NCBI GenBank assembly: GCA_003020965.1
Contig: PXRL01000017.1
Location: 1 to 64,000 of the forward strand
DNA length: 64,000 nt
DNA from: Halobacteriales archaeon QS_4_69_225
Lineage (GTDB): Archaea; Halobacteriota; Halobacteria; Halobacteriales; Haloarculaceae
Reading direction: 5' to 3'
Shown: piece after piece, positions 1 through 64,000 of the stretch
Numbering within the stretch: the stretch's first letter is position 1
How the letters are laid out: each line of letters opens with the position of its first letter
Made by a program: the position numbers and the translations under genes
The notes under the pieces: generated by a model
The model's input: the letters and a program-made list of their open reading frames with translations, nothing else
Told to the model about the DNA's origin: nothing
Database searches by the model: none

Positions 1-291
1 CGTCTCCGGGCTCTCACTCTCATGACCCGTACCGATTATCGGCACGGTGGGCCGTTACCCCACCGTCTACCTAATCGGCCGCAGCCACATCCTATGGCGC
101 CGGAGCGTTTCACACATCCGCCACTCCAGGCTGGATGCGTTATCCGGGATTAGCCTCAGTTTCCCGAGGGTATCCCGATCCATAGGGCAGTTTGGCCACG
201 TGTTACTGAGCAGTTCGCTACGGTAAACGTACAACTCGCATGGCTAAATCGGACACCGATAGCAATGGCCTCCGGCAGGATCAACCGGAAT
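1..291 (-). rRNA. rrs: 16S ribosomal RNA, 5' end (partial)
   Basis: Read on the minus strand, the sequence begins at 291 with ATTCCGGTTGATCCTGCCGG, the near-universal archaeal 16S start, and continues with typical haloarchaeal 16S segments (the CACGTGGCCAAACTGCCCTATGG and CCCGGATAACGC regions). Only about 291 nt lie inside the window; the rest runs off the left edge. It is transcribed leftward from the tandem promoters between 600 and 840. Identification is direct from sequence; the exact mature 5' end is taken from the conserved terminus. Confidence 0.97.
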
Positions 292-600
292 GTGTTCCCC
301 GAACCTGTTACCCGGCCCGGGGAGGGTTGGCGGGAACACACCCAAAGGGTGTGTTTCCGTTCGTCTATCGGCGTTCAGTGACGCTCGGACCGACCGAGTG
401 TCACCGAACTGCCAGGGCTGACATCAGATCCCATCTGTACGGCGGACCGCAGGGGTGGAATCCTCATTTCCTTCGGACCTGAACGTACCTTCCGACGGAT
501 CATAAACCCACCGGAACGCATCCAGTTCCACGAGCGGAAACGGGTGTGCCGTTCCCGACCGCCGGGCCGCGTCGGCCCGTCTTCGTGTTTCGATTCGAAC
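292..600 (-). other. rRNA operon 5' leader
   Basis: This noncoding stretch lies between the 16S start and the most downstream promoter. It contains a strong hairpin at 333-358 (nine paired bases, AACACACCC with GGGTGTGTT, around an AAA loop) about 42 nt upstream of the 16S 5' end. In archaea the 5' leader also supplies one arm of the long processing stem cut by the splicing endonuclease, but the partner arm lies outside the window, so that cannot be checked. Short ORFs on either strand here show no haloarchaeal coding character. Confidence 0.7.
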
Positions 601-628
601 GCCTCCATACTGATAAGGGCGTCGAACC
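601..628 (-). promoter_or_regulatory. rRNA operon promoter, proximal copy
   Basis: On the minus strand the site reads TTCGACGCCCTTATCAGTAT. It shares the core TTC(C)GACGCCCTTAT with the copy at 680-707. This matches the TTCGACG...TTA pattern of haloarchaeal rRNA promoters, with the TTAT part acting as the TATA box. Transcription would start about 25 nt further left, near 590. Confidence 0.75.
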
Positions 629-679
629 AGGACGGCGCCGGAATGCGATTCCACGCCGCCCGCGTACTTCAACACCAAC

Positions 680-707
680 GCCCTGTCACACATAAGGGCG
701 TCGGAAC
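680..707 (-). promoter_or_regulatory. rRNA operon promoter, middle copy
   Basis: On the minus strand the site reads TTCCGACGCCCTTATGTGTG, nearly the same as the proximal copy 79 nt downstream. Repeated near-identical promoter boxes upstream of 16S are typical of haloarchaeal rRNA operons. Confidence 0.75.
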
Positions 708-813
708 GCGCCGACGACCGGACCGACCCGGCGGGCGCACGAGGGGACATGGGTCGTGTCTCCTCCGGGGCGTCACGCCCCGACGTTCTTCGCGTTATGT
801 CGTACGCGAGTGG

Positions 814-836
814 ACGTATTAAGCTCGTCGAAGTAG
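814..836 (-). promoter_or_regulatory. rRNA operon promoter, distal copy
   Basis: On the minus strand the site reads CTTCGACGAGCTTAATACGT. It keeps the TTCGACG block and a CTTAATA TATA element but is more divergent than the other two. It is 129 nt upstream of the middle copy, giving a three-promoter ladder. Confidence 0.65.
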
Positions 837-996
837 AGGCACTGCGTCATGCGGTTTCACGCCGTCCGGGAAGGTGTCGCGCGGCTGGAAGTCGGGGCCG
901 TCGTCCCGCGCGTGTACGCGTGGTCGGACCGCGTGAGGGCCGCGCAACTGCCGCTACGCCGTCGTGCTGCATAGCCGTTCTGAAAAATACGGGTGT

Positions 997-1311
997 TCAG
1001 ATTTCCTCGAGGTGCTCGATGCCCTCCTTGGAGACGTTCGCCTCGGTGATCTCCTCGGGCATCCAGTCGGGGCTATCGTCCGGGGCCGCCTCCTCCCAGG
1101 CCCATCCCTCGTAGATGTGGACCTTCTTCGTGCCCTTCTCGCGGAGCTGCAGTTCCGTGCGGTCGGCGTGCTGTTCGGCGCCAGCGGGCTCGAGCCGCCG
1201 GGCCGCCTTCAGCGCCGCCTGTCGGGGGGTTCGCCCGGAGAAGACGCTCGTCTCGTTGCCGCCCCGATCCCGTAGCGCGAAGTTGCGCTTGCCGTCGTCG
1301 TCTCGTGCCAT
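997..1311 (-). CDS. MC1-family chromosomal protein
   Basis: This 104-residue protein resembles the Methanosarcina chromosomal protein MC1 over nearly its whole length. Conserved stretches are RNFALRD near residue 9, PRQAALKAARRL near 29-40, REKGTKKVHIYEGW at 57-70 and the PDWMPE motif at 81-86. MC1 is a small monomeric architectural protein that binds and sharply bends DNA, working in place of or beside histones in the nucleoid. The start was placed at the ATG at 1311 because the homology begins there; the open frame continues upstream without similarity. It sits directly upstream of the rRNA promoters and points the same way. Confidence 0.92.
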   Translation of the reverse strand: MARDDDGKRNFALRDRGGNETSVFSGRTPRQAALKAARRLEPAGAEQHADRTELQLREKGTKKVHIYEGWAWEEAAPDDSPDWMPEEITEANVSKEGIEHLEEI

Positions 1312-1510
1312 GGTTTGCTTGCCTCCGTGAGACAACTGCACACATGAGGTTATAAATATATCCCCCGATCCGGCCGAGCGGACGGCGATTCCGGTCGAAC
1401 ACCGCGGTCGAACGGCCCGCGGTCCCGGCGTCGGAACCGCCACCCGACGGTCCGGACGCCCGCTGGGGCTCGCGCGCGCTGCGACGCCGGCGCGCGCGGT
1501 ACACTTATGT

Positions 1511-1531
1511 GGCTCGTGAAGGGAACGAGCC
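1511..1531 (+). promoter_or_regulatory. Hairpin upstream of the AbrB-like gene
   Basis: GGCTCGT and ACGAGCC form a perfect 7-bp inverted repeat around a 7-nt loop, just downstream of a TATA-like CACTTATG at 1502-1509 and 12 nt before the start at 1543. Because it lies between the TATA box and the expected transcription start, it could be a repressor operator, possibly autoregulatory. This is inference from position only. Confidence 0.35.
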
Positions 1532-1542
1532 AATGTAACCCG

Positions 1543-1740
1543 ATGGTGCGAAAGAAGAAGCTCAGCCCCAGTGGCGCCAAGGACGACGACGGGGAGTACC
1601 ACAACGTCCACGTGAATCTCCACGAGGACGAGCTGGCCGTCGCCGGGATGGAGATCGGCGACGAGGTCTTCGTTCGGGTCCGGGACGGGAAGATAATCAT
1701 CCAGAAGGCCGACCCCGACGAGGTCGAACACGACTTCTGA
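1543..1740 (+). CDS. Small AbrB/SpoVT-type protein
   Basis: This 65-residue acidic protein has a Lys-rich start (MVRKKKLSPSG) followed by a compact beta region, VHVNLHEDELAVAGMEIGDE then VFVRVRDGKIIIQKA. That is the swapped-hairpin AbrB pattern, including the typical IGDEVFVRV and DGKIIIQ strands. Such proteins are usually DNA-binding transcription factors or antitoxin-like regulators. No toxin gene is adjacent. The ATG at 1543 was chosen over the upstream in-frame ATG at 1507 because the latter lies in the promoter and hairpin region. The target genes are unknown; pyrD follows in the same direction 67 nt downstream. Confidence 0.75.
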   Translation: MVRKKKLSPSGAKDDDGEYHNVHVNLHEDELAVAGMEIGDEVFVRVRDGKIIIQKADPDEVEHDF

Positions 1741-1807
1741 GCGCGTGCACCCGCGCCGTGCCGCGAAACCGCGTCGCTTAAGCCGCTCGGACGGCCGTAT
1801 ATTCCCA

Positions 1808-2860
1808 ATGACCGTCTACGACGCCGCGAAGCCGGCGCTGTTCCGGCTGCCGCCGGAGACCGCCCACCGGACGGTGCACGAACTGCTCGCGGCCGTCCAG
1901 GACACCTGGCTGGAGGGAGTGGTCGCCGACTTCTACACCGTCGTCGACTCCCGGCTCCGGATCGACGCCTTCGGGCAGGCGTTCCGCAACCCCGTCGGCG
2001 TCGCCGCCGGCTTCGACAAGAACGCCGAGATCCCGAACGCCCTGGCCGCGCTCGGCTTCGGCCACGTCGAGGTCGGCGGCGTCACCGCCGAACCGCAGGC
2101 CGGCAACCCCCGTCCCCGCCTGTTCCGGCTGCCCGAGGACGACGCCCTCGTCAACCGCATGGGGTTCAACAACGACGGCGCCGACGTGGTCGGCGAGCGC
2201 CTCGCCGGGACCGACGCCCGGGTTCCGGTCGGCGTCAACCTCGGCAAATCCAAGTCCACCCCCAACGACGAGGCCGAGGAGGACTACCTGTACACCTTCG
2301 AGCGGGTCCGCGCGGGCGGGGACTACTTCGTCGTCAACGTCTCCTCGCCGAACACGCCCGGCCTGCGGGAACTCCAGGAGCGGGACCGCCTGGAGTCCAT
2401 CCTCGGGGCGCTGCAGGACGCCGGCGCCGATCCCCTGCTGGTGAAGCTCTCGCCGGACCTCCCCGACGCCGCCGTCGAAGGGGCCCTCGAGGTGGTCGAC
2501 GACCTCGGGCTCGACGGCGTCATCGCGACGAACACGACGACCGACCGCTCGGATTCCCTGTACGGGGCCGCCGCCGACGAGTCCGGCGGCCTCTCCGGGG
2601 CACCCATCGAGACGGAGGCGACGGACATGGTCCGGTTCGTCGCCGAACGCACCGACGCCCCCGTCGTCGGCGTCGGCGGCGTCTCCGACGCCGAGGGCGC
2701 ATACCGGAAGATACGCAACGGCGCCTCGGTCGTCCAGCTGTACACCGGGCTCGTCTTCGAGGGCCCCGGCGTCGCCAGGGACATCAACCGCGGGCTGCTG
2801 GAGCTGCTCGAACGCGACGGCTTCGAATCCGTCGCCGAGGCCGTCGGCGCCGACCTGTAG
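1808..2860 (+). CDS. pyrD: Dihydroorotate dehydrogenase (quinone), class 2
   Basis: This 350-residue protein oxidises dihydroorotate to orotate in pyrimidine synthesis, using FMN and passing electrons to membrane quinone. Visible motifs are GVAAGFDKNAE and VNRMGFNNDGA for FMN and substrate binding, the catalytic-serine region VVNVSSPNTPGLR, IATNTTT, and the phosphate-binding GVGGVSD and QLYTGLVF near the C-terminus. The N-terminal alpha-helical extension before the barrel (about residues 1-40) marks class 2, membrane-associated enzymes. The ATG at 1808 matches the family start; the frame is open 63 nt further upstream. It converges with pheT, 38 nt away. Confidence 0.95.
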   Translation: MTVYDAAKPALFRLPPETAHRTVHELLAAVQDTWLEGVVADFYTVVDSRLRIDAFGQAFRNPVGVAAGFDKNAEIPNALAALGFGHVEVGGVTAEPQAGNPRPRLFRLPEDDALVNRMGFNNDGADVVGERLAGTDARVPVGVNLGKSKSTPNDEAEEDYLYTFERVRAGGDYFVVNVSSPNTPGLRELQERDRLESILGALQDAGADPLLVKLSPDLPDAAVEGALEVVDDLGLDGVIATNTTTDRSDSLYGAAADESGGLSGAPIETEATDMVRFVAERTDAPVVGVGGVSDAEGAYRKIRNGASVVQLYTGLVFEGPGVARDINRGLLELLERDGFESVAEAVGADL

Positions 2861-2898
2861 TCGGCGTAACCCCCGATTTCTGCCGTTCCGACGGCCGT

Positions 2899-4737
2899 TC
2901 ACCGCAGCCCGTCCAGCCGGAACTCGAAGCCAGCGACCGGCACCTCGAGGTCGTGCTCGACGAGCACACGCGGGTGGAACTCGCCGACGACGCCAACCGA
3001 CTCGCCGTCCAGCACCACCGCGGCCGTCCGGCCGTCGATGAACGAGGGGTGGTCGGTCGGGGGCGTCGTCAGCCGCACGCCGAACGCGCGGGCGACGGAC
3101 TGGAGCCGCCCCTTGGCGTCCTCGTAGGAGGCGTCGGTCCGGGCGACGACCCCGGCGACCGAGCGGCCCTCCGCGACGTTGGTCGGCTCCTCGTCGTCGA
3201 CGCCGGCGACGAGGCCGATCTCCGCGAGGTCCTGGGGGTACGGCCGGTGGGTGTTGTTCTCCAGCACCATCAGCAGCGACGGCAGCGCCCACGTCCGGAC
3301 GACGGCGTAGGCCTCGCTGTACGGCTCGGTGATCCTCGCCGGCTCGCGGGCGCCGACGGCCTCGTCGTCGGGCGACAGTTCCGTCCGGTCGAACAGCTCC
3401 CGTTCGCTCGTCAGGTGGAAGTTCAGCAGGTCCTCGAACCCCAGCTCCACGAGGACGTCTCGGGCGGCGTCCTCCAGTCGCGAACGCTCCGTACGGCCGC
3501 CGACCGTCGAGACGTCCGGGTACCGCGGCTCCAGGTCGTTGAACCCGTAGGCCCGGCCCACGTCGTCGACGACGTCCGCCGGGTGGCGCACGTCGACCCG
3601 ATAGGCCGGAATCTCGACGTCGTAGGCGAGGTCGTCGTTCGTGGCATCGTCCGTTTCGTCGGCGTCCGCTCCGGTGTCGTCGGCGCCGCCGTCCTCGTCG
3701 GCTGGCCCGGCCGTCCGGGTCGCGTGGGAGGGGACCGCTTCCAGTTCTACGTCGTCGTCGCCGCCGGCATCGCCGTCGCCGTCCGACCGTTCGGCGTCGA
3801 GCCCCGACCGCTCCAGCAGGTCGACGACGTCCTCGCCGGCGATGTCGACCCCCAGCGTCCGCTCGATGCGGTCGTGGGAGACCGTCTTCGTCGCCGTCGA
3901 GAGGTCCGGCCGCCACAGTTCCCGGTCGGCGTACTCGACGGTCACGGCCTCGATCTGCCCGCCGCGGGCGTCCAGCGCGTAGCAGACGACGGCTAGCATC
4001 CGGTCGACGGTCCACTGGTCCGTCCCCGTCATCTCCACCAGCAGGTCCCGCGAGCGGGTCTCGACCTCCGTTCGCCGGCCGTTGATGACCGGCGGAAACG
4101 AGAACAGCCCAATGTCGTCGTAGATGGCGGGGTACCGCTCGAGGCCGGCGACGAGGTCGCCGTACGTGTCGCCGACGGGGTGTTCGGACAGCACCGCCGC
4201 GGGCGTCCGCTCGGCGTCGTCGTCCAGCGGGACGAACGTGTCGCCCTCGGGGTCGATGCCCCGGTAGACGATCCGCTTGTCGTCGGTCCCGGCGGGCTTC
4301 AGCATCGTCAGGTCGTGGACGCCGATGGCGCCCTTCGCCCGTCCCCGGCCCATCGTCGCGTGGAGCTTCTCCTGCAGCTGGATGATCGACGCCAGTTCGG
4401 CCTCCCCGAGGTCCAGCCCCCGGACGACCGCGCCGGTGACGTACGGCCGCTCGTCCGGCACGGAGTCGTCGACCTCGATCGTCCACTCGGGGTCGGTCGC
4501 GTCGGGTACGTAGACGCCGCGGTCTGTGCCGTACTGGTAGCGCAGCGAGCGGGCGACGCCCTCGACGGACAGGCGGTCCAGCCGGTCGGGGGCGAACTCC
4601 AGGCGGAACTCCCCGTCGTCGGTCTCGCCTTCGAACTCCAACCCGAGCGCGAAGAGGTCCGACTTCAGCTCCTCGTCGTCCCTGTCGGTGCCGGCCAGCC
4701 GCCGCAGCTCGTCGGGGTCGACGTCGACGACGGGCAT
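2899..4737 (-). CDS. pheT: Phenylalanine--tRNA ligase, beta subunit
   Basis: This 612-residue subunit pairs with PheS in the (alpha-beta)2 enzyme that charges tRNA-Phe. The archaeal-type start MPVVDVDPDEL, the B3/B4 region and the B5 DNA-binding-like region (AYDVEIPAYRVDVRHPADVV followed by DVGRAYGFNDLEP) are visible. An acidic, low-complexity insert of roughly 60 residues (rich in DGD, GGDDD and DADETDD) interrupts the protein just before the B5-like segment. Its ATG overlaps the pheS stop by one base (TGATG), so translation is probably coupled. Confidence 0.95.
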   Translation of the reverse strand: MPVVDVDPDELRRLAGTDRDDEELKSDLFALGLEFEGETDDGEFRLEFAPDRLDRLSVEGVARSLRYQYGTDRGVYVPDATDPEWTIEVDDSVPDERPYVTGAVVRGLDLGEAELASIIQLQEKLHATMGRGRAKGAIGVHDLTMLKPAGTDDKRIVYRGIDPEGDTFVPLDDDAERTPAAVLSEHPVGDTYGDLVAGLERYPAIYDDIGLFSFPPVINGRRTEVETRSRDLLVEMTGTDQWTVDRMLAVVCYALDARGGQIEAVTVEYADRELWRPDLSTATKTVSHDRIERTLGVDIAGEDVVDLLERSGLDAERSDGDGDAGGDDDVELEAVPSHATRTAGPADEDGGADDTGADADETDDATNDDLAYDVEIPAYRVDVRHPADVVDDVGRAYGFNDLEPRYPDVSTVGGRTERSRLEDAARDVLVELGFEDLLNFHLTSERELFDRTELSPDDEAVGAREPARITEPYSEAYAVVRTWALPSLLMVLENNTHRPYPQDLAEIGLVAGVDDEEPTNVAEGRSVAGVVARTDASYEDAKGRLQSVARAFGVRLTTPPTDHPSFIDGRTAAVVLDGESVGVVGEFHPRVLVEHDLEVPVAGFEFRLDGLR

Positions 4738-6242
4738 CAGTGCACCACCTCCACGTCCCGCAGCAGTTCGAGGTCACACAGCGTCCCGTGGACGTCGCGG
4801 ATGTCCTCGAAGCCGTACATCAGCATCAGCAGTCGCTCCAGGGCCAGCCCCCAGGCCATCACGTCGCAGTCGACGCCCAACGGCCGGAGTACCTCCTCCC
4901 GGAAGAGACCGGAGTTGCCGATCTCGATGAGCTCGCCCGTTTCGGGGTGCTCGCCGAACAGCTCGAAGCTCGGCTCCGTGTAGGGGTTGTAGTGGGGCTT
5001 GAACTCCAGGTCGGTGATGCCGAACTGCTCGTAGAACTCCGCGAACGTCCCCATCAGGTCCCGGACGGACAGCTCCTCGGCCATCACCCACCCCTCGATC
5101 TGGAAGAACTCCAGCAGGTGGGTCGGGTCGAGCGTGTCGTTGCGGTAGACCTTCTCGACGCTGAAGTACCGCTGGGGCGGCTCCAGGTCGCCGGCGGCTT
5201 CCCCCGAGAGGTGCCGCATCGACAACGACGTGGTGTGGCCCCGCAGGTCGACCTGCTTTGCTACCTCGGGCGTCCACGGCGAGTGGTAGCCGTCACCGTC
5301 CTCGCCGACGCCCTCGCGGTGGGCGTTCTCGACGCCCGCCAGGAGGTCCTCCGGAATCGACTCCATCGGCGGCACGTCAAGTCCGAACTGGTCCCAGTGG
5401 GTCCGGGCCGGGTGGTCCTGGGGCATGAACAGACAATCGTTGATCCAGAACTCCGCGTCGGCGTGGGGGCCTTCCATCTCCCGGAACCCCATCCCGACGA
5501 GGACGTCCTTCACGCGATCGGCGGTCTGTCTGAGGATGTGCTCGCGGCCGCCGTCGACCGTCTCGGCGTCGGCCTCGACATTGTAGTCGGCGAACTCGAC
5601 GTCCTCCCAGTCGCCGGAGGTCAGCAGTTCGGGCGTCACCTGACCGACCGTCTCGGCGGCCTCGACGCCCTCCATCAGCGCGGTGACGCCGTCGTCGGAC
5701 AGCGTCACCGACCGGACCGTCGTCTCGGTCCGCTCGACGAGCCCGCGTGACTCGAGTCGGTCGAGGACGCCCGCATCGAGGTAGCCGGCCGACCCCTCGG
5801 CGACGGCCGAAAGCGCCTCGGCCTCCGGGTCGTCGTCGCGGGCCTCGGGGTCGGCGAGCACCGCGCCGCCGTCGATCTCGCCCAGTCCCTTCCGGGCGAG
5901 GTTCGTCAGCGCGATGTCGACCGCCTCGCCGTCGAGGTCGGCGGCCTCGACGAGTCGGCCCATCTCGGCCGGCTCCCCGTCGGCGCCGACCTCCAGGGCC
6001 GCCTCGTGGAGCCGCCGCTCGGGCAGCCCCGCCCCGCGGTACCGCTCGCCCTCGGCCGTGAGGGCGACCTCCTCGGCGACGTGCTCCTCGACGTCGAGCA
6101 GGCCCTCGTCCGCGAGCTCGAAGGCGGCCCGCGTGACGGCGGCGGGGTCCTCCTCGAGCTCGTCTGCGAGCTGTGCGATCGTCTTCGTCTCGGTCGCGCT
6201 GGCGGCTTCCAGCAGCGCGACCTGCGTGCCGGGTAGTCTCAT
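4737..6242 (-). CDS. pheS: Phenylalanine--tRNA ligase, alpha subunit
   Basis: This 501-residue catalytic subunit has an archaeal N-terminal part made of winged-helix modules (about residues 1-200: TETKTIAQLADELEEDPAAV and similar) followed by the class II catalytic core. Core features are FREMEGPHADAEFWINDCLF, QDHPARTHWDQF, YFSVEKVYRNDTLDPTHLLEFFQIEG, and the motif 3 region near the end, DVMAWGLALERLLMLMYG. It catalyses Phe-AMP formation and tRNA charging. It is first in a two-gene operon with pheT and may be controlled by the short ORF at 6333-6407. Confidence 0.96.
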   Translation of the reverse strand: MRLPGTQVALLEAASATETKTIAQLADELEEDPAAVTRAAFELADEGLLDVEEHVAEEVALTAEGERYRGAGLPERRLHEAALEVGADGEPAEMGRLVEAADLDGEAVDIALTNLARKGLGEIDGGAVLADPEARDDDPEAEALSAVAEGSAGYLDAGVLDRLESRGLVERTETTVRSVTLSDDGVTALMEGVEAAETVGQVTPELLTSGDWEDVEFADYNVEADAETVDGGREHILRQTADRVKDVLVGMGFREMEGPHADAEFWINDCLFMPQDHPARTHWDQFGLDVPPMESIPEDLLAGVENAHREGVGEDGDGYHSPWTPEVAKQVDLRGHTTSLSMRHLSGEAAGDLEPPQRYFSVEKVYRNDTLDPTHLLEFFQIEGWVMAEELSVRDLMGTFAEFYEQFGITDLEFKPHYNPYTEPSFELFGEHPETGELIEIGNSGLFREEVLRPLGVDCDVMAWGLALERLLMLMYGFEDIRDVHGTLCDLELLRDVEVVH

Positions 6243-6332
6243 TGGCGTGTGTGTGCGTGGCTGGCTGTTAGCGGTTCCGACTCGACGGCGGGGTTTCGGC
6301 GGCCGGCGCGGCGCCGACCGGCTCCACCCCGC

Positions 6333-6407
6333 CTACGCGGAGAAAAAGCCGAACCCGGCGGCGGTGCGGTCGGCGGCGACGCCGTCGGCGGCGGGGTCGG
6401 GTGCCAT
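6333..6407 (-). CDS. Candidate Phe leader peptide upstream of pheS
   Basis: This 24-codon ORF starts with ATG at 6407 and stops with TAG 90 nt before the pheS start. Its end reads AGFGFFSA, so all three phenylalanines fall in four residues next to the stop. A TATA-like element, GCTTTTGT at 6438-6431, lies about 28 nt upstream of this ATG, so a transcript starting there would be leaderless and would place the ORF at its very 5' end. Bacterial pheST has a Phe-rich leader peptide (PheM) for attenuation; an archaeal parallel is inference. GC-rich inverted repeats follow (for example around 6302-6318). It could also be a chance ORF. Confidence 0.45.
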   Translation of the reverse strand: MAPDPAADGVAADRTAAGFGFFSA

Positions 6408-6430
6408 ACGCAGCAGGTTGCCGCTCCGGA

Positions 6431-6440
6431 ACAAAAGCGT
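6431..6440 (-). promoter_or_regulatory. TATA box for the leader ORF and pheST
   Basis: The minus strand reads ACGCTTTTGT. Its centre is about 28 nt before the leader ORF ATG at 6407, the usual haloarchaeal spacing for a leaderless start. I see no equally placed element directly before pheS itself. Confidence 0.5.
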
Positions 6441-6491
6441 TGCGCCCGCGGCTCAGTACAACTCAACCTGGAGTCTCCGGCCTCAAGTCGA

Positions 6492-6510
6492 GAGGGACCG
6501 GAGGTCCCTC
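6492..6510. repeat. Triloop hairpin, first copy
   Basis: GAGGGACC and GGTCCCTC pair perfectly around a GGA loop. An identical 19-nt hairpin occurs exactly 200 nt later at 6692-6710. The two copies bracket the AT-containing stretch CTAACTATTTGAATAGG (6509-6525). Confidence 0.85.
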
Positions 6511-6604
6511 TAACTATTTGAATAGGCGCCTCGCGCCCGTGAGAAGAGGACGACTGAAGGGAGCGAGTAGGCCGGGGAGGAACCCGACATGACCGACCGC
6601 ATTT

Positions 6605-6786
6605 AATCAAGCGAGAGCGGGCCGGTCAGCCGGCGTCGGGTGGGAACTCGAACGGGGCCGACCGCTCGCGGAGCGAGCCGACGCAAGCCGCGAGGGACCG
6701 GAGGTCCCTCGGCCCGCTCGCGCGGCACCGCCGCGCGAGGACACCGCAGCGAAGCGAGGAGCGTCGTTCGGAAGACCTCCGGTCTT
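6605..6786 (+). repeat. Dispersed intergenic repeat, copy 1, with hairpin array
   Basis: The block starting GCGAGAGCGGGCCGGTCAGC and running through CGGGTGGGAACTCGAACGGG to the CGCTCGC region matches related blocks near 38,813 and, inverted, near 51,880. Its right half is a run of triloop hairpins: 6664-6678 (loop GGA), 6692-6710 (loop GGA), 6717-6739 (ten-pair stem, loop ACC) and 6772-6786 (loop TCC). The hairpins sit about 25-30 nt apart, with one degenerate position around 6750. No convincing gene lies between pheS and ahcY. Confidence 0.75.
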
Positions 6787-6929
6787 GGAAACGCCACTGT
6801 CACCGCCGAAGTCTGCCAGTTCGTTTCAACTAACCATCACCAGATGAACATGACCTTCTACAAGCAGTGTATGACTCTCTATTATATTTTTATATGGCCG
6901 TCAGTTCGAGCGAAGTAGGGCGGGGTCGG

Positions 6930-8207
6930 TTACGTGCCGTGCTGCCAGCTGTCCATGTACTCCCGCTGTGCGTCGGTCAGCTCGTCGATCTCGACGCCCT
7001 CGGCGGCGAGCTTGATTTCGGCGACCTCCCGGTCCAGCTCGTCGGGCACCTCGTGGACGCCGGGGTCGTAGCCGTCGCCGTCGACCAGCTCGCGGACGCA
7101 GACGGCCTGGATCCCGAAGCTCTGGTCCATCACCTCGACGGGGTGGCCCATCGCCACCGGCGAGGCGAGATTCACCAGCCGGCCGTCGGCCAGCACGTTG
7201 ATGCGGCGGCCGTCGGGCATGCGGAACTCCTCGACGCCGTCGCGGACTTCCCGGCGGGACTCGGCGAGGTCGTTCAGGCCGTCGAGGTCGATCTCGACGT
7301 TGAAGTGGCCGGCGTTGGCCAGCACCACGCCGTCGTCCATCCGCTCGACGTGCTCGGCGGTGACGACGTCGCGGTTGCCGGTCGTCGTCACGAAGATGTC
7401 GCCCCGCTCGGCGGCCTCGGCCATCGGGCAGACCTCGTAGCCCTCCATGTGGGCCTCCAGCGCCCGGCGTGGCTCGACCTCGGTGACGACGACGTCGGCG
7501 TTCTGTCCCGCGGCCTTCTTGGCGACGCCGCGGCCGCAGTAGCCGTAGCCGGCGACGACGACCGTCTTGCCGGCGAACGAGAGGTTCGTCGTCATCGCGA
7601 CGTTCGACAGCGTCGCCTCGCCGGTCCCGTGGACGTTGTCGAACAGCCGCTTCATCGGCGTGTCGTTGACCGCGAACATCGGGTAGTTCAGCGCGCCGTC
7701 GTCGTCCATCGCGCGCAGCCGGTGGACGCCGGTGGTCGTCTCCTCGCAGCCGCCGACGACGGAGTCCAGCAGCTCCGGCCGGTCCTCGTGGATGGCCATC
7801 ACCAGGTCGCCGCCGTCGTCGACCGTGACGGTCGGCCCGTGGTCCAGCGTCGCCTCCATGGCCGCGTAGTAGGCCTCGTCGTCGACGTCGTGTTTCGCGT
7901 AGGAGGTGATCCGCTCGTGGGCGTCCAGCGCCGCCGAGACGCCGTCGTGGGTCGACAGCGGGTTACAGCCCGTGATGGCCACCTCCGCGCCCGCCTCGGC
8001 CAGCACCTCCGTCAGTACCGCCGTCTTGGCCTCGACGTGCATCGCCATCGCCACCGTCTCGCCCTCCAGTGGCCGCTCGGCGCCGAACTCCTCCGCGATG
8101 GCCGTCATGATCGGCATGTGCTGGCGGGCCCACGCGATCTTCTTCCGGCCGGCCTCGCGGGCCTCCGCCGGCGTCTCGAGCTGCTCGGTGATCGTCGGTT
8201 GATCCAT
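6930..8207 (-). CDS. ahcY: Adenosylhomocysteinase
   Basis: This 425-residue enzyme reversibly hydrolyses S-adenosylhomocysteine to adenosine and homocysteine, relieving product inhibition of methyltransferases. Visible are the substrate-site blocks [19 protein letters not shown], the [18 protein letters not shown] region with the catalytic Lys and Asp, the NAD-binding [15 protein letters not shown], and the GHFNVEIDL and [10 protein letters not shown] blocks. Its length fits the archaeal family. An SAH/MTA deaminase gene is two genes away on the same strand, giving two possible routes for SAH disposal. Confidence 0.96.
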
Positions 8208-8366
8208 ACCCTTACATGTGGTGACGACGGGAAAACGCTACCGCAATGCCGGCGCCGTCTCGTGCTGCCGACCGTGGCTTCTTCGAGAGTCCCCGGCAGT
8301 ATTCAAGAGGGTACTACACGAGCCACGTATCCCGAAGCAGACCGCTCCGGGCGGGTTCCGACAGTA

Positions 8367-9365
8367 TCAGTTACCGCGGTCTTCCGGCGGCCCGCGCTCG
8401 GCGCCGCCGTCGCCGTCATCACCGTCGTCGCCGTCGCCGTCGTCGTCGCCGTCGTCGCCGTCGTCGTCATCACGATCCTCGGGCGGACCACGCTCGGCGT
8501 CGCTGCCATTGTCGTTGCTGCCGCGGTCTTCGGGCGGACCACGCTCGGCGTCACTGCCGTTGTCGTCGCTACCGCGGTCCTCGGGCGGGCCGCGCTCGGC
8601 GTCACTATCGTTGTCGTCGCTACCGCGGTCCTCCGGGGGTCCGCGTTCGGCATCACTGTCGTTGCCACGGTCCTCCGGCGGGCCGGCGTCGGCCGGCGCG
8701 TTCCCCGGGTTGTCGCCGCGGACGAACTCCGACACCGCCTGGCCGACGGTGACGTTATCGTCGCCCTGCAGGAGTTGCTGGACGAGTAGGGCGACCCGCT
8801 GGCCGAAGGGGACGCCCACGCCGTCGTTGACCGTCACCTCGGAGGTCGTCGTCCGGTTGCCCGCGTCGACGGAGACCTGGAGCCGGACGCCGTCATCGGG
8901 CGCCGGGAGTTCGACGGTACCGTTCGCGCCCGTCGTGTACGTCCCCTCGCCGGCGTACCCGCCGTTCGTCTCGTTGTCGGCCGTTTCGTTGTCCGACGTT
9001 TCGTTATCGGTCGTTCCGTCGTTCGTCTCGTTTTCTGCTGTCTCGTCGTCCGACGTCTCGTCGTCCGACGTTTCGTTGTCCGTCTCTTCCTCGTCCTCCG
9101 TTTCGTTTTCCGACGTCTCATTATCAGTCTCTTCCTCGTCGTCGGTCTCCTCGACGGCCGAGACGGTGACGGTGGCGCCGTCGACGGAGCCGTTGTCGTC
9201 CTCGACGACCACGACGACGTCGTCGCCGCTGTTCCTGACGTCGACCGACAGGCCGCCGTCGTCGGTCTCCTCGTCCGTCTGTGCGACCGCGATTGCGGGG
9301 CCGACGACCGACAGCACGAGCAGTGCTGACAGCGCGACCGCCGCGAGGCGTCGTTTCGAACTCAT
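8367..9365 (-). CDS. Secreted acidic repeat protein
   Basis: This protein of about 332 residues is probably exported. A basic, hydrophobic N-terminus ([20 protein letters not shown], then a cleavage-like AVAQ) is followed by a short beta-rich part and a long Asp/Glu/Asn/Thr linker rich in NETSDDE and NET sequons. A second folded part follows (roughly [17 protein letters not shown] to [13 protein letters not shown]). The C-terminal third carries six copies of GPPEDR spaced about 17 residues apart, separated by [10 protein letters not shown]-like acidic spacers and a Gly/Asp run. The ATG at 9365 was chosen; a GTG four codons upstream is possible. Function unknown. Confidence 0.75.
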
Positions 9366-9495
9366 CGCAACCGACACCGGGGCCGACCCGTCGATAAAGG
9401 GGGATTCCCGTTCAGTGGGTTCACCCCAGTTCGGACGCCCGAACGAGCGGCGCAGCGCGCCGCAGAAGATTCAACGACGGGTCTCGTCGTTTAAC

Positions 9496-10794
9496 TCACC
9501 CATCGGAGGCGCGCTCGACGGCGGCCGCGGCGTGGCGCTCGGCCTCTCGGCGGACCGGCCCGGCGGGCAGCGTCCGGACCTCGCGGTCCCGCATGAGCAC
9601 CTCGCCGTCGACGACGGTGTGGCGGACGTCGGAGCCGCGGGCGGCGTAGGCGAGGTGGCTGACGAGGTCGTGTGCCGGCGTCAGGTGCGGCGCCTCCAGG
9701 TCGACGACCGCGAGGTCGGCGAGGGCGCCCGCCTCGATTCGGCCGGCGTCGACTCCCAGCAGGTCGGCGCCGCCGGCCGTCGCCGCCCGCACCGCCGCCT
9801 CGGCCGGCACCGCGGCGGCGTCGTCGGCCGCCAGCTTCCCCACCATCGCCGCGTCGCGGATCTCGTCGAGGACGTCGAGGTCGTTGTTCGAGGCGGCGCC
9901 GTCCGTCCCCAGGCCGACCGTGACGCCGGCGTCCAGCAGCCGCTGGACCGGCGCGACGCCGCTCGCGAGCTTCATGTTCGAGGCCGGACAGTGGGCCACG
10001 CCGACGCCGCGGTCGGCGAGCAGGTCGATCTCGCCGTCGTCGAGGAAGACACCGTGGGCGATGAAGTCCGACGGCTCCAGCAGGCCGTGATTATCGGCGT
10101 ACGCCAGCGGCCGGACGCCGTGGGCCTCGATGATGGGGGCGACCTCGTCGTCGGTCTCGTTGGCGTGGTAGTGCAGCGGGACGCCGGCATCGCGGGCCCG
10201 CGGGACGAACTCCGCGAGCAGCTCCGTCGAGACGGTCGTCAGCGAGTGCGGCATCAGCGCCGTCCGGACGCGGCCGTCGGCGGCGCCGTCGAGTTCGCGG
10301 GCGACGGCCAGCCCCTCCTCGAAGTCCGCCCGCGCCGCGGCGTCGTCTTTCCCGGTCGTGACGACGCCGTGGCCGACCCGCGCCCGGAGGCCGGCCTCCT
10401 CGATCGCGCCGACAATCTCCGGCACGTGGAAGTACATGTCTGCGAAGGCGGTGACGCCGTTGCGGATCATCTCCAGCAGCCCCAGGCGGGCGCCGGCCCG
10501 GACGTCGTCGGGCTCGAGGGCGGCCTCCAGCGGCCAGATGTCCTCCTGCAGCCACGCCTCCAGCGGCTTGTCGTCGGCGTAACCCCGCAGCAGCGTCATC
10601 GCGACGTGGCAGTGGGCGTTGACGAAGCCGGGGACGACGAGCCCGCCCTCGGCGTCGAGCGTCTCGTCGGCGTCGCCGGTCGCCTCGCCGACGGCGGCGA
10701 TACGGCCCCGCCCTCGGTCGACGACCACGTCGGCCTCGACGACCGTCATGTCGGGCTCGAGGACGCGCCCGCCGGTAATCTCGAGCGTCTCCAT
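9496..10794 (-). CDS. mtaD: MTA/S-adenosylhomocysteine deaminase (amidohydrolase)
   Basis: This 432-residue amidohydrolase has the metal motif [18 protein letters not shown], then ADMYFHVPE, the HYHANET segment, [20 protein letters not shown] and [14 protein letters not shown]. These blocks give the His/Asp set that binds one metal and deaminates the adenine ring of 5'-methylthioadenosine or S-adenosylhomocysteine. The ATG at 10794 begins the typical [12 protein letters not shown] start. Proximity to ahcY supports SAH as a substrate; guanine or other purine derivatives are the alternatives. Confidence 0.88.
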
Positions 10795-10887
10795 ACGGCC
10801 CGTTGGCCCGCCGGCGGATTGAACCTGCCGACACGTGCCGAGCGCGGCGTCCGACAGGGCAAAGGGTCGGCCCGCACAACGGCGGGT

Positions 10888-11739
10888 ATGCGCATCGCCG
10901 TGCCCAACAAGGGGCGTCTGCACGACCCGGCGCTGAGCCTGCTGGAGCGGGCCGGCCTGCACGTACAGGACGGCGCCGACCGGAAGCTCTACGCCGACAC
11001 CGTCGACCCCGACGTGTCGGTGCTGTTCGCGCGCGCGGCCGACATCCCCGAATACGTCGCCGACGGCGCCGCCGCCCTCGGGGTCACCGGGCTCGACCAG
11101 ACGCGGGAGTCGGACGTCGAGCTGGTCGACCTGCTGGACCTCGAGTTCGGCGAGTGCCGGCTCGTCCTCGCCGCGCCGGAGGAAGGCGGGGTGACGGCCC
11201 CCGAGGAGCTGTCCGGCGGGACCGTCGCCACCGAGTTCCCCCGGGTCACCGAGCGGTACTTCGAGGAGGTCGGCGTCGCACCCGACGTCATCGAGGTGTC
11301 GGGGGCGACCGAACTCACCCCGAACGTCGACATCGCCGACGCCATCGTCGACATCACCTCCACGGGAACGACCCTCCGGATGAACCGCCTGGAAGTCGTC
11401 GACGAGGTGCTGGAGTCGTCGGTCCGGCTGTTCGCCCACCCCGACGTCGCCGACGACCCCAAGGTCGGGCAGGTGCGGACCGCCTTCCGGTCCGTGCTCG
11501 ACGCCGAGGGCAAGCGCTACCTCATGATGAACGTCCCCGAGGAGGCGCTGGACGACGTCAGGGACGTCATCCCGGGGATGGGCGGTCCGACCGTGATGAA
11601 CGTGGCCGGCGAGGACGACGGCGACCTCGCGGTCCACGTCGTCGTCGACGAGCGCGAGGTGTTCGAGGTCATCCCCGAGCTGAAGGCCGCCGGCGCGAGC
11701 GACGTGCTCGTCACCGAGATCGAGCGGCTGGTCGAGTAG
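10888..11739 (+). CDS. hisG: ATP phosphoribosyltransferase, long form
   Basis: This 283-residue enzyme catalyses the first step of histidine synthesis, joining ATP and PRPP. The N-terminal [20 protein letters not shown], the ALGVTGLDQ region, [14 protein letters not shown] and the PRPP-binding [18 protein letters not shown] are clear. The last 75 or so residues (from [16 protein letters not shown] to [14 protein letters not shown]) are the regulatory C-terminal domain that binds histidine, so this is the long, hexameric form not needing HisZ. Its last 55 nt are repeated at 13162-13216. It is divergent from mtaD. Confidence 0.96.
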
Positions 11740-11771
11740 CCGACCGCAGCGTCCCGGAAACGGTCGCCTGA

Positions 11772-12968
11772 CTACCCGAGTACGGCGGAAACTTCGACGC
11801 GGTCGCCCGGGCCGGCGGTCTTGTAGAACAGGCCCGCCTCGGTCAGCGCCATCGGGCCGCCGGCACGGGTGTCGGTGGCACGGTCGGTCACCTCCCCGCT
11901 CTCGCTCACTCGGTACAGCCCCTGGTTGATGCTCCCGATGACGACACCGTTTTCGGTCGGAATCGGGGAGCCAAGCACCTGTGCGGTGTCGAGCGTCCAC
12001 CTCCGATCGCCGGTCTCGCGGTCGAGCCCGACCGTCGTCTCGCCGTTGCCGCTGGGGACGACCACGGTCGACCCGGTCACCGCCGGCGCGGAGCCCCGAC
12101 GGTCGCCGGGGTAGTCGCCGTACGCGGCGACCTGCCACCGTACGTCCCCGGTCTCGGCGTCGACGGCGTACACCTGGTTGCCCTCGTCGGGAACGTAGAC
12201 GGTCCCGTCGTGGTACGCGGGGGCGGCGCTGATCTGGTTCCGGGCGTCGGTACGCCACCGCTCCTCGCCGGTCCCGGGGTCGAGGCCCACCAGCATGCCA
12301 CCAGCTTCCGTCTTCCCGGCGACCACCAGCGTCCCGTCCGCCAGACAGCAGGTACGCACCGAGACGTCGTCGAACTCGGTCGTCCAGCGTTTCGCCCCGC
12401 TGGCCACGTCGAGGGCCGACGTCACGCCGCCGGGGAGGTAGATCGTCTCGCCGTCCGCGACCGGCGGTCCCGAGCCGCCGAGCGACTGCTCCCAGAGTAT
12501 CCCCCCGTCGTCCGCCGACAGCGCCACGGTCCCCGTAATCGTCGCGACGACGACGCCGTCGCACGCGAGCACGGGCGTTCCGGCGATCGGCGCGTCGAGC
12601 GACCGCCGCCACAGTTCCGTCCCGCCGCGGCTGTCGTACCCCAGCGTCGTCGTGCCGTCGGGCGCGAACACCCGTCCGCGATCGACGACGACGCCCGGCG
12701 CGGCCGCGCCGTTTCGGATTCCGTCGACGAGCATCTCTGCCTCGGCGTCGAACGACGGCGGCGACACGGACGTTCGACCGGTGTTGCCGGGGTCGGCCTG
12801 GAACTGTCGCCAGCCCCCCGAGGCGTCGCACGCCAGCGCGTCCACTGCCTCCCGGCCGACCCACGGTACGGTCCCGTCCGCGCAACCGGCCGTCGCCGCC
12901 GCCCCGAGCGCTGCGAGTACTGCACGACGGGTCGTCGACCGTCTCTCGGGCGGCCGATTTGAACTCAT
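11772..12968 (-). CDS. Beta-propeller (PQQ-like repeat) Tat lipoprotein
   Basis: This protein of 398 residues starts with a twin-arginine signal (TTRRAVLAALGAAATAGCAD) whose lipobox Cys would anchor it to the outside of the membrane. The rest is a series of blade repeats of the type LDPGTGEERWRTDA...GTVYVPDEGNQVYAVDAETGDVRWQV, i.e. a WD40/PQQ-like propeller. Such proteins may scaffold extracellular complexes; no PQQ-enzyme active site was seen. It lies between hisG and a duplicate of the hisG 3' end, suggesting it arrived with or after a recombination event. Confidence 0.85.
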   Translation of the reverse strand: MSSNRPPERRSTTRRAVLAALGAAATAGCADGTVPWVGREAVDALACDASGGWRQFQADPGNTGRTSVSPPSFDAEAEMLVDGIRNGAAAPGVVVDRGRVFAPDGTTTLGYDSRGGTELWRRSLDAPIAGTPVLACDGVVVATITGTVALSADDGGILWEQSLGGSGPPVADGETIYLPGGVTSALDVASGAKRWTTEFDDVSVRTCCLADGTLVVAGKTEAGGMLVGLDPGTGEERWRTDARNQISAAPAYHDGTVYVPDEGNQVYAVDAETGDVRWQVAAYGDYPGDRRGSAPAVTGSTVVVPSGNGETTVGLDRETGDRRWTLDTAQVLGSPIPTENGVVIGSINQGLYRVSESGEVTDRATDTRAGGPMALTEAGLFYKTAGPGDRVEVSAVLG

Positions 12969-13161
12969 TATTTTTCGGTGGCACGCATATGACGATATAT
13001 CTTGTTCATCTGGTCCCGCCCTACCGTCACCCGTCGGGGAAGCCAGTACCAGTAGCGAGGGGTGTCCACCCGGTCAGCGCGGCGACGGCGTCGGACCCCG
13101 CCCGTCCGGACCACGGACGGTCCGACCGTGGTGGTCGCCACGGGACCGCGTACGGAACCGC

Positions 13162-13216
13162 GGCCGCCGGCGCGAGCGACGTGCTCGTCGCCGAAATCGA
13201 ACGGCTGGTCGAATAG
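13162..13216 (+). pseudogene. Duplicated 3' end of hisG
   Basis: These 55 nt match hisG 11685-11739 with only four differences and end at the same stop codon. Encoded residues [16 protein letters not shown] are kept, with one Thr-to-Ala change; three differences are synonymous. No start or upstream hisG sequence accompanies it. With the real hisG end it brackets the lipoprotein gene at 11772-12968 as a direct repeat 1,477 nt apart. Confidence 0.9.
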
Positions 13217-13304
13217 TCGACCCGGCCGACGCGCTGACCGGACGCCCCGGATCGTGCCGTCGTCTCGCCGGAAAGTACTCATTCCCACGCCGGCCGACGA
13301 AGGC

Positions 13305-14147
13305 ATGGAACGAACGCGCAGGCGATTCCTCACGCTCGGCGCCGCGGCCGGCGTCGCGGTCGCCGGCTGCAATGACTCCGACGGCGATTCGACGCCGACG
13401 ACGCCCACGGCGACCGGAACGGAGACGCCGACCGAGACCGAGACGCCGGCAGACACAGCCGGGACGGTGGTCGTCGACTCCGTGACGGTCCAGCCGGGAC
13501 TGGTAGGGGTTTTCGTCGACTTTTATCTGGTACTCCGGCGCCCCGAGACGCAGTGGGTCGTCGCCGAGGTCGCCGCCGCCGACGGGCCGCCGCCGGAGTC
13601 GTTCGCGGTGACGACGCCGGACGACGCGTTCGAAATGGGGACCGAGATCGAATACTCCGATGCTAGCCCGGCGGCGTTCGGAGACGCCTACGCCCCGACG
13701 GAGCCCGGGTGGCTCGCCGCCGAGGTACCGAAGCCGCTCGAGGCCGAAGGGGCGGCGCTGACGTGGGACGGCGGCCGGTACCCGGTCGACGGTGCCCTTC
13801 TCGACCGCCTGCGGCGGCCGCCGACGGAGTTCGAGGTCTCCTTCGAGGCGGCGCCGGTCGACGGCGTCGACGGCGCCGTCCGATCGATCGTAACCGTCGA
13901 GAACGTCGGGGACGTCGCGGGGACGTTCGTCGCCGGCATCAACATGACCTTCCCCACCAACCGACCGGAGCGGCAGATCGTCCGGCGCGTCGGGGCCGGC
14001 GAGACCGCGGTCGTCGGTGCCGCCCACAAGTGGAACCCGGGCTCCGTCCGTGGAGGGAGTGGCCGCGACTACGACCGGATCGACCTCCTGCTCCGCTGGC
14101 GCGGCGACAGCATCAGCAGGAGCGTCGACGTCCGCGAGAAAAACTGA
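13305..14147 (+). CDS. Tat lipoprotein of unknown function
   Basis: This 280-residue protein begins with a twin-arginine lipoprotein signal (TRRRFLTLGAAAGVAVAGCND). A Thr/Glu-rich linker follows (TPTTPTATGTETPTETE), as in many haloarchaeal surface lipoproteins. The body (residues about 50-280) is beta-rich, with a C-terminal part reading VRSIVTVENVGDVAGTFVAG, like a small immunoglobulin-type or CARDB-like domain. I do not recognise a family. The start is preceded by AAAGTACTCATTC at 13271-13283, a weak TATA candidate. Confidence 0.8.
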   Translation: MERTRRRFLTLGAAAGVAVAGCNDSDGDSTPTTPTATGTETPTETETPADTAGTVVVDSVTVQPGLVGVFVDFYLVLRRPETQWVVAEVAAADGPPPESFAVTTPDDAFEMGTEIEYSDASPAAFGDAYAPTEPGWLAAEVPKPLEAEGAALTWDGGRYPVDGALLDRLRRPPTEFEVSFEAAPVDGVDGAVRSIVTVENVGDVAGTFVAGINMTFPTNRPERQIVRRVGAGETAVVGAAHKWNPGSVRGGSGRDYDRIDLLLRWRGDSISRSVDVREKN

Positions 14148-14244
14148 CGAGCGCCACTGAAGCGAGTTTCGGTTGCTCCGCCCGCAGAAACATTATCCGG
14201 ATTAAATTTGGGCCGGTCCGGGGCCTACCTGCGGGTGTGACGAG

Positions 14245-14560
14245 ATGGACGGGAACGCCACGGCGGAGCGGGACGGGACGACACGGGACGCGGAGGTCAC
14301 CCCCACGGCGCTGGGGGGTGGTGGGCGCGCTGTTCGGCGCGGTTGCGGCGGCGCCGACGGCGGCCGCGGTGATTGCCGTCGCGGCACTGGCCGCCGATGT
14401 GACCCGGCGGCGTCGATGGCCCGTCGTTCGGGGCGACACTGTCTTCCGGACGAGGCCCGCGCCGGCACGTAACGGCGGCGCGGGCGGCGCGGCCTCCGCG
14501 GCCGCTACCGTCGGCACGGGGTCGCGTCGGCCGGGTCAGGCCAGGAAGATGTTACCGAAG
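14245..14560 (+). pseudogene. Possible frameshifted small membrane protein
   Basis: From ATG 14245 the frame reads an acidic haloarchaeal-looking start (MDGNATAERDGTTRDAEVTP then TALG). At a run of six G (14313-14318) the coding signal moves to another frame, VVGALFGAVAAAPTAAAVIA then VAALAADVTRRRR, a clear transmembrane helix with positive residues after it. One extra or missing G would join them. It could be a recent pseudogene, a sequencing error in the G run, or chance. The true 3' end is unclear because the shifted frame runs into the gene on the other strand. Confidence 0.35.
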
Positions 14561-14886
14561 GCGAAGGCGAAGATGGTGGTGATGGCGAGGTAGAACACCG
14601 ACAGGAGCACCGCCCCGCGGGTCGTCAGGCCGTAGACGAACCGGACGGCCGGGACGGCGGCGGCGACGGCTAGCGTCGCGACGACGGCCGGGTGGTACCG
14701 GCTGAACAGCATCGCGACGAGGACCGGCGCCGGTGCGGCCTTGACGGCGTTCTGGTGGGGTTCGTCGCCGAGCACCCACAGCGCGGCGAGGTGGAGGGTG
14801 ACCGCGGAGAAAAGCGTCGCCACGACGAACGTGACCAGAAGGGCGAGCGGGCCGCCGCCGACGACGTCGGCCTGCAGCGGAAGCAT
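14536..14886 (-). CDS. Small multi-pass membrane protein
   Basis: This protein of 116 residues has about four hydrophobic helices: LALLVTFVVATLFSAVTLHL, PVLVAMLF, VVATLAVAAAVPAVRFVYGL and VLLSVFYLAITTIFAFAFGN. The charged loop GDEPHQNAVKAAP lies after the first helix. It looks like a conserved haloarchaeal integral membrane protein, but I cannot give a function. It follows tbp in the same direction, 36 nt downstream of its stop. Confidence 0.75.
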   Translation of the reverse strand: MLPLQADVVGGGPLALLVTFVVATLFSAVTLHLAALWVLGDEPHQNAVKAAPAPVLVAMLFSRYHPAVVATLAVAAAVPAVRFVYGLTTRGAVLLSVFYLAITTIFAFAFGNIFLA

Positions 14887-14922
14887 ACGGGCGGTAGCGG
14901 GTCGGGACGTGAGTAGGTGTCG

Positions 14923-15486
14923 TTAGCCGTCCAGCAGGCCGAGCTCCTCGAGCCGGGAGACGATCTTGTCGACGGCCTCCTTGGCGTCTTCGGGCTTCTT
15001 GCCGCCGGTGATGACGAGCTTTCCGGAGCCGAACAGCAGCGCCACGACGTCGGGCTCGTCGAGCCGGTAGACCAGCCCCGGGAACTGCTCGGGCTCGTAC
15101 TCGATGTTCTCCAGACCGAGACCGATGGCGATGGCGTTGAGGTTGAGGTTCCGGCCGAGGTCCGCCGAGGTGACGATGTTCTGAACGACGATCTCGGGGT
15201 CGTCGTCGACCTGGATCTCGAGGTCGCGGAGCTTCTCGAAGACGATCCGCAGCGACTCGTGAACGTCGTCGGTCGACTTCGCGCCGGTGCAGACGATCTT
15301 GCCCGACCGGAAGATGAGTGCGGCCGACTTCGGCTCCTGTGTCCGATAGACCAGCCCGGGGAATTGCTCGGGGTCGTAGTCCGCCCCCTCGAGGTCCATG
15401 GCGACGCTCTGGAGGTCGAGCTCCTGCCCGATCCCGGTCGAGGCGACGACGTTCTCGATATTGATAGTCTCCTTGGGGTCCTGCAT
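14923..15486 (-). CDS. tbp: TATA-binding protein
   Basis: This 187-residue general transcription factor consists of two direct repeats forming the saddle. Repeat 1 includes NIENVVASTGIGQELDLQSV and YDPEQFPGLVYRTQEPKSAA; repeat 2 includes VQNIVTSADLGRNLNLNAIA and YEPEQFPGLVYRLDEPDVVA. Both keep the LIFRSGKIVCTGAK / LLFGSGKLVITGGK strand. It recruits TFB and RNA polymerase. The acidic tail is short. Haloarchaea often have several TBP copies; only one is in this window. Confidence 0.98.
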   Translation of the reverse strand: MQDPKETINIENVVASTGIGQELDLQSVAMDLEGADYDPEQFPGLVYRTQEPKSAALIFRSGKIVCTGAKSTDDVHESLRIVFEKLRDLEIQVDDDPEIVVQNIVTSADLGRNLNLNAIAIGLGLENIEYEPEQFPGLVYRLDEPDVVALLFGSGKLVITGGKKPEDAKEAVDKIVSRLEELGLLDG

Positions 15487-15504
15487 AACTCGACTTAAAA
15501 CACG

Positions 15505-15528
15505 TATTTAAGCTTTATAAATATAGGT
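15505..15528 (-). promoter_or_regulatory. AT-rich tbp promoter with two TATA candidates
   Basis: On the minus strand the region reads TATATTTATAAAGCTTAAAT. It holds two overlapping TATA-like elements centred about 24 and 36 nt before the tbp ATG at 15486. The nearer one suits a leaderless transcript. The doubled box could allow autoregulation by TBP itself, which is inference. Confidence 0.6.
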
Positions 15529-15563
15529 GGTCGTTACGGACGTTTCGCGCAGCCGAGAGGTCT

Positions 15564-15705
15564 GCCGCTCGTCGCTCCGCGCCTCCAGCCTGTCGACCGT
15601 GCTACTCCCGGCTCCGCCGCTCATCGCTCCGCGGTCTCCACTCTATCAACCGAGCCGCTCGCGGCCCTACCGCTCGCCATTTCGCGGTCTCCACTCCGTC
15701 GACCG
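15564..15705. repeat. Three tandem imperfect repeats upstream of tbp/trmG10
   Basis: Units at 15564-15599, 15616-15652 and 15669-15705 share the pattern (A/G)CCGCTCRTCGCTCCGCGGTC followed by TCCACTCTRTCGACCG. They repeat every 52-53 nt. They lie in the divergent gap between tbp and trmG10. No ORF is convincing here. Confidence 0.7.
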
Positions 15706-15740
15706 CGCGGTTTATCCGCCGGCGGCAGCGACGAACGGGC

Positions 15741-16700
15741 GTGTATCTGCTGGAGTTGGCCGGCGACGACGACGCCTTCGCGCGCCGGGAGGCGGCGAGT
15801 CGCTGTTCGGCCGTCGAGCCGCTGGCGCCGGGGTTGGCGACGGCCCGCGGCGTCCGTCGGCCGGAGACGCTGGCGTACACCCGGCGGATCTGCCGGCTGG
15901 TCGGGACCTGCGAGCCGGCCGTCGACGACGCCGTCGCGACGCTGTCGGCGGCCGGCATCGACGACGCCGACGGCACCGTCGCCGTCCGCGCCCGCGACGT
16001 CCGGGGCGTCTCGGGCGTCGACACCCAGGCCGCCGAGCGCCGGCTGGGGGCGGTCCTCGTCGACCGCGGCTTCGACGTCGACCTCGAGGCGCCCGACCGG
16101 ACGCTCGTGGCGCTGTTCTCCGAGCGGGCGGCGCTGGGGTGGCTGACGGCCGAGACCGTCCGCGGCTTCGGCGACCGACGGCCGACCGACCGGCCGTTCT
16201 TCCAGCCGGGCAGCATGGCGCCGATGGACGCCCGGGCGCTGGCCAACCTCGCCGGCGCCGGCCCGGGGGCGCGGCTGCTGGACCCGATGTGCGGCACCGG
16301 CGGCATCCTCGTCGAGGCGGGGCTGGTCGGCGCCGAGGTCGTCGGCGTCGACGCACAGCCGAAGATGGCCCGCGGCGCCCGCCGAAACCTCGCCGCCTAC
16401 CTCGACGGCGGGTTCGAGGTGTGCCGCGGCGACGCCACCCAGTTGCCGCTGGCGGCCGGCGCCGTCGACGGCGTCGTCTTCGACGCCCCGTACGGCCGGC
16501 AGTCGAAGGTCGAAGGCGACTCCCTGACGGCGCTCGTCGGCGACGCGCTCGCGGAGGCCCGTCGAGTGGGCTCGCGCGCGGTGGTCGTCGGCGACCGTCC
16601 CTGGGCCGATGCCGCCGAGGCCGCCGGCTGGACGGTCGAGGCGCGGTTCGACCGCCGCGTCCACGGCTCGCTGACCCGGGTCGTCCACGTTCTCGCGTAG
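15741..16700 (+). CDS. trmG10: tRNA (guanine(10)-N2)-dimethyltransferase
   Basis: This 319-residue enzyme is an archaeal TrmG10/Trm11-type methyltransferase. It has an N-terminal RNA-binding THUMP-like part (about residues 1-150) and a Rossmann-fold domain with the SAM motif LLDPMCGTGGILVEAGLVGA and motif IV DAPYGRQS, a variant of the usual DPPYG. It methylates G10 of tRNA once or twice. The start is GTG at 15741 and gives the expected MYLLELAGDD beginning. It is divergent from tbp. Confidence 0.9.
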   Translation: MYLLELAGDDDAFARREAASRCSAVEPLAPGLATARGVRRPETLAYTRRICRLVGTCEPAVDDAVATLSAAGIDDADGTVAVRARDVRGVSGVDTQAAERRLGAVLVDRGFDVDLEAPDRTLVALFSERAALGWLTAETVRGFGDRRPTDRPFFQPGSMAPMDARALANLAGAGPGARLLDPMCGTGGILVEAGLVGAEVVGVDAQPKMARGARRNLAAYLDGGFEVCRGDATQLPLAAGAVDGVVFDAPYGRQSKVEGDSLTALVGDALAEARRVGSRAVVVGDRPWADAAEAAGWTVEARFDRRVHGSLTRVVHVLA

Positions 16701-16757
16701 CGGCGCGAACGCTGCGGCAAGGGTAAGGGCCAAGCGGGTTCGGACGCCAGGAGTCGT

Positions 16758-17132
16758 ATGAACGACCTTCGAGTCGAGGACGTGATGACCGCGTCCGTGG
16801 CGAGCATCTCCGGCGAGGCGACGCTCAGCGAGGCGGCAGGGACGATGCACGACCGCGGCATCGGGTCGCTCGTCGTGCCGGGCGCCGAAACCGGCATCCT
16901 CACCAGCACCGACGTTCTCGGGGCGGTCGCGGAGGGCCGCGACCCCGAGCGGACGACCGTCGCGGACCTGATGACGTCGCCGGTGGAGTCGATCGCCGTC
17001 GGCCTCCGACTCGAGGAGGTCGCCGCGATGATGACCAGCTACGACATCGATCACCTGCCGGTCCGCGACGCCGACGGCGATTACGTCGGCGTCGTCTCGG
17101 CGACGGACCTCAGAGAGACCATCGCCCGGTAG
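16758..17132 (+). CDS. Two-CBS-domain protein
   Basis: This 124-residue protein is one CBS pair: VEDVMTASVASISGEATLSE...GILTSTDVLGAVAEG and VADLMTSPVESIAVGLRLEE...VGVVSATDLRETIA. Stand-alone CBS pairs bind adenine nucleotides such as AMP, ATP or SAM and act as regulatory modules. No partner enzyme domain is fused. Its stop at 17132 abuts the convergent end of the RFC subunit gene. Confidence 0.85.
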   Translation: MNDLRVEDVMTASVASISGEATLSEAAGTMHDRGIGSLVVPGAETGILTSTDVLGAVAEGRDPERTTVADLMTSPVESIAVGLRLEEVAAMMTSYDIDHLPVRDADGDYVGVVSATDLRETIAR

Positions 17133-18131
17133 TCACCGGCCGAGTTCCGCCAGCAGCCGGCCGAGGTGGACCCGGTCGGTGTTGCCCTCCGCCATCTCGA
17201 GGTCGACCTCGCCGGCCAGCTCGTAGAGCCGCGCGAGCTCGTCGCCGTCGTAGCGGCCGCGAGCGGTCTCCAGCAGTTCCCGCAGCACCGCCTCGCCCTC
17301 GAATCCCTCGTCGTACAGCAGGTCGTCGAGGTCGCTGCGGGCATCGGCGAACTCGCCGGCGTCGGCCGCCGACAGCATCGCCGCCACGTCGTCGGTCATC
17401 CCGACGTCGCCCAGCGCCTCGTAGGCGGCGTCCATCGTCACCGCTCCCTCCCCCTCGGCGGCCGTCTGGGCGCCGAGAATCGCCCGCCGCAGGTCGCCGT
17501 CGCCGTAGCCGGCGACGTACTCGAGGCCGTCGTCGTCGTACTCGACGTCCTCGCGGTCGACGACGGTCTCCAGCACCCCGACCGTCTCCTCGTGGGTCGG
17601 CGCCCGCATCGGCACCGGGAAGCAGCGCGACTCGATGGGCGGGATGAGCTTCGAGGGCTGCCGCGTCGCGATGACGAACTGCGTCGCCTCGTAGTGCCGT
17701 TCCATCACGCGGCGCAGCGCCTGCTGGAAGTCCTCGCGGATGGCCTCGGCGTTGTCGAGCAACACCGTCCGGAATGACCCCGAGACGGGCTGGTAGGAGG
17801 CCTGTTCGGTCAGCACGCGGCTGATCATGTCCCGCTTCGAGAGCCGCGAGCGGCCCTCGAGAAACTGCGAGAACCGGGGGTCGTTCCGGATTTCCTTCTT
17901 CGTTCGGTCGAAGAAGTCCGCGACGTTCAGCTCGACGAAGTCGTTGTCGGGGTCGTCGTGGGTCGCCTCGGCCAGCGCCCGGACGGCGGCCGTCTTGCCG
18001 GCGCCGGCGGGGCCGTAGACGACGAGGTTCATCGGCTCCTCGACGGCCCGGCCGAGCCCGTCGCGCGGCCCCGGCTGCGGCAGCTCCGACAGCGACGGGG
18101 CGTGTCGCTCCGTCCACAGCGGCGATTCCAT
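17133..18131 (-). CDS. rfcC: Replication factor C small subunit paralogue (intein-free)
   Basis: This 332-residue AAA+ clamp-loader subunit has Walker A in VVYGPAGAGKTAAVRAL, but the Walker B box reads VLLDNAE instead of the usual DEAD. The sensor-1 region FVIATRQPSKLI and the SRC motif (IESRCFPVPMRAP) are kept. Haloarchaea carry two small RFC subunits; the degenerate Walker B suggests this one is less active in hydrolysis and helps shape the PCNA loader. Its paralogue with an intein is 3 kb downstream at 21168. It is divergent from the phosphohexomutase gene. Confidence 0.88.
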   Translation of the reverse strand: MESPLWTERHAPSLSELPQPGPRDGLGRAVEEPMNLVVYGPAGAGKTAAVRALAEATHDDPDNDFVELNVADFFDRTKKEIRNDPRFSQFLEGRSRLSKRDMISRVLTEQASYQPVSGSFRTVLLDNAEAIREDFQQALRRVMERHYEATQFVIATRQPSKLIPPIESRCFPVPMRAPTHEETVGVLETVVDREDVEYDDDGLEYVAGYGDGDLRRAILGAQTAAEGEGAVTMDAAYEALGDVGMTDDVAAMLSAADAGEFADARSDLDDLLYDEGFEGEAVLRELLETARGRYDGDELARLYELAGEVDLEMAEGNTDRVHLGRLLAELGR

Positions 18132-18193
18132 CGCCCGACCGTACCGGTGCCGGGGGCAAAAGCCTCCTCCTTCGGGCGTCGACACCGGCGGGC

Positions 18194-18208
18194 GGATATT
18201 TTTTATCC
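18194..18208 (+). promoter_or_regulatory. TATA box of the phosphohexomutase gene
   Basis: GGATATTTTTTATCC is a strong, near-palindromic TATA element centred 27 nt before the ATG at 18228, so that transcript is probably leaderless. It sits in the 96-nt divergent gap shared with rfcC. Confidence 0.7.
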
Positions 18209-18227
18209 TCCCGGCCGACGCGCCGGC

Positions 18228-19598
18228 ATGGACGTCGAGTTCGGCACCGACGGCTGGCGGACGACCGTCGAGGAGTTCACGACCCCGCGGGTCCGCGCCG
18301 TCGGCCAGGCCGTCGTCGACTACGTGCGAGAGGAGACCGACGGGACGCCGGCCGTCGCCGTCGGCTACGACCCGCGGGAGGGGTCGCGGGCGGCCGCCGA
18401 GGAGCTGGCCCGGGTGCTCTGTGCCGGCGGCGTCGACGCCCGCCTCCCGGACCGCGACACGCCGACGCCGGTCGTCGCCTGGACCGTCGTCGACCGCGGG
18501 CTGGCCGGCGCGCTGCAGGTGACCGCCAGCCACAACCCGCCGTCGTACAACGGCGTCAAGTTCGTCCCCGCCGACGGCGCGCCGGCGCTCCCGGCGGTCA
18601 CCGACCGGCTGGCCGACAGCCTCCGGGCGCCCGACCCCCGTCCCGAGTCGGAGTGGGGCGCCGTCACCGAGCGGGACTTCCTGGAGCCGTACCTCGAACA
18701 CGCGCTGTCGTTCGTCGACGCCGACCTCTCGGGGCTGACGGTCGCCCACGACGCGATGCACGGCAGCGGCCGGGGCGTCACCGACGAGCTGCTCGCCCGC
18801 GCCAGCGCGGACGTGGTCCGGCTCCGTCACGACCGCGACCCCTCGTTCGGCGGCACGCCGCCGGAGCCGTCGGCCGACCACCTCGGGGCGCTGGCCGCCC
18901 GGGTTGGCGACGACGCCGACCTCGGGGTAGCCAACGACGGCGACGCCGACCGCATCGGCGTCGTCACGCCCGAGCGGGGGGTCGTCGACCCCAACTGGCT
19001 GTTCGCGGCGCTGTACGACTACCTCCTCGAAAGCGACGGCGGCGATGCCGTCCGCACCGTCTCGACGACGTTCCTCGTCGACCGGGTGGCCGACGCCCAC
19101 GGCCACGCCGTCCACGAGACGCCCGTCGGCTTCAAGTGGGTCGCCGAGGCGATGGCCGACCACGGCGCCCTCGTCGGCGGCGAGGAATCCGGCGGCTTCG
19201 GCGTCGCCGGCCACCTCCGCAACAAGGACGGCGTCCTGGTCGCGCTGCTGGTCGCCGCCGCCCACGCCGCCGAGCCGCTGGACGACCGGCTCGACCGGCT
19301 CCGGGCGACCCACGGCGACATCGCCCAGGACCGGATCAGCGTCGACTGCCCCGACGACCGGAAGGCGGCCGTCCTCGGGTCGCTGGAGACGGCCATCCCC
19401 GACGCCGTCGCCGGCGCCGCCGTCGAGGAGGTCGGCACCGCCGACGGATTCAAGCTGCTGCTGGCGGACGGCTCGTGGCTGCTGGTCCGGCCCAGCGGCA
19501 CCGAGCCGAAGCTGCGGGTCTACGCCGAGGCCGACACCGACGCCCGGGTCGAGGAGCTGCTGGCGGCCGGGGCCGACCTCGTCGAGCCGCTCGTCTGA
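18228..19598 (+). CDS. Phosphoglucomutase/phosphomannomutase family protein
   Basis: This 456-residue alpha-D-phosphohexomutase interconverts hexose 1- and 6-phosphates. It has the N-terminal FGTDGWR, the active-site serine loop VTASHNPPSYNG, the metal loop GVANDGDADRIGV, the sugar-binding GGEESGGFG and the C-terminal phosphate-binding VRPSGTEPKLRVYAE. Whether glucose, mannose or glucosamine phosphate is preferred cannot be read from the sequence. The ATG at 18228 fits a leaderless transcript. Confidence 0.92.
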   Translation: MDVEFGTDGWRTTVEEFTTPRVRAVGQAVVDYVREETDGTPAVAVGYDPREGSRAAAEELARVLCAGGVDARLPDRDTPTPVVAWTVVDRGLAGALQVTASHNPPSYNGVKFVPADGAPALPAVTDRLADSLRAPDPRPESEWGAVTERDFLEPYLEHALSFVDADLSGLTVAHDAMHGSGRGVTDELLARASADVVRLRHDRDPSFGGTPPEPSADHLGALAARVGDDADLGVANDGDADRIGVVTPERGVVDPNWLFAALYDYLLESDGGDAVRTVSTTFLVDRVADAHGHAVHETPVGFKWVAEAMADHGALVGGEESGGFGVAGHLRNKDGVLVALLVAAAHAAEPLDDRLDRLRATHGDIAQDRISVDCPDDRKAAVLGSLETAIPDAVAGAAVEEVGTADGFKLLLADGSWLLVRPSGTEPKLRVYAEADTDARVEELLAAGADLVEPLV

Positions 19599-19604
19599 CC
19601 GGCG

Positions 19605-19949
19605 CTACCGTACCCCGTAACACCGCCCGTCCGACCGCTCGACGTCGAAGCCGAGCGACTCGTAGAACGGCCGCACCCCGGGATCGAAGTCGGCCGTCAG
19701 TCGGGCGCGGCGGGCGGCCGCCGCCTCGACGAGCGCCGTCCCGACGCCCTGGCCGCGCCGGCCCGGCCGGACCGCGACCGCCGCGACGCGCTCGCCGTCC
19801 AGTACCAGGGCGCCGACGACCCGGCCGTCGGCGGCGGCGACGAGCGTCGTCCCCCGCCGGAGGGCGTCGTCGTCGACGGACAGCATCGCGGCGTTGAGAA
19901 CTCCGCGGACGGCCGTCCGCTCGGCGGGTCGGACCGGGCGGACCTCCAT
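19605..19949 (-). CDS. GNAT-family N-acetyltransferase
   Basis: This protein of 114 residues is a compact GNAT fold. The acetyl-CoA motif A reads VAAVAVRPGRRGQGVGTALVEA, with the Q/RxxGxG/A signature, and the C-terminal FYESLGFDVERSDGRCYGV is the usual beta6-7 segment. The ATG at 19949 was chosen because the upstream extension is Arg-rich and non-homologous. The acceptor substrate is unknown. Confidence 0.82.
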   Translation of the reverse strand: MEVRPVRPAERTAVRGVLNAAMLSVDDDALRRGTTLVAAADGRVVGALVLDGERVAAVAVRPGRRGQGVGTALVEAAAARRARLTADFDPGVRPFYESLGFDVERSDGRCYGVR

Positions 19950-20053
19950 CAGCCGCCCCTCTCTACGTCGGGACGGCCGGCCGGGGCCGGCGGGGTTTCG
20001 TCGCGCGTCACGCACATACCGGCCGTGGGGGTCCGGGCGTGTTTAGCCTGCCG

Positions 20054-21088
20054 CTACATTCCCGAGAGGCCGCCGCGGTTCCGGGCGACAAGTTCGTAGA
20101 GCCGGCGCAGCGCCAGGGCGACGATTCCGGCGCCGAGCAGGAGGACGACCGCGCTGACGGCGGTCCCGAGGAACGGGACGAGCCCCAGCAGCGCGACGAC
20201 GACGGCCCCGACCAGCAGCGCGAGGTACCGGCCGTCGGCGCCGGTATAGGACAGCAGCCACGCGCCGACGACGAACCGGCCGTAGACGGACGCCACCCAC
20301 GCGAGCACGAGCGTCGACAGCACCAACGCGACGGCCAGCGGCAGCCCGACGACGGTGATCGCCAGCAGGAGACTGGCGACGGCGGCGCCGGCCAGCGCCG
20401 CCAGGCCGACGCCGGCGGTCCGCAGCGGCTCGGTGACGGTCGTCTCGTGGGCGGCGTCGGCGAAGCGGGGCCCGACGGCCAGCAGTATCGCCCCGAGGAC
20501 GAGGTTGGCGAAGAACATCAGCACCGAGAAGACGACCGACAGCGCGCCGGCCGGCGGGACGAGCGCCAGATTCTGCGTCCGCTGGATCGCCCCGCCGACG
20601 GCCGCGCCGCGGTCATCGAGACTTCCCTCGTAGGTGAAATCCTCCTCGACGGTCGCGGTCTCGGCGAGGGTGATCGAGCCGGCGAAGACGTTCGCGTCGC
20701 CGCCGACCGCCCCGGCGACGGTGACGTCGCCGCCGACCGCGCCGAACGAGCGGTCGACCGAGCCGGTCTCGCCCAGCCGGACGCTGCCGGCGTAGGCCAG
20801 GACGTTGCCGCCGACCGTGCCGTCGATGTGCGCGCTGCCGCCGTACACCCGGACGATGCCCGTCACCTCGCCGCCCTCGGCGATACGGACGTCGCCGCCG
20901 TAGGCGCGGAGGTCGCCGTCGACGGTCCCCTTGACGACGATCGTTCCGCCGGTCGCCGAGAGGTCGTCGACGGTCTCGTCGGCCGACACCACGACCGTCC
21001 CGCCGACGCGGGTGTCGGCGGCCGCGACGCCGGCGGCCAGCGACAGCACGAACACGACCGCGAGGGCGACGACCAGGGGGCGACGCAT
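20054..21088 (-). CDS. Bactofilin-like domain membrane protein
   Basis: This 344-residue protein has a signal peptide ([20 protein letters not shown]) followed by a right-handed beta-helix of short repeats ([40 protein letters not shown]). This resembles a polymer-forming bactofilin domain, here on the outside of the membrane. The C-terminal half has about six transmembrane helices. Such proteins may be surface or envelope scaffolds; function is not established. It is divergent from rfcA. Confidence 0.8.
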
Positions 21089-21167
21089 ACCGGAGTCCCC
21101 GCCGGATGGCGGAAATAGGTTGCGGCATCTCGCGGGATTTATCCACGCCCGGAGCCACCCGTCGACC

Positions 21168-22823
21168 ATGAGCGAGGCTGCCGCCGAGGAGACCGGGCGG
21201 GAGATATGGATCGAGAAGTACCGCCCGCAGTCCCTCGGGGACGTCGTCGGTCACGAGGCCGTCACCGACCGGCTGCAGCGGTACATTAGCCAGCAAGATT
21301 TGCCGCATTTGCTGTTCGCCGGCCCGGCCGGTACCGGGAAGACGACTTCTGCCGTCGCCATCGCCAGGGAGATCTACGGCGAGGAGTGGCAGGAGCACTT
21401 CCTGGAGCTGAACGCCTCCGACCAGCGCGGCATCGACGTCGTTCGGGACCGCATCAAGGGGTTCGCCCGGTCGTCGTTCGGCGGCTACGACCACCGCATC
21501 ATCTTCCTCGACGAGGCAGACGCGCTGTGCGTACCGCCCGGAACCGAGGTCGCCACCGGATACCCATCGTCACCCGAAGTGAAGAAAATCGAAGACGTAG
21601 CGGAGGACGGCGAACCGATTCCGTCGGTCGACTTCGAGACCAACGAGATACAATCCGACAGGGGCAAACTGGTCGACTCCGGCGTCGCCGATTTCTTCGA
21701 ACTCGAACTGGCCGACGGCCGGACGGTCCTCGCAAGCCTCACACATCCGTTCTTCGTGGTCGGGTCGGACGGGAGACTCGTCGAGAAGGAGCTGCGAGAG
21801 CTGTCGCCCGGCGACGAGATTGCGGATTTCAAGGACGACGTTGGCGTCTCAAGGTGTGAAATCTGCGGTGACTGGACTCCGGGGAGGTTCTGCTCTGTCG
21901 CTTGCAAGAACGACGGCCACAGTCGCGAAATGCAGGGCGACGGCAACCCGATGTACGGGACCGAGTGGTCCGAGGAGCGACGCGAGAAAATCGTCGAGAA
22001 ACTCTCCGACGGGAGGTTTGCGGGAGAGAACGATTCGAACTACGGGGGAACGGACGAACGTGACCCCGCTCTCGTATCCGACGGCGGACCGCGGACGGTT
22101 CGCACGGTCGAAGTGCGTGACGTCGAGTACAGCCACCGCGGGAAGGCGTACAACATCAGCATGGAGGGAACCCCGAACTTCATGCTCGCAAACGGGATTC
22201 TGACGCACAACACCAGCGACGCCCAGTCAGCACTCCGCCGGACGATGGAGCAGTTCTCCGACAACGCCCGGTTCGTGCTGTCGTGCAACTACTCCAGTCA
22301 GATCATCGACCCGATCCAGTCGCGGTGTGCGGTGTTTCGGTTCTCGCCGCTGGGCGACGAGGCCGTCGCGGCCCAGACCCGCGTTATCGCCGAGGCGGAG
22401 GGCATCGAGCTGACCGACGACGGCCTCGATGCGCTGGTGTACGCCGCCGACGGCGACATGCGGAAGGCGATCAACGGTCTGCAGGCCGCCGCGGTGATGG
22501 ACGGAAGCGTCGACGAGGAGGCCGTCTACACCATCACCTCGACGGCTCGCCCGGAGGAGATACAGGAGATGGTCGAGCAGGCGCTGGGCGGCGACTTCAC
22601 CGGGGCGCGCGCACAGTTGGACACGCTGTTGACGGACGTCGGCATCGCTGGCGGCGACATCATCGACCAGCTGCACCGCTCCGTCTGGGAGTTCGACCTC
22701 TCCGAGCGGGAGGCCGTCCGGCTGATGGAGCGGGTCGGCGAGGCCGACTACCGCATCACCGCCGGCGCCAACGAGCAGGTCCAACTCGAGGCGCTTCTGG
22801 CGTCGCTGGCGCTGGAGGAGTAG
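21168..22823 (+). CDS. rfcA: Replication factor C small subunit, intein-containing
   Basis: The 551-residue precursor splices to a clamp loader subunit of about 323 residues. The first extein (1-120) holds the Walker [20 protein letters not shown] and ends in Walker B FLDEADAL. The second extein (from 349) continues with the [15 protein letters not shown] arginine-finger region, sensor-1 [12 protein letters not shown] and the SRC motif QSRCAVFRF. The intein lies at residues 121-348, inserted just after Walker B. It loads PCNA onto primed DNA together with the rfcC paralogue and a large subunit. The start at 21168 matches the family. Confidence 0.96.
21528..22211 (+). mobile_element. Intein within rfcA, with Zn-finger/NUMOD-like insert
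   Basis: This 228-residue intein starts with Cys (CVPPGTEV) and ends GILTHN, with Thr as the first residue of the second extein; the block B His is in LASLTHPFF and blocks F/G in [18 protein letters not shown]. The middle has no LAGLIDADG motif. Instead it carries [20 protein letters not shown], a four-Cys putative zinc finger, and a NUMOD3-like [17 protein letters not shown] segment repeated more weakly as GENDSNYGG. It looks like a splicing-competent intein whose endonuclease is reduced to DNA-binding parts. Confidence 0.93.
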
Positions 22824-22833
22824 CGAGATCGTT

Positions 22834-22997
22834 CGAGAGAGCGCAAAGCGCTCTCTCGTGATGTGGCCAGAATCCTCGGGATTCTGGCCGCTTGCCGGAC
22901 GTCGTCCGGCAATGTCGTCAGAACGCGACGCGTTCTGACTGCAAGCGGGAAATCTTTGATTTCCCGCAATGACGAAAGACGCCAATGGCGTCTTTCG
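22834..22997. repeat. Array of six perfect triloop hairpins
   Basis: Six consecutive perfect inverted repeats, each with a 9-11 bp stem and a 3-nt loop, lie at 22834-22858 (loop AAA), 22865-22889 (TCG), 22892-22912 (GTC), 22917-22939 (GAC), 22945-22967 (TTT) and 22973-22997 (AAT). Stems differ in sequence but sizes and spacing (centres 25-31 nt apart, 2-6 nt spacers) are regular. It starts 10 nt after the rfcA stop. Confidence 0.95.
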
Positions 22998-23391
22998 AAC
23001 CACGCCGAGTGAAACGAGGCGCCTCGAAGACGCGAGCGGGGAGCGAAGCGACCCGCGAGCGGTAGCGTGGCCGAGCGGAGCAAGGCTTCTCGGGACGGCG
23101 AGCAGTAGCGAGACGCCGACCGCAGGGAGGCGTCTCGGAGACACGAATGACCGAGCGAAGCGAGGCTTCCCGGGACCGCGAGTAGGGTGGTCCTCAAGGG
23201 CGACCACCGAGACGCGAACAGGGTGAATGACCGGGGGAAGTGACGACACGCGAGCGGTCGGTCGCCGAACGAGACGAACCTCTCGGGGCGGCGAGCAGTC
23301 GGTCACCGAGCGTTCGGGTGCGCTCTCGCGCGCACTCGGAGCGGAAACCGCCCGGCGGGAGGCCCGTTTCACACCTTAGGAGGAAAGGCGA
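22998..23391. other. GC-rich degenerate repeat stretch without a gene
   Basis: This stretch follows the hairpin array and is full of degenerate motifs of the GAGCGAAGCGA and CGAGCAGTAGCGAGACG type. Two related segments, CCGAGCGGAGCAAGGCTTCT near 23071 and CCGAGCGAAGCGAGGCTTCC near 23151, repeat about 80 nt apart. GTGGTC and GACCAC pair across 23187-23207. Reading frames on both strands are open only because of composition. I see no gene in it. Confidence 0.6.
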
Positions 23392-23400
23392 CCGTTTAAC
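23392..23400 (+). promoter_or_regulatory. TATA box of the eIF1A gene
   Basis: CGTTTAACC at 23392-23400 is centred about 28 nt before the ATG at 23424, fitting a leaderless transcript that starts downstream of the repeat-rich stretch. Confidence 0.6.
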
Positions 23401-23423
23401 CGTCTCGGCCGCGTACATATCGT

Positions 23424-23717
23424 ATGGCAGAGAACTCAGGCCGGAAGGACCTCCGCATGCCGGGGGACGGAGAGCAGTTCGCCCTCGTGACGGAGATGTT
23501 GGGCGGTCGACGCGTACGGCTGCAGTGCGACGACGGTCAAAAGCGGATGGGCCGCATCCCGGGCCGGATGCGGTTCCGCACGTGGGTCGACACCGACGAC
23601 ATCGTCGTCATCGACCCCTGGGACTGGCAGGACGAGAAAGCCGACATCGAGTGGCGCTACGAGGGCGCCAACGCCGACCAACTGCGGCGCGAGGGCCACC
23701 TCGACAACCTCGTCTGA
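23424..23717 (+). CDS. eif1A: Translation initiation factor aIF-1A
   Basis: This 97-residue protein is an OB-fold initiation factor that sits in the ribosomal A site and promotes scanning and initiator tRNA binding. The segments RMPGDGEQFALVTEMLGGRR, VRLQCDDGQKRMGRIPGRMR and DIVVIDPWDWQDEKADI are typical. It is about the usual length for archaeal aIF-1A. Confidence 0.95.
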   Translation: MAENSGRKDLRMPGDGEQFALVTEMLGGRRVRLQCDDGQKRMGRIPGRMRFRTWVDTDDIVVIDPWDWQDEKADIEWRYEGANADQLRREGHLDNLV

Positions 23718-23754
23718 TTTCTCTCCGCGGGTCGGGTCGCGGGCAGAGCGACGG

Positions 23755-25539
23755 TCACAGCTCCGAGAGCGTCGCGCCCGCGGCGAGTCGGCGGACGGCC
23801 GACGGTAGTTCGTCGACCGCGATCCGCTCCTGGTCGGTCGAGTCCCGCTCGCGGACGGTCACCGTGTCCTCTTCGAGGGTGTCGTAATCGACCGTGACGC
23901 AGTACGGCGTTCCGACCTCGTCCTGGCGACGGTAGCGCCGGCCGATGTTGCCCGTGTCGTCGTACGCGACCTCCAAGCCCGCCGCCCGCAGTTCCTCGGC
24001 CACCTCGTGAGCCCGGTCGTCGAGGCCGTCCTTGGTCATCAGGGGGACGACGGCGACCGACGTGGGCGCCATCCCCGCCGGCAGCGCGAGAAACGACCGC
24101 TCCTCGCCGTCGACCTCGTCGGTTTCCATACGGTGAACGAGGACGCTGTACACGAGGCGGTCGACGCCGAAGGAGGGTTCGACGACGTGCGGCGTGATGT
24201 GCTCGCCGGACTCGGTGCGCTCCTCGACGGCGAAGCCGGTCTTCTCGACCGGCAGGGTGTAGGACTCGTCGTCGACCTCGACGGTGACGGCGTCGCCGTC
24301 TCGCGGTGTATCGCCGCTCGTCTCTTCCGAGACGCGTTGCGCCTCGCTCTCAAAGGCCGAGCGGTCCCGACGAGCGAGCGCCTCCAGCGCGTCGGCGACG
24401 TCGCCGGCCGCCTCGCCGAACGTCGGGCCGAGGTAGCTCATGTCCGGGTCGACCGTCGCCCGCTCGACGGTCTTCGGCTCGTCGTACTGCCGGAAGACGG
24501 TGAACTCCTCCTCGGAGTACTCGGCGTGCTTCCGGAGGTCGTAGTCCGACCGGTAGGCGAAGCCGGTCACTTCGACCCAGTCGCCGCCGACCTCCGTCTC
24601 GGCATCCCAGCAGTCCGCGGCGTAGTGGGACAGTTCGCCGGGGAGGTGCTGGCGGTAGCGGAACCGGTCGGTGTCGACGCCGATGCGTTCGTAGAACGAC
24701 ATCGACTCGCCGAGGTAGTAGGCGACCCACTCGCTGCCGACGACCCCCTCGTCGACCGCCTTCCGAACGGTGTAGGTCTCGAGGCCGCCGTCGCCCTGCT
24801 GGGCCGCCGCCGAGTACAGCGGCAGCTCGACGTCGGCGACCCGCTCCAGCGGCGGGTCGTCGCGCTCGGGATCGACGAAGTGCTCCAGTTCCGCCTGCGT
24901 GAGTTCCCGGACCCGGACGAGGGCCCGCCGCGGGGAGATCTCGTTGCGGTAGGCTCGGCCGATCTGGGCGACGCCGAACGGCAGCTGGTTGCGGGCGTAT
25001 TCCTTCAGTCGGGGGAACTCCACGAAGATGCCCTGGGCGGTCTCGGGCCGCAGGTAGCCCGGCGAGGCGGAGCCGGGACCGATGTTCGTGCCGAACATGA
25101 GGTTGAACTCATCGACCGGCCGGTCGGCCAGCGGCGCCCCGCAGGAGGGACACGCGACGTCGTGCTCGGCGACGAGGTCGGCGACCCGCTCGGGGGGAAG
25201 GGCCTCGGCGTCCTCGATGTCGGCGACGGCGTCCTCGACGAGGTGGTCGGCGCGGTGGGTGGCGCCGCAGTCGCCGCACTCCAGAATCATGTCGTCGAAG
25301 GTGTCGAGGTGCCCGGAGGCCTCGAAGACGGGCTCGGGCATGACGGTCGGCGCCTCCAGTTCCATGTGACCGAGTTCGCGGATGAAGTGGTCCCGCCAGG
25401 CCTCCTCGACGTTGCGCTTCAGGGCGGCGCCCTCGGGGCCGAAGGTGTAGAAGCCGGCCGTTCCGCCGTAGGCCTCGTTAGAGGCGAAGAAGAAGCCGCG
25501 GCGTCTGGCCAGCTCCGAGAGGTCGGCCAGCTCGGTCAT
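23755..25539 (-). CDS. glyS: Glycine--tRNA ligase
   Basis: This 594-residue class IIa synthetase charges tRNA-Gly and works as a homodimer. It has the FTFGPEGAALKRN-like start (GFYTFGPEGAALKRNVEEAW), zinc-binding CGDCGATHRADH and CPSCGAP, motif 2 AQIGRAYRNEISPRRALVRV, the TQAELEHF block, motif 3 PSFGVDRLVYSVL, and an HGTP anticodon-binding domain at the C-terminus. The start overlaps the upstream CBS gene stop by four bases (ATGA), showing an operon. Confidence 0.96.
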   Translation of the reverse strand: MTELADLSELARRRGFFFASNEAYGGTAGFYTFGPEGAALKRNVEEAWRDHFIRELGHMELEAPTVMPEPVFEASGHLDTFDDMILECGDCGATHRADHLVEDAVADIEDAEALPPERVADLVAEHDVACPSCGAPLADRPVDEFNLMFGTNIGPGSASPGYLRPETAQGIFVEFPRLKEYARNQLPFGVAQIGRAYRNEISPRRALVRVRELTQAELEHFVDPERDDPPLERVADVELPLYSAAAQQGDGGLETYTVRKAVDEGVVGSEWVAYYLGESMSFYERIGVDTDRFRYRQHLPGELSHYAADCWDAETEVGGDWVEVTGFAYRSDYDLRKHAEYSEEEFTVFRQYDEPKTVERATVDPDMSYLGPTFGEAAGDVADALEALARRDRSAFESEAQRVSEETSGDTPRDGDAVTVEVDDESYTLPVEKTGFAVEERTESGEHITPHVVEPSFGVDRLVYSVLVHRMETDEVDGEERSFLALPAGMAPTSVAVVPLMTKDGLDDRAHEVAEELRAAGLEVAYDDTGNIGRRYRRQDEVGTPYCVTVDYDTLEEDTVTVRERDSTDQERIAVDELPSAVRRLAAGATLSEL

Positions 25540-26387
25540 GCCAGCGCCTCCAGCAGGTCGACGTCCCGGACGATGCCGTCGAGCTCGTCGCCGGACAGCA
25601 GCGGAACCTGCTCGATGTCGTTGGAGACGAGCAGCTGTGCGGTCTCCCGGGCGGTCGCGCGGCCGGAGACGGTTTCCAGCTCGTCGGTCATGATCTCGGC
25701 GACCGGCTCGTCGGGAATCTCGACGTTCAGCGTCGGGATCGAGCGGCTCCCGACGGCCTTGATTCCCTCCCACATCCACTCGTCGTCCTGGCCGGCGACG
25801 GCGTCGCCGGGATCCGCCTCCCCCTGGACGACCTCGGCGACCTCGATGAAATCGACCTCGGTGAGCATCCCCGTCTGCCGGCCGTCGTCGTCGAGGACGA
25901 CCGCGTAGGGGACGTTCGCGTGGTCGAGCTGCCGCTCGGCGACCGACAGCGGCGTTCCCCGGTGGACGGTGTTGATCTCGCGGGTCGCCAGCGTCCCGAC
26001 CTCGGCGTCGCTGCCGACCGTCCCCTCGGCGACCGCGCGAACGACGTCGGTGACGGTGACGATACCGACCAGCTCGCCGGCCTCGACAACGGGGACGCGG
26101 CGCTCGCCGGTCTCGACGACCAGCTCGGCCAGCTCCGTCAGCGTCGCCGACGGGCCGATGGTCGGCACCTCCCGCAGCAGCATCGCCAGCTGGTCCTCGT
26201 CGGGCTGCTCGATGAGCGACTCCCGGGTGACGAGCCCCCGGAACGTCTCGCCGTCGTCGTCGCGTCTGACGATCGGCACCGACGAGAACCCCTTCTCCTG
26301 AATGTACTCGAGGACGTCCTCGCGGGTGCCGGGAATCTCCGTCGACACGACGTCCGACCGGGGCGTCATCGCGTCTGCGACGTTCAT
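25536..26387 (-). CDS. Four-CBS-domain protein
   Basis: This 283-residue protein consists of four CBS modules; the clearest are VADAMTPRSDVVSTEIPGTR, VPVVEAGELVGIVTVTDVVR, GMLTEVDFIEVAE and VAEIMTDELETVSGRATARE. A signature segment DDEWMWEGIKAVGSRSIPTL lies between pairs three and four. It probably senses adenosine ligands. Translationally coupled to glyS, it may adjust translation or a shared process, but no direct function can be given. Confidence 0.88.
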   Translation of the reverse strand: MNVADAMTPRSDVVSTEIPGTREDVLEYIQEKGFSSVPIVRRDDDGETFRGLVTRESLIEQPDEDQLAMLLREVPTIGPSATLTELAELVVETGERRVPVVEAGELVGIVTVTDVVRAVAEGTVGSDAEVGTLATREINTVHRGTPLSVAERQLDHANVPYAVVLDDDGRQTGMLTEVDFIEVAEVVQGEADPGDAVAGQDDEWMWEGIKAVGSRSIPTLNVEIPDEPVAEIMTDELETVSGRATARETAQLLVSNDIEQVPLLSGDELDGIVRDVDLLEALA

Positions 26388-26440
26388 ACCGACCGCCTAT
26401 CCGCCGCGTCGTACTAAGTCCACCGACCTCCGCGGCGTCG

Positions 26441-26809
26441 CTATTCGCCGACGGACTCCGCGGAGACGAACTGCCCGAGGACGTCCCGGCGGTCGGCGCC
26501 GGCGCGGTACAGCTCCTCCCGGAGCCGCTCGTAGTCCTCGAACTGCCGGAGGAACCCGAAGAGGTCGCCCGCCCCCGGCGGAACGTCCGCCCGCGCGAGT
26601 GCCTGCTCGATGGCTGCACCACAGGAAAAGACCGCCTCGTCGGTCAGTAGGTGGGAACACTCCTCGTAGTCGTCGGGCAGCCGCTCCAGTCGGTCGTCGG
26701 ACAGCTCCGAGAAGGCGACCATCTCCAGGGCCGTTCGATCGGCGAAGTAGTCCGCCCACCACATGCAGAAGCCGCAGTCGTCGTCGTAGACGAACGCCTC
26801 GTCGCTCAT
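26441..26809 (-). CDS. DCC-family (DUF393) thiol-disulfide oxidoreductase-like protein
   Basis: This protein of 122 residues starts with YDDDCGFCMWWADYF, the DxDCGFC motif naming the DCC family, whose fold is thioredoxin-like with a CxxC (CGFC) pair. The later half contains FSCGAAIEQAL and a Leu-rich helical end. The redox partner or substrate is unknown. A Cys at the SCGAA position may give a third redox residue. Confidence 0.85.
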   Translation of the reverse strand: MSDEAFVYDDDCGFCMWWADYFADRTALEMVAFSELSDDRLERLPDDYEECSHLLTDEAVFSCGAAIEQALARADVPPGAGDLFGFLRQFEDYERLREELYRAGADRRDVLGQFVSAESVGE

Positions 26810-26873
26810 GTTCGACGGTCGGGGCTCTCGGTTCTTATGTGTCGCGGCTTCGGCTCGAACTCCGGCTTCGGGA

Positions 26874-27341
26874 TCAGTCGAAGCGACCGGTCTCGGCGCC
26901 GCAGTCGTCGCACCGCGTCACCAGCGCCGACCCGTCGGCCGCCGACGTCACGGAGTGGTCGGTCCGGCCGCCGCAGTCCGGACACTCCCGCAGCAGCGTC
27001 AGTTCGCCGGCGTCGGCCGGCGCGCCCATCCCCAGCACCCGGGCCCGGCCGTCACCCGCGTTGCGGCTCCGCTGGAACTCCCCGGGCGCGAACCGCACCG
27101 CCTCGCCGGCGTCAACCGCGACGTCGCCACCCTCGGTCTCGAAGGCGAGCGTCCCGTCGAGGACGTAGAACACCTCCTCCTGGTTCTCGTGGGCGTGGTA
27201 GCCGAAGGCGGTGCTGTCGCCCGGTTCGAGTTCGTACAGCCGGATTCCCATGTGCTCGGTACCGAGCGCCCGGCCGACCGGCCGCTTGACGTCGGCCGGG
27301 CCCGTCCAGTTGTCGAGGTCGTCGACGGCGACGTGCTCCAT
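26874..27341 (-). CDS. Cupin with C-terminal zinc ribbon
   Basis: This 155-residue protein has a small cupin barrel: metal motif 1 is GDSTAFGYHAHENQEEVFYV with the H.H...E pattern, and motif 2 lies in GEAVRFAPGEFQRSRNAGDG, where the usual late His is absent. A zinc-ribbon-like tail carries CPDCGG and CDDCGAETG. Such haloarchaeal proteins are usually small metal-binding enzymes or sensors. The substrate is unknown. Confidence 0.82.
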   Translation of the reverse strand: MEHVAVDDLDNWTGPADVKRPVGRALGTEHMGIRLYELEPGDSTAFGYHAHENQEEVFYVLDGTLAFETEGGDVAVDAGEAVRFAPGEFQRSRNAGDGRARVLGMGAPADAGELTLLRECPDCGGRTDHSVTSAADGSALVTRCDDCGAETGRFD

Positions 27342-27443
27342 GCGCGGCTATCCGATGGCGCGGAGCAAAAAAACGACGGGTCGGGAAAGCAGGAGCCGTT
27401 CTGGCCTGCGGTTGACGGACGGTGCGGAGCGGACGGGGGCATA

Positions 27444-27597
27444 CGGCGCGCGAAGCGCGCCGTTTCGCCGGACGAGGGCGCGAGTGCGCCCGAGTCCGGT
27501 AGCGCGCGCGGACCGGAGCGGCGCGAAGCGCCGCGGAGGGAGCACGCGCGCATATTTTCCCCACGTTTTTGCCCGACTGAGGGCCGCGGAGCGGCCC
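27444..27597. repeat. Second cluster of short perfect hairpins
   Basis: Hairpins lie at 27444-27462 (CGGCGCGC/GCGCGCCG, loop GAA), 27476-27491 (GGGCGC/GCGCCC, loop GAGT), 27518-27534 (GCGGCGC/GCGCCGC, loop GAA) and 27581-27597 (GGGCCGC/GCGGCCC, loop GGA). A weaker CCGGT/ACCGG pair spans 27496-27516. It lies between the cupin and thermosome genes, a 278-nt stretch where I see no gene. Confidence 0.8.
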
Positions 27598-27607
27598 GAG
27601 GGAGGTG

Positions 27608-27616
27608 CAAAAAGTG
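27608..27616 (-). terminator. T-rich terminator after the thermosome gene
   Basis: On the minus strand, CTTTTTGCA lies a few bases past the thermosome stop codon at 27620, a typical archaeal oligo-U terminator. A second T-run follows around 27566-27570. Confidence 0.55.
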
Positions 27617-27619
27617 GGT

Positions 27620-29305
27620 TTACATCGCGCCGCCCATGCCACCCATACCGCCCATGCCGCCCATGCCGCCGCCGGGCGCGCCGCCGGGGCCGCCGGCGTC
27701 CTCCTCGCCCTCGGTGGAGAGGTCGCCCGCGGCGATGATGTCGTCGATCTTCAGGACGAGGTTGGCGGCTTCCGTCGCGGACGACAGCGCCTGCCGCTTG
27801 GCGTGGGCGGACTCGACGACGCCGGCGTCGAAGGTATCGACGACGTCGCCGGTGAACACGTCGAGGCCGGCGGTCCCGTTGCCGTCTTCGTGGGCGGCGC
27901 GCAGGTCGACGAGCGTGTCGATGGAGTCCAGCCCGGCGTTCTCAGACAGCACGCGCGGGACGAGTTCGAGCGCGTCGGCGAACGCCTTGACCGCCCGCTG
28001 CTCGCGGCCGGAGACGCCGTCGGCGAACTCCCGGACGCGGCGGGCGACCTCGACCTCGACGGCGCCGCCGCCGGCCAGCACGCGGCCGTCGGAGACGCAC
28101 TGTGCGACGACGTCCAGGGCGTCGCCGATGCCGCGCTCCAGCTCGTCGACGACGTGGTCGGTGGAGCCGCGCAGCAGCAGCGTCACGCCGTGGGACTCCT
28201 CGTCCGTGCCCTCGACGTAGAACAGTTCCTCCTCGTCGTCGAAGCGGACGTCGGCGGCCCCGAGGGCCCCGGACGCGAGGGCGTCGAGGTCCGAGACGAC
28301 CTCGGCGCCGACGACCTCGCGCAGGAACGCGAGGTCGCTTTTCTTCGCGCGGGAGGCGGCGAGGACGCCCTCCTGGGCGAGGAAGTGCTCGGCGAGGTCG
28401 TCGATGCCCTTCTGACAGAAGACGACGTCGGCGCCCGACTCGGCGATGGTTTCGACCTTCTCCCGGAGCTGCTCTTCTTCCTTGTCGAGGAAGTTCTGGA
28501 GCTGGTCGGGGCTGTCCAGCTGGAGGTTGGCGTCGGCGTCGGTGTCTTCGACCTCGATGGGCTCGTCGATGAGCAGCACCTCCGCGTTCGCCAGCGACGT
28601 CGGCATCTCGGCGTGGGCGGGGTCCTTGTCGATGACGGCCCCCTCCAGCAGCTCCGAGTCGCCGGCGGCGCTGCCGGTCTGGGTCTCGACGTTGACGTAC
28701 TCGAGGTCGACGACCGTCTCGCCGTCGTCGGCGTCGACGGTGACGGCCTGGACGGCGTCGACGACCAGCTCCGCGAGGACGTCCTTCTCGAGTTCGGCGC
28801 CCTTGCCGGTCATCGACGTTTCGGCGACGTTCCGGATGAGGTCGGTGTCGTCGGGGTCGACCGTCCGGGAGACCTCGTCGATCTCCTCGCGGGCCTGCTC
28901 GGCCGCCAGGTCGAACCCACGGATGATCGCCGTCGGGTGGATGTCCTGCTCCAGCATGTCCTCGGCGTTGCTCAGCAGCTCGCCGGCGATCGAAACGGCG
29001 GTCGTGGTGCCGTCGCCGGCCTCGTCCTCCTGGGTTTCGGCGACCTCGACGACCATCGACGCCGTCGGGTTGTCGATGTCCATCTCCCCGAGGATGGTGA
29101 CGCCGTCGTTCGTGACGGTGACGTCGCCCATCGAGGAGACGAGCATCTTGTCCATCCCTTTCGGCCCGAGCGTCGAACGTACCGACTCCGAGACCGCCTG
29201 GGCCGCCGCGATGTTGTGCGACTGGGCGTCGCGGTCCTTCATCCGCTGGGAGTCCTCGCCGAGGATGACCATCGGCTGGCCTCCCATCTGCTGCTGTTGG
29301 CTCAT
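27620..29305 (-). CDS. thsA: Thermosome (group II chaperonin) subunit
   Basis: This 561-residue subunit builds the double-ring ATP-driven folding chamber. The ATPase motifs GPKGMDKMLV, GDVTVTNDGVTIL and EDEAGDGTTTAVSIAGELL are clear, the built-in lid region lies in the middle, and the C-terminus ends in Gly/Met repeats (GGMGGMGGMGGMGGAM) as usual for haloarchaeal thermosomes. ATG at 29305 gives the MSQQQQMGGQP start. A strong TATA box lies upstream. Which of the paralogous subunits it is cannot be told, so the symbol is tentative. Confidence 0.95.
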   Translation of the reverse strand: MSQQQQMGGQPMVILGEDSQRMKDRDAQSHNIAAAQAVSESVRSTLGPKGMDKMLVSSMGDVTVTNDGVTILGEMDIDNPTASMVVEVAETQEDEAGDGTTTAVSIAGELLSNAEDMLEQDIHPTAIIRGFDLAAEQAREEIDEVSRTVDPDDTDLIRNVAETSMTGKGAELEKDVLAELVVDAVQAVTVDADDGETVVDLEYVNVETQTGSAAGDSELLEGAVIDKDPAHAEMPTSLANAEVLLIDEPIEVEDTDADANLQLDSPDQLQNFLDKEEEQLREKVETIAESGADVVFCQKGIDDLAEHFLAQEGVLAASRAKKSDLAFLREVVGAEVVSDLDALASGALGAADVRFDDEEELFYVEGTDEESHGVTLLLRGSTDHVVDELERGIGDALDVVAQCVSDGRVLAGGGAVEVEVARRVREFADGVSGREQRAVKAFADALELVPRVLSENAGLDSIDTLVDLRAAHEDGNGTAGLDVFTGDVVDTFDAGVVESAHAKRQALSSATEAANLVLKIDDIIAAGDLSTEGEEDAGGPGGAPGGGMGGMGGMGGMGGAM

Positions 29306-29330
29306 GTTCACCGAATGATTGTCCACGGTT

Positions 29331-29340
29331 CTATATAAAT
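29331..29340 (-). promoter_or_regulatory. Strong TATA box of the thermosome gene
   Basis: The minus strand reads ATTTATATAG, a consensus haloarchaeal TATA box centred about 30 nt before the ATG at 29305, giving an almost leaderless transcript. No specific heat-shock operator was recognised. Confidence 0.75.
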
Positions 29341-29681
29341 GTGGCTGATACGGCGCGGGCAGCGGCACCGGACGACCCCGGAGGGGCGCTCACCGAACCC
29401 GTCGACGGCGGCCGTGCGACAATCCGTCACGCGCGGACCTCGCCGCGACGCGGCACCTCTGTCGCGCTCGCCCACGACAGGGGGTTATTATACGTCGGGC
29501 GGCAGCAGCATCGTGCCCCACGATTCGGCTCCAGGCCGCACCGGCGCGTACGCTCGACGCCCGGAGGTGCTGGTGTAGATCGAGGCCGACAATCGAGGAA
29601 TCTACGCTCTACCGAGGGAGGTAACGACGGTCCGGCGGACGGACTCGCGCACGGGGACACGGAGCGGAAGGCGGAGCGTAG
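29341..29681. other. Intergenic stretch without a recognised gene
   Basis: This stretch lies between the thermosome promoter and the end of the importer operon. A short AT-rich part, GGGGGTTATTATACGTCGGG around 29481-29500, resembles a promoter, and AGATCGAGG..CAATCGAGGAATC repeats weakly near 29578-29602. Open frames here lack similarity. I see nothing else. Confidence 0.45.
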
Positions 29682-30491
29682 CTACGCCGGCTCGCGGAGC
29701 GCCGACCCGACCCCGGCGGCGGCGGCGCTGACGACCAATACCAGCACGCTCGCGGCGTTGAGAAAGGCCGTCGCGCCGACCCGAACCTTCCCGAAGATCT
29801 CCAGTGGAACGGTCGTGACGCCGGACCCCGCGAGGAAGAACGTGATGAGAAACTCGTTGAACGAGAGCGCGAAGGCGAAAAGCAGGCTGGCAGCGAGCGC
29901 CGGTCGCAGCAGCGGTAGCGTGACCGTTAGGAAGGCGGTCCGGGTGTCGGCACCCAGGTCCATCGCGGCGGCGGGCAGCTGTTCGTCGATCTCCGCGTAT
30001 CTCGCCGACAGCAGAAAGGTCGTGAACGGAAGCACCCAGAACAGGTGTCCGAGCACGACCGGGCCGTAGCCGTAGCCGACGTCGAGGTAGTTGCCGGTCA
30101 GGCCGATACCGAACGCAAGCACGACCGTCGGCACGAACAACGGAAGCGCGATCACGGTCGCTACGACGCCCTTGACGCGCCGGGACAATGCGCTCCGGGT
30201 GACGGCGTACGCGCCGGCCAGCCCGAGGACCGTTCCGCCGGGCGCGGCGACGGCGGCGATACCGAAGCTGGTCAGCAGCGCCCGGACGAACCGGCGGTCG
30301 GCGACGACCTCACCGTACCAGCGCAGCGAGAGCGATTCGAGCGGGATGGTCGGTTGACCGGTCGGAGACAGCGAAAGGTACGCGACGACGAGAACCGGGA
30401 CGTAGAGAAACATCAGCGTCGCGACGACGACGACCGCCGGGAACCGTCCGGCACCGCGCCGGAGCCACCGCCGCGGGCGAACGGAGCTCAT
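29682..30491 (-). CDS. ABC importer permease, PotC-like
   Basis: This 269-residue permease has six transmembrane helices and the EAA loop MDLGADTRTAFLTVTLPLLRPAL that docks on the ATPase. The N-terminal helix VVVVATLMFLYVPVLVVAYL and the pattern SLRWYGEVV fit the spermidine/putrescine PotC type. Its ATG overlaps the stop of the upstream permease (ATGA). It is the last gene of a four-gene importer operon. Confidence 0.88.
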   Translation of the reverse strand: MSSVRPRRWLRRGAGRFPAVVVVATLMFLYVPVLVVAYLSLSPTGQPTIPLESLSLRWYGEVVADRRFVRALLTSFGIAAVAAPGGTVLGLAGAYAVTRSALSRRVKGVVATVIALPLFVPTVVLAFGIGLTGNYLDVGYGYGPVVLGHLFWVLPFTTFLLSARYAEIDEQLPAAAMDLGADTRTAFLTVTLPLLRPALAASLLFAFALSFNEFLITFFLAGSGVTTVPLEIFGKVRVGATAFLNAASVLVLVVSAAAAGVGSALREPA

Positions 30492-31360
30492 CGTCGGGTC
30501 AGTTCCTCCCTGACTCGCGGGAACGCGGCCCCGAGCAGAAGCCCCGCCACGACGACGCCGAGGAAGACGAACGACAGCGCCGCTCCGAACCCGAAGTTGA
30601 TGTACTCGCGGAACGCCGCGGTGACGAGACTCGCGATCATCACCTCGCCGGGACCGCCGAGTATCTCCGGCGTCGCGTACGCCCCGGCGATCCGTGCGTA
30701 GACGATGAGCGCCGCGGCAGCAGCTCCCGGAAGCGTTCGCGGGAGAACGACGTCGAGGAACACGCGCGTGTTCGTGGCTCCGAGATCGCGGGCCGCGTCG
30801 AGGAGCCGGTAGTCGAGCCGCTCCATCGAGACGTACATCACGAGCACGACGTACGGCAGGTAGATATACACGAAGCCGACGAACACGGAGAGATCGGTGT
30901 ACAGCAGATCGAGCGGCTCGGCGACCGCGCCGACCCCGACGAGCAGCTCGTTGAGTACGCCGCCGCGGGCGAGAACCCACACCCACGCGTAGTTGAGGAC
31001 GACGTAGTTGAGCCACAGCGGGAGCGTCAGAGCGACGAGCGTCGGCAGTCGATACCGCGCGGGACACCGGTGGGCCAGCCAGTACGTGACCGGATACGAG
31101 ATCGTCAGACAGACCGCCGTGACGGCGATACCCATGCCGAGCGAGTAGCCGAGTACACCGCGGTACAGCGGTCGGGTTGCCTCGGCGTAGTTCCCCAACC
31201 CGAGCCCCGGTCCGAGACTCTCGACGAGGAGAACGACGATGGGGACGATTCCGAGCAGCACCGCCAGTCCGACCGGCCCACTCGCGACGACGCCGTCGCG
31301 AATCGGATGGGAGACGTCGGCCGGCGGTCCCGCGCCGGCGTCGTCGTCAGCCGTCGACAT
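30488..31360 (-). CDS. ABC importer permease, PotB-like
   Basis: This 290-residue permease has a hydrophilic N-terminus of about 25 residues, six helices, and the EAA loop AARDLGATNTRVFLDVVLPR. NYVVLNYAWVWVLARGGVLN resembles the PotB helix pair. It pairs with the downstream PotC-like permease. Its start lies inside the 3' end of the ATPase gene (14-nt overlap). Confidence 0.88.
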   Translation of the reverse strand: MSTADDDAGAGPPADVSHPIRDGVVASGPVGLAVLLGIVPIVVLLVESLGPGLGLGNYAEATRPLYRGVLGYSLGMGIAVTAVCLTISYPVTYWLAHRCPARYRLPTLVALTLPLWLNYVVLNYAWVWVLARGGVLNELLVGVGAVAEPLDLLYTDLSVFVGFVYIYLPYVVLVMYVSMERLDYRLLDAARDLGATNTRVFLDVVLPRTLPGAAAAALIVYARIAGAYATPEILGGPGEVMIASLVTAAFREYINFGFGAALSFVFLGVVVAGLLLGAAFPRVREELTRR

Positions 31361-32480
31361 CCGCGCCTCCCGTCGCGGCAGGGTCGTCGTCGCGGTCGAC
31401 CAGCACCGCCCGTTCGACGTCGAACGCGACGGTCTCGCCGACGCGGAACCGCCGTTCGCTGCTGCCGCCGTCCGTCGGTACCGCCTCCATCTCGTCGCGT
31501 GTCGCCGGCCCGTCGGCTTCGCGGATCGTCAGCCGGCTTCCGTCGTCGAGCTCGATCGTCGCCTCCTCGTAGAACCCCTTGTACGCGCGGTCGATCACCT
31601 CGCTGGACAGCGGCCCGTCGCCGACGGTGACGGCCTCCGGGCGGACCGCGAGGGTCACCGTCTCCCCGCGTGCCGGGGTCGCGCCGTCGACGAGGGAAGT
31701 CACCGTTCCGGCAGGTGTTTCGACGCGAACCGTCTCCCCGCCGTCGCTTTGCACCTCGCCGTCGACGAGCGCCGCGTCGCCGAGGAAGGTCGCGGTGAAC
31801 GCCGTCCGCGGGCGCTCGTACAGCCGCTCGGGCCGGCCGACGTCGACGATGCTGCCGTCCCGCATCACCGCCAGCCGGTCCGCCATGCTCATGGCGCTTT
31901 CCTGGTCGTGCGTGACGTAGAGAAACGTCGTGTCCGACTGCCGCTGGATGCGGCGGAACTCGGCCTGCATCTCGTCGCGCAGCGATCGATCGAGCGAGGC
32001 CAGCGGCTCGTCCAACAGCAACACCGCGGGCTCGTTGACCAGGGCTCGTGCCAGCGCGACGCGCTGCTGCTGTCCGCCGGACAGCGCCCCGGGGTCCCGG
32101 TCACCGAAGCCGGCGAGATCGACCAGCGACAGCGCGTCGTCGACGCGTCGTTCCCGGTCGCTCGTCGAGACGCCGGCCCGCTTCAGCCCGTAGGCGACGT
32201 TCTCCGCGACGGTCATGTGCGGAAAGAGAACGAGATCCTGGAAGACGAGGTTCGTGTCGCGTGCTCGGGGGGGCTGGTCGGTCACGGGCTCGCCGTCGAG
32301 ACGGACGACGCCCTCGTCCGGGGCCGTCAATCCGGCGAGTATCCGAAGTACGGTCGTCTTTCCGCATCCGGACGGTCCGATGAGCGCGAAGAACTCGCCC
32401 TGTTGGAGGTCCAGTGAGACGCCGCTGACGGCTTCCTCGTCGCCGTACGTCTTCGTGAGGGCCGCCGTCGAAAGCGCCAT
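31347..32480 (-). CDS. ABC importer ATPase, PotA-like
   Basis: This 377-residue ATPase has Walker A GPSGCGKTTVLRILAG, Q-loop VFQDLVLFPHMTV, signature ALSGGQQQRVALARALVNEP, Walker B VLLLDEPLASLD and switch His in YVTHDQESAM. The C-terminal third (from about 240) is a TOBE/OB regulatory domain (TVTLAVRPEAVTVGDGPLSS). It energises import of a small cationic or organic solute by the two permeases that follow. Confidence 0.92.
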   Translation of the reverse strand: MALSTAALTKTYGDEEAVSGVSLDLQQGEFFALIGPSGCGKTTVLRILAGLTAPDEGVVRLDGEPVTDQPPRARDTNLVFQDLVLFPHMTVAENVAYGLKRAGVSTSDRERRVDDALSLVDLAGFGDRDPGALSGGQQQRVALARALVNEPAVLLLDEPLASLDRSLRDEMQAEFRRIQRQSDTTFLYVTHDQESAMSMADRLAVMRDGSIVDVGRPERLYERPRTAFTATFLGDAALVDGEVQSDGGETVRVETPAGTVTSLVDGATPARGETVTLAVRPEAVTVGDGPLSSEVIDRAYKGFYEEATIELDDGSRLTIREADGPATRDEMEAVPTDGGSSERRFRVGETVAFDVERAVLVDRDDDPAATGGADVDG

Positions 32481-32482
32481 CT

Positions 32483-33604
32483 TCAGACGTTGGCCTCCGC
32501 CTTCGCTTCGCTCCACGTCCGACTGTACGCCTCGACGAGCTCGCGGGGCTTGGGATCCTCGTAGATGAACTGCTCCGGGTCGTCGAGGCCGAACGTGGAC
32601 CGGTCGACGTTCCGCTCGTCGAAGACGCGGTCGCTGGGGATCGCGATGTTGCTCGGGGCCATCAGCGACTCGTAACCCATCTCCGTGAACCACTCCTGAA
32701 TAAACGTGTGTGCGAGGTCGGGGTGTTCCGCGCCCTCTCTGACGGTGAACTGGATGAACCACGCCTTCGTCCCCTCTTCGGGGAACACGCGGTCGATCGG
32801 CACGTTTTCCGCCTGCATCGCCTGGATGACGTAGTTCCAGACCGGCTGGACGCCGACCTGTTTGGTCCGGAGCAGCTGCTCGGATTCGCCGCCGTTGTTC
32901 CAGAGCCCGCCGGTGAGTTCCAGTCGATCGACGAGGTCCGACCGGAGCGCCCCTCGGTCGACGTCGTCCACCGACGTCGGATTGAGCTCCTCGCCGACGA
33001 CGGCGTTGCGGTACAGAGCCTGTAGTCGCGCGTCGTCTCGACCGCCGGCAAGACCGTCGAGTTCCGGGTCCCACAGGTCCGCGAGCGCCGTGATCTCGCG
33101 GCTGACGAGGTCCGTGTTGATCGCCAGCGGCGTCTGTCCGAAGCTCCGTGGCACGCCGTACACGTCCCCGTCCCGCTCGAAGTAGTCTTTCTTCAGGAAG
33201 TCGAACACCGCTCCGTATGCGGGCACCTGGTCGAGATCGAGGGGCTGGAGGTATCCCTCCTCGATCGCCGGCGTCACCGCGTAGTTACCCAACGGCACGA
33301 GATCGTAATCGGCCCTGCCGGTGCGCAACTGTGCGAGCGTCTCGGCCGACCCCTGTGCCGCTTGCCGCTCGACGGTACAGTCGTGTCGTTCCTCGAACTC
33401 CGCGATGACGTCGTTGCTGTAGACGTAGGACCAGTCGATCATGGTCAGCGTCCGCGACCCCGAGCCGCCGGAGTCAGTCACCCCACCGTCGCGTTCCGAC
33501 CCGGACCCGGACCCGGAATCGAGTTCCGAACACCCTGCAAGTCCGGCCACCGCGGCAGCACCGGCACCGGTCAAGAACGAACGACGTGTCGCTCGGGACT
33601 GCAT
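32483..33604 (-). CDS. Substrate-binding Tat lipoprotein, PotD-like
   Basis: This 373-residue lipoprotein starts with a twin-arginine signal and lipobox (RATRRSFLTGAGAAAVAGLA then GCSE), a Ser/Gly linker, and then a type II periplasmic-binding fold: LTMIDWSYVYSNDVIAEFEE, GRADYDLVPLGNYAVTPAIE, VYGVPRSFGQTPLAINTDLV. It captures the substrate outside the membrane for the PotABC-like transporter. Polyamines are the family default, but thiamine or other solutes are possible. A TATA element CTTATTATC near 33630 is about 26 nt before the ATG. Confidence 0.9.
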   Translation of the reverse strand: MQSRATRRSFLTGAGAAAVAGLAGCSELDSGSGSGSERDGGVTDSGGSGSRTLTMIDWSYVYSNDVIAEFEERHDCTVERQAAQGSAETLAQLRTGRADYDLVPLGNYAVTPAIEEGYLQPLDLDQVPAYGAVFDFLKKDYFERDGDVYGVPRSFGQTPLAINTDLVSREITALADLWDPELDGLAGGRDDARLQALYRNAVVGEELNPTSVDDVDRGALRSDLVDRLELTGGLWNNGGESEQLLRTKQVGVQPVWNYVIQAMQAENVPIDRVFPEEGTKAWFIQFTVREGAEHPDLAHTFIQEWFTEMGYESLMAPSNIAIPSDRVFDERNVDRSTFGLDDPEQFIYEDPKPRELVEAYSRTWSEAKAEANV

Positions 33605-33823
33605 ACATGCACTTGGAGAATCATGATAATAAGCACTGGGTGAGGTCGATCCGGACGTGATCCGTGAACGGCGGCGGAGCGCGACGTCGAGAGGAGAGAC
33701 CGACACGACTATGAGTGCCGCCGCGCGGCCCGTCGGCCGACCTCGGGTCCGACCGGAACTGTCGTGTCACGGCGCACCGTCGGGAGAGCCGGACTACGGG
33801 TCGCCGCCGGCGAGACTCCCGGA

Positions 33824-33907
33824 CGCCAGGACTGGGATTTGAACCCAGAATCCCGAACGGGAACACGCTTTCCAGGCGTGCGCCTTACCAGATTCGGCCA
33901 TCCTGGC
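33824..33907 (-). tRNA. trnS: tRNA-Ser (anticodon GGA)
   Basis: Read on the minus strand, GCCAGGA at the 5' end pairs with TCCTGGC at the 3' end, followed by discriminator G. The anticodon loop reads CTGGAAA with anticodon GGA, and a long variable arm (about GTGTTCCCGTTCGGGAT) marks a class II serine tRNA. The TTCAAAT T-loop is present. No intron is seen; the 3' CCA is not encoded. Confidence 0.95.
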
Positions 33908-33963
33908 TCGGATCCGGCTACTCGGGTCCGGCGGTTAAACGCTTCGCGTTCTACCCGGGCGAC

Positions 33964-34218
33964 TCACTCGTCCGGATCTAACTCCGGGTCCGGTTCCGGG
34001 TCCGCCCCCGTTTCCCCGTCGACGGCGACCGGCACGGCGTGGTGGCCGAGCCGGTGGGCGACGGTGGCCGTGACGACGAGGACGACGACGGCGACGGCGG
34101 CGACGGGCCCGACCCCGAGGAACGTCCCGCCGGCGACGAGGTACGCCTGGTGGGCGACGAGAAAGGCCATCGCGCCGGCGACGCCCCACAGCAGGGCGGC
34201 CTTCCCGCGCGGCGTCAC
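33964..34218 (-). CDS. Small two-helix membrane protein
   Basis: This 84-residue protein has two transmembrane helices (ALLWGVAGAMAFLVAHQAYL and VGPVAAVAVVVLVVTATVAH) and an acidic tail ending DPEPDPELDPDE. It starts with GTG overlapping the RidA stop (GTGA), so the pair is an operon. The function is unknown. Confidence 0.75.
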   Translation of the reverse strand: MTPRGKAALLWGVAGAMAFLVAHQAYLVAGGTFLGVGPVAAVAVVVLVVTATVAHRLGHHAVPVAVDGETGADPEPDPELDPDE

Positions 34219-34598
34219 GCCCGCGTCGCGACCGCCTCGATCTCGACGGCCATCCCCAGCGGCAGGGTCCCCGCCTCGACGGCCGACCGCGCCGGTAGGT
34301 CGCCGTCGAAGTGGTCGCCATAGACCTCGTCGACCGTCTCGTAATCGTCGATGTCGGCGAGATAGACCGTCGTTTTCAGCGCCGACCCGAGATCGGCGCC
34401 GGCCGCCGAAGGCACCGCCGCGAGGTTCGACAGTACCTGCTCGGCCTGGACGTCGACTGGCTCGTCGGCCAGCGATTCCCCCTCGGGCGTCAGTGCGACC
34501 TGCCCCGCCGTGAATACGCGGTCGCCGATGACCGTCGCCTGGCTGTAGTCGGCCGCCGCCGGCGGCGCATCGTCGGTCTCGATGGTCTCCTCGGTCAT
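34215..34598 (-). CDS. ridA: RidA-family enamine/imine deaminase
   Basis: This 127-residue protein is RidA-like. It removes reactive 2-aminoacrylate and related enamines released by PLP enzymes such as threonine dehydratase (ilvA lies at 48147). Typical segments are YSQATVIGDRVFTAGQVALT, EQVLSNLAAVPSAAGADLGS, TTVYLADIDDYETVDEVYGD, and PARSAVEAGTLPLGMAVEIE with the conserved Arg. It has an N-terminal extension of about 10 acidic residues. The ATG at 34598 was chosen over an upstream non-homologous extension. Confidence 0.92.
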   Translation of the reverse strand: MTEETIETDDAPPAAADYSQATVIGDRVFTAGQVALTPEGESLADEPVDVQAEQVLSNLAAVPSAAGADLGSALKTTVYLADIDDYETVDEVYGDHFDGDLPARSAVEAGTLPLGMAVEIEAVATRA

Positions 34599-34632
34599 GC
34601 CCGGCGCTCCGGCACGGACCGGCATAAATCTC

Positions 34633-36870
34633 CTACTCGACGTCGACGGTCCGGGCGTCGGTGACCGGCGGCAGCGGCAGTTCGGGGAACGTCACCTCGA
34701 CCTCGTAGGTGAGCGTCTCGGCGTCGCCGCCGAAGACGCCGACCGGGAGGGTCGTCGTCCCGAGATAGCGCGTCTTGGCGGTCATCTCGACGCCGTTGAC
34801 CGTCACCCGGATCCCGGCCGGTGCGCCGTCGCCGTCGTTGCGGACGGTTACCTCCGCCATCGCGTTCTCGCCGCGGGCGACGGTCTCGGGGACGTCGGTC
34901 CACTCGACGGCGACGTCCGGCAGCGTCCGCGCCTGTTCGAGGACGCGCTCGGCGACGCCCTCGGACAGTCCGGCCGCGACGAGGCCGTCGACGCCGGCCG
35001 CTCGGAGGTCGGCCGGCGTCGTCAGCCCCTCGCTGGCGAGCTTGCTGGCCCGTCCGGAGCCGACGCCGTCGACCGCCGTCAGCCCGACGGCCGACGCGCT
35101 GACGCCGTGTTCGACGCGGGCCTCGACGCGGCGGACGAGGCTGGCGTCCCGCGGGGCGGCGAAGCGCTCGCAGAAGGCCCGCAGCGCCGCCAGCATCCGG
35201 ACGGCGTTCCGCCGGATGACCCAGGCGTCGCTCTGCAGCTCCCCGGGCGTCGTCCCGTCCATCCCCGCCCGGAGGATGGCCAGCACCTTCCGGTTGCCGG
35301 CTTCGAGATCGTCGCCCTCGCCGCCGAGGACGGCGCCGAAGGCCTCCCGCTCGTCGCGGCGGGCCGAGACGCTGTCGAACTCCGCGGCGTCGGCGACGGT
35401 CCGCAGGACCGGTGACTCCTCAAGTTCGTCGGCCCGCTCGCAGAGCCGGTGGAAGGCCGCGGCCGTCTCCAGCCGCAGGTAGTACTGCGAGGCCAGCCGG
35501 CCGAGCGGCGTCGGCTCGATCTCGAGGCCGGACTGCTCGACGAAGCCGTCGTCGACGAGCCGTTCCAGGGTCGACGAGGCCCGCTCCCGCAGGGAGTCGC
35601 CGGCGTCGTACCGGTCGGGGGCGCTCTCCGCGCGGGCGTAGTAGAACGTCGTCTCCAGCCACCCCATCACGTCCTCGAGGTCGTCGATCACCCCCAGGGC
35701 GATCTCGGCGTTGAGGTGGGCGTCCAGTCCCCCCGCCAGCCGCGACTCGATGGGTTTGCCGTCCTCCAGCAGTCGCCGGTAGCGGTCGGCGTCGGAGCCG
35801 TCGCACACCACGTGGGCGTAGCCGGCGTCGTCGTAGCCGGGGCGGCCGGCCCGGCCGAGCATCTGCAGGATGTCCAGCGGGCTCATGTCCACCTCCCCTT
35901 CCAGGGGGTCGTGGTGTTTGGTGTCCCGGATGACGACGCACCGCGCGGGGAGGTTGACCCCCCACGCCAGCGTCGACGTCGAGAACAGCAGCTGTATCTT
36001 CCCCGCCCGGAACCACTCCTCGACGCGGTCCTTGTCGGCCTTCGAGAGGCCGGCGTGGTGGAAGCCGACGCCGTCGACGACCGACTGCCGCAGCGTCTCG
36101 TTTTGCAGTTCCTGGGCGTCGGTGTGGAAGTCGTAGTCGCCGCGGGCGCCGACGTCGACGTCCCGCTCCGTGAGTTCGTCGCGGGCCTTCTCGGCGGCCC
36201 GGACCGTGTCCTGTCGGGAGGCGACGAAGGCCAGCGCCTGTCCGCCGTCGGTGATGTGCGGCTCCGCCAGGTCCAGCGCCCGGTAGAGCCGCCGGTACTT
36301 GTCGGCGAAGGCGTTGTCGCCGTGGGCGTACGTCTCGACGCCGGCGTGCAGCGGCACCGGCCGCCGCAGTCGGGCGACGGTCACCTCCAGCACCGCCCCC
36401 CGCTCGTCGGAATCGAGCAGGTGGACCTCGTCGATGACACAGCAGTCCACGTCGGTCACGAACGAGTACCGCGGGGAGTCGTGCTTCCGGGTCGCCGAAT
36501 CGGCCTTCTCGGGCGTCATCACGAGGATGTCGGCGCGCTCGGCCCGCCGGGGGTTGAGGTCGCGCTCGCCGGTGACGACGTACACCGAGTAGCCCAGCGA
36601 CTCGAACCGCTCCCACTCGTCTTCCTTCTCGTTGGTGAGCGCCCGCAGCGGCGCCAAAAACAGCGCCGTCCCGCCGCGCCGGAGCGTCCGGCAGATGGCC
36701 AGCTCCGCCAGCGCGGTCTTGCCGCTGGCGGTCGGCGCGCTCACGACGACGTTGTCGTCCGAGTCCAGCACCGCCGGCAGCGCCGCCCGCTGCATCCGGT
36801 TGAACGACTCGAACGGGAAGGCGTCGGCGAACTCGGGGATGACCTCCTCGACACCGGACGGAGTCGACAC
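34633..36870 (-). CDS. hel308: Hel308-type DNA helicase with C-terminal beta domain
   Basis: This 745-residue superfamily 2 helicase has Walker A SAPTASGKTALAELAI, DEVH box CVIDEVHLLDSDERG, motif V LLFSTSTLAWGVNLPARCVV and motif VI LGRAGRPGYDDAG. A helix-hairpin-helix region is VDGVGSGRASKLASEGLTTP. Hel308 unwinds stalled or recombination forks. After the HhH part, about 90 residues (VEWTDVPETVARGENAMAEV onward) form a CARDB-like beta domain not seen in classical Hel308. The GTG at 36870, 27 nt from a TTTTTAC box, suits a leaderless start. Confidence 0.88.
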   Translation of the reverse strand: MSTPSGVEEVIPEFADAFPFESFNRMQRAALPAVLDSDDNVVVSAPTASGKTALAELAICRTLRRGGTALFLAPLRALTNEKEDEWERFESLGYSVYVVTGERDLNPRRAERADILVMTPEKADSATRKHDSPRYSFVTDVDCCVIDEVHLLDSDERGAVLEVTVARLRRPVPLHAGVETYAHGDNAFADKYRRLYRALDLAEPHITDGGQALAFVASRQDTVRAAEKARDELTERDVDVGARGDYDFHTDAQELQNETLRQSVVDGVGFHHAGLSKADKDRVEEWFRAGKIQLLFSTSTLAWGVNLPARCVVIRDTKHHDPLEGEVDMSPLDILQMLGRAGRPGYDDAGYAHVVCDGSDADRYRRLLEDGKPIESRLAGGLDAHLNAEIALGVIDDLEDVMGWLETTFYYARAESAPDRYDAGDSLRERASSTLERLVDDGFVEQSGLEIEPTPLGRLASQYYLRLETAAAFHRLCERADELEESPVLRTVADAAEFDSVSARRDEREAFGAVLGGEGDDLEAGNRKVLAILRAGMDGTTPGELQSDAWVIRRNAVRMLAALRAFCERFAAPRDASLVRRVEARVEHGVSASAVGLTAVDGVGSGRASKLASEGLTTPADLRAAGVDGLVAAGLSEGVAERVLEQARTLPDVAVEWTDVPETVARGENAMAEVTVRNDGDGAPAGIRVTVNGVEMTAKTRYLGTTTLPVGVFGGDAETLTYEVEVTFPELPLPPVTDARTVDVE

Positions 36871-37003
36871 ACGCGAATTGGCGGCCCCACGGAGTAAAAA
36901 CACGTCCCTTTCGGCACGGCCACCGGCCGTCGGTCGTCGGTCGTCGGTGGCCGGTCGCCGGCCGACCGAAGGCTCAAACGGGGCGGCGGCGTAGCCGGCG
37001 GCG

Positions 37004-37615
37004 ATGACGCGCGTCGTTGCCGTCCGCCACGGCGAGACCGACTGGAACCGGACCGGACGGATGCAGGGGTGGGCCCCGGTCGAGCTGAACGCCACGGGCC
37101 GCGAGCAGGCCACCGCCGCCGGCGAGTGGCTGGCCGCCGAGTACGACGTCGACCGCGTCGTGACGTCGGACCTCCCCCGGGCCCGCGAGACCGCCGACCA
37201 CGTTACGGCGGCCGTCGACGCCCCCCTGACGGAAACGCCGGCCTGGCGCGAGCGCGACCTCGGCGTCTACCAGGGGCTGCCGCACGACGAGGTGGCGGCC
37301 CGCTTCCCCGAGTTCGGCCTCGACGAGACCGCCTACCGGGCGGCCGACCGGACGCCGGAAAGCGGCGAGTCGCTCCGCGAGATGGCCGACCGCGTCACCG
37401 CGGCCTTCGACGGGCTGGAGGGCGACGGGACCGTCCTGGTCGTCGCCCACGGCGGCCCGCTGTGTGCCTTACTCGGCCACGTCAGGGGGATGTCGCTGCC
37501 GGCGGCGCTGTCGGCCCACCGCCTCGACAACTGCGGCGTCAGCGAGTTCGACGCCGGCGGCGACGGGGAGACACGGGTAGTCAGCGAGAACGTGACGGCC
37601 TGGCGGGGCGGTTGA
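37004..37615 (+). CDS. Histidine phosphatase family protein
   Basis: This 203-residue protein has the catalytic RHGETDWN near the N-terminus and the second His in VLVVAHGGPLCALLG. It belongs to the phosphoglycerate mutase-like branch; alpha-ribazole or sugar phosphatases are close relatives. The substrate cannot be deduced. It converges with the histidine kinase gene, 14 nt away. Confidence 0.88.
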   Translation: MTRVVAVRHGETDWNRTGRMQGWAPVELNATGREQATAAGEWLAAEYDVDRVVTSDLPRARETADHVTAAVDAPLTETPAWRERDLGVYQGLPHDEVAARFPEFGLDETAYRAADRTPESGESLREMADRVTAAFDGLEGDGTVLVVAHGGPLCALLGHVRGMSLPAALSAHRLDNCGVSEFDAGGDGETRVVSENVTAWRGG

Positions 37616-37629
37616 CGGCGCCGGACGGG

Positions 37630-38736
37630 TCAGTCGGGGGCCGGGGCGGCCTCGCCGGGCGCCGACCGCCCGCTTCTCGCCTCGGGCCGCGGGAACTCGG
37701 CGACGAAGACGGCCCCGCGGGGCTGGTTGTCCTCGACGGACAGCTCGCCGCCGTAGCGGTCGACGAGGGTTCGGACCAGCCCGAGGCCGCCGTCGAGACC
37801 GTCCTCCAGCAGCGACTCCCGCTTCGCTTCCGAGAGGCCGGGGCCGTCGTCCCGGACGGTCAGTCGGACGGTCTCGTCGGTCCGGGCGACGGCGACGCGG
37901 ACCCGGGGGTCGTCGGCATCGTTGTGCTCGACGGCGTTCTCGATGAGGTTGTCGACGACCGACCGGACGCCGGCGTTGGCGACGACCGTCGCCTTCTCCG
38001 GCAGGTCGGTCGACACCGGGACGGTGTGCGTCGACTCGACGCCGTCGGCGATCTCCGCGACGACCGCCGCGAGGTCGACCCGCTCGAAGTCGGGGTCGTC
38101 GACGAGCGTCTCGGCGACCGCTCCCGACGTCTCGATGCGGGTCATCGCCTCGTCGGCCTTCGCGCCGATGACCTCGGCACTGTCGGCGCCACCGGCGCCG
38201 TCGCCGGTCGGCCGCTCCTCGGCCAGCAGGTCGGCGTGACCGCGGATGGCCGAGAGGTCGTTCCGGAGGTCGTGGCGGATGAACCGGTTGACGAAGGCGA
38301 GGGCGTCGGCGACCGTCCGCGCCTCGTGGACATCCGAGCGGGCCCGGGCGTTGTGGTAGCCGGCGGCGAAGCCCGCGGCGGCGCCCACGAGCGTCGCGAC
38401 GAGCAGCGGAAACGCCGGCTCGGCGGTCTCCCGTCCCTCGAACTGGCGGACGGCCACCGTCGCCCACATCACCCCCAGGAACCCGACGGCGCCGCCGAGA
38501 GTCCAGCTACACACCGTCCAGCGGTTCTCCGCGTCGAGTTCCGAGCCGGCGAGCCGGTGGGCGCCGTACAGCAGCACCGCCCCCGGTCCGGCCTCGAGCG
38601 ACAGCGCGAGCAGCGGCCCGGTCGTCCGCGACAGCGCTTGCATCTCGACGAGGTGGTACGCGACGGCGAGCGCCAGCAGCGCGGCCGCGAACCCGCCGAC
38701 GAGCAGCGACGGCGGGTCCCTGGAGCGACGCGACAT
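37630..38736 (-). CDS. Membrane sensor histidine kinase
   Basis: This 368-residue protein has about four to five N-terminal transmembrane helices (residues 1-125) and no recognisable extracellular sensor domain, then the dimerisation/phosphorylation segment FVNRFIRHDLRNDLSAIRGH with the phosphorylatable His. The ATPase domain has N box VVDNLIENAVEHNDADDPRV and G boxes DDGPGLSEAKR and GGLGLVRTLVDRYGGEL. No response regulator is adjacent. Confidence 0.88.
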   Translation of the reverse strand: MSRRSRDPPSLLVGGFAAALLALAVAYHLVEMQALSRTTGPLLALSLEAGPGAVLLYGAHRLAGSELDAENRWTVCSWTLGGAVGFLGVMWATVAVRQFEGRETAEPAFPLLVATLVGAAAGFAAGYHNARARSDVHEARTVADALAFVNRFIRHDLRNDLSAIRGHADLLAEERPTGDGAGGADSAEVIGAKADEAMTRIETSGAVAETLVDDPDFERVDLAAVVAEIADGVESTHTVPVSTDLPEKATVVANAGVRSVVDNLIENAVEHNDADDPRVRVAVARTDETVRLTVRDDGPGLSEAKRESLLEDGLDGGLGLVRTLVDRYGGELSVEDNQPRGAVFVAEFPRPEARSGRSAPGEAAPAPD

Positions 38737-38812
38737 CGGAAATCGATAGTCTCGCGTCCTCGCGCGGGGGGCTTAATGCTTGTCACCACGACCGAGGCCG
38801 TGTTTAGTTACG

Positions 38813-38880
38813 CGAGAGTCGGCCGTCCAGCCGGCGTCGGGCGGGAACTCGAACGGGGCCGACCGCTCGCGGCGCGAGCA
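38813..38880 (+). repeat. Dispersed intergenic repeat, copy 2
   Basis: CCAGCCGGCGTCGGGCGGGA and then ACTCGAACGGGGCCGACCGC are nearly identical to copy 1 at about 6626-6668. It ends with the same hairpin position (GCTCGC GGC GCGAGC). This short copy lacks the longer hairpin run of copy 1. It sits in the gap between the histidine kinase and larE. Confidence 0.8.
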
Positions 38881-38989
38881 GTCGGGGACGTCCGGAAACA
38901 TCTCACTGTCGAAAGACGCTACTCCCTCCTCACCAAACGATATCCCGACCGACGCCCTCGTCGCGGGCGTGGGCGAGCCGCTGCCCGCG

Positions 38990-39844
38990 TCACCCGCCGG
39001 AGGGGTAGTCGGCGTCGAGGACGTCAGCCGCCGGCTCGTCGTCGGCCGGCGAGACGCTGCCGGTCCGGTAGCCCTCGAGGTCCAGTGTCACGTGGTCGAA
39101 GCCGGCGTCGGTCAGGTGCTCGCGGGCCGCCGCCGCGAACTCGGGGTCGAGCGCCCGCTCGAGTTCGTCCTCGCCGACCTCGATGCGGGCGAGGCCGTCG
39201 TGGTCGCGGACGCGGAACTGCTCGAACCCCCAGGTCCGCAGCAGCGTCTCCGCGACCTCGACGCGGGTGAGTCGCTCTTCGGTCACCTCCAGTCCCGTCG
39301 GGATGCGCGAGGAGAGACACGCCATCGACGGCTTGTCCGCCACCGACAGGCCGTAGTCGCGGGCGATCTCCCGGACCTCCTCCTTGGTGATGCCGTGTTC
39401 GAGCAGCGGCGAGTAGGCGTCCAGCTCCTCGACGGCCCGGAGGCCGGGCCGGTGGCCCTCGCCGGGGTCGGAGGCGTTCGTCCCGTCGCAGACCACGTCG
39501 ATGCCGAGTTCGCGTGCGGTGTCGAACATCCGCCCCAGCCGCATCGACCGGCAGTGATAACAGCGGTCCTCGCCGTTCGCGACGAACGCCTCGCTGTCGA
39601 GTTCGGAAAAGGAGACGACCTCGTGGCGGACGCCGATCTCCTCGGCGACGCGGGTCGCGTCGTCGAGTTCGGCCGCCGGCAGCGTCTCGCTTCTTGCGGT
39701 GCAGGCGACGGCGTCGTCGCCGAGGGCCTCGTAAGCGAGGGCGGCGACAACCGAGGAGTCGACGCCGCCCGAGAAGGCGACGACGACCCCGTCGAACGTC
39801 GCCAGGTCCTCGATCGCGGCCTCGCGCTTCGCGCGGGTGTCCAT
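38990..39844 (-). CDS. larE: LarE-type sacrificial sulfur transferase
   Basis: This 284-residue PP-loop protein has the ATP motif VVAFSGGVDSSVVAAL. LarE activates pyridinium dicarboxylate mononucleotide and donates sulfur for the nickel-pincer cofactor of lactate racemase-type enzymes. C176 lies in KPSMACLSSRIPTG, the position of the sacrificial Cys in the Lactobacillus enzyme. An added CxxC at 95-98 (DRCYHCRS) suggests the [4Fe-4S] type found in archaea and Thermotoga. No larA, larB or larC is in the window. Confidence 0.85.
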   Translation of the reverse strand: MDTRAKREAAIEDLATFDGVVVAFSGGVDSSVVAALAYEALGDDAVACTARSETLPAAELDDATRVAEEIGVRHEVVSFSELDSEAFVANGEDRCYHCRSMRLGRMFDTARELGIDVVCDGTNASDPGEGHRPGLRAVEELDAYSPLLEHGITKEEVREIARDYGLSVADKPSMACLSSRIPTGLEVTEERLTRVEVAETLLRTWGFEQFRVRDHDGLARIEVGEDELERALDPEFAAAAREHLTDAGFDHVTLDLEGYRTGSVSPADDEPAADVLDADYPSGG

Positions 39845-39935
39845 GCGTCGGTGCTCGGAGACCCGCGCCCAAAAGGTCGGCGTCACGGCGCGGTACCCGC
39901 GTCGGACCGCGCCGCGGCGACGTAGCTTTCCGGGG

Positions 39936-40520
39936 TCAGGTCGTGGCGTCCGCGTCGGACCGCCGGACGGCGGCGATCAGCTCCTCGGCCCGGCGGACGG
40001 CGGCGAACTCGCCGGCCAGGTGTGCCAGCGCCGACCGGTGGACCGCCGACGGCGCCATGCGCTCGCCGTCGAGCTCCCGGTCGAAGGCCGCCGTCGCGTC
40101 GCGGGCCAGGTGGACCTCGAAGCCGCGGTTCTCGGCCGTCCGGGTCGTCGTCGAGACGCAGTGGTCGGTCGTCAGCCCGCAGACGACGAGCGTGTCGTGG
40201 CCCCGCTCGCGGAGCCACGACTCGAGGTCGGTGTCGAGGAAGGCGCCGTTGACGCGCTTTTCGAAGACCGGTTCCCCGTCGGCCGGCGCGAGACCGGGTT
40301 CGAACCGGAAGCCCGGCTCGTCGGGCGATAGCGGCGAGTCCGGCTCCGTCGAGGCGTGACGGACGTGGACGACCGGCAGGTCCGCCTCCCGCCACGCCGA
40401 CAGCAGCCGGCCGGCCCGCGTCTCGGCGTCGGGGTTGTTCCGGCTCCCCCAGTACGGGTCGTCGAACCCCCGCTGGAAGTCGACGAGCAGCAGCACGGGC
40501 GTCCCGTCCAGCCCGGTCAC
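39936..40520 (-). CDS. Isochorismatase-fold cysteine hydrolase
   Basis: This 194-residue hydrolase has the catalytic Asp in [12 protein letters not shown], a Lys in [20 protein letters not shown] and the catalytic Cys in [20 protein letters not shown]. It resembles nicotinamidases and other amidases of the superfamily. Its GTG start at 40520 overlaps the stop of the YqcI/YcgG gene upstream (GTGA), so the two are coupled and may act on one nitrogen compound. Confidence 0.85.
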
Positions 40521-41344
40521 AGTTCCACGCTCATGACCCGGTCGGTGTCGTCGATCAGTCGCTCGGACTTGGGGTGGTCCCGCGTCACGGTGATGGGACA
40601 GTCGTCGGGGGCCTGGGCGTCGTCCGACGAGAGCATGTACTGCGGCCACTCGCGGTCGCCCTCGACGCCCCAGTCGCCGAGGTCGGCGTGTGGGCAGACG
40701 CCGTCGTACTCCTCGAGCCGCCCCTGGATGACGTCGCGGGCCCGCTGGCCGGCCTCGTGGTCGGCCGTGACGTCGAGGCCCTCGAACAGCGCCCGGGGCT
40801 GGAAGGTGACCTCCAGGCCGATCGGGCAGTACCGGCTCATCCGGTCGTCGTAGAACGGCGCCCGACAGGTCGGGAACATCGGCTCGCCGGCGAAGCAGAA
40901 CTCCCAGTAGGGGTCGTCCGGGTCCGTTGGGATGTCGTCGGGCCACGGCTCGGGGTCGTGGACGTGAAGGAATTGGAGAATGTGCCACAGCGCCTCGTGG
41001 TAGTCGGCCTCCGAGAGCGGGTCGGCCGGCGGCCGGAAGAACGTCACGAGCGAGGTGCGGTCGCCGTGGTCCTGCCAGGTGTCGAGATACGCCGCGAGCG
41101 TCCGGCCGAGCTCCAGCAGGGCGTCGGGGTCGGTCGTCGACGGCACCGCGGTGTACAGCGGCTCGCCGTCGCGGACGGACTCGGCGCCGAAGAAACACGG
41201 AAACGGCGACCCGCTCCGCTCGCCGGTCAGTCCCTCGTGGAACGTCCGCCAGTGGTCGGCGACCCAGTCGGGCGCCTCGCCCGATTCGACCCGCGTCTCG
41301 ACGGTCGACTGCTCGACCAGCGATCCGACGACGGAATCGGTCAT
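40517..41344 (-). CDS. YqcI/YcgG family protein (GntA-like), copy 1
   Basis: This 275-residue protein belongs to the YqcI/YcgG family (Pfam PF08892), which includes the heme-dependent N-hydroxylase GntA of guanitoxin biosynthesis. Family segments are [54 protein letters not shown] and [10 protein letters not shown]. It is coupled to a cysteine hydrolase. A paralogue is in the sulfotransferase operon at 59965. The substrate is unknown; N-hydroxylation is inference from relatives. Confidence 0.82.
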
Positions 41345-41545
41345 TACTAGAGCCGAGGCGGCGTGTTCGTTTCTATCCTTCGTCTTCCGGACGATCGGTG
41401 TGTCCGTCGAGACGACTCGCCGTGCGACCCTTCGGCGAGGGGCGCTGTGAACCGTCGGCGCGCCGGGTCGGCGGCCGGTCCCCGGAACCGAGGCAGCCGA
41501 CGGGTCGACCGGAGGTTGAAGTAGGAAGCCGGGACCAACCCGCCC

Positions 41546-42259
41546 ATGTCGACGCGCGTCATCGCCGGCGACTGTACCGTCCGCTCCGGCGGCCGCCGAG
41601 AGACGACCCGACGCGGCCGCGTGGTCGTGGTCGTCAAGCCCGACGACACCGTCCTGGTCCACGACGCCGACGGCTACCAGCCGGTGGCGTGGCTCACCCG
41701 GCCGGCCGAACTGACGCTGACGACGGACCCGCTGTGGCTGGTGGCCGTCGACGGCGACGAGTCGCTGCACGTGACGGCCGAGGACGAGGTGACCGTCGCC
41801 GAACACGAGACGACGGACGCCGGCGTTCCGGTCGGGGAGTGTCACTGCGGCGGGCCGCTGGTTCGGGCCGGCGGCGCCGTCTCCTGTCTCGACTGCGGGG
41901 AGCGGTTCCCGCTGCCCGGCGGCGCCTCGGTGCGGGAGTCGACCTGCGATGACTGCGGACTCCCGCGAATCCGCGTCGAGCGGGGCGAGACTTTCGAAGT
42001 ATGTCTGGACTACGACTGCGAGTCGCTGCTGTCGGCCGTCGAGACGCGGTTCGACCGCGAGTGGGACTGCCCGGAATGCGGCGGCGCCCTGGAGATACTC
42101 CGTCGCGGCGGGCTCATCGCGGGCTGTGAGGGCTACCCCGACTGCGAGACCGGCTTCGCGCTGCCGGACGGGTCCGTCGCCGGCGACTGCGACTGCGGGT
42201 TGCCGCGCTTCGAGACCGACGCCGGCGAGCGGTGTCTCGACTCCGGCTGCGACGCGTGA
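41546..42259 (+). CDS. NucS-like N-domain protein with zinc ribbons
   Basis: This 237-residue protein begins with a domain like the N-terminal DNA-binding part of NucS (VVVVVKPDDTVLVHDADGYQ then PVAWLTRPAEL). It continues into at least four Cys-rich modules: CHCGGPLVRAGGAVSCLDCG, CDDCGLPRIRVERG, CPECGGALEILRRGGLIAGC and CDCGLPRFETDAGE. The latter resemble topoisomerase zinc fingers. The nuclease domain of NucS is absent. It is likely a DNA-binding protein. Confidence 0.8.
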   Translation: MSTRVIAGDCTVRSGGRRETTRRGRVVVVVKPDDTVLVHDADGYQPVAWLTRPAELTLTTDPLWLVAVDGDESLHVTAEDEVTVAEHETTDAGVPVGECHCGGPLVRAGGAVSCLDCGERFPLPGGASVRESTCDDCGLPRIRVERGETFEVCLDYDCESLLSAVETRFDREWDCPECGGALEILRRGGLIAGCEGYPDCETGFALPDGSVAGDCDCGLPRFETDAGERCLDSGCDA

Positions 42260-42330
42260 GGCCGGCGAGACGCCTTCGACCCGAGGGCCGACCGCAGCGG
42301 CTATACGCCAGCGCCCGCGACTGAAAGCCG

Positions 42331-43335
42331 ATGGAGGGCCACCAGCGCGGCGGCGTCGTCGAGGTCGGGGAAAACGCCCGCGAGCGGTACTACGACTCCA
42401 GCGGCTACGGCCGCCCGGACGGCGACGGGGTCGTCCTGTCGGTCGTCGAGGCTGCCCACCTGCTGTACCGCGACGACCTCGCGGCCGTCGACGGCCGCGA
42501 CTTCGGGGCGTTCCTCGCGGACAACCCCGACGCGGTCGTCCCGTTTCTCGTCTACCGCGACCTCCGGGACCGCGGCTTCTACGTCTCGCCCGCCCGCGAG
42601 GGGTGGGTCGACGACCACGCGGGCGTCGATCTCGTCGTCCACCCCCGCGGCGACGGGCCGTGGGACGGCACCGTCGCCCACCGCGTCCGGGTGGTCGGCG
42701 AGCGGGCCGCGGTCCCGCTGGCCGACCTCGGCGGCGTCGTCCTGGCCGTCGTCGACGAGGAAAGCGAAATCACCTACCTCGAGACCGAGCGACCCGACGT
42801 CTCGGGGACGAGCGACTGCTCGCCGTCGACGCCGGCCGAGGGCGTCCTGCTCGGCGACCGGGTGCTCGTCGACGAGCCGCCGGCGGCGCTGTACGGGTCG
42901 GGCTTCTACGGCCAGCGGATGGGCCGCGACGGGGCGCTGCAGCTGTCGTTGCTGGAGGCGGCGTCCCTCGCCGAGCGGGGTGACCTCGCCGTCGACGGCG
43001 GCGCGGGGGCGGTCCGCGAGCGGGGCCGCGCCGCCGCCGGCGAGCGATTCGACCGCCGGCTGACCGTCTACCGCCGGCTCCGCGAACGGGGCGTCGTCCC
43101 CAAGACCGGCTTCAAGTTCGGTGCCGACTTCCGCACCTACGCCGACGTCGACACCGTCGACGACCTGGGTCACTCCGAGCTCCTGGTCCGGGTGCTGCCG
43201 GCCGGCGTCGTCCGGTCGCCGCGGGAGCTCGCGCTGGACGTCCGGCTGGCCCACGGCGTCCGCAAGCGGATGGTCTTCGCGCTCGTCGACGGCGACGACG
43301 TCGCGTGGGTGTCGGTCGGTCGGCTGACGCCCTGA
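42331..43335 (+). CDS. endA: tRNA-splicing endonuclease
   Basis: This 334-residue protein is a fused, two-module EndA that dimerises. The catalytic domain is at the C-terminus: KTGFKFGADFRTYADVD provides the Tyr, LGHSELLVRVL the His and HGVRKRMVFALV the Lys. It cuts bulge-helix-bulge introns from pre-tRNA and processes pre-rRNA. trpS follows after one gene; haloarchaeal tRNA-Trp has a splicing-dependent intron. TATA-like GCTATACGC at 42300-42308 is about 27 nt upstream of the ATG. Confidence 0.92.
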   Translation: MEGHQRGGVVEVGENARERYYDSSGYGRPDGDGVVLSVVEAAHLLYRDDLAAVDGRDFGAFLADNPDAVVPFLVYRDLRDRGFYVSPAREGWVDDHAGVDLVVHPRGDGPWDGTVAHRVRVVGERAAVPLADLGGVVLAVVDEESEITYLETERPDVSGTSDCSPSTPAEGVLLGDRVLVDEPPAALYGSGFYGQRMGRDGALQLSLLEAASLAERGDLAVDGGAGAVRERGRAAAGERFDRRLTVYRRLRERGVVPKTGFKFGADFRTYADVDTVDDLGHSELLVRVLPAGVVRSPRELALDVRLAHGVRKRMVFALVDGDDVAWVSVGRLTP

Positions 43336-43369
43336 TCCGGTTCGCCGTGGGTCGGGCCGTTCGGCGGCG

Positions 43370-43882
43370 TCAGAGGAACCGCCGGACGTCGGCGGCCGCG
43401 TCGCCGTGGTCGTCCCCACCGTCGACAGGGACCTCGTCGAACCAATCGGCAGTCCAGTCATTGTCCTCGACCCCGGGGTCGGCCTCTCCGGCCGGAGTCG
43501 CCTCGACGACGACCTGGAACGTCACATTGTGCGGCGAGTCGGCTCCCTCGACGCGGTGCTCGACGCGTCGGACGGCCCGTACTCCCTCGATTGCGACCGG
43601 CCCGCCGGCGGGTTCGGCGGCCGTCTCGCGGGCGACCGCCGCCCAGTCCTCGTCCGGACCGACGGTGCGGTTCGGGAGGACGGCGTCGTCGCCAGCGACG
43701 AGGACGAGCACCTCGCCACGCCCGTTCATCACGCCGACGACGACGCGGCCCGCCGCGTCCGCCGCACAGTGGGTCTCGTCGTCGTGAACGTACCTCCGCT
43801 CGTCGTACTCGATGTCCTCGCGCTCGCGGAGCACCGCCGGGTCCAGCGGGACGTCAAGGATGGTCTGGTTCGTGGCTGTCAT
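43370..43882 (-). CDS. Nudix-like haloarchaeal protein
   Basis: This 170-residue protein has a central RVVVGVMNGRGEVLVLVAGD strand pair and a degenerate Nudix-box-like AAVARETAAEPAGGPVAIEG, followed by RRVEHRVEGADSPHNVTFQV. The catalytic REXXEE residues are not evident, so hydrolase activity is doubtful. The tail is acidic. The ATG at 43882 was chosen; an ATG 24 nt upstream is possible. It converges with endA. Confidence 0.65.
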   Translation of the reverse strand: MTATNQTILDVPLDPAVLREREDIEYDERRYVHDDETHCAADAAGRVVVGVMNGRGEVLVLVAGDDAVLPNRTVGPDEDWAAVARETAAEPAGGPVAIEGVRAVRRVEHRVEGADSPHNVTFQVVVEATPAGEADPGVEDNDWTADWFDEVPVDGGDDHGDAAADVRRFL

Positions 43883-44427
43883 GATGTCAGATGGTTTTCC
43901 CGTCATTTTACCTGAGCCGTTGCTGTCCGTCGAGCGGTGCGCCGACACCAACCCAACCGAGAGTCGTCTTTCTCACTCGGATACGACGGATGGCAGCCGC
44001 TATCTAAAAAAGTTATCACATCAATTTAACTTACCTTTCTCTTACCATTTTGGACGCCTCGTTTCTAATCCTTTCGCCGGTGCCGGCCGTGACACGTCCC
44101 CACGGCGGCGGAAGAACTACTTCCATCCGGGTCGACTCGCCGTGTATGCGGTCCGCTTCCCGACTCGCGTGGCGCTGGCGCCGGCGGGGAGCGGACAGTG
44201 TCGCGGCCGGCGGTCGTCGGGCCTCACCCGACTGACCGCCGCCGCGGCGCTCACTTCTCGCTTCTCCGACCGCACCGTCCGCAGAGCGACTCAATCACCG
44301 ACATATGACACGACGCGACGACCACGGCGAGGCGCACGGAGACGGAGCCGACGAGCGGACCGGCCGGCCCGGCGACCCGCGGAAACGAACGGTTTTTGCG
44401 TTCCACGGGCCGAGATGGTGGCATTCA
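43883..44427. other. Intergenic region upstream of trpS
   Basis: The left part (about 44000-44070) is unusually AT-rich (CTATCTAAAAAAGTTATCAC, AACTTACCTTTCTCTTACCA) and probably holds promoter sequence for the leftward gene. On the right, GGTTTTTGCG at 44391-44400 is a TATA candidate for trpS, 32 nt before its ATG. The in-frame extension of trpS upstream to 44305 is basic and unlike the protein; I reject it. No RNA gene was recognised. Confidence 0.5.
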
Positions 44428-45993
44428 ATGACCGACGACACCGGAGACGACCGACCGCTGCCGGACGGGGGGACGGACGTCGGCGCCGACACCGACGCCG
44501 GCGACGTGGCGCTGGACCCGTGGGGGTCGTCGGCCGTCGACGACTACCGGAAGCTGTTCGAGGAGTTCGGCATCGAGTCCTTCGACGACGTCATCGGCGA
44601 GGTGCCGGCGCCGCACTACCTGATGCGGCGGGGCGTCATCTTCGGCCACCGCGACTACCGGCCGGTCGCCGAGGCGATGCGGAACGACGAGCCGTTCGCC
44701 GCGCTGTCGGGGTTCATGCCGACCGGCGACCCCCACATCGGCCACAAGCTCGTCTTCGACGAGCTGATCTGGCACCAGCAGCAGGGCGGCGACGTCTACG
44801 GCCTCATCGCGGACCTGGAGGCCCACGCCGCCCGCGGGCTCTCCTGGGACGAGATCGACGAGCACGCCGAGAGCTACCTGCTGTCGCTGCTCGCGCTGGG
44901 GTTCGACCCCGAAGACGGCGAGATATACCGGCAGTCGACCAACCGCGAGGTCCAGGACCTGGCGTTCGAACTCGGCACGAAGGCCAACTTCTCGGAACTC
45001 GGCGCCATCTACGACTTCGACGGCGAGACGGAGGTGTCGTACATGCAGTCGGTCGTCACCCAGATGGCCGACATCCTCTACCCGCAGGTCGGCGACCCGA
45101 AGCCGACGGTCATCCCGGTCGGCCCCGACCAGGACCCCCACATGCGGCTGGCGCGGGACCTCGCGGGGCGGATGCGTTACTTCGGCGTCACGGAGGCCTA
45201 CGCCAGCTTCGAACTCGAAAACGACGAGCGCGAACTCGTCGCCCGCGCCTACGAGGCGCTGTCCGGCGACGAGAGCGACGGGGATTCGGACGTCCGATGT
45301 GCGGAGGCCGCCGACTGGCTCGCCGAGGAGTCGCCGGACTCGACGGCGCTGTGGGACGCCGTCGAGACGCTGCGGGCCGGCGGCAAGGAGCCGCTCCGGC
45401 CGCGGGTTCGCGTCTTGGACCGCAACGCCACCGAGGCGGCCTTCGAGGCGCTCGTCGAGGCCGTCGACGGCGAGAAGCGCGTCTACGACGGCCACGTCGA
45501 TTGCTTCGAGCTGGACCGCGAGGCCGCCGAAGAGCTTGCCCGCGAGATCGAGGTCGAGAACGGCGGCTACGGCTTCCTGCCGCCGTCGTCGGTCTACCAC
45601 CGGTTCATGACCGGGCTGACCGGCGGGAAGATGTCCTCGTCGGTGCCGGCCTCCCACATCAGCCTGCTGGACGACCCCGAAGAGGGCTACGACAAGGTGA
45701 TGGCCGCGACGACCGGCGGCCGCGAGACCGCCGAGAAGCAGCGCGAACTCGGCGGCAAGCCCGACGACTGCCCGGTCTACGAGCTGTACGCCTACCTGCT
45801 GGCGGAGGCCGACGACGACTTCGCCGCCGAGGTGTACGAGGAGTGTGCGACCGGCGAGCGGCTCTGCGGCGGCTGCAAGGAGCAGGCCGCCGAGCTGATG
45901 GCGGCGTTCCTCGAGGAACACCAGGAGAAACGCGAGGAGGCCCGGGAGCTGCTCGCCGACCTCGGGGTCGACCTCGACGGCGACCGACGCTGA
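44428..45993 (+). CDS. trpS: Tryptophan--tRNA ligase
   Basis: This 521-residue class I synthetase charges tRNA-Trp. It has HIGH in PTGDPHIGHKLVFDEL, the VGPDQDPHMRLARDLA substrate block and the signature GGKMSSSVPASHI. An acidic insert (SGDESDGDSDVRCAEAADWL and onward, about 80-130 residues) separates HIGH and KMSSS regions, as in other haloarchaeal TrpS. The ATG at 44428 begins an acidic MTDDTGDDRPLP tail typical for the group. Confidence 0.95.
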   Translation: MTDDTGDDRPLPDGGTDVGADTDAGDVALDPWGSSAVDDYRKLFEEFGIESFDDVIGEVPAPHYLMRRGVIFGHRDYRPVAEAMRNDEPFAALSGFMPTGDPHIGHKLVFDELIWHQQQGGDVYGLIADLEAHAARGLSWDEIDEHAESYLLSLLALGFDPEDGEIYRQSTNREVQDLAFELGTKANFSELGAIYDFDGETEVSYMQSVVTQMADILYPQVGDPKPTVIPVGPDQDPHMRLARDLAGRMRYFGVTEAYASFELENDERELVARAYEALSGDESDGDSDVRCAEAADWLAEESPDSTALWDAVETLRAGGKEPLRPRVRVLDRNATEAAFEALVEAVDGEKRVYDGHVDCFELDREAAEELAREIEVENGGYGFLPPSSVYHRFMTGLTGGKMSSSVPASHISLLDDPEEGYDKVMAATTGGRETAEKQRELGGKPDDCPVYELYAYLLAEADDDFAAEVYEECATGERLCGGCKEQAAELMAAFLEEHQEKREEARELLADLGVDLDGDRR

Positions 45994-46250
45994 TGTCCCG
46001 GCGCTGCTGGTTGGTCGAGCGAACCTACACCGACCGCGACACCATCGTCCTGGTGTACGCGACGCCGGACGGCGAGCGGTCGTCCCGCAAGGAGCTGGCG
46101 GGGCCGACGATCGGGCGGACGACGGTGACGGCCGCCGTCGCGGTCGACGACGACGACCTCGAGCCGGTCGACGACGAGGCGACCCGCCGGCGGTACGCCG
46201 CGGAGGTCGATCACGTCCGGACCGCCCACGGACCGGATGACCCCCTCTAA
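45993..46250 (+). CDS. Conserved haloarchaeal small protein
   Basis: This 85-residue protein starts RCWLVERTYTDRDTIVLVYA and has a two-strand plus helix look with an acidic end. Its ATG overlaps the trpS stop by one base (TGATG), so translation is coupled. I do not recognise a function. Confidence 0.7.
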   Translation: MSRRCWLVERTYTDRDTIVLVYATPDGERSSRKELAGPTIGRTTVTAAVAVDDDDLEPVDDEATRRRYAAEVDHVRTAHGPDDPL

Positions 46251-46306
46251 CACACCACAGAAGAGCCTCAAGGCATATAGTCCGTCGGTCTGAAGCGGAA
46301 CCCGAC

Positions 46307-47215
46307 ATGGTCGCCATACAACTGGACGACGTCCACAAGTCGTTCGGCACCGTTCGCGCGCTGCGGGGGGTCGACCTCGAGGTCGACGAGGGCGAGGTGT
46401 TCGGCTTCCTCGGCCCGAACGGGGCCGGCAAGTCCACCACCATCAACATCGTGTTGGACTTCGTCCGGCCGGACCAAGGCAGCGTCAGCGTGCTCGGACA
46501 CGACGCCAACGAGGAGACGGTCCCGGTCCGGGAGCGGACCGGCGTGCTGCCGGAGGGGTTCGACCTCTACGAGCGGCTGACCGCCCGCGAGCACCTCCGT
46601 TTCGCCATCGAGTCGAAGGAGGCCGACCAGGACCCCTACCCGCTGCTGGAACGGGTCGGCCTCGAGGACGCCATCGACCGGAAGGCCGGCGGCTTCTCGA
46701 CCGGAATGCGCCAGCGGCTCGCGCTGGCGATGGCGCTGGTCGGCGACCCCGACCTGCTCATCCTCGACGAGCCCACCTCCGGGCTCGACCCCAACGGCGC
46801 CCGCGAACTCCGGGACATCGTCGAGAGCGAGGCCGCCGACGGCACGACGATCTTTTTTTCCTCGCACATCCTCGGGCAGGTCGAGGCCGTCTGTGACCGC
46901 GTCGGCATCATCCGCGAGGGCGAACTCGTCGCCGTCGACAGCATCGGCGGCCTCCGGGAGAACGTCGGCGGCGGTTCGACGCTCGTCGTCGAGGTCGACG
47001 AGGTACCGGACGACGTCGCCCACCGGCTGAAGAGCCTCGACGGCATCGACAGCGTCTCCGTCGACGGCCGGACGCTCCGGGTCGGCTGCGACGACGACGA
47101 GAAAACGACCGTCATCGACGAACTGGAGGGGATGGGCGCGACCGTCGAGGACTTCTCGACGGAGGAGGCCCCGCTGGAGGATCTCTTCGCCGCCTACACG
47201 GAGGGCGAGGCGTGA
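46307..47215 (+). CDS. ABC transporter ATPase (exporter type)
   Basis: This 302-residue ATPase has Walker A FLGPNGAGKSTTINIVL, signature GGFSTGMRQRLALAMALVGD, Walker B LLILDEPTSGLDPNG and the switch His in IFFSSHILGQVEAVCD. The C-terminal 80 residues are the usual accessory domain of CcmA/NosF-like ATPases. TATA-like GGCATATAGT lies around 46272. It overlaps the broken permease gene that follows, so the pair can hardly make a normal exporter. Confidence 0.9.
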   Translation: MVAIQLDDVHKSFGTVRALRGVDLEVDEGEVFGFLGPNGAGKSTTINIVLDFVRPDQGSVSVLGHDANEETVPVRERTGVLPEGFDLYERLTAREHLRFAIESKEADQDPYPLLERVGLEDAIDRKAGGFSTGMRQRLALAMALVGDPDLLILDEPTSGLDPNGARELRDIVESEAADGTTIFFSSHILGQVEAVCDRVGIIREGELVAVDSIGGLRENVGGGSTLVVEVDEVPDDVAHRLKSLDGIDSVSVDGRTLRVGCDDDEKTTVIDELEGMGATVEDFSTEEAPLEDLFAAYTEGEA

Positions 47216-47837
47216 GCGTCCTCGCCGTCGCCGAAAAGGACTTCCGGGACGCCGTTCGCTCGCGGCTGATGATCGTCGTCGCCGTGATGTTCGTCGCGCT
47301 CACCGGCGGCGGCGTGCTGCTTGCCACCACGGCCGGCGGCGAGGCGTCTCTCGGCATCCTGGGGGCAATCGGCGCCCTCCGGAGCGGAACGGCGATCTTC
47401 GTTCCCATCATCGCGCTGGGTATCGCTTACCGGGCCATCGCCGGCGAGCAAGCGAGCGGGAGCTTGAAACTGCTGCTGTCGCTTCCCAACTCCCGGCTCG
47501 ACGTCGTTCTCGGGAAGTTTCTCGGGCGGGCAGCCGTCGTCACCGTCGCGATCGTCATCGGATTCGTCTCCATGCTCCTGGCCGCCGCGCTCACCGTCGA
47601 CCAGGGGATTCAGCCCGAGGTCATCGTCGTGTTCATGCTGTCGGCGCTGCTTCTCAGACCGGCTGGACACAGGCCGACCGATGGCTCGTCAACCGCGTCG
47701 CCGATTCCCAGGAGGCACAGCAGACGTCCGCCGACGCGTTCTACCTCGAACCCTGGTTCGGGTTCGTGGTGTTGGGGCTGTGGATCGTCCTGCCGCTCGT
47801 CGTCGGCTACCTCCGCTTCGAGTCGGCGGACCTCTGA
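47212..47837 (+). pseudogene. ABC-2 permease with internal deletion and frameshift
   Basis: The first 147 codons, from GTG 47212 to about 47650, encode a normal ABC-2 permease start (SVLAVAEKDFRDAVRSRLMI, AYRAIAGEQASGSLKLLLSL). The frame then changes. A good C-terminal part, QTGWTQADRWLVNRVADSQE to VGYLRFESADL, is found only in another frame from 47655 to the stop at 47837. Roughly 70 residues that should lie between are missing. The original frame runs on to 48036 without similarity. Confidence 0.85.
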
Positions 47838-48146
47838 TACCGGTCTCGCGGGTCGTCCGACCACGTGGAGGCGAGGTCGACCCGACACATCGAATCCGAG
47901 CCTCCCCGTCGCGTCACGGACGGTTGCGACGACCGAGACGAGCCGTCGGTCGACCGTCGAACGGCCGTCTGACGGACGGTCCGCGGCGCCGCCGTCGTGC
48001 GGTTTCACTTCCGGTCCGCATGGCCGGGGTTTATGATGTTGCCACGCCCGGAGTTAGCTGCACACGCTCCTTTCCCTTTCGACGCGCGCCCGCCAGCGGC
48101 GGCGCCGTCCCGGAAGGCATACGCCGGGCCGGCAAGTATTGCAGGC
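47838..48146. other. Gap between the broken permease and ilvA
   Basis: This 309-nt stretch is GC-rich and contains short palindromic pieces (CGTCGGTCGACCGTCGAACG near 47945). It has a weak TATA candidate, GGCAAGTATTGC, just before the ilvA ATG. I see no gene in it. Confidence 0.5.
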
Positions 48147-49355
48147 ATGCTCGAATACGCCGACGTCGTCGCGGCGCGGGACCGCGTCGCGAGGACGGCG
48201 CGGGAGACGCCGCTCGACCACTCGAACACGTTCTCGACGTGGACGGGCGCCGACGTCCACCTGAAGCTGGAGAACTTCCAACGGACCGGCTCGTTCAAGA
48301 TCCGCGGCGCGACGAACCGGATCGCCCAGTTGAGCGACGACCGGCGGGCGGACGGCGTCGTCACCGCCAGCGCCGGCAACCACGCCCAGGGGGTCGCGCT
48401 GGCGGCCAGCCGGATCGGCGTCGACGCGACCATCGTGATGCCGGAGCACGCCCCCATCTCGAAGGTGAAGGCCACGGACAACTACGGGGGCGAGGTCGTC
48501 CTCCACGGCGCCGACTACGACGCCGCCGCCGAGCGCGCCCACGAGATCGAACGGGAGACGGGCGCGACGTACGTCCACGCCTTCGACGACCCGGCGGTGA
48601 TGGCCGGCCAGGGGACGCTCGGACTCGAGATCGTCGAACAGCGGCCCGACGTCGACACCGTGGTAGTCCCCATCGGCGGCGGCGGCCTCATCGCCGGCGT
48701 CGCCACCGCCGTCACCGCCGAGACGGACGCCCGCGTCGTCGGCGTCCAGGCCGAGGGCGCCTCCAGCGTCGCCGAGTCGCTCCGGAAGGGCGAGATCGTC
48801 GAGCGGGCGTCGGTCGACACCATCGCCGACGGCATCGCCACCCGCCGGGTCGGCGACCTGACCTTCGAGGTCATCGAACGGCGCGTCGACGAGGTCGTCA
48901 CCGTCACCGACGCCGAGATCGCCACCGCGGTGACGGCGCTGCTGGAGCGCTCGAAGACGCTCGTGGAGGGCGCCGGCGCGGTGTCGCTGGCGGCGGTGCT
49001 GGCGGAGCGGTTCGACTACGACGACGACGAGACGGTCGTGACGGCGCTCTGCGGCGGCAACATCGACCTCAACGTCCTGACGAACGTCGTCCGGCGGGGA
49101 CTCGTCGAGCGCGGCCGGTTCCTCCGTATCCGGACCGTCCTGAAGGACCGTCCCGGTGCCCTCCAGGAGTTGGTCGACCTGCTCGCCGACACCCGCACCA
49201 ACGTCTACGCCGTCGAACACGACCGCGCCTCGAAGGACATCGCGGTCAACGCCGCCGAGGTCGAACTCGACCTCGAAACGCGGGGCGACGAACACGTCGC
49301 CGAGCTGCTCGACGCCCTGGAGGCCGCCGGCTACGAGGTCGAGGTTTTAGTCTAA
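48147..49355 (+). CDS. ilvA: Threonine ammonia-lyase
   Basis: This 402-residue PLP enzyme converts threonine to 2-oxobutanoate. The PLP-lysine motif is FQRTGSFKIRGATNRI, with ASAGNHAQGVALAAS, the glycine loop VPIGGGGLIAGVATAV and a C-terminal ACT domain (TVLKDRPGALQELVDLLADT). It has the catabolic-size layout with one ACT domain. Its 3' end overlaps the convergent ligase-like gene by nine bases. Confidence 0.93.
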   Translation: MLEYADVVAARDRVARTARETPLDHSNTFSTWTGADVHLKLENFQRTGSFKIRGATNRIAQLSDDRRADGVVTASAGNHAQGVALAASRIGVDATIVMPEHAPISKVKATDNYGGEVVLHGADYDAAAERAHEIERETGATYVHAFDDPAVMAGQGTLGLEIVEQRPDVDTVVVPIGGGGLIAGVATAVTAETDARVVGVQAEGASSVAESLRKGEIVERASVDTIADGIATRRVGDLTFEVIERRVDEVVTVTDAEIATAVTALLERSKTLVEGAGAVSLAAVLAERFDYDDDETVVTALCGGNIDLNVLTNVVRRGLVERGRFLRIRTVLKDRPGALQELVDLLADTRTNVYAVEHDRASKDIAVNAAEVELDLETRGDEHVAELLDALEAAGYEVEVLV

Positions 49356-50852
49356 CCACTCGACGAACGTCCCCTCGACGAGCGTCTCCGTCTGGTTGTC
49401 GATGTAGTCGGCCTGCATGCCCCAGATGGCCTCCGCGAGCGGTTCGCCGCGGTCGACCCGGTCGGCGACCAGCCGGCGTTTCCACCGGGCCGGCGTCACG
49501 CGGCGGTCGGCCCGCTCGCGGAGCGGCTGGATGTAGCGGTTGGCCTCCTCGGCGCCCAGCCCGCGCAGCTCCAGGCCGTCGCGGGCCAGCTCGAACAGCT
49601 CGGCGTACAGCTCGCCGGTGTCGGTCGTCTCGGTGCCGTCGGCGGTGAACCACCGGATCTCCGCGGCCAGCCCGTCACGGACGGCGGCGTAGAAGTTGTC
49701 GCGGGCGTCCTCCCACGGCAGCTCGTGGAGGGGGTGTTCCCGCCGGGGGAGACTCTCCAGCAGCCCGGCGAACACCGCCAGCAGCGCGACGGTGTCGCGG
49801 ACGGTCGGCTGGGCCGGCAGCGGGCGGAACTCGATGCGGGCGTTGGCGCTCTCCCGGGTCGGGCCGTCGAAGACCGGCCGCACCCACCGCCAGTAGCTGC
49901 CGTGTTTGTGCCGGAAGTGCGCGAAGCGATCGTCGAAGCGGCCCTGCTCGTCGAGGAGCCGCGGGACGACCGTCTCGTCGTCGGCAACCCGTTCGATGGC
50001 CTCGTCGATGTCGTCGACGTCCTCGGGGAAGGTCACCTTCTTCGAGTCGGCGGGGTTCAGCACGGACTCGAACACCGGCACCCGGTTTTCCATGTAGCCG
50101 TCGGCCAGCACCGTCTCGGCGTCGGCGTCGTAGAGGTCCGGCGGAAAGAACGGCGAGTTGACCGCCACGGCCAGCAGCGGGCCGGCGACCCGCAGCGCGT
50201 ACCGGAAGTACTCCGGTAGGTCCTCGGCGTGGGCCGTCTGGTAGTGCGGCTGGATGGAGGTGATGAGCGCCTCCGGCATCACCGTGTCGGCGTCCATGGA
50301 GACGTGCGGCGCCTCGAGCTGCAGTTCCGCCGCGTAGTCGGTGTTGGCCATGGCGTGATACCGCACCGAGCTGGTCATGTTGGTCGCGATGCGGATGTCG
50401 TCGGCCTCGACGCTGTCGGTGAGGTACTCCGAGGCCGTCTCGCCGATCGGCGGTACCGTCCAGAGGCCGTCGCTGACCAGCGCCATCTCCTCGCAGGCGA
50501 CCTCCTGGCGGGCGGCGTCGAGCTTCGCCTGTACTTCCGCCTCCTGGGCGCGGAGGCCGTACCGGGACAGCGGCTGCGGCGTCGTACAGAGCTCGGCGTT
50601 GTGGAGCCCCAGCTCCTTCTCGAATCCGATGTACTCCAGCAGCCGCCGCGGGACGCGCATCAGCGCGTCCGTCTCGTCGTCGACCGCGTAGAACTCGTAC
50701 TCGAGACCGACGATGGCCTGCGGGTTGTCGAAGGTTCCGGCGGCGAGCTCCTCGCGCAGGACCTCCAGCTCCTCGGCCACCCGGGAGGCGAACTCCTCCT
50801 CGTCGACGGCGAGCGCCTCGGCGACCCGCATGGCGAGTTCTGAGGCTGACAT
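49347..50852 (-). CDS. Glutamate-cysteine ligase-like protein
   Basis: This 501-residue protein resembles the carboxylate-amine/glutamate-cysteine ligase superfamily (ATP-grasp-unrelated GCS2 type). Segments include VGLEYEFYAVDDETDALMRV, LGLHNAELCTTPQPL, ESANARIEFRPLPAQPT and HFRHKHGSYWRW. Haloarchaea use gamma-glutamylcysteine as their main thiol, so a role in that pathway is plausible, but this is longer than the GshA enzymes I know and the reaction is unproven. The ATG at 50852 starts MSASELAMRVAEAL. Confidence 0.7.
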   Translation of the reverse strand: MSASELAMRVAEALAVDEEEFASRVAEELEVLREELAAGTFDNPQAIVGLEYEFYAVDDETDALMRVPRRLLEYIGFEKELGLHNAELCTTPQPLSRYGLRAQEAEVQAKLDAARQEVACEEMALVSDGLWTVPPIGETASEYLTDSVEADDIRIATNMTSSVRYHAMANTDYAAELQLEAPHVSMDADTVMPEALITSIQPHYQTAHAEDLPEYFRYALRVAGPLLAVAVNSPFFPPDLYDADAETVLADGYMENRVPVFESVLNPADSKKVTFPEDVDDIDEAIERVADDETVVPRLLDEQGRFDDRFAHFRHKHGSYWRWVRPVFDGPTRESANARIEFRPLPAQPTVRDTVALLAVFAGLLESLPRREHPLHELPWEDARDNFYAAVRDGLAAEIRWFTADGTETTDTGELYAELFELARDGLELRGLGAEEANRYIQPLRERADRRVTPARWKRRLVADRVDRGEPLAEAIWGMQADYIDNQTETLVEGTFVEWLD

Positions 50853-50935
50853 AGGTTGCCTTGTGGCGTGAAGTAATGTCAAACGTGCGGCTCCGGCGGC
50901 CCCCGACCCCCGTCGTTTCGGCTGGAGATCCCCCC

Positions 50936-51646
50936 TCAGTCGGTCCGCGCCCGCTCGAACGGCCGCGGCGGCAGCCGCAGCTCCTCGAGATCCGGCATGT
51001 GCTTGACGTTGAACACGATCGACAGCTCCTCGGTCAACGGTTCGCCGACGCAGGACAGCCGGACGCCGCGGTCGACCATCTCCGCGGGGAGGATGTGGTC
51101 GACCGGCGTCGACAGTTCGCCCTCGACGAGGACGACCGCGCAGTTCGCACACGCGCCGCCGCGGCAGGCGAACGGCCACGCGAAGCCGCGGCGCTCGGCG
51201 GCCGCCAGCAGCGTCTCGTCGCCTTCGACGCGGAACCGACCGTGGTCCGTCGCCCCGAGGTCCGCCTCGGCGGCCCGCTCGAAGAGGTCGTCGTCCGCCA
51301 GCGACCAGCCGTAGTCGTCGAACACCTCGAAGTTCAGGTACTCGACCTCGGCGCCCCCGGGTCCGGGGTCGGAATCGGTGCCGGTGCCGGCGTCCGCGTC
51401 GGGCGTCGCTCCGGCCGTCCGGGACCCGTCGGCGTCGGCATCGGCGTCGGGCCCGCTTCCGTCGGCGTCCGGCAGGTCGGCCTCGCCGGAGCGGATCGTC
51501 TCGTAGGCGGCCTTGACGCGCTGGAACTCCTCGACGGAGCCGCCCCGGTCCGGATGAGCCTCCTTGGCGCGGCGCCTGTACGCTCGCTTCAACTCGGCGT
51601 CATCGGCGTCCGGGTCAACGCCCAACACCTCGAACGGGGAACCCAC
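50936..51646 (-). CDS. J-domain/[2Fe-2S] ferredoxin fusion
   Basis: This 236-residue protein has an N-terminal J-domain (FEVLGVDPDADDAELKRAYR then AKEAHPDRGG, with the HPD motif). A disordered Asp/Gly/Ser linker of about 50 residues follows, then a plant-type ferredoxin with cluster ligands in CRGGACANCAVV and, near the end, SCVGEPL. The alignment gives Cys at all four ferredoxin positions. The GTG at 51646 was chosen: it begins at the J-domain and suits a TATA box near 51674. TTG at 51673 is the alternative. Confidence 0.88.
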   Translation of the reverse strand: MGSPFEVLGVDPDADDAELKRAYRRRAKEAHPDRGGSVEEFQRVKAAYETIRSGEADLPDADGSGPDADADADGSRTAGATPDADAGTGTDSDPGPGGAEVEYLNFEVFDDYGWSLADDDLFERAAEADLGATDHGRFRVEGDETLLAAAERRGFAWPFACRGGACANCAVVLVEGELSTPVDHILPAEMVDRGVRLSCVGEPLTEELSIVFNVKHMPDLEELRLPPRPFERARTD

Positions 51647-51714
51647 GCCCGACAGTAGTCGAATCGGAGACAAAAGCCTTCCCTCGGCGGCGAGGGTGGT
51701 GTTTAGATAATACT

Positions 51715-51880
51715 CCGAGTTATTCGGTCATCCACCGAAGCCCCCTCCCGCTCGCCGGTGTACGCTCGCTGCGCTCCTCGCTTCGCTGCGGTGCTTGCGT
51801 CGCCTAAACCGGCGAGCAGTCGGCCCCTTCGGAATTCCCGCCCGACGCTGGCTGACCGGCCGCCTTTGCTTATCTGAACA
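51715..51880 (-). repeat. Dispersed intergenic repeat, copy 3
   Basis: On the minus strand, GGCGGCCGGTCAGCCAGCGT then CGGGCGGGAATTCCGAAGGG and GCCGACTGCTCGCC align with copies 1 and 2. The right part keeps CACCGCAGCGAAGCGAGGAG from copy 1. The outer arms GCTCGCCGGT (51749-51758) and ACCGGCGAGC form a long inverted repeat around the middle. It fills the gap between the ferredoxin and beta-propeller genes. Confidence 0.78.
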
Positions 51881-51905
51881 GTGCCGCGGCGAACGACGCT
51901 GCCCC

Positions 51906-53282
51906 TCACGCCGGCCGGAGCCCGTAGACGCGGCCCCGCTCCTCAAGGACCGTCTCGGCGTCGTCGTCCCAGTAGCCCGAGAGGTCGGCCCGCTCGGCGT
52001 AGAATATCCGGCCGTCCAACGGCACGGTCTCGCTGGTGGCGTGGCCGACCCCCTCGACGGTCCACCGGACCGCGCCGGTCGCCTTCTCCAGACAGTAGAG
52101 CCGGGTGTCGTAGGAGCCGACCAGGACGCACTCGGGGGTGACCGTCAGCGAGCCGATGACGTGGCCGCCGACGTCCTGCGACCACAGCCGCTCGCCGGTG
52201 TCGGCGTCCAGCGCGTGAACGTCGTGGTCGTCGCTGCCGACGTAGACGACGCCGGCCTCCGGGTCGACGCCGGGGTTCGACATCGTCACCGCGCCCGTCT
52301 CGAACCGCCACTCCAAGTCGCCGTCGTCGAGGTTCAGCCGCCGGACGTGGCCGTCCCAGGAGCCGACGATTGCGCCGCCGTCGTACGCCGCGACGGTTCC
52401 TTTCACCTGCGCGTCGGTTTCGAACGACCAGGCGAACGCCATCGAGGGAAACTTCCAGGCGTAGACGACGCCGTCGTTGGAGCCGATGACGGCCCGCTCG
52501 GCGACGGGGTCGACCGCCGGCGAGGGGTGCGGCATCCCCCAGGGGCGGTCGTCGTGCCACAGCGGCCGACCGGTCGCCGCGTCCAGCGCCCACATCGCCC
52601 CCGAGGGGTCCATCCCGGGGTGGTTGTACTCGGCGACGAGATACAGCACGCCGTCCCAGTAGGCGGGACTGGAGCCGACGGCGACGGCGCCGCCGAGCTG
52701 CCACCGGGAGGTCTTCCAGACGGGCTCGCCCGTCGCGACGTCGAGGGCGTAGACGGCGCCGTCGTAACCGCCGACGTAGGCGACGCCGTCAACGATCGCC
52801 GGCGTCCCGTGGAAGCCGAGGCTGTCGCCGGCGCCGGTCGCGGTCGTCCAGCGCCGCTCGCCGGCCGGCGTGAAGCCGTGAACCCGGCCGGCGTCGTCCG
52901 GCACTACCAGCAACTCGCCGTCGGGCGTCGGCCGCGGGCTGGCCTTCGCCGCCGTGTGGCCGATCTCGTTCACCGGCTCCGACCACGCCACCGCGACGGC
53001 GTCGGGGATGACGGCGTCGGGGTAGTAGCCGAGCCGGCGGGTGCCGCGCCGGAACACCGTCACGTCGTCGTCGGGGTACGTCTCCCCGTCGGAGCGGCGC
53101 TCGGGGTCGAAGGCCGCCTGCCGGCGGTCGTAGTCGTCGTCGAATCGGGCGCAGCCGGCCAGGCTGGCCAGCCCGGCGGCGCCGACGCTCGCCAGCAGAC
53201 GGCGCCGGCCGACCACGGCGTCGGCGTCTGCATGGCCCCGAGAGTCGGCGTCGGCGTCGGCGCGAGGCCCCGGCGGATCCAT
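51906..53282 (-). CDS. Beta-propeller (PQQ-like repeat) Tat lipoprotein 2
   Basis: This 458-residue protein carries a twin-arginine signal after a 25-residue acidic tail (VVGRRRLLASVGAAGLASLA followed by GCA). Propeller blades read GYDGAVYALDVATGEPVWKT, GSNDGVVYAWKFPSMAFAWS and GSDDHDVHALDADTGERLWS. It is a paralogue in type, not a close copy, of the lipoprotein at 11772. The ATG at 53282 was chosen; longer starts add only basic residues. Extracellular role unknown. Confidence 0.85.
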   Translation of the reverse strand: MDPPGPRADADADSRGHADADAVVGRRRLLASVGAAGLASLAGCARFDDDYDRRQAAFDPERRSDGETYPDDDVTVFRRGTRRLGYYPDAVIPDAVAVAWSEPVNEIGHTAAKASPRPTPDGELLVVPDDAGRVHGFTPAGERRWTTATGAGDSLGFHGTPAIVDGVAYVGGYDGAVYALDVATGEPVWKTSRWQLGGAVAVGSSPAYWDGVLYLVAEYNHPGMDPSGAMWALDAATGRPLWHDDRPWGMPHPSPAVDPVAERAVIGSNDGVVYAWKFPSMAFAWSFETDAQVKGTVAAYDGGAIVGSWDGHVRRLNLDDGDLEWRFETGAVTMSNPGVDPEAGVVYVGSDDHDVHALDADTGERLWSQDVGGHVIGSLTVTPECVLVGSYDTRLYCLEKATGAVRWTVEGVGHATSETVPLDGRIFYAERADLSGYWDDDAETVLEERGRVYGLRPA

Positions 53283-53398
53283 CGGCGGTGTCTTCGCCCC
53301 GCCTCGGCTTAGGTCCCGTGGTCGGGGCGGCCGGCCAGAACCGGCCGAACCGGCCGCACACGGTAGGTTGATACGACCCGGGACGGAACGCGGTCGCC

Positions 53399-54667
53399 GT
53401 GGCCGGCGAGACACCGACGGAGACGGAGGCAGAGGCGGACGTGACGCCGGAATCGGACCCGGGGCCGGGGCCGGAGCCGGAGGCGGCGGTCGGGAGCCGC
53501 CGGGCCCGGTGGACGCTGCTGGCCGGCGCCGTCGTCGTCTCGACGGCGCTCGGCGCCTACGAGATCGTCCCCGCGAGCGTCACGCCGCTGCTGCGATCGT
53601 CGCTGGGCGTCGGCGGCGCCGAGGCGGGGCTGATCGTCGGCGTCATGTTCGGGACGGCCGTCGTCGCGAGCCTGCCGGTCGGCGTCGTCCTCGACCGGAC
53701 CAACTCCAGACACGCCGTCGCGGCCGCCATCGGGCTGCTGCTGGTCGCCGGCGTCTGGGGGTGGCAGGCCGCCCGAGCCGGCGCCTACCGGTCGCTGCTC
53801 GGCTCGCGCGTCCTCGGCGGTCTCGCCTACGTCGTCGTCTGGAACGCCGGCATCGACATCGTCGGGCGGTCGTTCGGGCCGCGGCGGCGCGGCACCGCGG
53901 TGGCGACGTTCACCGCCAGCGGCCCGGTCGGCTTCGCCGTCGGGCAGGCGACGGGGCCGCTGGTCGCCGGGGCGTTCGGCTGGCCCGCCATCTTCCCCGC
54001 CTACACCGGCGCCGCCGTCGTCGGGCTGGCGGTCTTCTGGCCGGCCAGCCGCGGCAGCGGCCGCGCGGCGGCGACGACGACCCCTGGTGCCGCCGAGCTG
54101 GCGAGCGTCCTCGGCGACCGCCGCGTCTGGACGGTCGGCGCGCTCGGCTTCATCGGCTACGCGCTGTACCTGTTCGTCAACAGCTGGGTGCCGGCATACC
54201 TGACCGACGAGCTGGGGCTGCCGCTGGCGCTCGGCGGTACGGTCGCGGCACTGTTCCCCGCCGTCGGCGTCCTCGCGCGGGCCGGCGGGGGCATTCTCTC
54301 GGACGTCCTGTTCGGCGGCCGCCGCCGGCCGGTCGTCCTGCTGTCGTTCGCGGTCGGGGCGCCGGTCGTCGGCGGCTTCACCCTCCTGCGGGCGGTGCCG
54401 CTGATCGTCGGCGCGCTCGTCGTCGCCGGGGTCGCCGTCCAGCTCTGTCTCGGGCTCGTGTTCGCCTACGTCCGGGAGCTCGTCGAACCGGCCGTCGCCG
54501 CCACCGCCGTCGCCGTCCTCACGAGCGTTGGCCTCGCCGGCGCGTTCCTCGCGCCCATCGTCGCCGGGAGCCTCATCGCCGCCGTCGGCTACCCGGCGAC
54601 CTTCGGCCTGTCGGGCGCGCTCGGCGCCGTCGGCGTTCTGCTGGCGTGGATTGCCCCGGAGCCGTGA
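53399..54667 (+). CDS. MFS transporter
   Basis: This 422-residue protein has an acidic N-terminal tail and twelve hydrophobic segments. The loop 2-3 motif reads GVVLDRTNSRHAV and the mid-protein loop GRSFGPRRRGTAVATFTASG. A second cytoplasmic GGILSDVLFGGRRRPVVLLS loop is visible. It starts with GTG. The substrate cannot be told. Its stop touches the MITE-like element that follows. Confidence 0.85.
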   Translation: MAGETPTETEAEADVTPESDPGPGPEPEAAVGSRRARWTLLAGAVVVSTALGAYEIVPASVTPLLRSSLGVGGAEAGLIVGVMFGTAVVASLPVGVVLDRTNSRHAVAAAIGLLLVAGVWGWQAARAGAYRSLLGSRVLGGLAYVVVWNAGIDIVGRSFGPRRRGTAVATFTASGPVGFAVGQATGPLVAGAFGWPAIFPAYTGAAVVGLAVFWPASRGSGRAAATTTPGAAELASVLGDRRVWTVGALGFIGYALYLFVNSWVPAYLTDELGLPLALGGTVAALFPAVGVLARAGGGILSDVLFGGRRRPVVLLSFAVGAPVVGGFTLLRAVPLIVGALVVAGVAVQLCLGLVFAYVRELVEPAVAATAVAVLTSVGLAGAFLAPIVAGSLIAAVGYPATFGLSGALGAVGVLLAWIAPEP

Positions 54668-54775
54668 TAGTGATTATTGCGGTGGTTTTCAGCATGGTGG
54701 TGAAACCAAACCTGCTTGGACTCAAAAAGTCCGAGTCTCCCGACATCGGCGGCAAGGACTCGCAATGATCACTAT
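54667..54775. mobile_element. MITE-like element with 15-bp inverted ends
   Basis: Ends ATAGTGATTATTGCG (54667-54681) and CGCAATGATCACTAT (54761-54775) are inverted copies with one mismatch and enclose about 79 nt. The interior holds two smaller hairpins (GGTTTTC/GAAACC and GGACT/AGTCC around AAAAA-like loops). It lies between two convergent genes, so it may instead be a bidirectional terminator structure. No target-site duplication is obvious. Confidence 0.6.
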
Positions 54776-54778
54776 AGG

Positions 54779-55933
54779 TCAGTACGCAGCGATGCCGGCC
54801 GCGATGCGGTCGAGCCCCTCCTCGAGGCGGTCCATCGAGTTGGCGAACGACAGCCGCAGCCGCCCCTCGCCGGCCGTTCCGAAGCCGCTGCCCGGCGCCA
54901 GCACCACCCCGTGGTCGGTGAGGAGGTACTTCGCGAACGGGAGCGACTCCGCCTCGACGTCGGGGTCGAGGAAGGCGTAGAACGCCCCCTCGGGCCGCGG
55001 CGCCGACAGCCCGTCGATGTCGGCGACCCGGTCGACGACGTAGTCGCGGCGGCGGCGGAAGGCGTCGTACATCTCCTCGAACGGCTCCTGAGGGCCGGTG
55101 AGCGCCTCGATCGCGGCGTGCTGGGCGACGCTGGAGGCACAGGCCGTCGTCGACTCCCGCACCTTCGTCGCCTGGTCGATCACCGACCGGTCGCCGGCCA
55201 GCCAGCCCAGCCGCCAGCCCGTCATCGCGTAGGTCTTCGAGCACGACCCCACCGTGAGCACGTGCTCGGGATGGCCGGTCAGCGCCGCGATCCCCTGCGG
55301 CTCGCGGTCGTAGGTCAGCCCGGCGTACACCTCGTCGGCGACGACGTAGGCGCCGTGGTCGGCCGCGGCCTCGACGACCGTCCGGATCTCCCCGGGGTCG
55401 TATACCCGGCCGGTCGGGTTCGAGGGCGTCGTCAGCACGACCGCCCCCGTCTCCGGGCCCATCCGGGCGGCCAGCCGGTCACCGTCGAGGGCGAACCCCG
55501 TCTCGGCCGGCATCGGCACCTCCACCCCGCGGCCGTCCGCGAGAAACGCCTGCGTCTCGTAGTTTGGCCAGGCCGGCCCCGGGTACAGCAGCTCCTCGCC
55601 GGGGCCGACCGTCGCCAGCGTCGCCAGGTGCAGCGCCTCCATCCCGCCGACGGTGACGAGAATCTCGTCGACGTCGTGTTCGACGCCGTAGTCGGCGGCC
55701 ATCGCATCGCGGATGGCCCGCCGACACGCCGGGGTGCCCGCGTTCGTCGTGTAGTGGGTCGCGCCGCCGCGGGCCGCCTCCGCCGCCGCGTCGACGACGC
55801 GGTCGGGTGTGTCGAAGTCCGGCTCGCCCACCTCCAGCCGGACCAGCTCGCGGTCGGTCTCCTCGGCCAGGTCGTACATGACGCGGATGCGGGACCGCTC
55901 GGCCCGCCGGACCCGCTCGGTCGGCTCGTGCAT
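54779..55933 (-). CDS. Class I/II aminotransferase, aspartate-type
   Basis: This 384-residue PLP enzyme has TPSNPTGRVYDP, VADEVYAGLTYD, the PLP Lys in GSCSKTYAMTGWRLGWLA and an Arg in the C-terminal GEGRLRLSFANSMD that binds substrate carboxylate. The ATG at 55933 starts MHEPTERVRRAERSRIRVMY. The amino donor is unknown; aspartate aminotransferase is the nearest class. Confidence 0.9.
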   Translation of the reverse strand: MHEPTERVRRAERSRIRVMYDLAEETDRELVRLEVGEPDFDTPDRVVDAAAEAARGGATHYTTNAGTPACRRAIRDAMAADYGVEHDVDEILVTVGGMEALHLATLATVGPGEELLYPGPAWPNYETQAFLADGRGVEVPMPAETGFALDGDRLAARMGPETGAVVLTTPSNPTGRVYDPGEIRTVVEAAADHGAYVVADEVYAGLTYDREPQGIAALTGHPEHVLTVGSCSKTYAMTGWRLGWLAGDRSVIDQATKVRESTTACASSVAQHAAIEALTGPQEPFEEMYDAFRRRRDYVVDRVADIDGLSAPRPEGAFYAFLDPDVEAESLPFAKYLLTDHGVVLAPGSGFGTAGEGRLRLSFANSMDRLEEGLDRIAAGIAAY

Positions 55934-56044
55934 GACCGTTCCTGCGGCGGCAGCGACTAAAGCCGTCCGGCGGCGGAACCGCCGTGCCACGGCTGTCGGG
56001 TTCGTTCCGTACGATCGGGCGCTGAATCCGCGCGACAGCGGGAA

Positions 56045-56053
56045 AGTTTAAAT
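56045..56053 (+). promoter_or_regulatory. TATA box of the NhaC-like gene
   Basis: AGTTTAAAT lies about 29 nt before the ATG at 56078. It argues for that start over the upstream ATG at 56057, which would lie before the expected transcript start. Confidence 0.65.
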
Positions 56054-56077
56054 ACGATGATTCTGATTTGTTCCCGT

Positions 56078-57763
56078 ATGTCGGAGTACGGCCTCCTGTC
56101 GCTCGTGCCGCCGCTGCTGGCCATCGCGCTCGCGATCGTCACCCGGAAGGCTGTACTGTCGCTGTTCGTCGGCATCTGGTCGGGCGGCATCATCGCCACC
56201 GGCGGGCTCGGACTGCAGCGGGCGTTCGAGTGGATCTTCTACGGCATAGCCGGCCGGGACGCGGAGATTTTCCACGTCCGCATCCTCGCGTTCACGCTGC
56301 TTTTGGGGTCGGCGGTGGCGATGATCTGGCGGCTCGGCGGCTCGCGTGCGGTCCGGAACTGGGCCATCGAGCGGGTCCAGACCAAACGCGGCGCCGGCGT
56401 CGCCGCCTGGGTTCTCGGGCTGGTGCTGTTCTTCGACGATTACGCCAACACCGCCATCGTCGGCAGCACGATGAAGGACATCTCCGACAACGTCAACATC
56501 TCCCGGGAGAAGCTGTCGTATCTCGTCGACTCGACGGCCGCGCCGGTGGCGACCCTCGCGATATCGTCGTGGGTCGCCTTCCAACTGGGCATCATCCGGG
56601 GCGCCTACGACGGCCTCGGGCTGTCCGAGGAGCAGACGCCGGGAGCCTTCGAGGTGTTCCTCGCCTCGATTCCGTACAACATGTACGCCATCCTGGCGAT
56701 CGCGATGGTGGGCATCGTCGTCCTGAGCGGCCGGGACTACGGCGAGATGCTCGGCGCCGAACACCGCGCCGCCGAGACGGGGAAGCTGACCCGCGACGAC
56801 GCCCAGCCGATGCAGGACGTCGAGGCCGAACTCGGCGATCAGCACACCGACGATCCCCGGCTCGCGTCGTTCGTCCTCCCGATCGTCGTCCTGGTATCGG
56901 TCACCGTCGGCGCGGCGCTGCGCTCCGGCGGCCTCTCGGCGGTGGCGCTGCTGGAGGCGCTGGCCGGCGGCCGACTCGGCGCCGTCGGCGACCAACTGTA
57001 CGCCGCGGTCACGGGCGCCAGCTACGCGCCGGCGCTCGTGCTCGGCTCCTTCGCGATGGTGGCGACGACGTACGTCCTCGGCTACGCCTACGGCACGCTG
57101 TCGCTGAGCGAGAGCGTCGACACCACCATCGACGGCTTCGGCATCATGCTAACCGCCGCTATCATCCTCGTGCTGGCCTGGGGCATCGGCAACGTCGTCG
57201 CCCCCGTCGAGAACGACAGTCCCGTCCCCGGCGGCCTCGGCACGGGCGAGTACGTCGCCGGAATCGTTCAGGACGCCTCGCTGGCGGCGGAGATACTCCC
57301 CGTCGTCGTGCTGTTCACCGCCGCCTTCGTCGCCTTCTCGACCGGCAGCGCCTGGAGCACGATGAGCATCGTCACGCCCGTCGCCATCCCCGTCGCCTGG
57401 AACCTCACGGAGAGCCACACGATGGTCGCGGTGATGGTCGGGATGATCTTCTCCGGCGCCATCTTCGGCGACCACTCCTCGCCCATCTCCGACACGACCG
57501 TCCTGTCGTCGACGTTCACCGGCGCCGACCTCGTCGACCACGTCCGCACGCAGTTCTACTACGCCGTCACCGTCGCGATGGTGACCGCCGGGCTGATGCT
57601 GGTGTGGGGGTTCACCCGGATCTCCCCGTTCGTGCTGCTGCTGGCCGGCGTCTTCGCGCTGGTCGGCCTCGTCTACGGGCTCTCGACGCTGGACGCCCGC
57701 CGCCGCGGCATCGATCCCGAGTCGACCCGGACGACCGGCGACGTCGCCCTGAGCGACGACTGA
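56078..57763 (+). CDS. NhaC-family Na+/H+ antiporter-like protein
   Basis: This protein of 561 residues has about 12 hydrophobic segments and NhaC-family features: GLVLFFDDYANTAIVGSTMK, KLSYLVDSTAAPVATLAISS, FSTGSAWSTMSIVTPVAIPV and GAIFGDHSSPISDTTVLSST with conserved Asp residues. It probably exchanges Na+ for H+, or transports a related ion or organic acid. The start at 56078 fits the TATA box. Confidence 0.88.
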   Translation: MSEYGLLSLVPPLLAIALAIVTRKAVLSLFVGIWSGGIIATGGLGLQRAFEWIFYGIAGRDAEIFHVRILAFTLLLGSAVAMIWRLGGSRAVRNWAIERVQTKRGAGVAAWVLGLVLFFDDYANTAIVGSTMKDISDNVNISREKLSYLVDSTAAPVATLAISSWVAFQLGIIRGAYDGLGLSEEQTPGAFEVFLASIPYNMYAILAIAMVGIVVLSGRDYGEMLGAEHRAAETGKLTRDDAQPMQDVEAELGDQHTDDPRLASFVLPIVVLVSVTVGAALRSGGLSAVALLEALAGGRLGAVGDQLYAAVTGASYAPALVLGSFAMVATTYVLGYAYGTLSLSESVDTTIDGFGIMLTAAIILVLAWGIGNVVAPVENDSPVPGGLGTGEYVAGIVQDASLAAEILPVVVLFTAAFVAFSTGSAWSTMSIVTPVAIPVAWNLTESHTMVAVMVGMIFSGAIFGDHSSPISDTTVLSSTFTGADLVDHVRTQFYYAVTVAMVTAGLMLVWGFTRISPFVLLLAGVFALVGLVYGLSTLDARRRGIDPESTRTTGDVALSDD

Positions 57764-57789
57764 CCGCCGGGCCGCTGGGTTCGGCGAAT

Positions 57790-58265
57790 TTACGCACCGA
57801 GCGCCCGGTCAGTCCCGTTCGGTGCCGAATACGACTGGACTCGTGCCACCACGATCTCCGAGTCGAACCTGACGAGCCGGTAGCTCTCGGCGTCGAGCCC
57901 GCGGAAGGTCTCCGGCCACGCCTCGCGGTCGTCGCCGGGGTACCTCTCGAACAGCCGGCCGGCCCGCCGGCGGTCGTACGGCCACAGCGTCGCCTCACCC
58001 CGCATCCAGACGTGTTCGACCCGATCCGACCCGTCGCCGGCTCGAAGTCGACGATTGCGACGGCCGTCTTCGGGTACTCCTGCACCCGCCCCGAGTACGA
58101 CCGGCCGTCCAGCCGCGCGACGTCCCAGGCCGCGCCGTTCTCCCGTAAGAACCACAACGGTGAAACTCGCGGCCCCTCGCCGGAGCGCTGGGCGAGAGCA
58201 CAGGACAGCCGCCGGGCGAGGAACTCGTCCAGCGCCATCTTCAAGCCGTCCTCGACGATTTTCAT
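57790..58265 (-). pseudogene. Frameshifted PPOX-like flavin protein
   Basis: From ATG 58265 the frame reads a PPOX-like start (RLSCALAQRSGEGPRVSPLW, YPKTAVAIVDFEP). At about 58036-58041 the remainder (DRVEHVWMRGEATLWPYDRR to VVARVQSYSAPNG) is found one frame over, ending at 57790. One additional G in the CCGGCGACGGG stretch would restore a protein of about 158 residues. It is either a sequencing error or a young pseudogene. Confidence 0.8.
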
Positions 58266-58331
58266 ACCGGGCGGTCATGGACGGCCAGGTAATACGGTGC
58301 GGCGGACGCGCGGCTGGAGGAGGCGAACGTC

Positions 58332-58359
58332 GGAGGAGTAGTCCCGGCTGGATTCGAAC
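58332..58359 (-). repeat. tRNA-Gln 3'-end fragment
   Basis: On the minus strand GTTCGAATCCAGCCGGGACT followed by ACTCC matches the 3' end and flank of tRNA-Gln 90 nt away (GTTCGAATCTTCCCGGAACT, ACTCC). The T-stem 5' half is not complementary, so it is not a functional tRNA. The CGGGACTA end is what I expect of a TTG-anticodon tRNA-Gln. It may be an attachment-site scar or a decayed tandem tRNA. Confidence 0.7.
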
Positions 58360-58428
58360 GCAGGAGTTCACAATTTCGGGAGAAACGGCATACAGAAGCC
58401 GCTCTGTAAGGATTGAGCATCGAAGGAG

Positions 58429-58501
58429 TAGTTCCGGGAAGATTCGAACTTCCGTCGAAGCCCCCAGAAGGCTTCAGGATTGGCCACTACCCTACGGAAC
58501 T
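58429..58501 (-). tRNA. trnQ: tRNA-Gln (anticodon CTG)
   Basis: AGTTCCG at the 5' end pairs with CGGAACT, followed by discriminator A. The anticodon stem-loop AAGCC TTCTGGG GGCTT gives anticodon CTG. The T-arm GGAAG TTCGAAT CTTCC is perfect. The gene is 73 nt, without intron or encoded CCA. It borders the accessory region on its left side. Confidence 0.96.
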
Positions 58502-58532
58502 GCGCTACACACAGTACGAGGCCGTTCGATCA

Positions 58533-59423
58533 CTAAACGCTATCGGTTTCTCCGGGGTCCGGAGGTGCTGGAATGTCAGCCTCGCGGTGGCAGTTCGCAC
58601 ATAGGACGACGCACTTACGTATCTCAGCGTAAATCTCGCACAGCGATCGGCCGAACGATACCATGTGGGATATCTCCATCTCCTTGTCCGTCTCGTGGTG
58701 GAAGTCCAGACAGGCGGGATGGGCGGCGCCACAGCGTCGACAACCATTGCTGTCGCGCTTGTAGGCGGCAACCCATCGCCGACGCTCGGTCCGACGTTCT
58801 CGCTTCGACGGTTCCTGGACTTCCCGCGGACGGTCCGGCCACGAGGGGAGGTGCTCCGGGTCGGGACCGTCGTAGTGTTCCTTCCGGTGACAGTTGACGC
58901 AGAGAGGAATGCAGCGGTCGACCTCCTCGAGAACCCGCTGCTTCGAGTAGCCGTCCGCTATCATCTTCGAGACCGCGTGTTCCTTCTCGCCGGTGTGGTG
59001 AAAGTCGAGCGCCCGCGGTCGCCCCTCCCCGCAGCGGGTACACTCGACTTCGTCCCGTTTGAACTCGTAGAACCACCGCTGTAACCGCGCCCGACGCTCG
59101 TCTTTCACCTCGATTCGGTGCTCGCGGCGTTTGTAGTACCACCGCTGCTGGGCGGTGAGGTCCTCCCAGACGTAGCCATCCGGCAGCGCGACCCCGTCCG
59201 GCTTCGGTTGTATCTTCATGCCGCCCTCTCGGCCCCCGTCGCTTCTGGTGTACGTCTCCAGACCCGCAAGCGCCTTCGCCTCGTTCCATCCCCCGACGAG
59301 CCGAACAATGGTCGTCGAGGACGGCCGGATGTCGAGCTCTTCGTACTCCGTCTTCGTCGGCGACTCGCCCAACCGTCGGGCGGCCTCCCGGAGCGCCGCG
59401 ATGCACTCCGCCTCGGTGACCAT
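58533..59423 (-). CDS. HNH protein with homing-endonuclease-associated repeat
   Basis: This protein of 296 residues begins with a homing-endonuclease-associated repeat (CIAALREAARRLGESPTKTE then LVGGWNEAKALAGL). It carries two zinc-finger/HNH-like modules: CTRCGEGRPRALDFHHTGEK with CVNCHR, and CRRCGAAHPACLDFHHETDK with CANCHR. The two modules suggest duplication. A TATA-like AGTTTTTCTG near 59448 is about 25 nt before ATG 59423. Its place beside a tRNA gene is typical of mobile or integrated DNA. Confidence 0.85.
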   Translation of the reverse strand: MVTEAECIAALREAARRLGESPTKTEYEELDIRPSSTTIVRLVGGWNEAKALAGLETYTRSDGGREGGMKIQPKPDGVALPDGYVWEDLTAQQRWYYKRREHRIEVKDERRARLQRWFYEFKRDEVECTRCGEGRPRALDFHHTGEKEHAVSKMIADGYSKQRVLEEVDRCIPLCVNCHRKEHYDGPDPEHLPSWPDRPREVQEPSKRERRTERRRWVAAYKRDSNGCRRCGAAHPACLDFHHETDKEMEISHMVSFGRSLCEIYAEIRKCVVLCANCHREADIPAPPDPGETDSV

Positions 59424-59463
59424 GCACCGGTTGCCCACTCCTTCACAGAAAAACTCTGGCCGA

Positions 59464-59892
59464 TCACCCCTGGACGGTCGCCTCGCGTTCGAGTTCGTCG
59501 AAGACCTCGCGCACCCGTCGCTCGATCTCGTCGCGGATCTCCCGGACGCGATCGAGGTCTGCGCCGTCGGGGTCCGGCAGCGCCCAGTCGCGGACGTCCG
59601 TGTCGGCGTCCAACTCGAGCGTCGAACAGCCCATCGTGGCGACCAGCCGGCAGGACTCCAGCATGTCGGTCGGGATTTCGCGCGGTTCCCGTCCGGAGAG
59701 GTCGATTCCGCGCTCGTCCATGACCTCGACGACTTCGGGATGGACGGCGTCGGCGGAGTCGGTGCCGCCGGTCACCACCTCGACGTCGAGGTCCTGGCGG
59801 TCGGCCTCCCGGCGGGCGAAGGCCGCCGATATCTGGCTTCGGCCGGCGTTCTGGACGCAGACGAAGGCCACTCGCGGCGCGTCGGACTCCAT
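59464..59892 (-). CDS. Low-molecular-weight phosphatase/arsenate reductase-like protein
   Basis: This 142-residue protein has the LMW phosphatase P-loop VCVQNAGRSQISAAFARR (CxxNxxRS) and the Asp loop WALPDPDGADLDRVREIRDE. Thioredoxin-coupled ArsC enzymes share this fold. Two later Cys (ESCRLVATMGCSTLELDADT) could form the disulfide relay of an arsenate reductase. It follows the YqcI/YcgG gene 72 nt downstream on the same strand, so it may or may not belong to that operon. Confidence 0.82.
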   Translation of the reverse strand: MESDAPRVAFVCVQNAGRSQISAAFARREADRQDLDVEVVTGGTDSADAVHPEVVEVMDERGIDLSGREPREIPTDMLESCRLVATMGCSTLELDADTDVRDWALPDPDGADLDRVREIRDEIERRVREVFDELEREATVQG

Positions 59893-59964
59893 ATCGGCCT
59901 TCTCGTCGACCGGGGGAGAAGGGGACTCCGAAGACGGCAGGGCCCGAGACCGACGACGGACTCA

Positions 59965-60711
59965 CTACCGCACGTCCATCTCGAAGGGCAGCTCGCTGAG
60001 ACTCTCCTCGTTCGATGTCGGGGGGAGATACTGTTTCCACTCCCGAGCGGCGGGATCGCCGTAATCTCCGATGTCGGGATGGGGATCGACGTCGTCGTAG
60101 TCCGCCAACCGGTCTCTGATGATCGAACGGGCCTGCATGCCTTCCGTCGTGTCGCCGGTGATGTCGTCGAGTGTTCCGCGTGGCTGGATCGTCATCTCCA
60201 GTCCGTCCGGGGTGTGTCTGCTCTTTCGATCCGTGTAGAACGGCGCACGTCCGACGACGAACATCGGTTCCCCGGCAAAGCAGAACTCCCATTCGGGATC
60301 GTCGGGGTCCGTGGGGACGTCGCTCGGCCACGGCTCCGGGTCCCGGTGATGAAGGAACTCGAGAACGCTCCAGAAGCGGTCGCGGTACTCCGCTTCACTC
60401 CGAACTCCGTCCGGAGGTTCGAAAAACACCACGAGCGTCGTCCGATCGGCTATCGACCGATACCGTTCGAGGTACTGTCGCAATCCCTCTCGCAGTTTCA
60501 AAAGCGCATCGCGGTCGCGAGCGTCCCCGGCGAAGAGGTACCGGGCGGTGTCGCCGCGTTCGGCCTCGACCGCGAAGTAACACGGATATGGAGTCTCCCG
60601 CATCGTCTCCCTGAACGTGAGATACCGCTGTTTCTTCCACCCGAACAGCTCTCCGGTCTCTATCGCGTCCGTCAGTTCGATCTGATCGAACAGGAGGCCT
60701 GCGTCATTCAT
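59965..60711 (-). CDS. YqcI/YcgG family protein (GntA-like), copy 2
   Basis: This 248-residue protein shares family blocks with the paralogue at 40517: [50 protein letters not shown] and DPHPDIGDYG. A Cys in copy 1 (PTCRAPFY) is replaced here by Gly. The family includes the heme-dependent N-hydroxylase GntA. Its ATG lies 8 nt inside the 3' end of the APS kinase fusion gene, tying it to the sulfation operon. Confidence 0.82.
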   Translation of the reverse strand: MNDAGLLFDQIELTDAIETGELFGWKKQRYLTFRETMRETPYPCYFAVEAERGDTARYLFAGDARDRDALLKLREGLRQYLERYRSIADRTTLVVFFEPPDGVRSEAEYRDRFWSVLEFLHHRDPEPWPSDVPTDPDDPEWEFCFAGEPMFVVGRAPFYTDRKSRHTPDGLEMTIQPRGTLDDITGDTTEGMQARSIIRDRLADYDDVDPHPDIGDYGDPAAREWKQYLPPTSNEESLSELPFEMDVR

Positions 60712-61591
60712 TCGTACGGTGTCGGCGGGACCCGTTCGCTCCCAGGTGCTGTCCGGCGATGAGTTCGCTCTTCTCGTACTTCTCGCGGGTCTCCGTTCCA
60801 CTGATTTCTGCCACCTCCTGGGGGACCGAGACGACGGAGTAGCCGACGTCGCGCCCGATGGCCACGGTGTCGACGTCCGGGAGTATCACCGTCTCGACGT
60901 TCGGGTGGTCCTCGTAGACGTTCTCGATGAGTTCTCTGCGCTCCTGGGCCGTGAGAGGGTTCTTCTCGCCGAGTTCCGTGTCGCGGATCGCGATGACGAC
61001 GCGCTTGCCGTTGTCCGCGGCGGAGTCGATGATGGTGCGGTGGCCGTCGTGGAGCGGTTGCCAGCGACCGATGAACACGTGGCTCGGCTCGAACTTGCGG
61101 TCGAGCTCCGCGTTGATTCGCTTTATGTTCGCTTCCTTGGAGTGTGTCGCCGTTCGGACTTCGACCTCGACCTCCGGTCTCTCGGGTTCCTCGAACGGCG
61201 CGTCGATACCGGTGAACCCCTCGATTTCGCCGTTGCGAGCCCGTTCGTACATCCCCTTCACGTCGCGTTGCTCGCACACTTCGAGGGGTGCGTTGACGTA
61301 CACGAACGAGACGTTCTCGAGTGACTCGGCGATCAGCTCTCGCTGGGACCGGTACGGGGTGATGAACGACGCGACGACGTCGAACCCCTGGTCGTTCAGC
61401 GCCCGGGCGACCCCGGCGGCCCGTCTGAGGTTTTCGGTCCGATCCTCCTTGGAGAATCCGAGGTCCGAGTTGAGGGTGTCCCGGAGGTAATCCCCGTCGA
61501 GGTGGACCGTCTTCGGACCGATCAGTCCCTCGGCGAGCGTCGTCTTTCCGGAACACGGCAGACCGAACAGCCAGGTAGTCGTGCCGATCAT
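60704..61591 (-). CDS. APS kinase fused to a nucleotidylyltransferase
   Basis: This 295-residue fusion has a full APS kinase domain (residues 1-165): P-loop FGLPCSGKTTLAEGL, LDGDYLRDTLNSDLGFSKED, SFITPYRSQRE and KGMYERARNGEIEGFTGIDA. The second domain has the HxGH-type motif FIGRWQPLHDGHRTIIDSA and ISGTETREKY, as in NMN/pantetheine adenylyltransferases and ATP sulfurylase relatives. It could supply PAPS, or also activate another substrate. The ATG overlaps the small upstream gene by four bases. Confidence 0.88.
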   Translation of the reverse strand: MIGTTTWLFGLPCSGKTTLAEGLIGPKTVHLDGDYLRDTLNSDLGFSKEDRTENLRRAAGVARALNDQGFDVVASFITPYRSQRELIAESLENVSFVYVNAPLEVCEQRDVKGMYERARNGEIEGFTGIDAPFEEPERPEVEVEVRTATHSKEANIKRINAELDRKFEPSHVFIGRWQPLHDGHRTIIDSAADNGKRVVIAIRDTELGEKNPLTAQERRELIENVYEDHPNVETVILPDVDTVAIGRDVGYSVVSVPQEVAEISGTETREKYEKSELIAGQHLGANGSRRHRTNE

Positions 61592-61734
61592 CGGTTGCGC
61601 TTTCCTCCGTCTCCTCCAGGAAAAGCGGACGCGCCCGTATCGCCCGCGCCCGCGCTCTCGCCCTCGCCGATGGTAGCGGGTTCGACCCGATGCGGTTCGA
61701 CCGTCGACGCCGCGTTCGATGTGCTGTCTGACAT
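61588..61734 (-). CDS. Small disordered protein coupled to the APS kinase gene
   Basis: This 48-residue acidic, low-complexity protein starts SDSTSNAASTVEPHRVEPAT and ends GGDGGKRNR. An SD-like GAGG precedes the ATG by about 7 nt. Its stop overlaps the APS kinase ATG (ATGA). The frame is open back to an ATG at 61863 that overlaps the sulfotransferase stop, giving a 91-residue alternative with an Arg-rich start. Function unknown; a carrier or substrate role is only a guess. Confidence 0.5.
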   Translation of the reverse strand: MSDSTSNAASTVEPHRVEPATIGEGESAGAGDTGASAFPGGDGGKRNR

Positions 61735-61853
61735 GGGTATCGCCTCGTTTTGCCGTGCTCGTGCGGTTCGTCCTCGTCGGATCGTCGGCCGCTGCCGCAT
61801 CTGCACCGACCGGCGTGCGTCCTCGCCGCCGCCGCGGGCCGGTGTCGCCTCGC

Positions 61854-62993
61854 TCAGATCCATTCCGACTCCTCCGTGTATCCCAGTCTCTCGACCACCT
61901 CGGTGTACGTCTCGCCGGCTCGCTCGAGCGCGCTCCCCACGAGGTCCTCCCTGTCTCGCCAGCGAGCGCGTCTCGGTTCCTTCGTCGTCATCACCTGCGC
62001 CGGGGCTTCGACGTACTCGGAGAGCAGCGGCGACTCGCCGAGTTCGGCGAACTCGACGATCTCCCGAACGGTGGAGCGGGTGTCGGTGAGGAGGTCCTCG
62101 AACCGGACCCGGAGGACGTCCTCGTAGGCGTCGGGGAGGTCGTAGCACCACAGAGAGCCGTCGTAGTCGTCGAGATCGAGACTCCCCACGTCGTACGTCT
62201 GGAACCCTCTGTTCAGCCGCCAGCCGTCGTAGAGTCCGTTGATCGACGCTGCCGGGTTCCGCGTGAGGTGGACGACCCGGACGTCGGTCTCGGGGAACAA
62301 TCGGTTGCGAATCCACCGAAGCCGGTAGGCGTCGCCGCTCGCTTTCAACACGAGCGTCCGCTCGAAGTCGTCCGCCCTGAGACCGCGCTTGTGGCGGTGT
62401 GAGGTGACGAACGGCCGGTCTTCGATCGTCTCGGTCTCGAACGGGCTGTCCGCGTCTCGGTCCGCGTACTCGTCGTACTGCAGGGTCGGGATACCGAGCC
62501 CCTCGAGTATCTCGTCGAGCGACGCACCGTCGAGCAACCGTTCGCGGATCCGCTCGTAGGGGAGCTCCCGGTCGGGAAACTGCAGCGGGAGCCGGACGAG
62601 CGCGTTATCTACGCGATGAGCGCGGTCGCCGGACCGCTCGGTCGCCCCGACCTCCGCGAGGAGATCCGTCAGAACCGTCTCACGGTCGAACGACCCGAAA
62701 TCGGCCGGGACCACGTCCGACTCGAGTGCCGGATAACAGACTCCGTTCAGCATGAACCACCGGTCGTGTTCGCCGTCGAGACTGCACGTGTCCTCGTGGT
62801 GTCGGAGGATATCGAAGAGGAGACTGCTGCCTCCCCTCGGGGCCGTCGCGATGAGCAGTACGCTGTCGAAGTCGTCGGCCCGGTACTCCGACAGAACCGA
62901 TCGTTTTTCCTCCGAGATGACCTCGTTTTTCACGCGCTCGTAGTTCCGTCTCGCTCGCTCTCGGTGGTCGTCCGGCGGTCGTTCGAAACTCAC
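61854..62993 (-). CDS. Sulfotransferase family protein
   Basis: This 379-residue protein has the 5'-phosphosulfate-binding loop LLIATAPRGGSSLLFDILRH and the 3'-phosphate site VRVVHLTRNPAASINGLYDG, so it should transfer sulfate from PAPS. The middle region is variable and helical and carries the acceptor site. It starts with GTG at 62993, preceded by GGAGGTGG (an unusually strong SD), and overlaps the tiny ORF upstream by four bases. Confidence 0.88.
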   Translation of the reverse strand: MSFERPPDDHRERARRNYERVKNEVISEEKRSVLSEYRADDFDSVLLIATAPRGGSSLLFDILRHHEDTCSLDGEHDRWFMLNGVCYPALESDVVPADFGSFDRETVLTDLLAEVGATERSGDRAHRVDNALVRLPLQFPDRELPYERIRERLLDGASLDEILEGLGIPTLQYDEYADRDADSPFETETIEDRPFVTSHRHKRGLRADDFERTLVLKASGDAYRLRWIRNRLFPETDVRVVHLTRNPAASINGLYDGWRLNRGFQTYDVGSLDLDDYDGSLWCYDLPDAYEDVLRVRFEDLLTDTRSTVREIVEFAELGESPLLSEYVEAPAQVMTTKEPRRARWRDREDLVGSALERAGETYTEVVERLGYTEESEWI

Positions 62994-63058
62994 CGGCCGC
63001 CACCTCCCGCTACCGTTCCCGGATCGACCCGGAGCCGGGACTGACGGTTCGGTTTCAT
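62990..63058 (-). CDS. Tiny ORF overlapping the sulfotransferase start
   Basis: This 22-residue ORF (MKPNRQSRLRVDPG and a Gly-rich end) overlaps the ORF before it (ATGA) and the sulfotransferase start (GTGA). The SD of the sulfotransferase lies inside it, so it may simply be a coupling frame. No coding signal beyond the overlaps. Confidence 0.3.
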   Translation of the reverse strand: MKPNRQSRLRVDPGTVAGGGGR

Positions 63059-63138
63059 TCGTCGTAATCGAGCGTTCGTCGTTCGCACTCGCGAGTTTCG
63101 GGCTGCTCCGCGGTCCGAGGATCGTAGAGTTCGGACAT
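63055..63138 (-). CDS. Candidate 27-residue acidic tyrosine peptide
   Basis: This short ORF starts SELYDPRT and ends RRTLDYDE, so both tyrosines are next to acidic residues. It overlaps the next ORF by four bases. An in-frame ATG at 63297 would make an 80-residue version with the same end. Tyrosines in acidic surroundings are the usual targets of tyrosylprotein sulfotransferases, and a sulfotransferase follows directly, but this is inference. It could be spurious. Confidence 0.35.
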   Translation of the reverse strand: MSELYDPRTAEQPETRECERRTLDYDE

Positions 63139-63365
63139 TAGAGTTCGGCTCTCACGATCTTCGACGGGTCGGTCCGTGCTTGGAGGGAACCGACCACACG
63201 TCGAGGGGACTTCCGCTTCTCGCTTGACTGGCTGCAGCCCGACGGCGGAGCGCGGTAGAGTTCGTGGGATTCCGCGAAACGAACGGGCCGTACTCATCGC
63301 CACCGTCTGTTCGTGTGAAGATAGTTCTCTACTGATTCCACACCGGGTTGAATTTGTTGTTTAAT

Positions 63366-63377
63366 CTATAAAAATAT
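63366..63377 (-). promoter_or_regulatory. Strong TATA box at the head of the sulfotransferase operon
   Basis: The minus strand reads ATATTTTTATAG. Transcription would begin near 63346, in front of all the short ORFs and the sulfotransferase gene. It is in an AT-rich island (63350-63405) that stands out from the GC-rich surroundings. Confidence 0.65.
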
Positions 63378-63385
63378 TTGGATTC

Positions 63386-63665
63386 GTTTCGTAATATTAG
63401 ATACAGTCGCCGAGAAGTCCCAAAACGAGCGGAAACTGGACTCGCGGGACGCCGAGCGGTGACCGTGCGGTGGCCGACTCGGCGAGGGTACATTTAGCCT
63501 TTGGAGGCTGAAGCGAGCCGGAGTCGCTGCCGAGTGTAGTCGAGTGCGTGTAGCTCCGGAGGGTTCGACTCGACGGTGCGCGGACGGCGGACGCTCTCGG
63601 GGTCGGGTCGACGCCGGCGACCGCGGACCGACACCCACATACCGCCGCCGCCGCCACCGTCGTGC
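63386..63665. other. Intergenic stretch before purO
   Basis: The gap holds no recognisable gene. CCCACATACC around 63632 is a possible TATA element about 29 nt before the purO ATG. The left part belongs to the AT-rich operon promoter. Confidence 0.45.
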
Positions 63666-64000
63666 ATGTACGTCGGTCGCTTCCTCGTCGTCGCGCCGGA
63701 CCGGGCCGCCTACCGTGTCTCCTCGCGGTCGTTCCCGAACCGCGAGGTCGTCGACCGCGAGGGACGACTCACCGTCGTGCCGACCGACGACGCCCCGGAG
63801 ACGGACAACCCGTACGTCTCCTACAACTGTCTGCGGACGACGGCCGACGGGACGGCGGCGGTCGTCGGCAACGGCACGCAGGTCGACCCGATCGTCGAGA
63901 AGCTGGAGGCGGGCTACCCGCCCCGGGACGCGCTGGCGGAGACGCTGCTGGCCCTCGATTACGAGAAAGACGACTACGACACCCCGCGGGTCGCGGGCGT
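63666..64000 (+). CDS. purO: IMP cyclohydrolase, archaeal type (partial)
   Basis: The first 111 residues are visible; the gene runs off the right edge. [49 protein letters not shown] and [13 protein letters not shown] are typical of PurO, which closes the purine ring of FAICAR to give IMP in archaea. ATG at 63666 matches the family start. Confidence 0.93.

Follow-up and report, generated by a model that had tools for sequence, protein, structure and literature searches.

Two routes to APS are generally recognised, one using Sat and the other CysDN. In PAPS synthases of the PAPSS1 type and in the CysD plus CysN-CysC system, an APS kinase is fused or coupled to the APS-making enzyme. According to the accessible part of the source, mutation of H425/H428 in human PAPSS1 knocks out its ATP sulfurylase (PMC11697783). 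For marine Group II archaea, one study credits MGIIb with cysD/cysN/cysC potential and reports APS kinase and the ATP sulfurylase subunits to be missing from all of its MGIIa MAGs (PMC6864105). In the clethramycin/mediomycin pathway, one natural product is served by both a sulfotransferase and a guanidine hydrolase; that product, however, is a polyketide, the amidinohydrolase gene lies elsewhere on the chromosome, and the accessible text contains nothing suggesting a fusion protein like the one described below (PMC5704753).

The locus described here lies on a stretch of 64,000 nucleotides from the haloarchaeon QS_4_69_225 (contig PXRL01000017.1), hereafter called the window. On balance, its operon appears to be a mobile, translationally coupled sulfation cassette of haloarchaea, often plasmid-borne, for which PAPS supply, sulfotransfer and N-hydroxylation are predicted. 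Its features are the following:

61854..62993, minus strand: sulfotransferase (ST), Sulfotransfer_3 family (PF13469, PF00685)
61588..61863, minus strand: small ORF, probable decayed ADI/DDAH-like gene (w about 1, remnant series, position)
60704..61591, minus strand: APS kinase - NMNAT-like nucleotidyltransferase (NTase) fusion, proposed complete PAPS synthase (PF01583 + PF01467, motifs, distribution, synteny)
61163..61585, minus strand: APS kinase domain, fusion residues 3-143 (PF01583, TIGR00455)
60785..61078, minus strand: NMNAT-like NTase domain, about residues 172-269, proposed ATP sulfurylase (PF01467; function suggested by context)
59965..60711, minus strand: putative heme N-hydroxylase of the YqcI/YcgG family, akin to AglA and GntA (PF08892)

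A check of the open reading frames of the window placed all four genes on the minus strand, each overlapping its neighbour: ST and the small ORF by 10 bases, the small ORF and the fusion by 4, and the fusion and YqcI by 8. The four overlapping ORFs claimed in a preliminary description of this DNA are thus borne out, and ST, the fusion and YqcI score over their family cut-offs. The interval given there, 59965..63138, holds for the four genes but not at its upper end: a different ORF of 27 aa (63138-63055) begins with the ATG there, and not ST; the ST start codon is a GTG, with GGAGGTG just upstream. The 27-aa ORF, present among 20 loci only in the window and a sister MAG, was rejected as a cassette gene because it evolves neutrally (w 1.23).

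The fusion protein matches PF01583 with 159.9 bits (cut-off 21.1) and PF01467 with 39 bits (cut-off 21). Its APS kinase half reaches 163.7 bits with TIGR00455 (apsK), over the cut-off of 138.7, on which ground a CDP-amidate kinase of the Campylobacter type was set aside. The P-loop Gly-Lys, DGD, RDVKGxY and FTG, to which we assign the roles typical of these motifs in APS kinase, are invariant in the 20 rows of the alignment of this half. The NTase half contains the motifs GRWQPxHxGH ... GRxVGY ... SxTxxR, invariant in 22 rows, including H181/H184 of HxGH. An HxGH nucleotidyltransferase motif is shared with PAPSS1 and CysD/CysN-CysC, as is the vicinity of sulfotransferase and CysQ-like genes; unlike those of CysD/CysN and PAPSS1, however, the proposed adenylylating half of the fusion is short and NMNAT-like, and no match to PF01747 (Sat-type ATP sulfurylase) was obtained with the fusion. 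The AlphaFold2 model of the protein is poor (mean pLDDT 49.7).

In a search of 146 haloarchaeal relatives with the fusion protein (threshold E 1e-10), 14 gave a match, eight of them through a fusion and six through a stand-alone APS kinase only. A PF01747 ATP sulfurylase lies at neighbouring coordinates in 6/6 of the genomes with the stand-alone kinase, and 0/8 of the fusion carriers have PF01747 at all (Fisher p 3.3e-4, phylogeny ignored); two haloarchaea, G109 and G121, show PF01747 but no match to APS kinase. Across three groups, neither PF01747 nor CysD over cut-off was found in the fusion genomes (0/16 for each), several of the genomes compared being incomplete MAGs.

A second comparison was made in 145 genomes of the class to which the Poseidoniales genome L029 belongs. 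PF01747 occurs in none of the 145, a CysN-CysC-type APS kinase in 15, and an NTase-family match of at least 61 bits in 27, at least 142 bits being reached in 23 of these. Leaving out G227, which carries both systems, CysD is present in 14/14 CysNC genomes, with a score over cut-off in 13 and a partial match in G293, and in 0/26 fusion genomes. The order CysQ-like gene, CysD, CysNC, one gene, FtsY was read in L169, L170, L172, L173 and L174, and of the 13 fusion loci read, 10 have a CysQ-like gene close by, 12 FtsY and eight a sulfotransferase. In Poseidoniales-class archaea, the fusion replaces CysD-CysNC in place, between the CysQ-like gene and FtsY. It should be noted that G186 (119.7 bits), G271 and G228 (partial) have an APS kinase match without CysD, PF01747 or the NTase family, and that among the 27 fusion genomes G161 is truncated by a contig end, while G172 and G178 have kinase and NTase in separate open frames.

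Because the 16 fusion carriers tested are without a known ATP sulfurylase and the fusion is exchanged with CysD-CysNC, the NMNAT-like half most likely makes APS, and the fusion is probably a full PAPS synthase. The NMNAT-like domain would adenylylate sulfate to APS, replacing the canonical ATP sulfurylase, as its genomic context suggests; the fused APS kinase domain, judged by its family, would turn APS into PAPS at once, and this immediate phosphorylation would pull the unfavourable first reaction. The preliminary description suggested that the second domain could add an adenylyl or similar group; its assignment as a nucleotidyltransferase stands, whereas formation of APS from sulfate is more likely than adenylylation of the product.

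We consider it unlikely that the NTase half is instead an ordinary or specialised NMN or other adenylyltransferase, engaged in cofactor supply or product adenylylation, with APS coming from elsewhere. The PDB sequences nearest to this half are indeed archaeal NMNATs (3.2e-9), a likeness to NMNAT and not to ATP sulfurylase, but the 32.2 bits of the fusion with TIGR01527 (NMN adenylyltransferase) are far under the cut-off of 181.2. A second, NMNAT-type match is found in only 6/27 Poseidoniales-class fusion genomes versus 85/118 others, which favours this alternative; however, the six CysDNC genomes read at the CysQ-FtsY locus (G238, G240, G268, G273, G283 and G287) likewise gave no NTase/NMNAT profile match at E 1e-8, so that the missing matches look like a trait of the clade and not of the fusion. 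Relatives in phages and Microvirga join a similar NTase to a kinase without the APS kinase lid motifs, and the NTase clade may therefore also serve other substrates. The absence of a known ATP sulfurylase from all 16 carriers and the swap in place with CysD-CysNC argue for APS synthesis by the fusion.

As to the rest of the cassette, 21 haloarchaeal loci were found through the fusion. ST stands beside the fusion in 21/21, with only the slot gene (the counterpart of the small ORF) or its relic between them; YqcI is present in 17/21, and the other 4/21 have a full guanidine enzyme and an extra ArgG. Since ST, fusion and YqcI recur across these loci, they are not together only in the source genome, and the earlier proposal of a joint gene set extends beyond it. 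Nine plasmid records carry the cassette, and cultured carriers include Haladaptatus, Natrinema and Haloarcula species. In the literature covered, mainly openly accessible articles, no description of the fusion or of the cassette was found.

Against two sister MAGs, ST has w values of 0.17/0.27, the fusion of 0.14/0.18 and YqcI of 0.10/0.13, and these three genes are under purifying selection. The small ORF (w 1.18 and 0.98) is not; it evolves neutrally, contrary to the idea that the small protein is a working part. A precursor peptide or regulator was rejected for its neutral evolution and because in 8/17 slots this frame is soon interrupted by a stop codon. Very probably, it is the relic of a guanidine-modifying (ADI/DDAH-like) gene. 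The kinship is indicated by its position, its MDLSE start and a graded series of slot-gene remnants in relatives, and not by score, the small ORF of the window reaching -0.3 bits with the ADI/DDAH family and the best of 200 shuffles 1.1. At the equivalent place, L026, L028, L096, L097 and L030 have a full slot gene, the protein of L030 matching the ADI family at 4.8e-19. Glu, His and Cys, presumably the catalytic residues as expected in ADI/DDAH enzymes, are invariant in 5/5 full-length slot proteins; the haloarchaeal ones nevertheless differ from these enzymes in falling below the family cut-offs, whereas the Omnitrophota slot protein exceeds that of the ADI family. The extra ArgG lies downstream in the cassette type with the slot enzyme and, among 14 carriers, occurs only in the three ArgG-type genomes. 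Because the slot of this other cassette type holds an ADI/DDAH-like protein accompanied by the extra ArgG, the earlier suggestion of a guanidine-type pathway has gained strength.

The YqcI protein matches PF08892 with 244.2 bits (cut-off 27), and among PDB sequences it matches AglA (2.1e-42). With AglA, GntA and DcsA, as described in the accessible part of PMC12866846, the cassette YqcI has in common the family, the Cys ligand, the heme arginines and the guanidine-site Phe/Gln/Arg. At the position of Cys44, the residue that provides AglA with its thiolate heme ligand, 16/16 cassette proteins have Cys. Most guanidine-site residues of AglA are kept, F182 being Leu in the window; among the 16 copies R179 is Ala in two and R200 is changed in two. 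In contrast to those enzymes, the cassette YqcI is archaeal, lies in a sulfation operon, has the AglA phosphonate contacts altered (S221/T222 changed in the window) and, with 55.7 bits, is under the cut-off of 145 for the GntA equivalog NF041366. Family and active-site residues thus point to a cysteine-ligated heme enzyme and putative guanidine N-hydroxylase. Outside the cassette, YqcI is frequent in haloarchaea (76/146).

By family, the sulfotransferase would use PAPS to sulfate a small acceptor, which is probably guanidine-derived, and YqcI would hydroxylate a guanidine nitrogen of an arginine-derived acceptor or intermediate; we lean slightly towards a guanidine- or arginine-derived cassette product. 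More tentatively, and at somewhat less than even confidence, we propose an undescribed class of ATP sulfurylase, in which a compact NMNAT-like domain, fused in either order to an APS kinase, would give haloarchaea, Poseidoniales-class archaea and Omnitrophota bacteria a stand-alone PAPS synthase, feeding in haloarchaea a mobile pathway to a sulfated, N-hydroxylated, arginine-type product. If true, a third APS-making type would correct the annotation of sulfur metabolism in marine Group II archaea, and the fusion would offer enzymology a compact PAPS synthase; the haloarchaeal cassette hints that archaea make a so far undescribed small molecule in which sulfate and guanidine chemistry meet. A role in anti-phage defence was rejected, YqcI, ST, the fusion and a full-length slot protein giving no PADLOC match at E 0.01.

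The sulfotransferase (PF13469, 36.3 bits, cut-off 27; PF00685, 27.9 bits) might instead act on glycans or lipids of the cell surface, with YqcI and the guanidine enzymes as mere passengers. According to the accessible text of PMC11980604, haloarchaea have sulfotransferases that modify N-glycans; other sulfotransferases lie by the fusion in Poseidoniales-class genomes, and in L115 a DolP-mannose mannosyltransferase gene is located upstream of ST, at a distance of about 2 kb. Nevertheless, this explanation is improbable: the flanks mostly vary, yet a guanidine-type enzyme remains linked to ST and the fusion; in a general grouping of 17 loci, not aimed at glycosyltransferases in particular, no family other than those of ST, slot gene, fusion, YqcI and ArgG was seen in more than 3/17; and in four Omnitrophota loci, ST and an ADI-like gene occur together with methyltransferase and radical-SAM genes. 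A different possibility, somewhat less remote and compatible with the proposed sulfation pathway in other carriers, is that the cassette of the window is decaying or mis-assembled, and inactive here. The window ST has 379 aa versus 407 aa in 14 aligned haloarchaeal homologues, owing to an in-frame gap of 84 bp with its junction near position 62132; the missing 28 aa are present in 15/15 homologues, that of Omnitrophota included. Because these otherwise conserved residues are gone, this copy is not intact relative to its homologues and may be impaired or mis-assembled; the relic small ORF and the source assembly, of 88.96% completeness and 28 contigs, would fit the same explanation. On the other side stand the purifying selection on ST, fusion and YqcI along the lineage and the full-length ST of the sister MAG.

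The preliminary description had placed an operon of four overlapping genes at this site. The four ORFs were confirmed; all are encoded by the minus strand and run sulfotransferase (ST), small ORF, fusion, YqcI, and their families match the earlier naming:

62993-61854, minus strand, ST
61863-61588, minus strand, small ORF
61591-60704, minus strand, fusion of an APS kinase and an NMNAT-like nucleotidyltransferase (NTase)
60711-59965, minus strand, YqcI/YcgG protein

The upstream end of the interval originally given belongs to a separate 27-aa ORF rather than to ST. Compared with the sister MAGs QS_8 and QS_1, respectively, dN/dS was 0.17 and 0.27 for ST, 0.14 and 0.18 for the fusion, 0.10 and 0.13 for YqcI, and 1.18 and 0.98 for the small ORF; the 27-aa ORF gave 1.23 (QS_8 comparison only). 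The window ST lacks 28 residues that are present in all 15 aligned homologues, including the one from Omnitrophota, which may reflect a real deletion or an assembly fault; the assembly comprises 2.95 Mb in 28 contigs, with a completeness of 88.96%. A low-molecular-weight phosphatase family gene (59464-59892, minus strand) lies directly downstream of the cassette, as does, further on, an HNH endonuclease with a homing-endonuclease repeat (58533-59438, minus strand); both are found likewise in QS_8.

We propose that the fusion is a PAPS synthase whose adenylylating half is new. The protein scores over the TIGR00455 cut-off, and its second domain is a PF01467 protein whose nearest relatives are NMNATs, but which is far under the NMNAT cut-offs and forms a distinct family with the motifs GRWQPxHxGH, GRxVGY and SxTxxR. 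A profile of this family, run on 145 Poseidoniales-class genomes (the class of L029), separates its members from NMNAT-type matches: members occur in 27 genomes and score at least 61 bits (at least 142 in 23 of these), NMNAT-type matches at most 53. Among the four weaker members, one ends at a contig edge (G161), one is partial (G206), and two have kinase and NTase in separate frames (G172 and G178). The fusion family was also present in 7 of 384 Omnitrophota genomes, with the domain order reversed wherever a full-length protein was readable. The quality of the predicted structure was too low for an active-site comparison, and literature searches found no description of the fusion or the cassette. 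Kinase-NTase proteins with fusion-like NTase motifs and without the APS kinase lid (L123:2983-3729; L122 about 5953-6765) occur in Xanthomonas, Stenotrophomonas and Clavibacter phages, of which only the Xanthomonas one was aligned, and on a Microvirga plasmid.

The distribution of APS-making enzymes supports this proposal, with the proviso that the associated p values ignore phylogeny and that many of the genomes are MAGs. A canonical ATP sulfurylase was encoded at neighbouring coordinates in all six haloarchaeal genomes with a stand-alone APS kinase; the eight fusion-bearing haloarchaeal relatives had none anywhere. Two further genomes, G109 and G121, encode ATP sulfurylase but gave no match for APS kinase. 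Neither PF01747 nor CysD over the cut-off was detected in any of the 16 fusion genomes tested; in 14 of them the CysD model gave weak matches of no more than 35.1 bits, as it did in control genomes. In the Poseidoniales class, PF01747 was absent from all 145 genomes. A CysN-CysC-type APS kinase was found in 15 (13 in frames of 642-668 aa, two truncated), and each of these genomes also matched CysD (partially in G293). Only one of the 27 fusion genomes had CysD, G227, which has CysNC as well. Three genomes speak against the proposal, in that their APS kinase matches (partial in G271 and G228) are accompanied by neither CysD, PF01747 nor the NTase family; the third, G186, has a stand-alone match (C24:8455-8895). 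G260 carries a CysD match just under the cut-off (C110:5759-6634, 393.7 bits) and lacks a strong match to APS kinase.

Gene neighbourhoods in the Poseidoniales class, where Pfam identities were checked on L170 and L182, point the same way. Eight of the 15 CysNC loci were read: five show the order CysQ-like gene, CysD, CysNC, one gene, FtsY; L171 reaches a contig end and is otherwise consistent with this order; in L175 and L176 CysD-CysNC is located elsewhere. Among the 13 fusion loci read (of 27), the CysQ-like gene and FtsY are both near in 10, and FtsY in 12. The fusion thus occupies the place that CysD-CysNC has in related genomes. Sulfotransferase genes adjoin the fusion in 8 of these 13 loci. 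Against an APS-making role, the NTase half could work as an NMNAT or on other substrates: it is NMNAT-like in sequence, a similar NTase stands beside a kinase without APS lid motifs in the phage and Microvirga proteins, and a second NMNAT-type match is rare in Poseidoniales-class fusion genomes (6/27, versus 85/118 of the others). However, six CysDNC genomes with the same locus likewise have no NMNAT-type match.

Co-occurrence across archaea had been suggested as a check, and it bore out the association. Twenty-one haloarchaeal loci, drawn from a named-genome scan, plasmid records and relatives, were compared, all located via the fusion and each counted once, leaving out the repeat fetches L101, L102, L118, L120 and L121 and short first fetches. 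In 21/21, ST precedes the fusion, with only a slot gene or its remnant intervening. YqcI follows 3' of the fusion in 15 loci and is divergent, upstream of ST, in two; in the remaining four (three genomes) ArgG stands 3' of the fusion in its stead, and no cassette YqcI was found there. Carriers include Natrialba asiatica, Natrinema zhouii, Haladaptatus halobius, H. salinisoli, H. pallidirubidus, Halostagnicola larsenii, two Natronococcus, Haloprofundus, Halegenticoccus, Halalkalicoccus, Halocatena and Haloarcula amylovorans, and the cassette is present on nine plasmid records. Comparison of the 4-kb flanks gave a similar stretch in 15 flank pairs; most flanks differ, and the cassette thus occupies many different sites. 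A divergent gene upstream of ST, PHP-domain where annotated (Pfam check on L113 only), recurs in four loci, which include both types of cassette (L113:4991-5803, L114:5081-5887, L096:5511-6338 and L097:5491-6303).

The slot between ST and fusion encodes a protein of 286-296 aa in eight loci, the four of ArgG type and four from Omnitrophota. The Omnitrophota protein of L030 matches PF02274 (4.8e-19); the haloarchaeal full-length proteins match DDAH/arginine dihydrolase models below their cut-offs, and the solved Sll1336 protein at 2e-5. The residues expected to be catalytic, Glu, His and Cys, are conserved in 5/5 full-length slot proteins. The 17 YqcI-type loci hold only remnants: 11 of them still match the full gene in translation, early stops lie in the reading frame in eight, and eight slots passed the inclusion line of the full-gene profile, one of which (QS_8, 4.8 bits) scored no better than its own shuffles. 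The window small ORF scores at shuffle level in this test; its probable kinship to the full slot gene is judged from where it lies, from its MDLSE start and from the graded remnant series. The extra ArgG is specific to ArgG-type genomes, with two copies over the cut-off in G150 and G151 and three in G124, against one in 10 of 11 other carriers tested; the window genome has none, perhaps due to its incomplete assembly.

The cassette YqcI matches the heme N-hydroxylase AglA (2.1e-42). The AglA report describes heme ligation by Cys44, heme carboxylates held by R166/K196/R200, and substrate placement by F152, Q177, R179 and F182 (PMC12866846). The window protein retains C44, F152, R166, Q177, R179 and R200, and has R at K196 and L at F182; S221/T222, which bind the phosphonate in AglA, are changed. 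Among 16 cassette copies, R179 is replaced by Ala in two and R200 is changed in two. YqcI genes outside the cassette are common (76/146 genomes). One branch separates the cassette proteins from 12 other haloarchaeal YqcI (bootstrap 96, SH-aLRT 74, and hence not marked as well supported); of 31 candidate loci 14 had passed a motif filter, and two rows labelled non-cassette are the cassette's own copies. A second window YqcI/YcgG gene outside the cassette (40592-41212, minus strand, 238.7 bits) groups with the latter.

The most likely pathway runs from sulfate through APS and PAPS to a sulfated, N-hydroxylated arginine- or guanidine-derived acceptor. The NTase domain would turn sulfate into APS, as locus exchange and distribution indicate; going by their families, the kinase domain would convert APS to PAPS, and ST would transfer the sulfate to the acceptor, which YqcI would N-hydroxylate. 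The arginine- or guanidine-derived nature of the acceptor is suggested by the partner enzymes. Sulfation and guanidine chemistry in one natural product have a precedent (PMC5704753).

In Omnitrophota, four loci (L030, L196, L197 and L198) share the order ST, ADI-like gene, fusion, followed by methyltransferase- and B12-radical-SAM-like genes (Pfam identities checked on L196); a second ST lies upstream in three, and L197 ends at ST. These neighbours are missing from L199 and L200; L201 is a partial locus. The set of two ST, ADI-like gene, fusion, methyltransferase and B12-binding radical SAM in L196 (5672-12107), L198 and L030 looks like a natural-product cluster.
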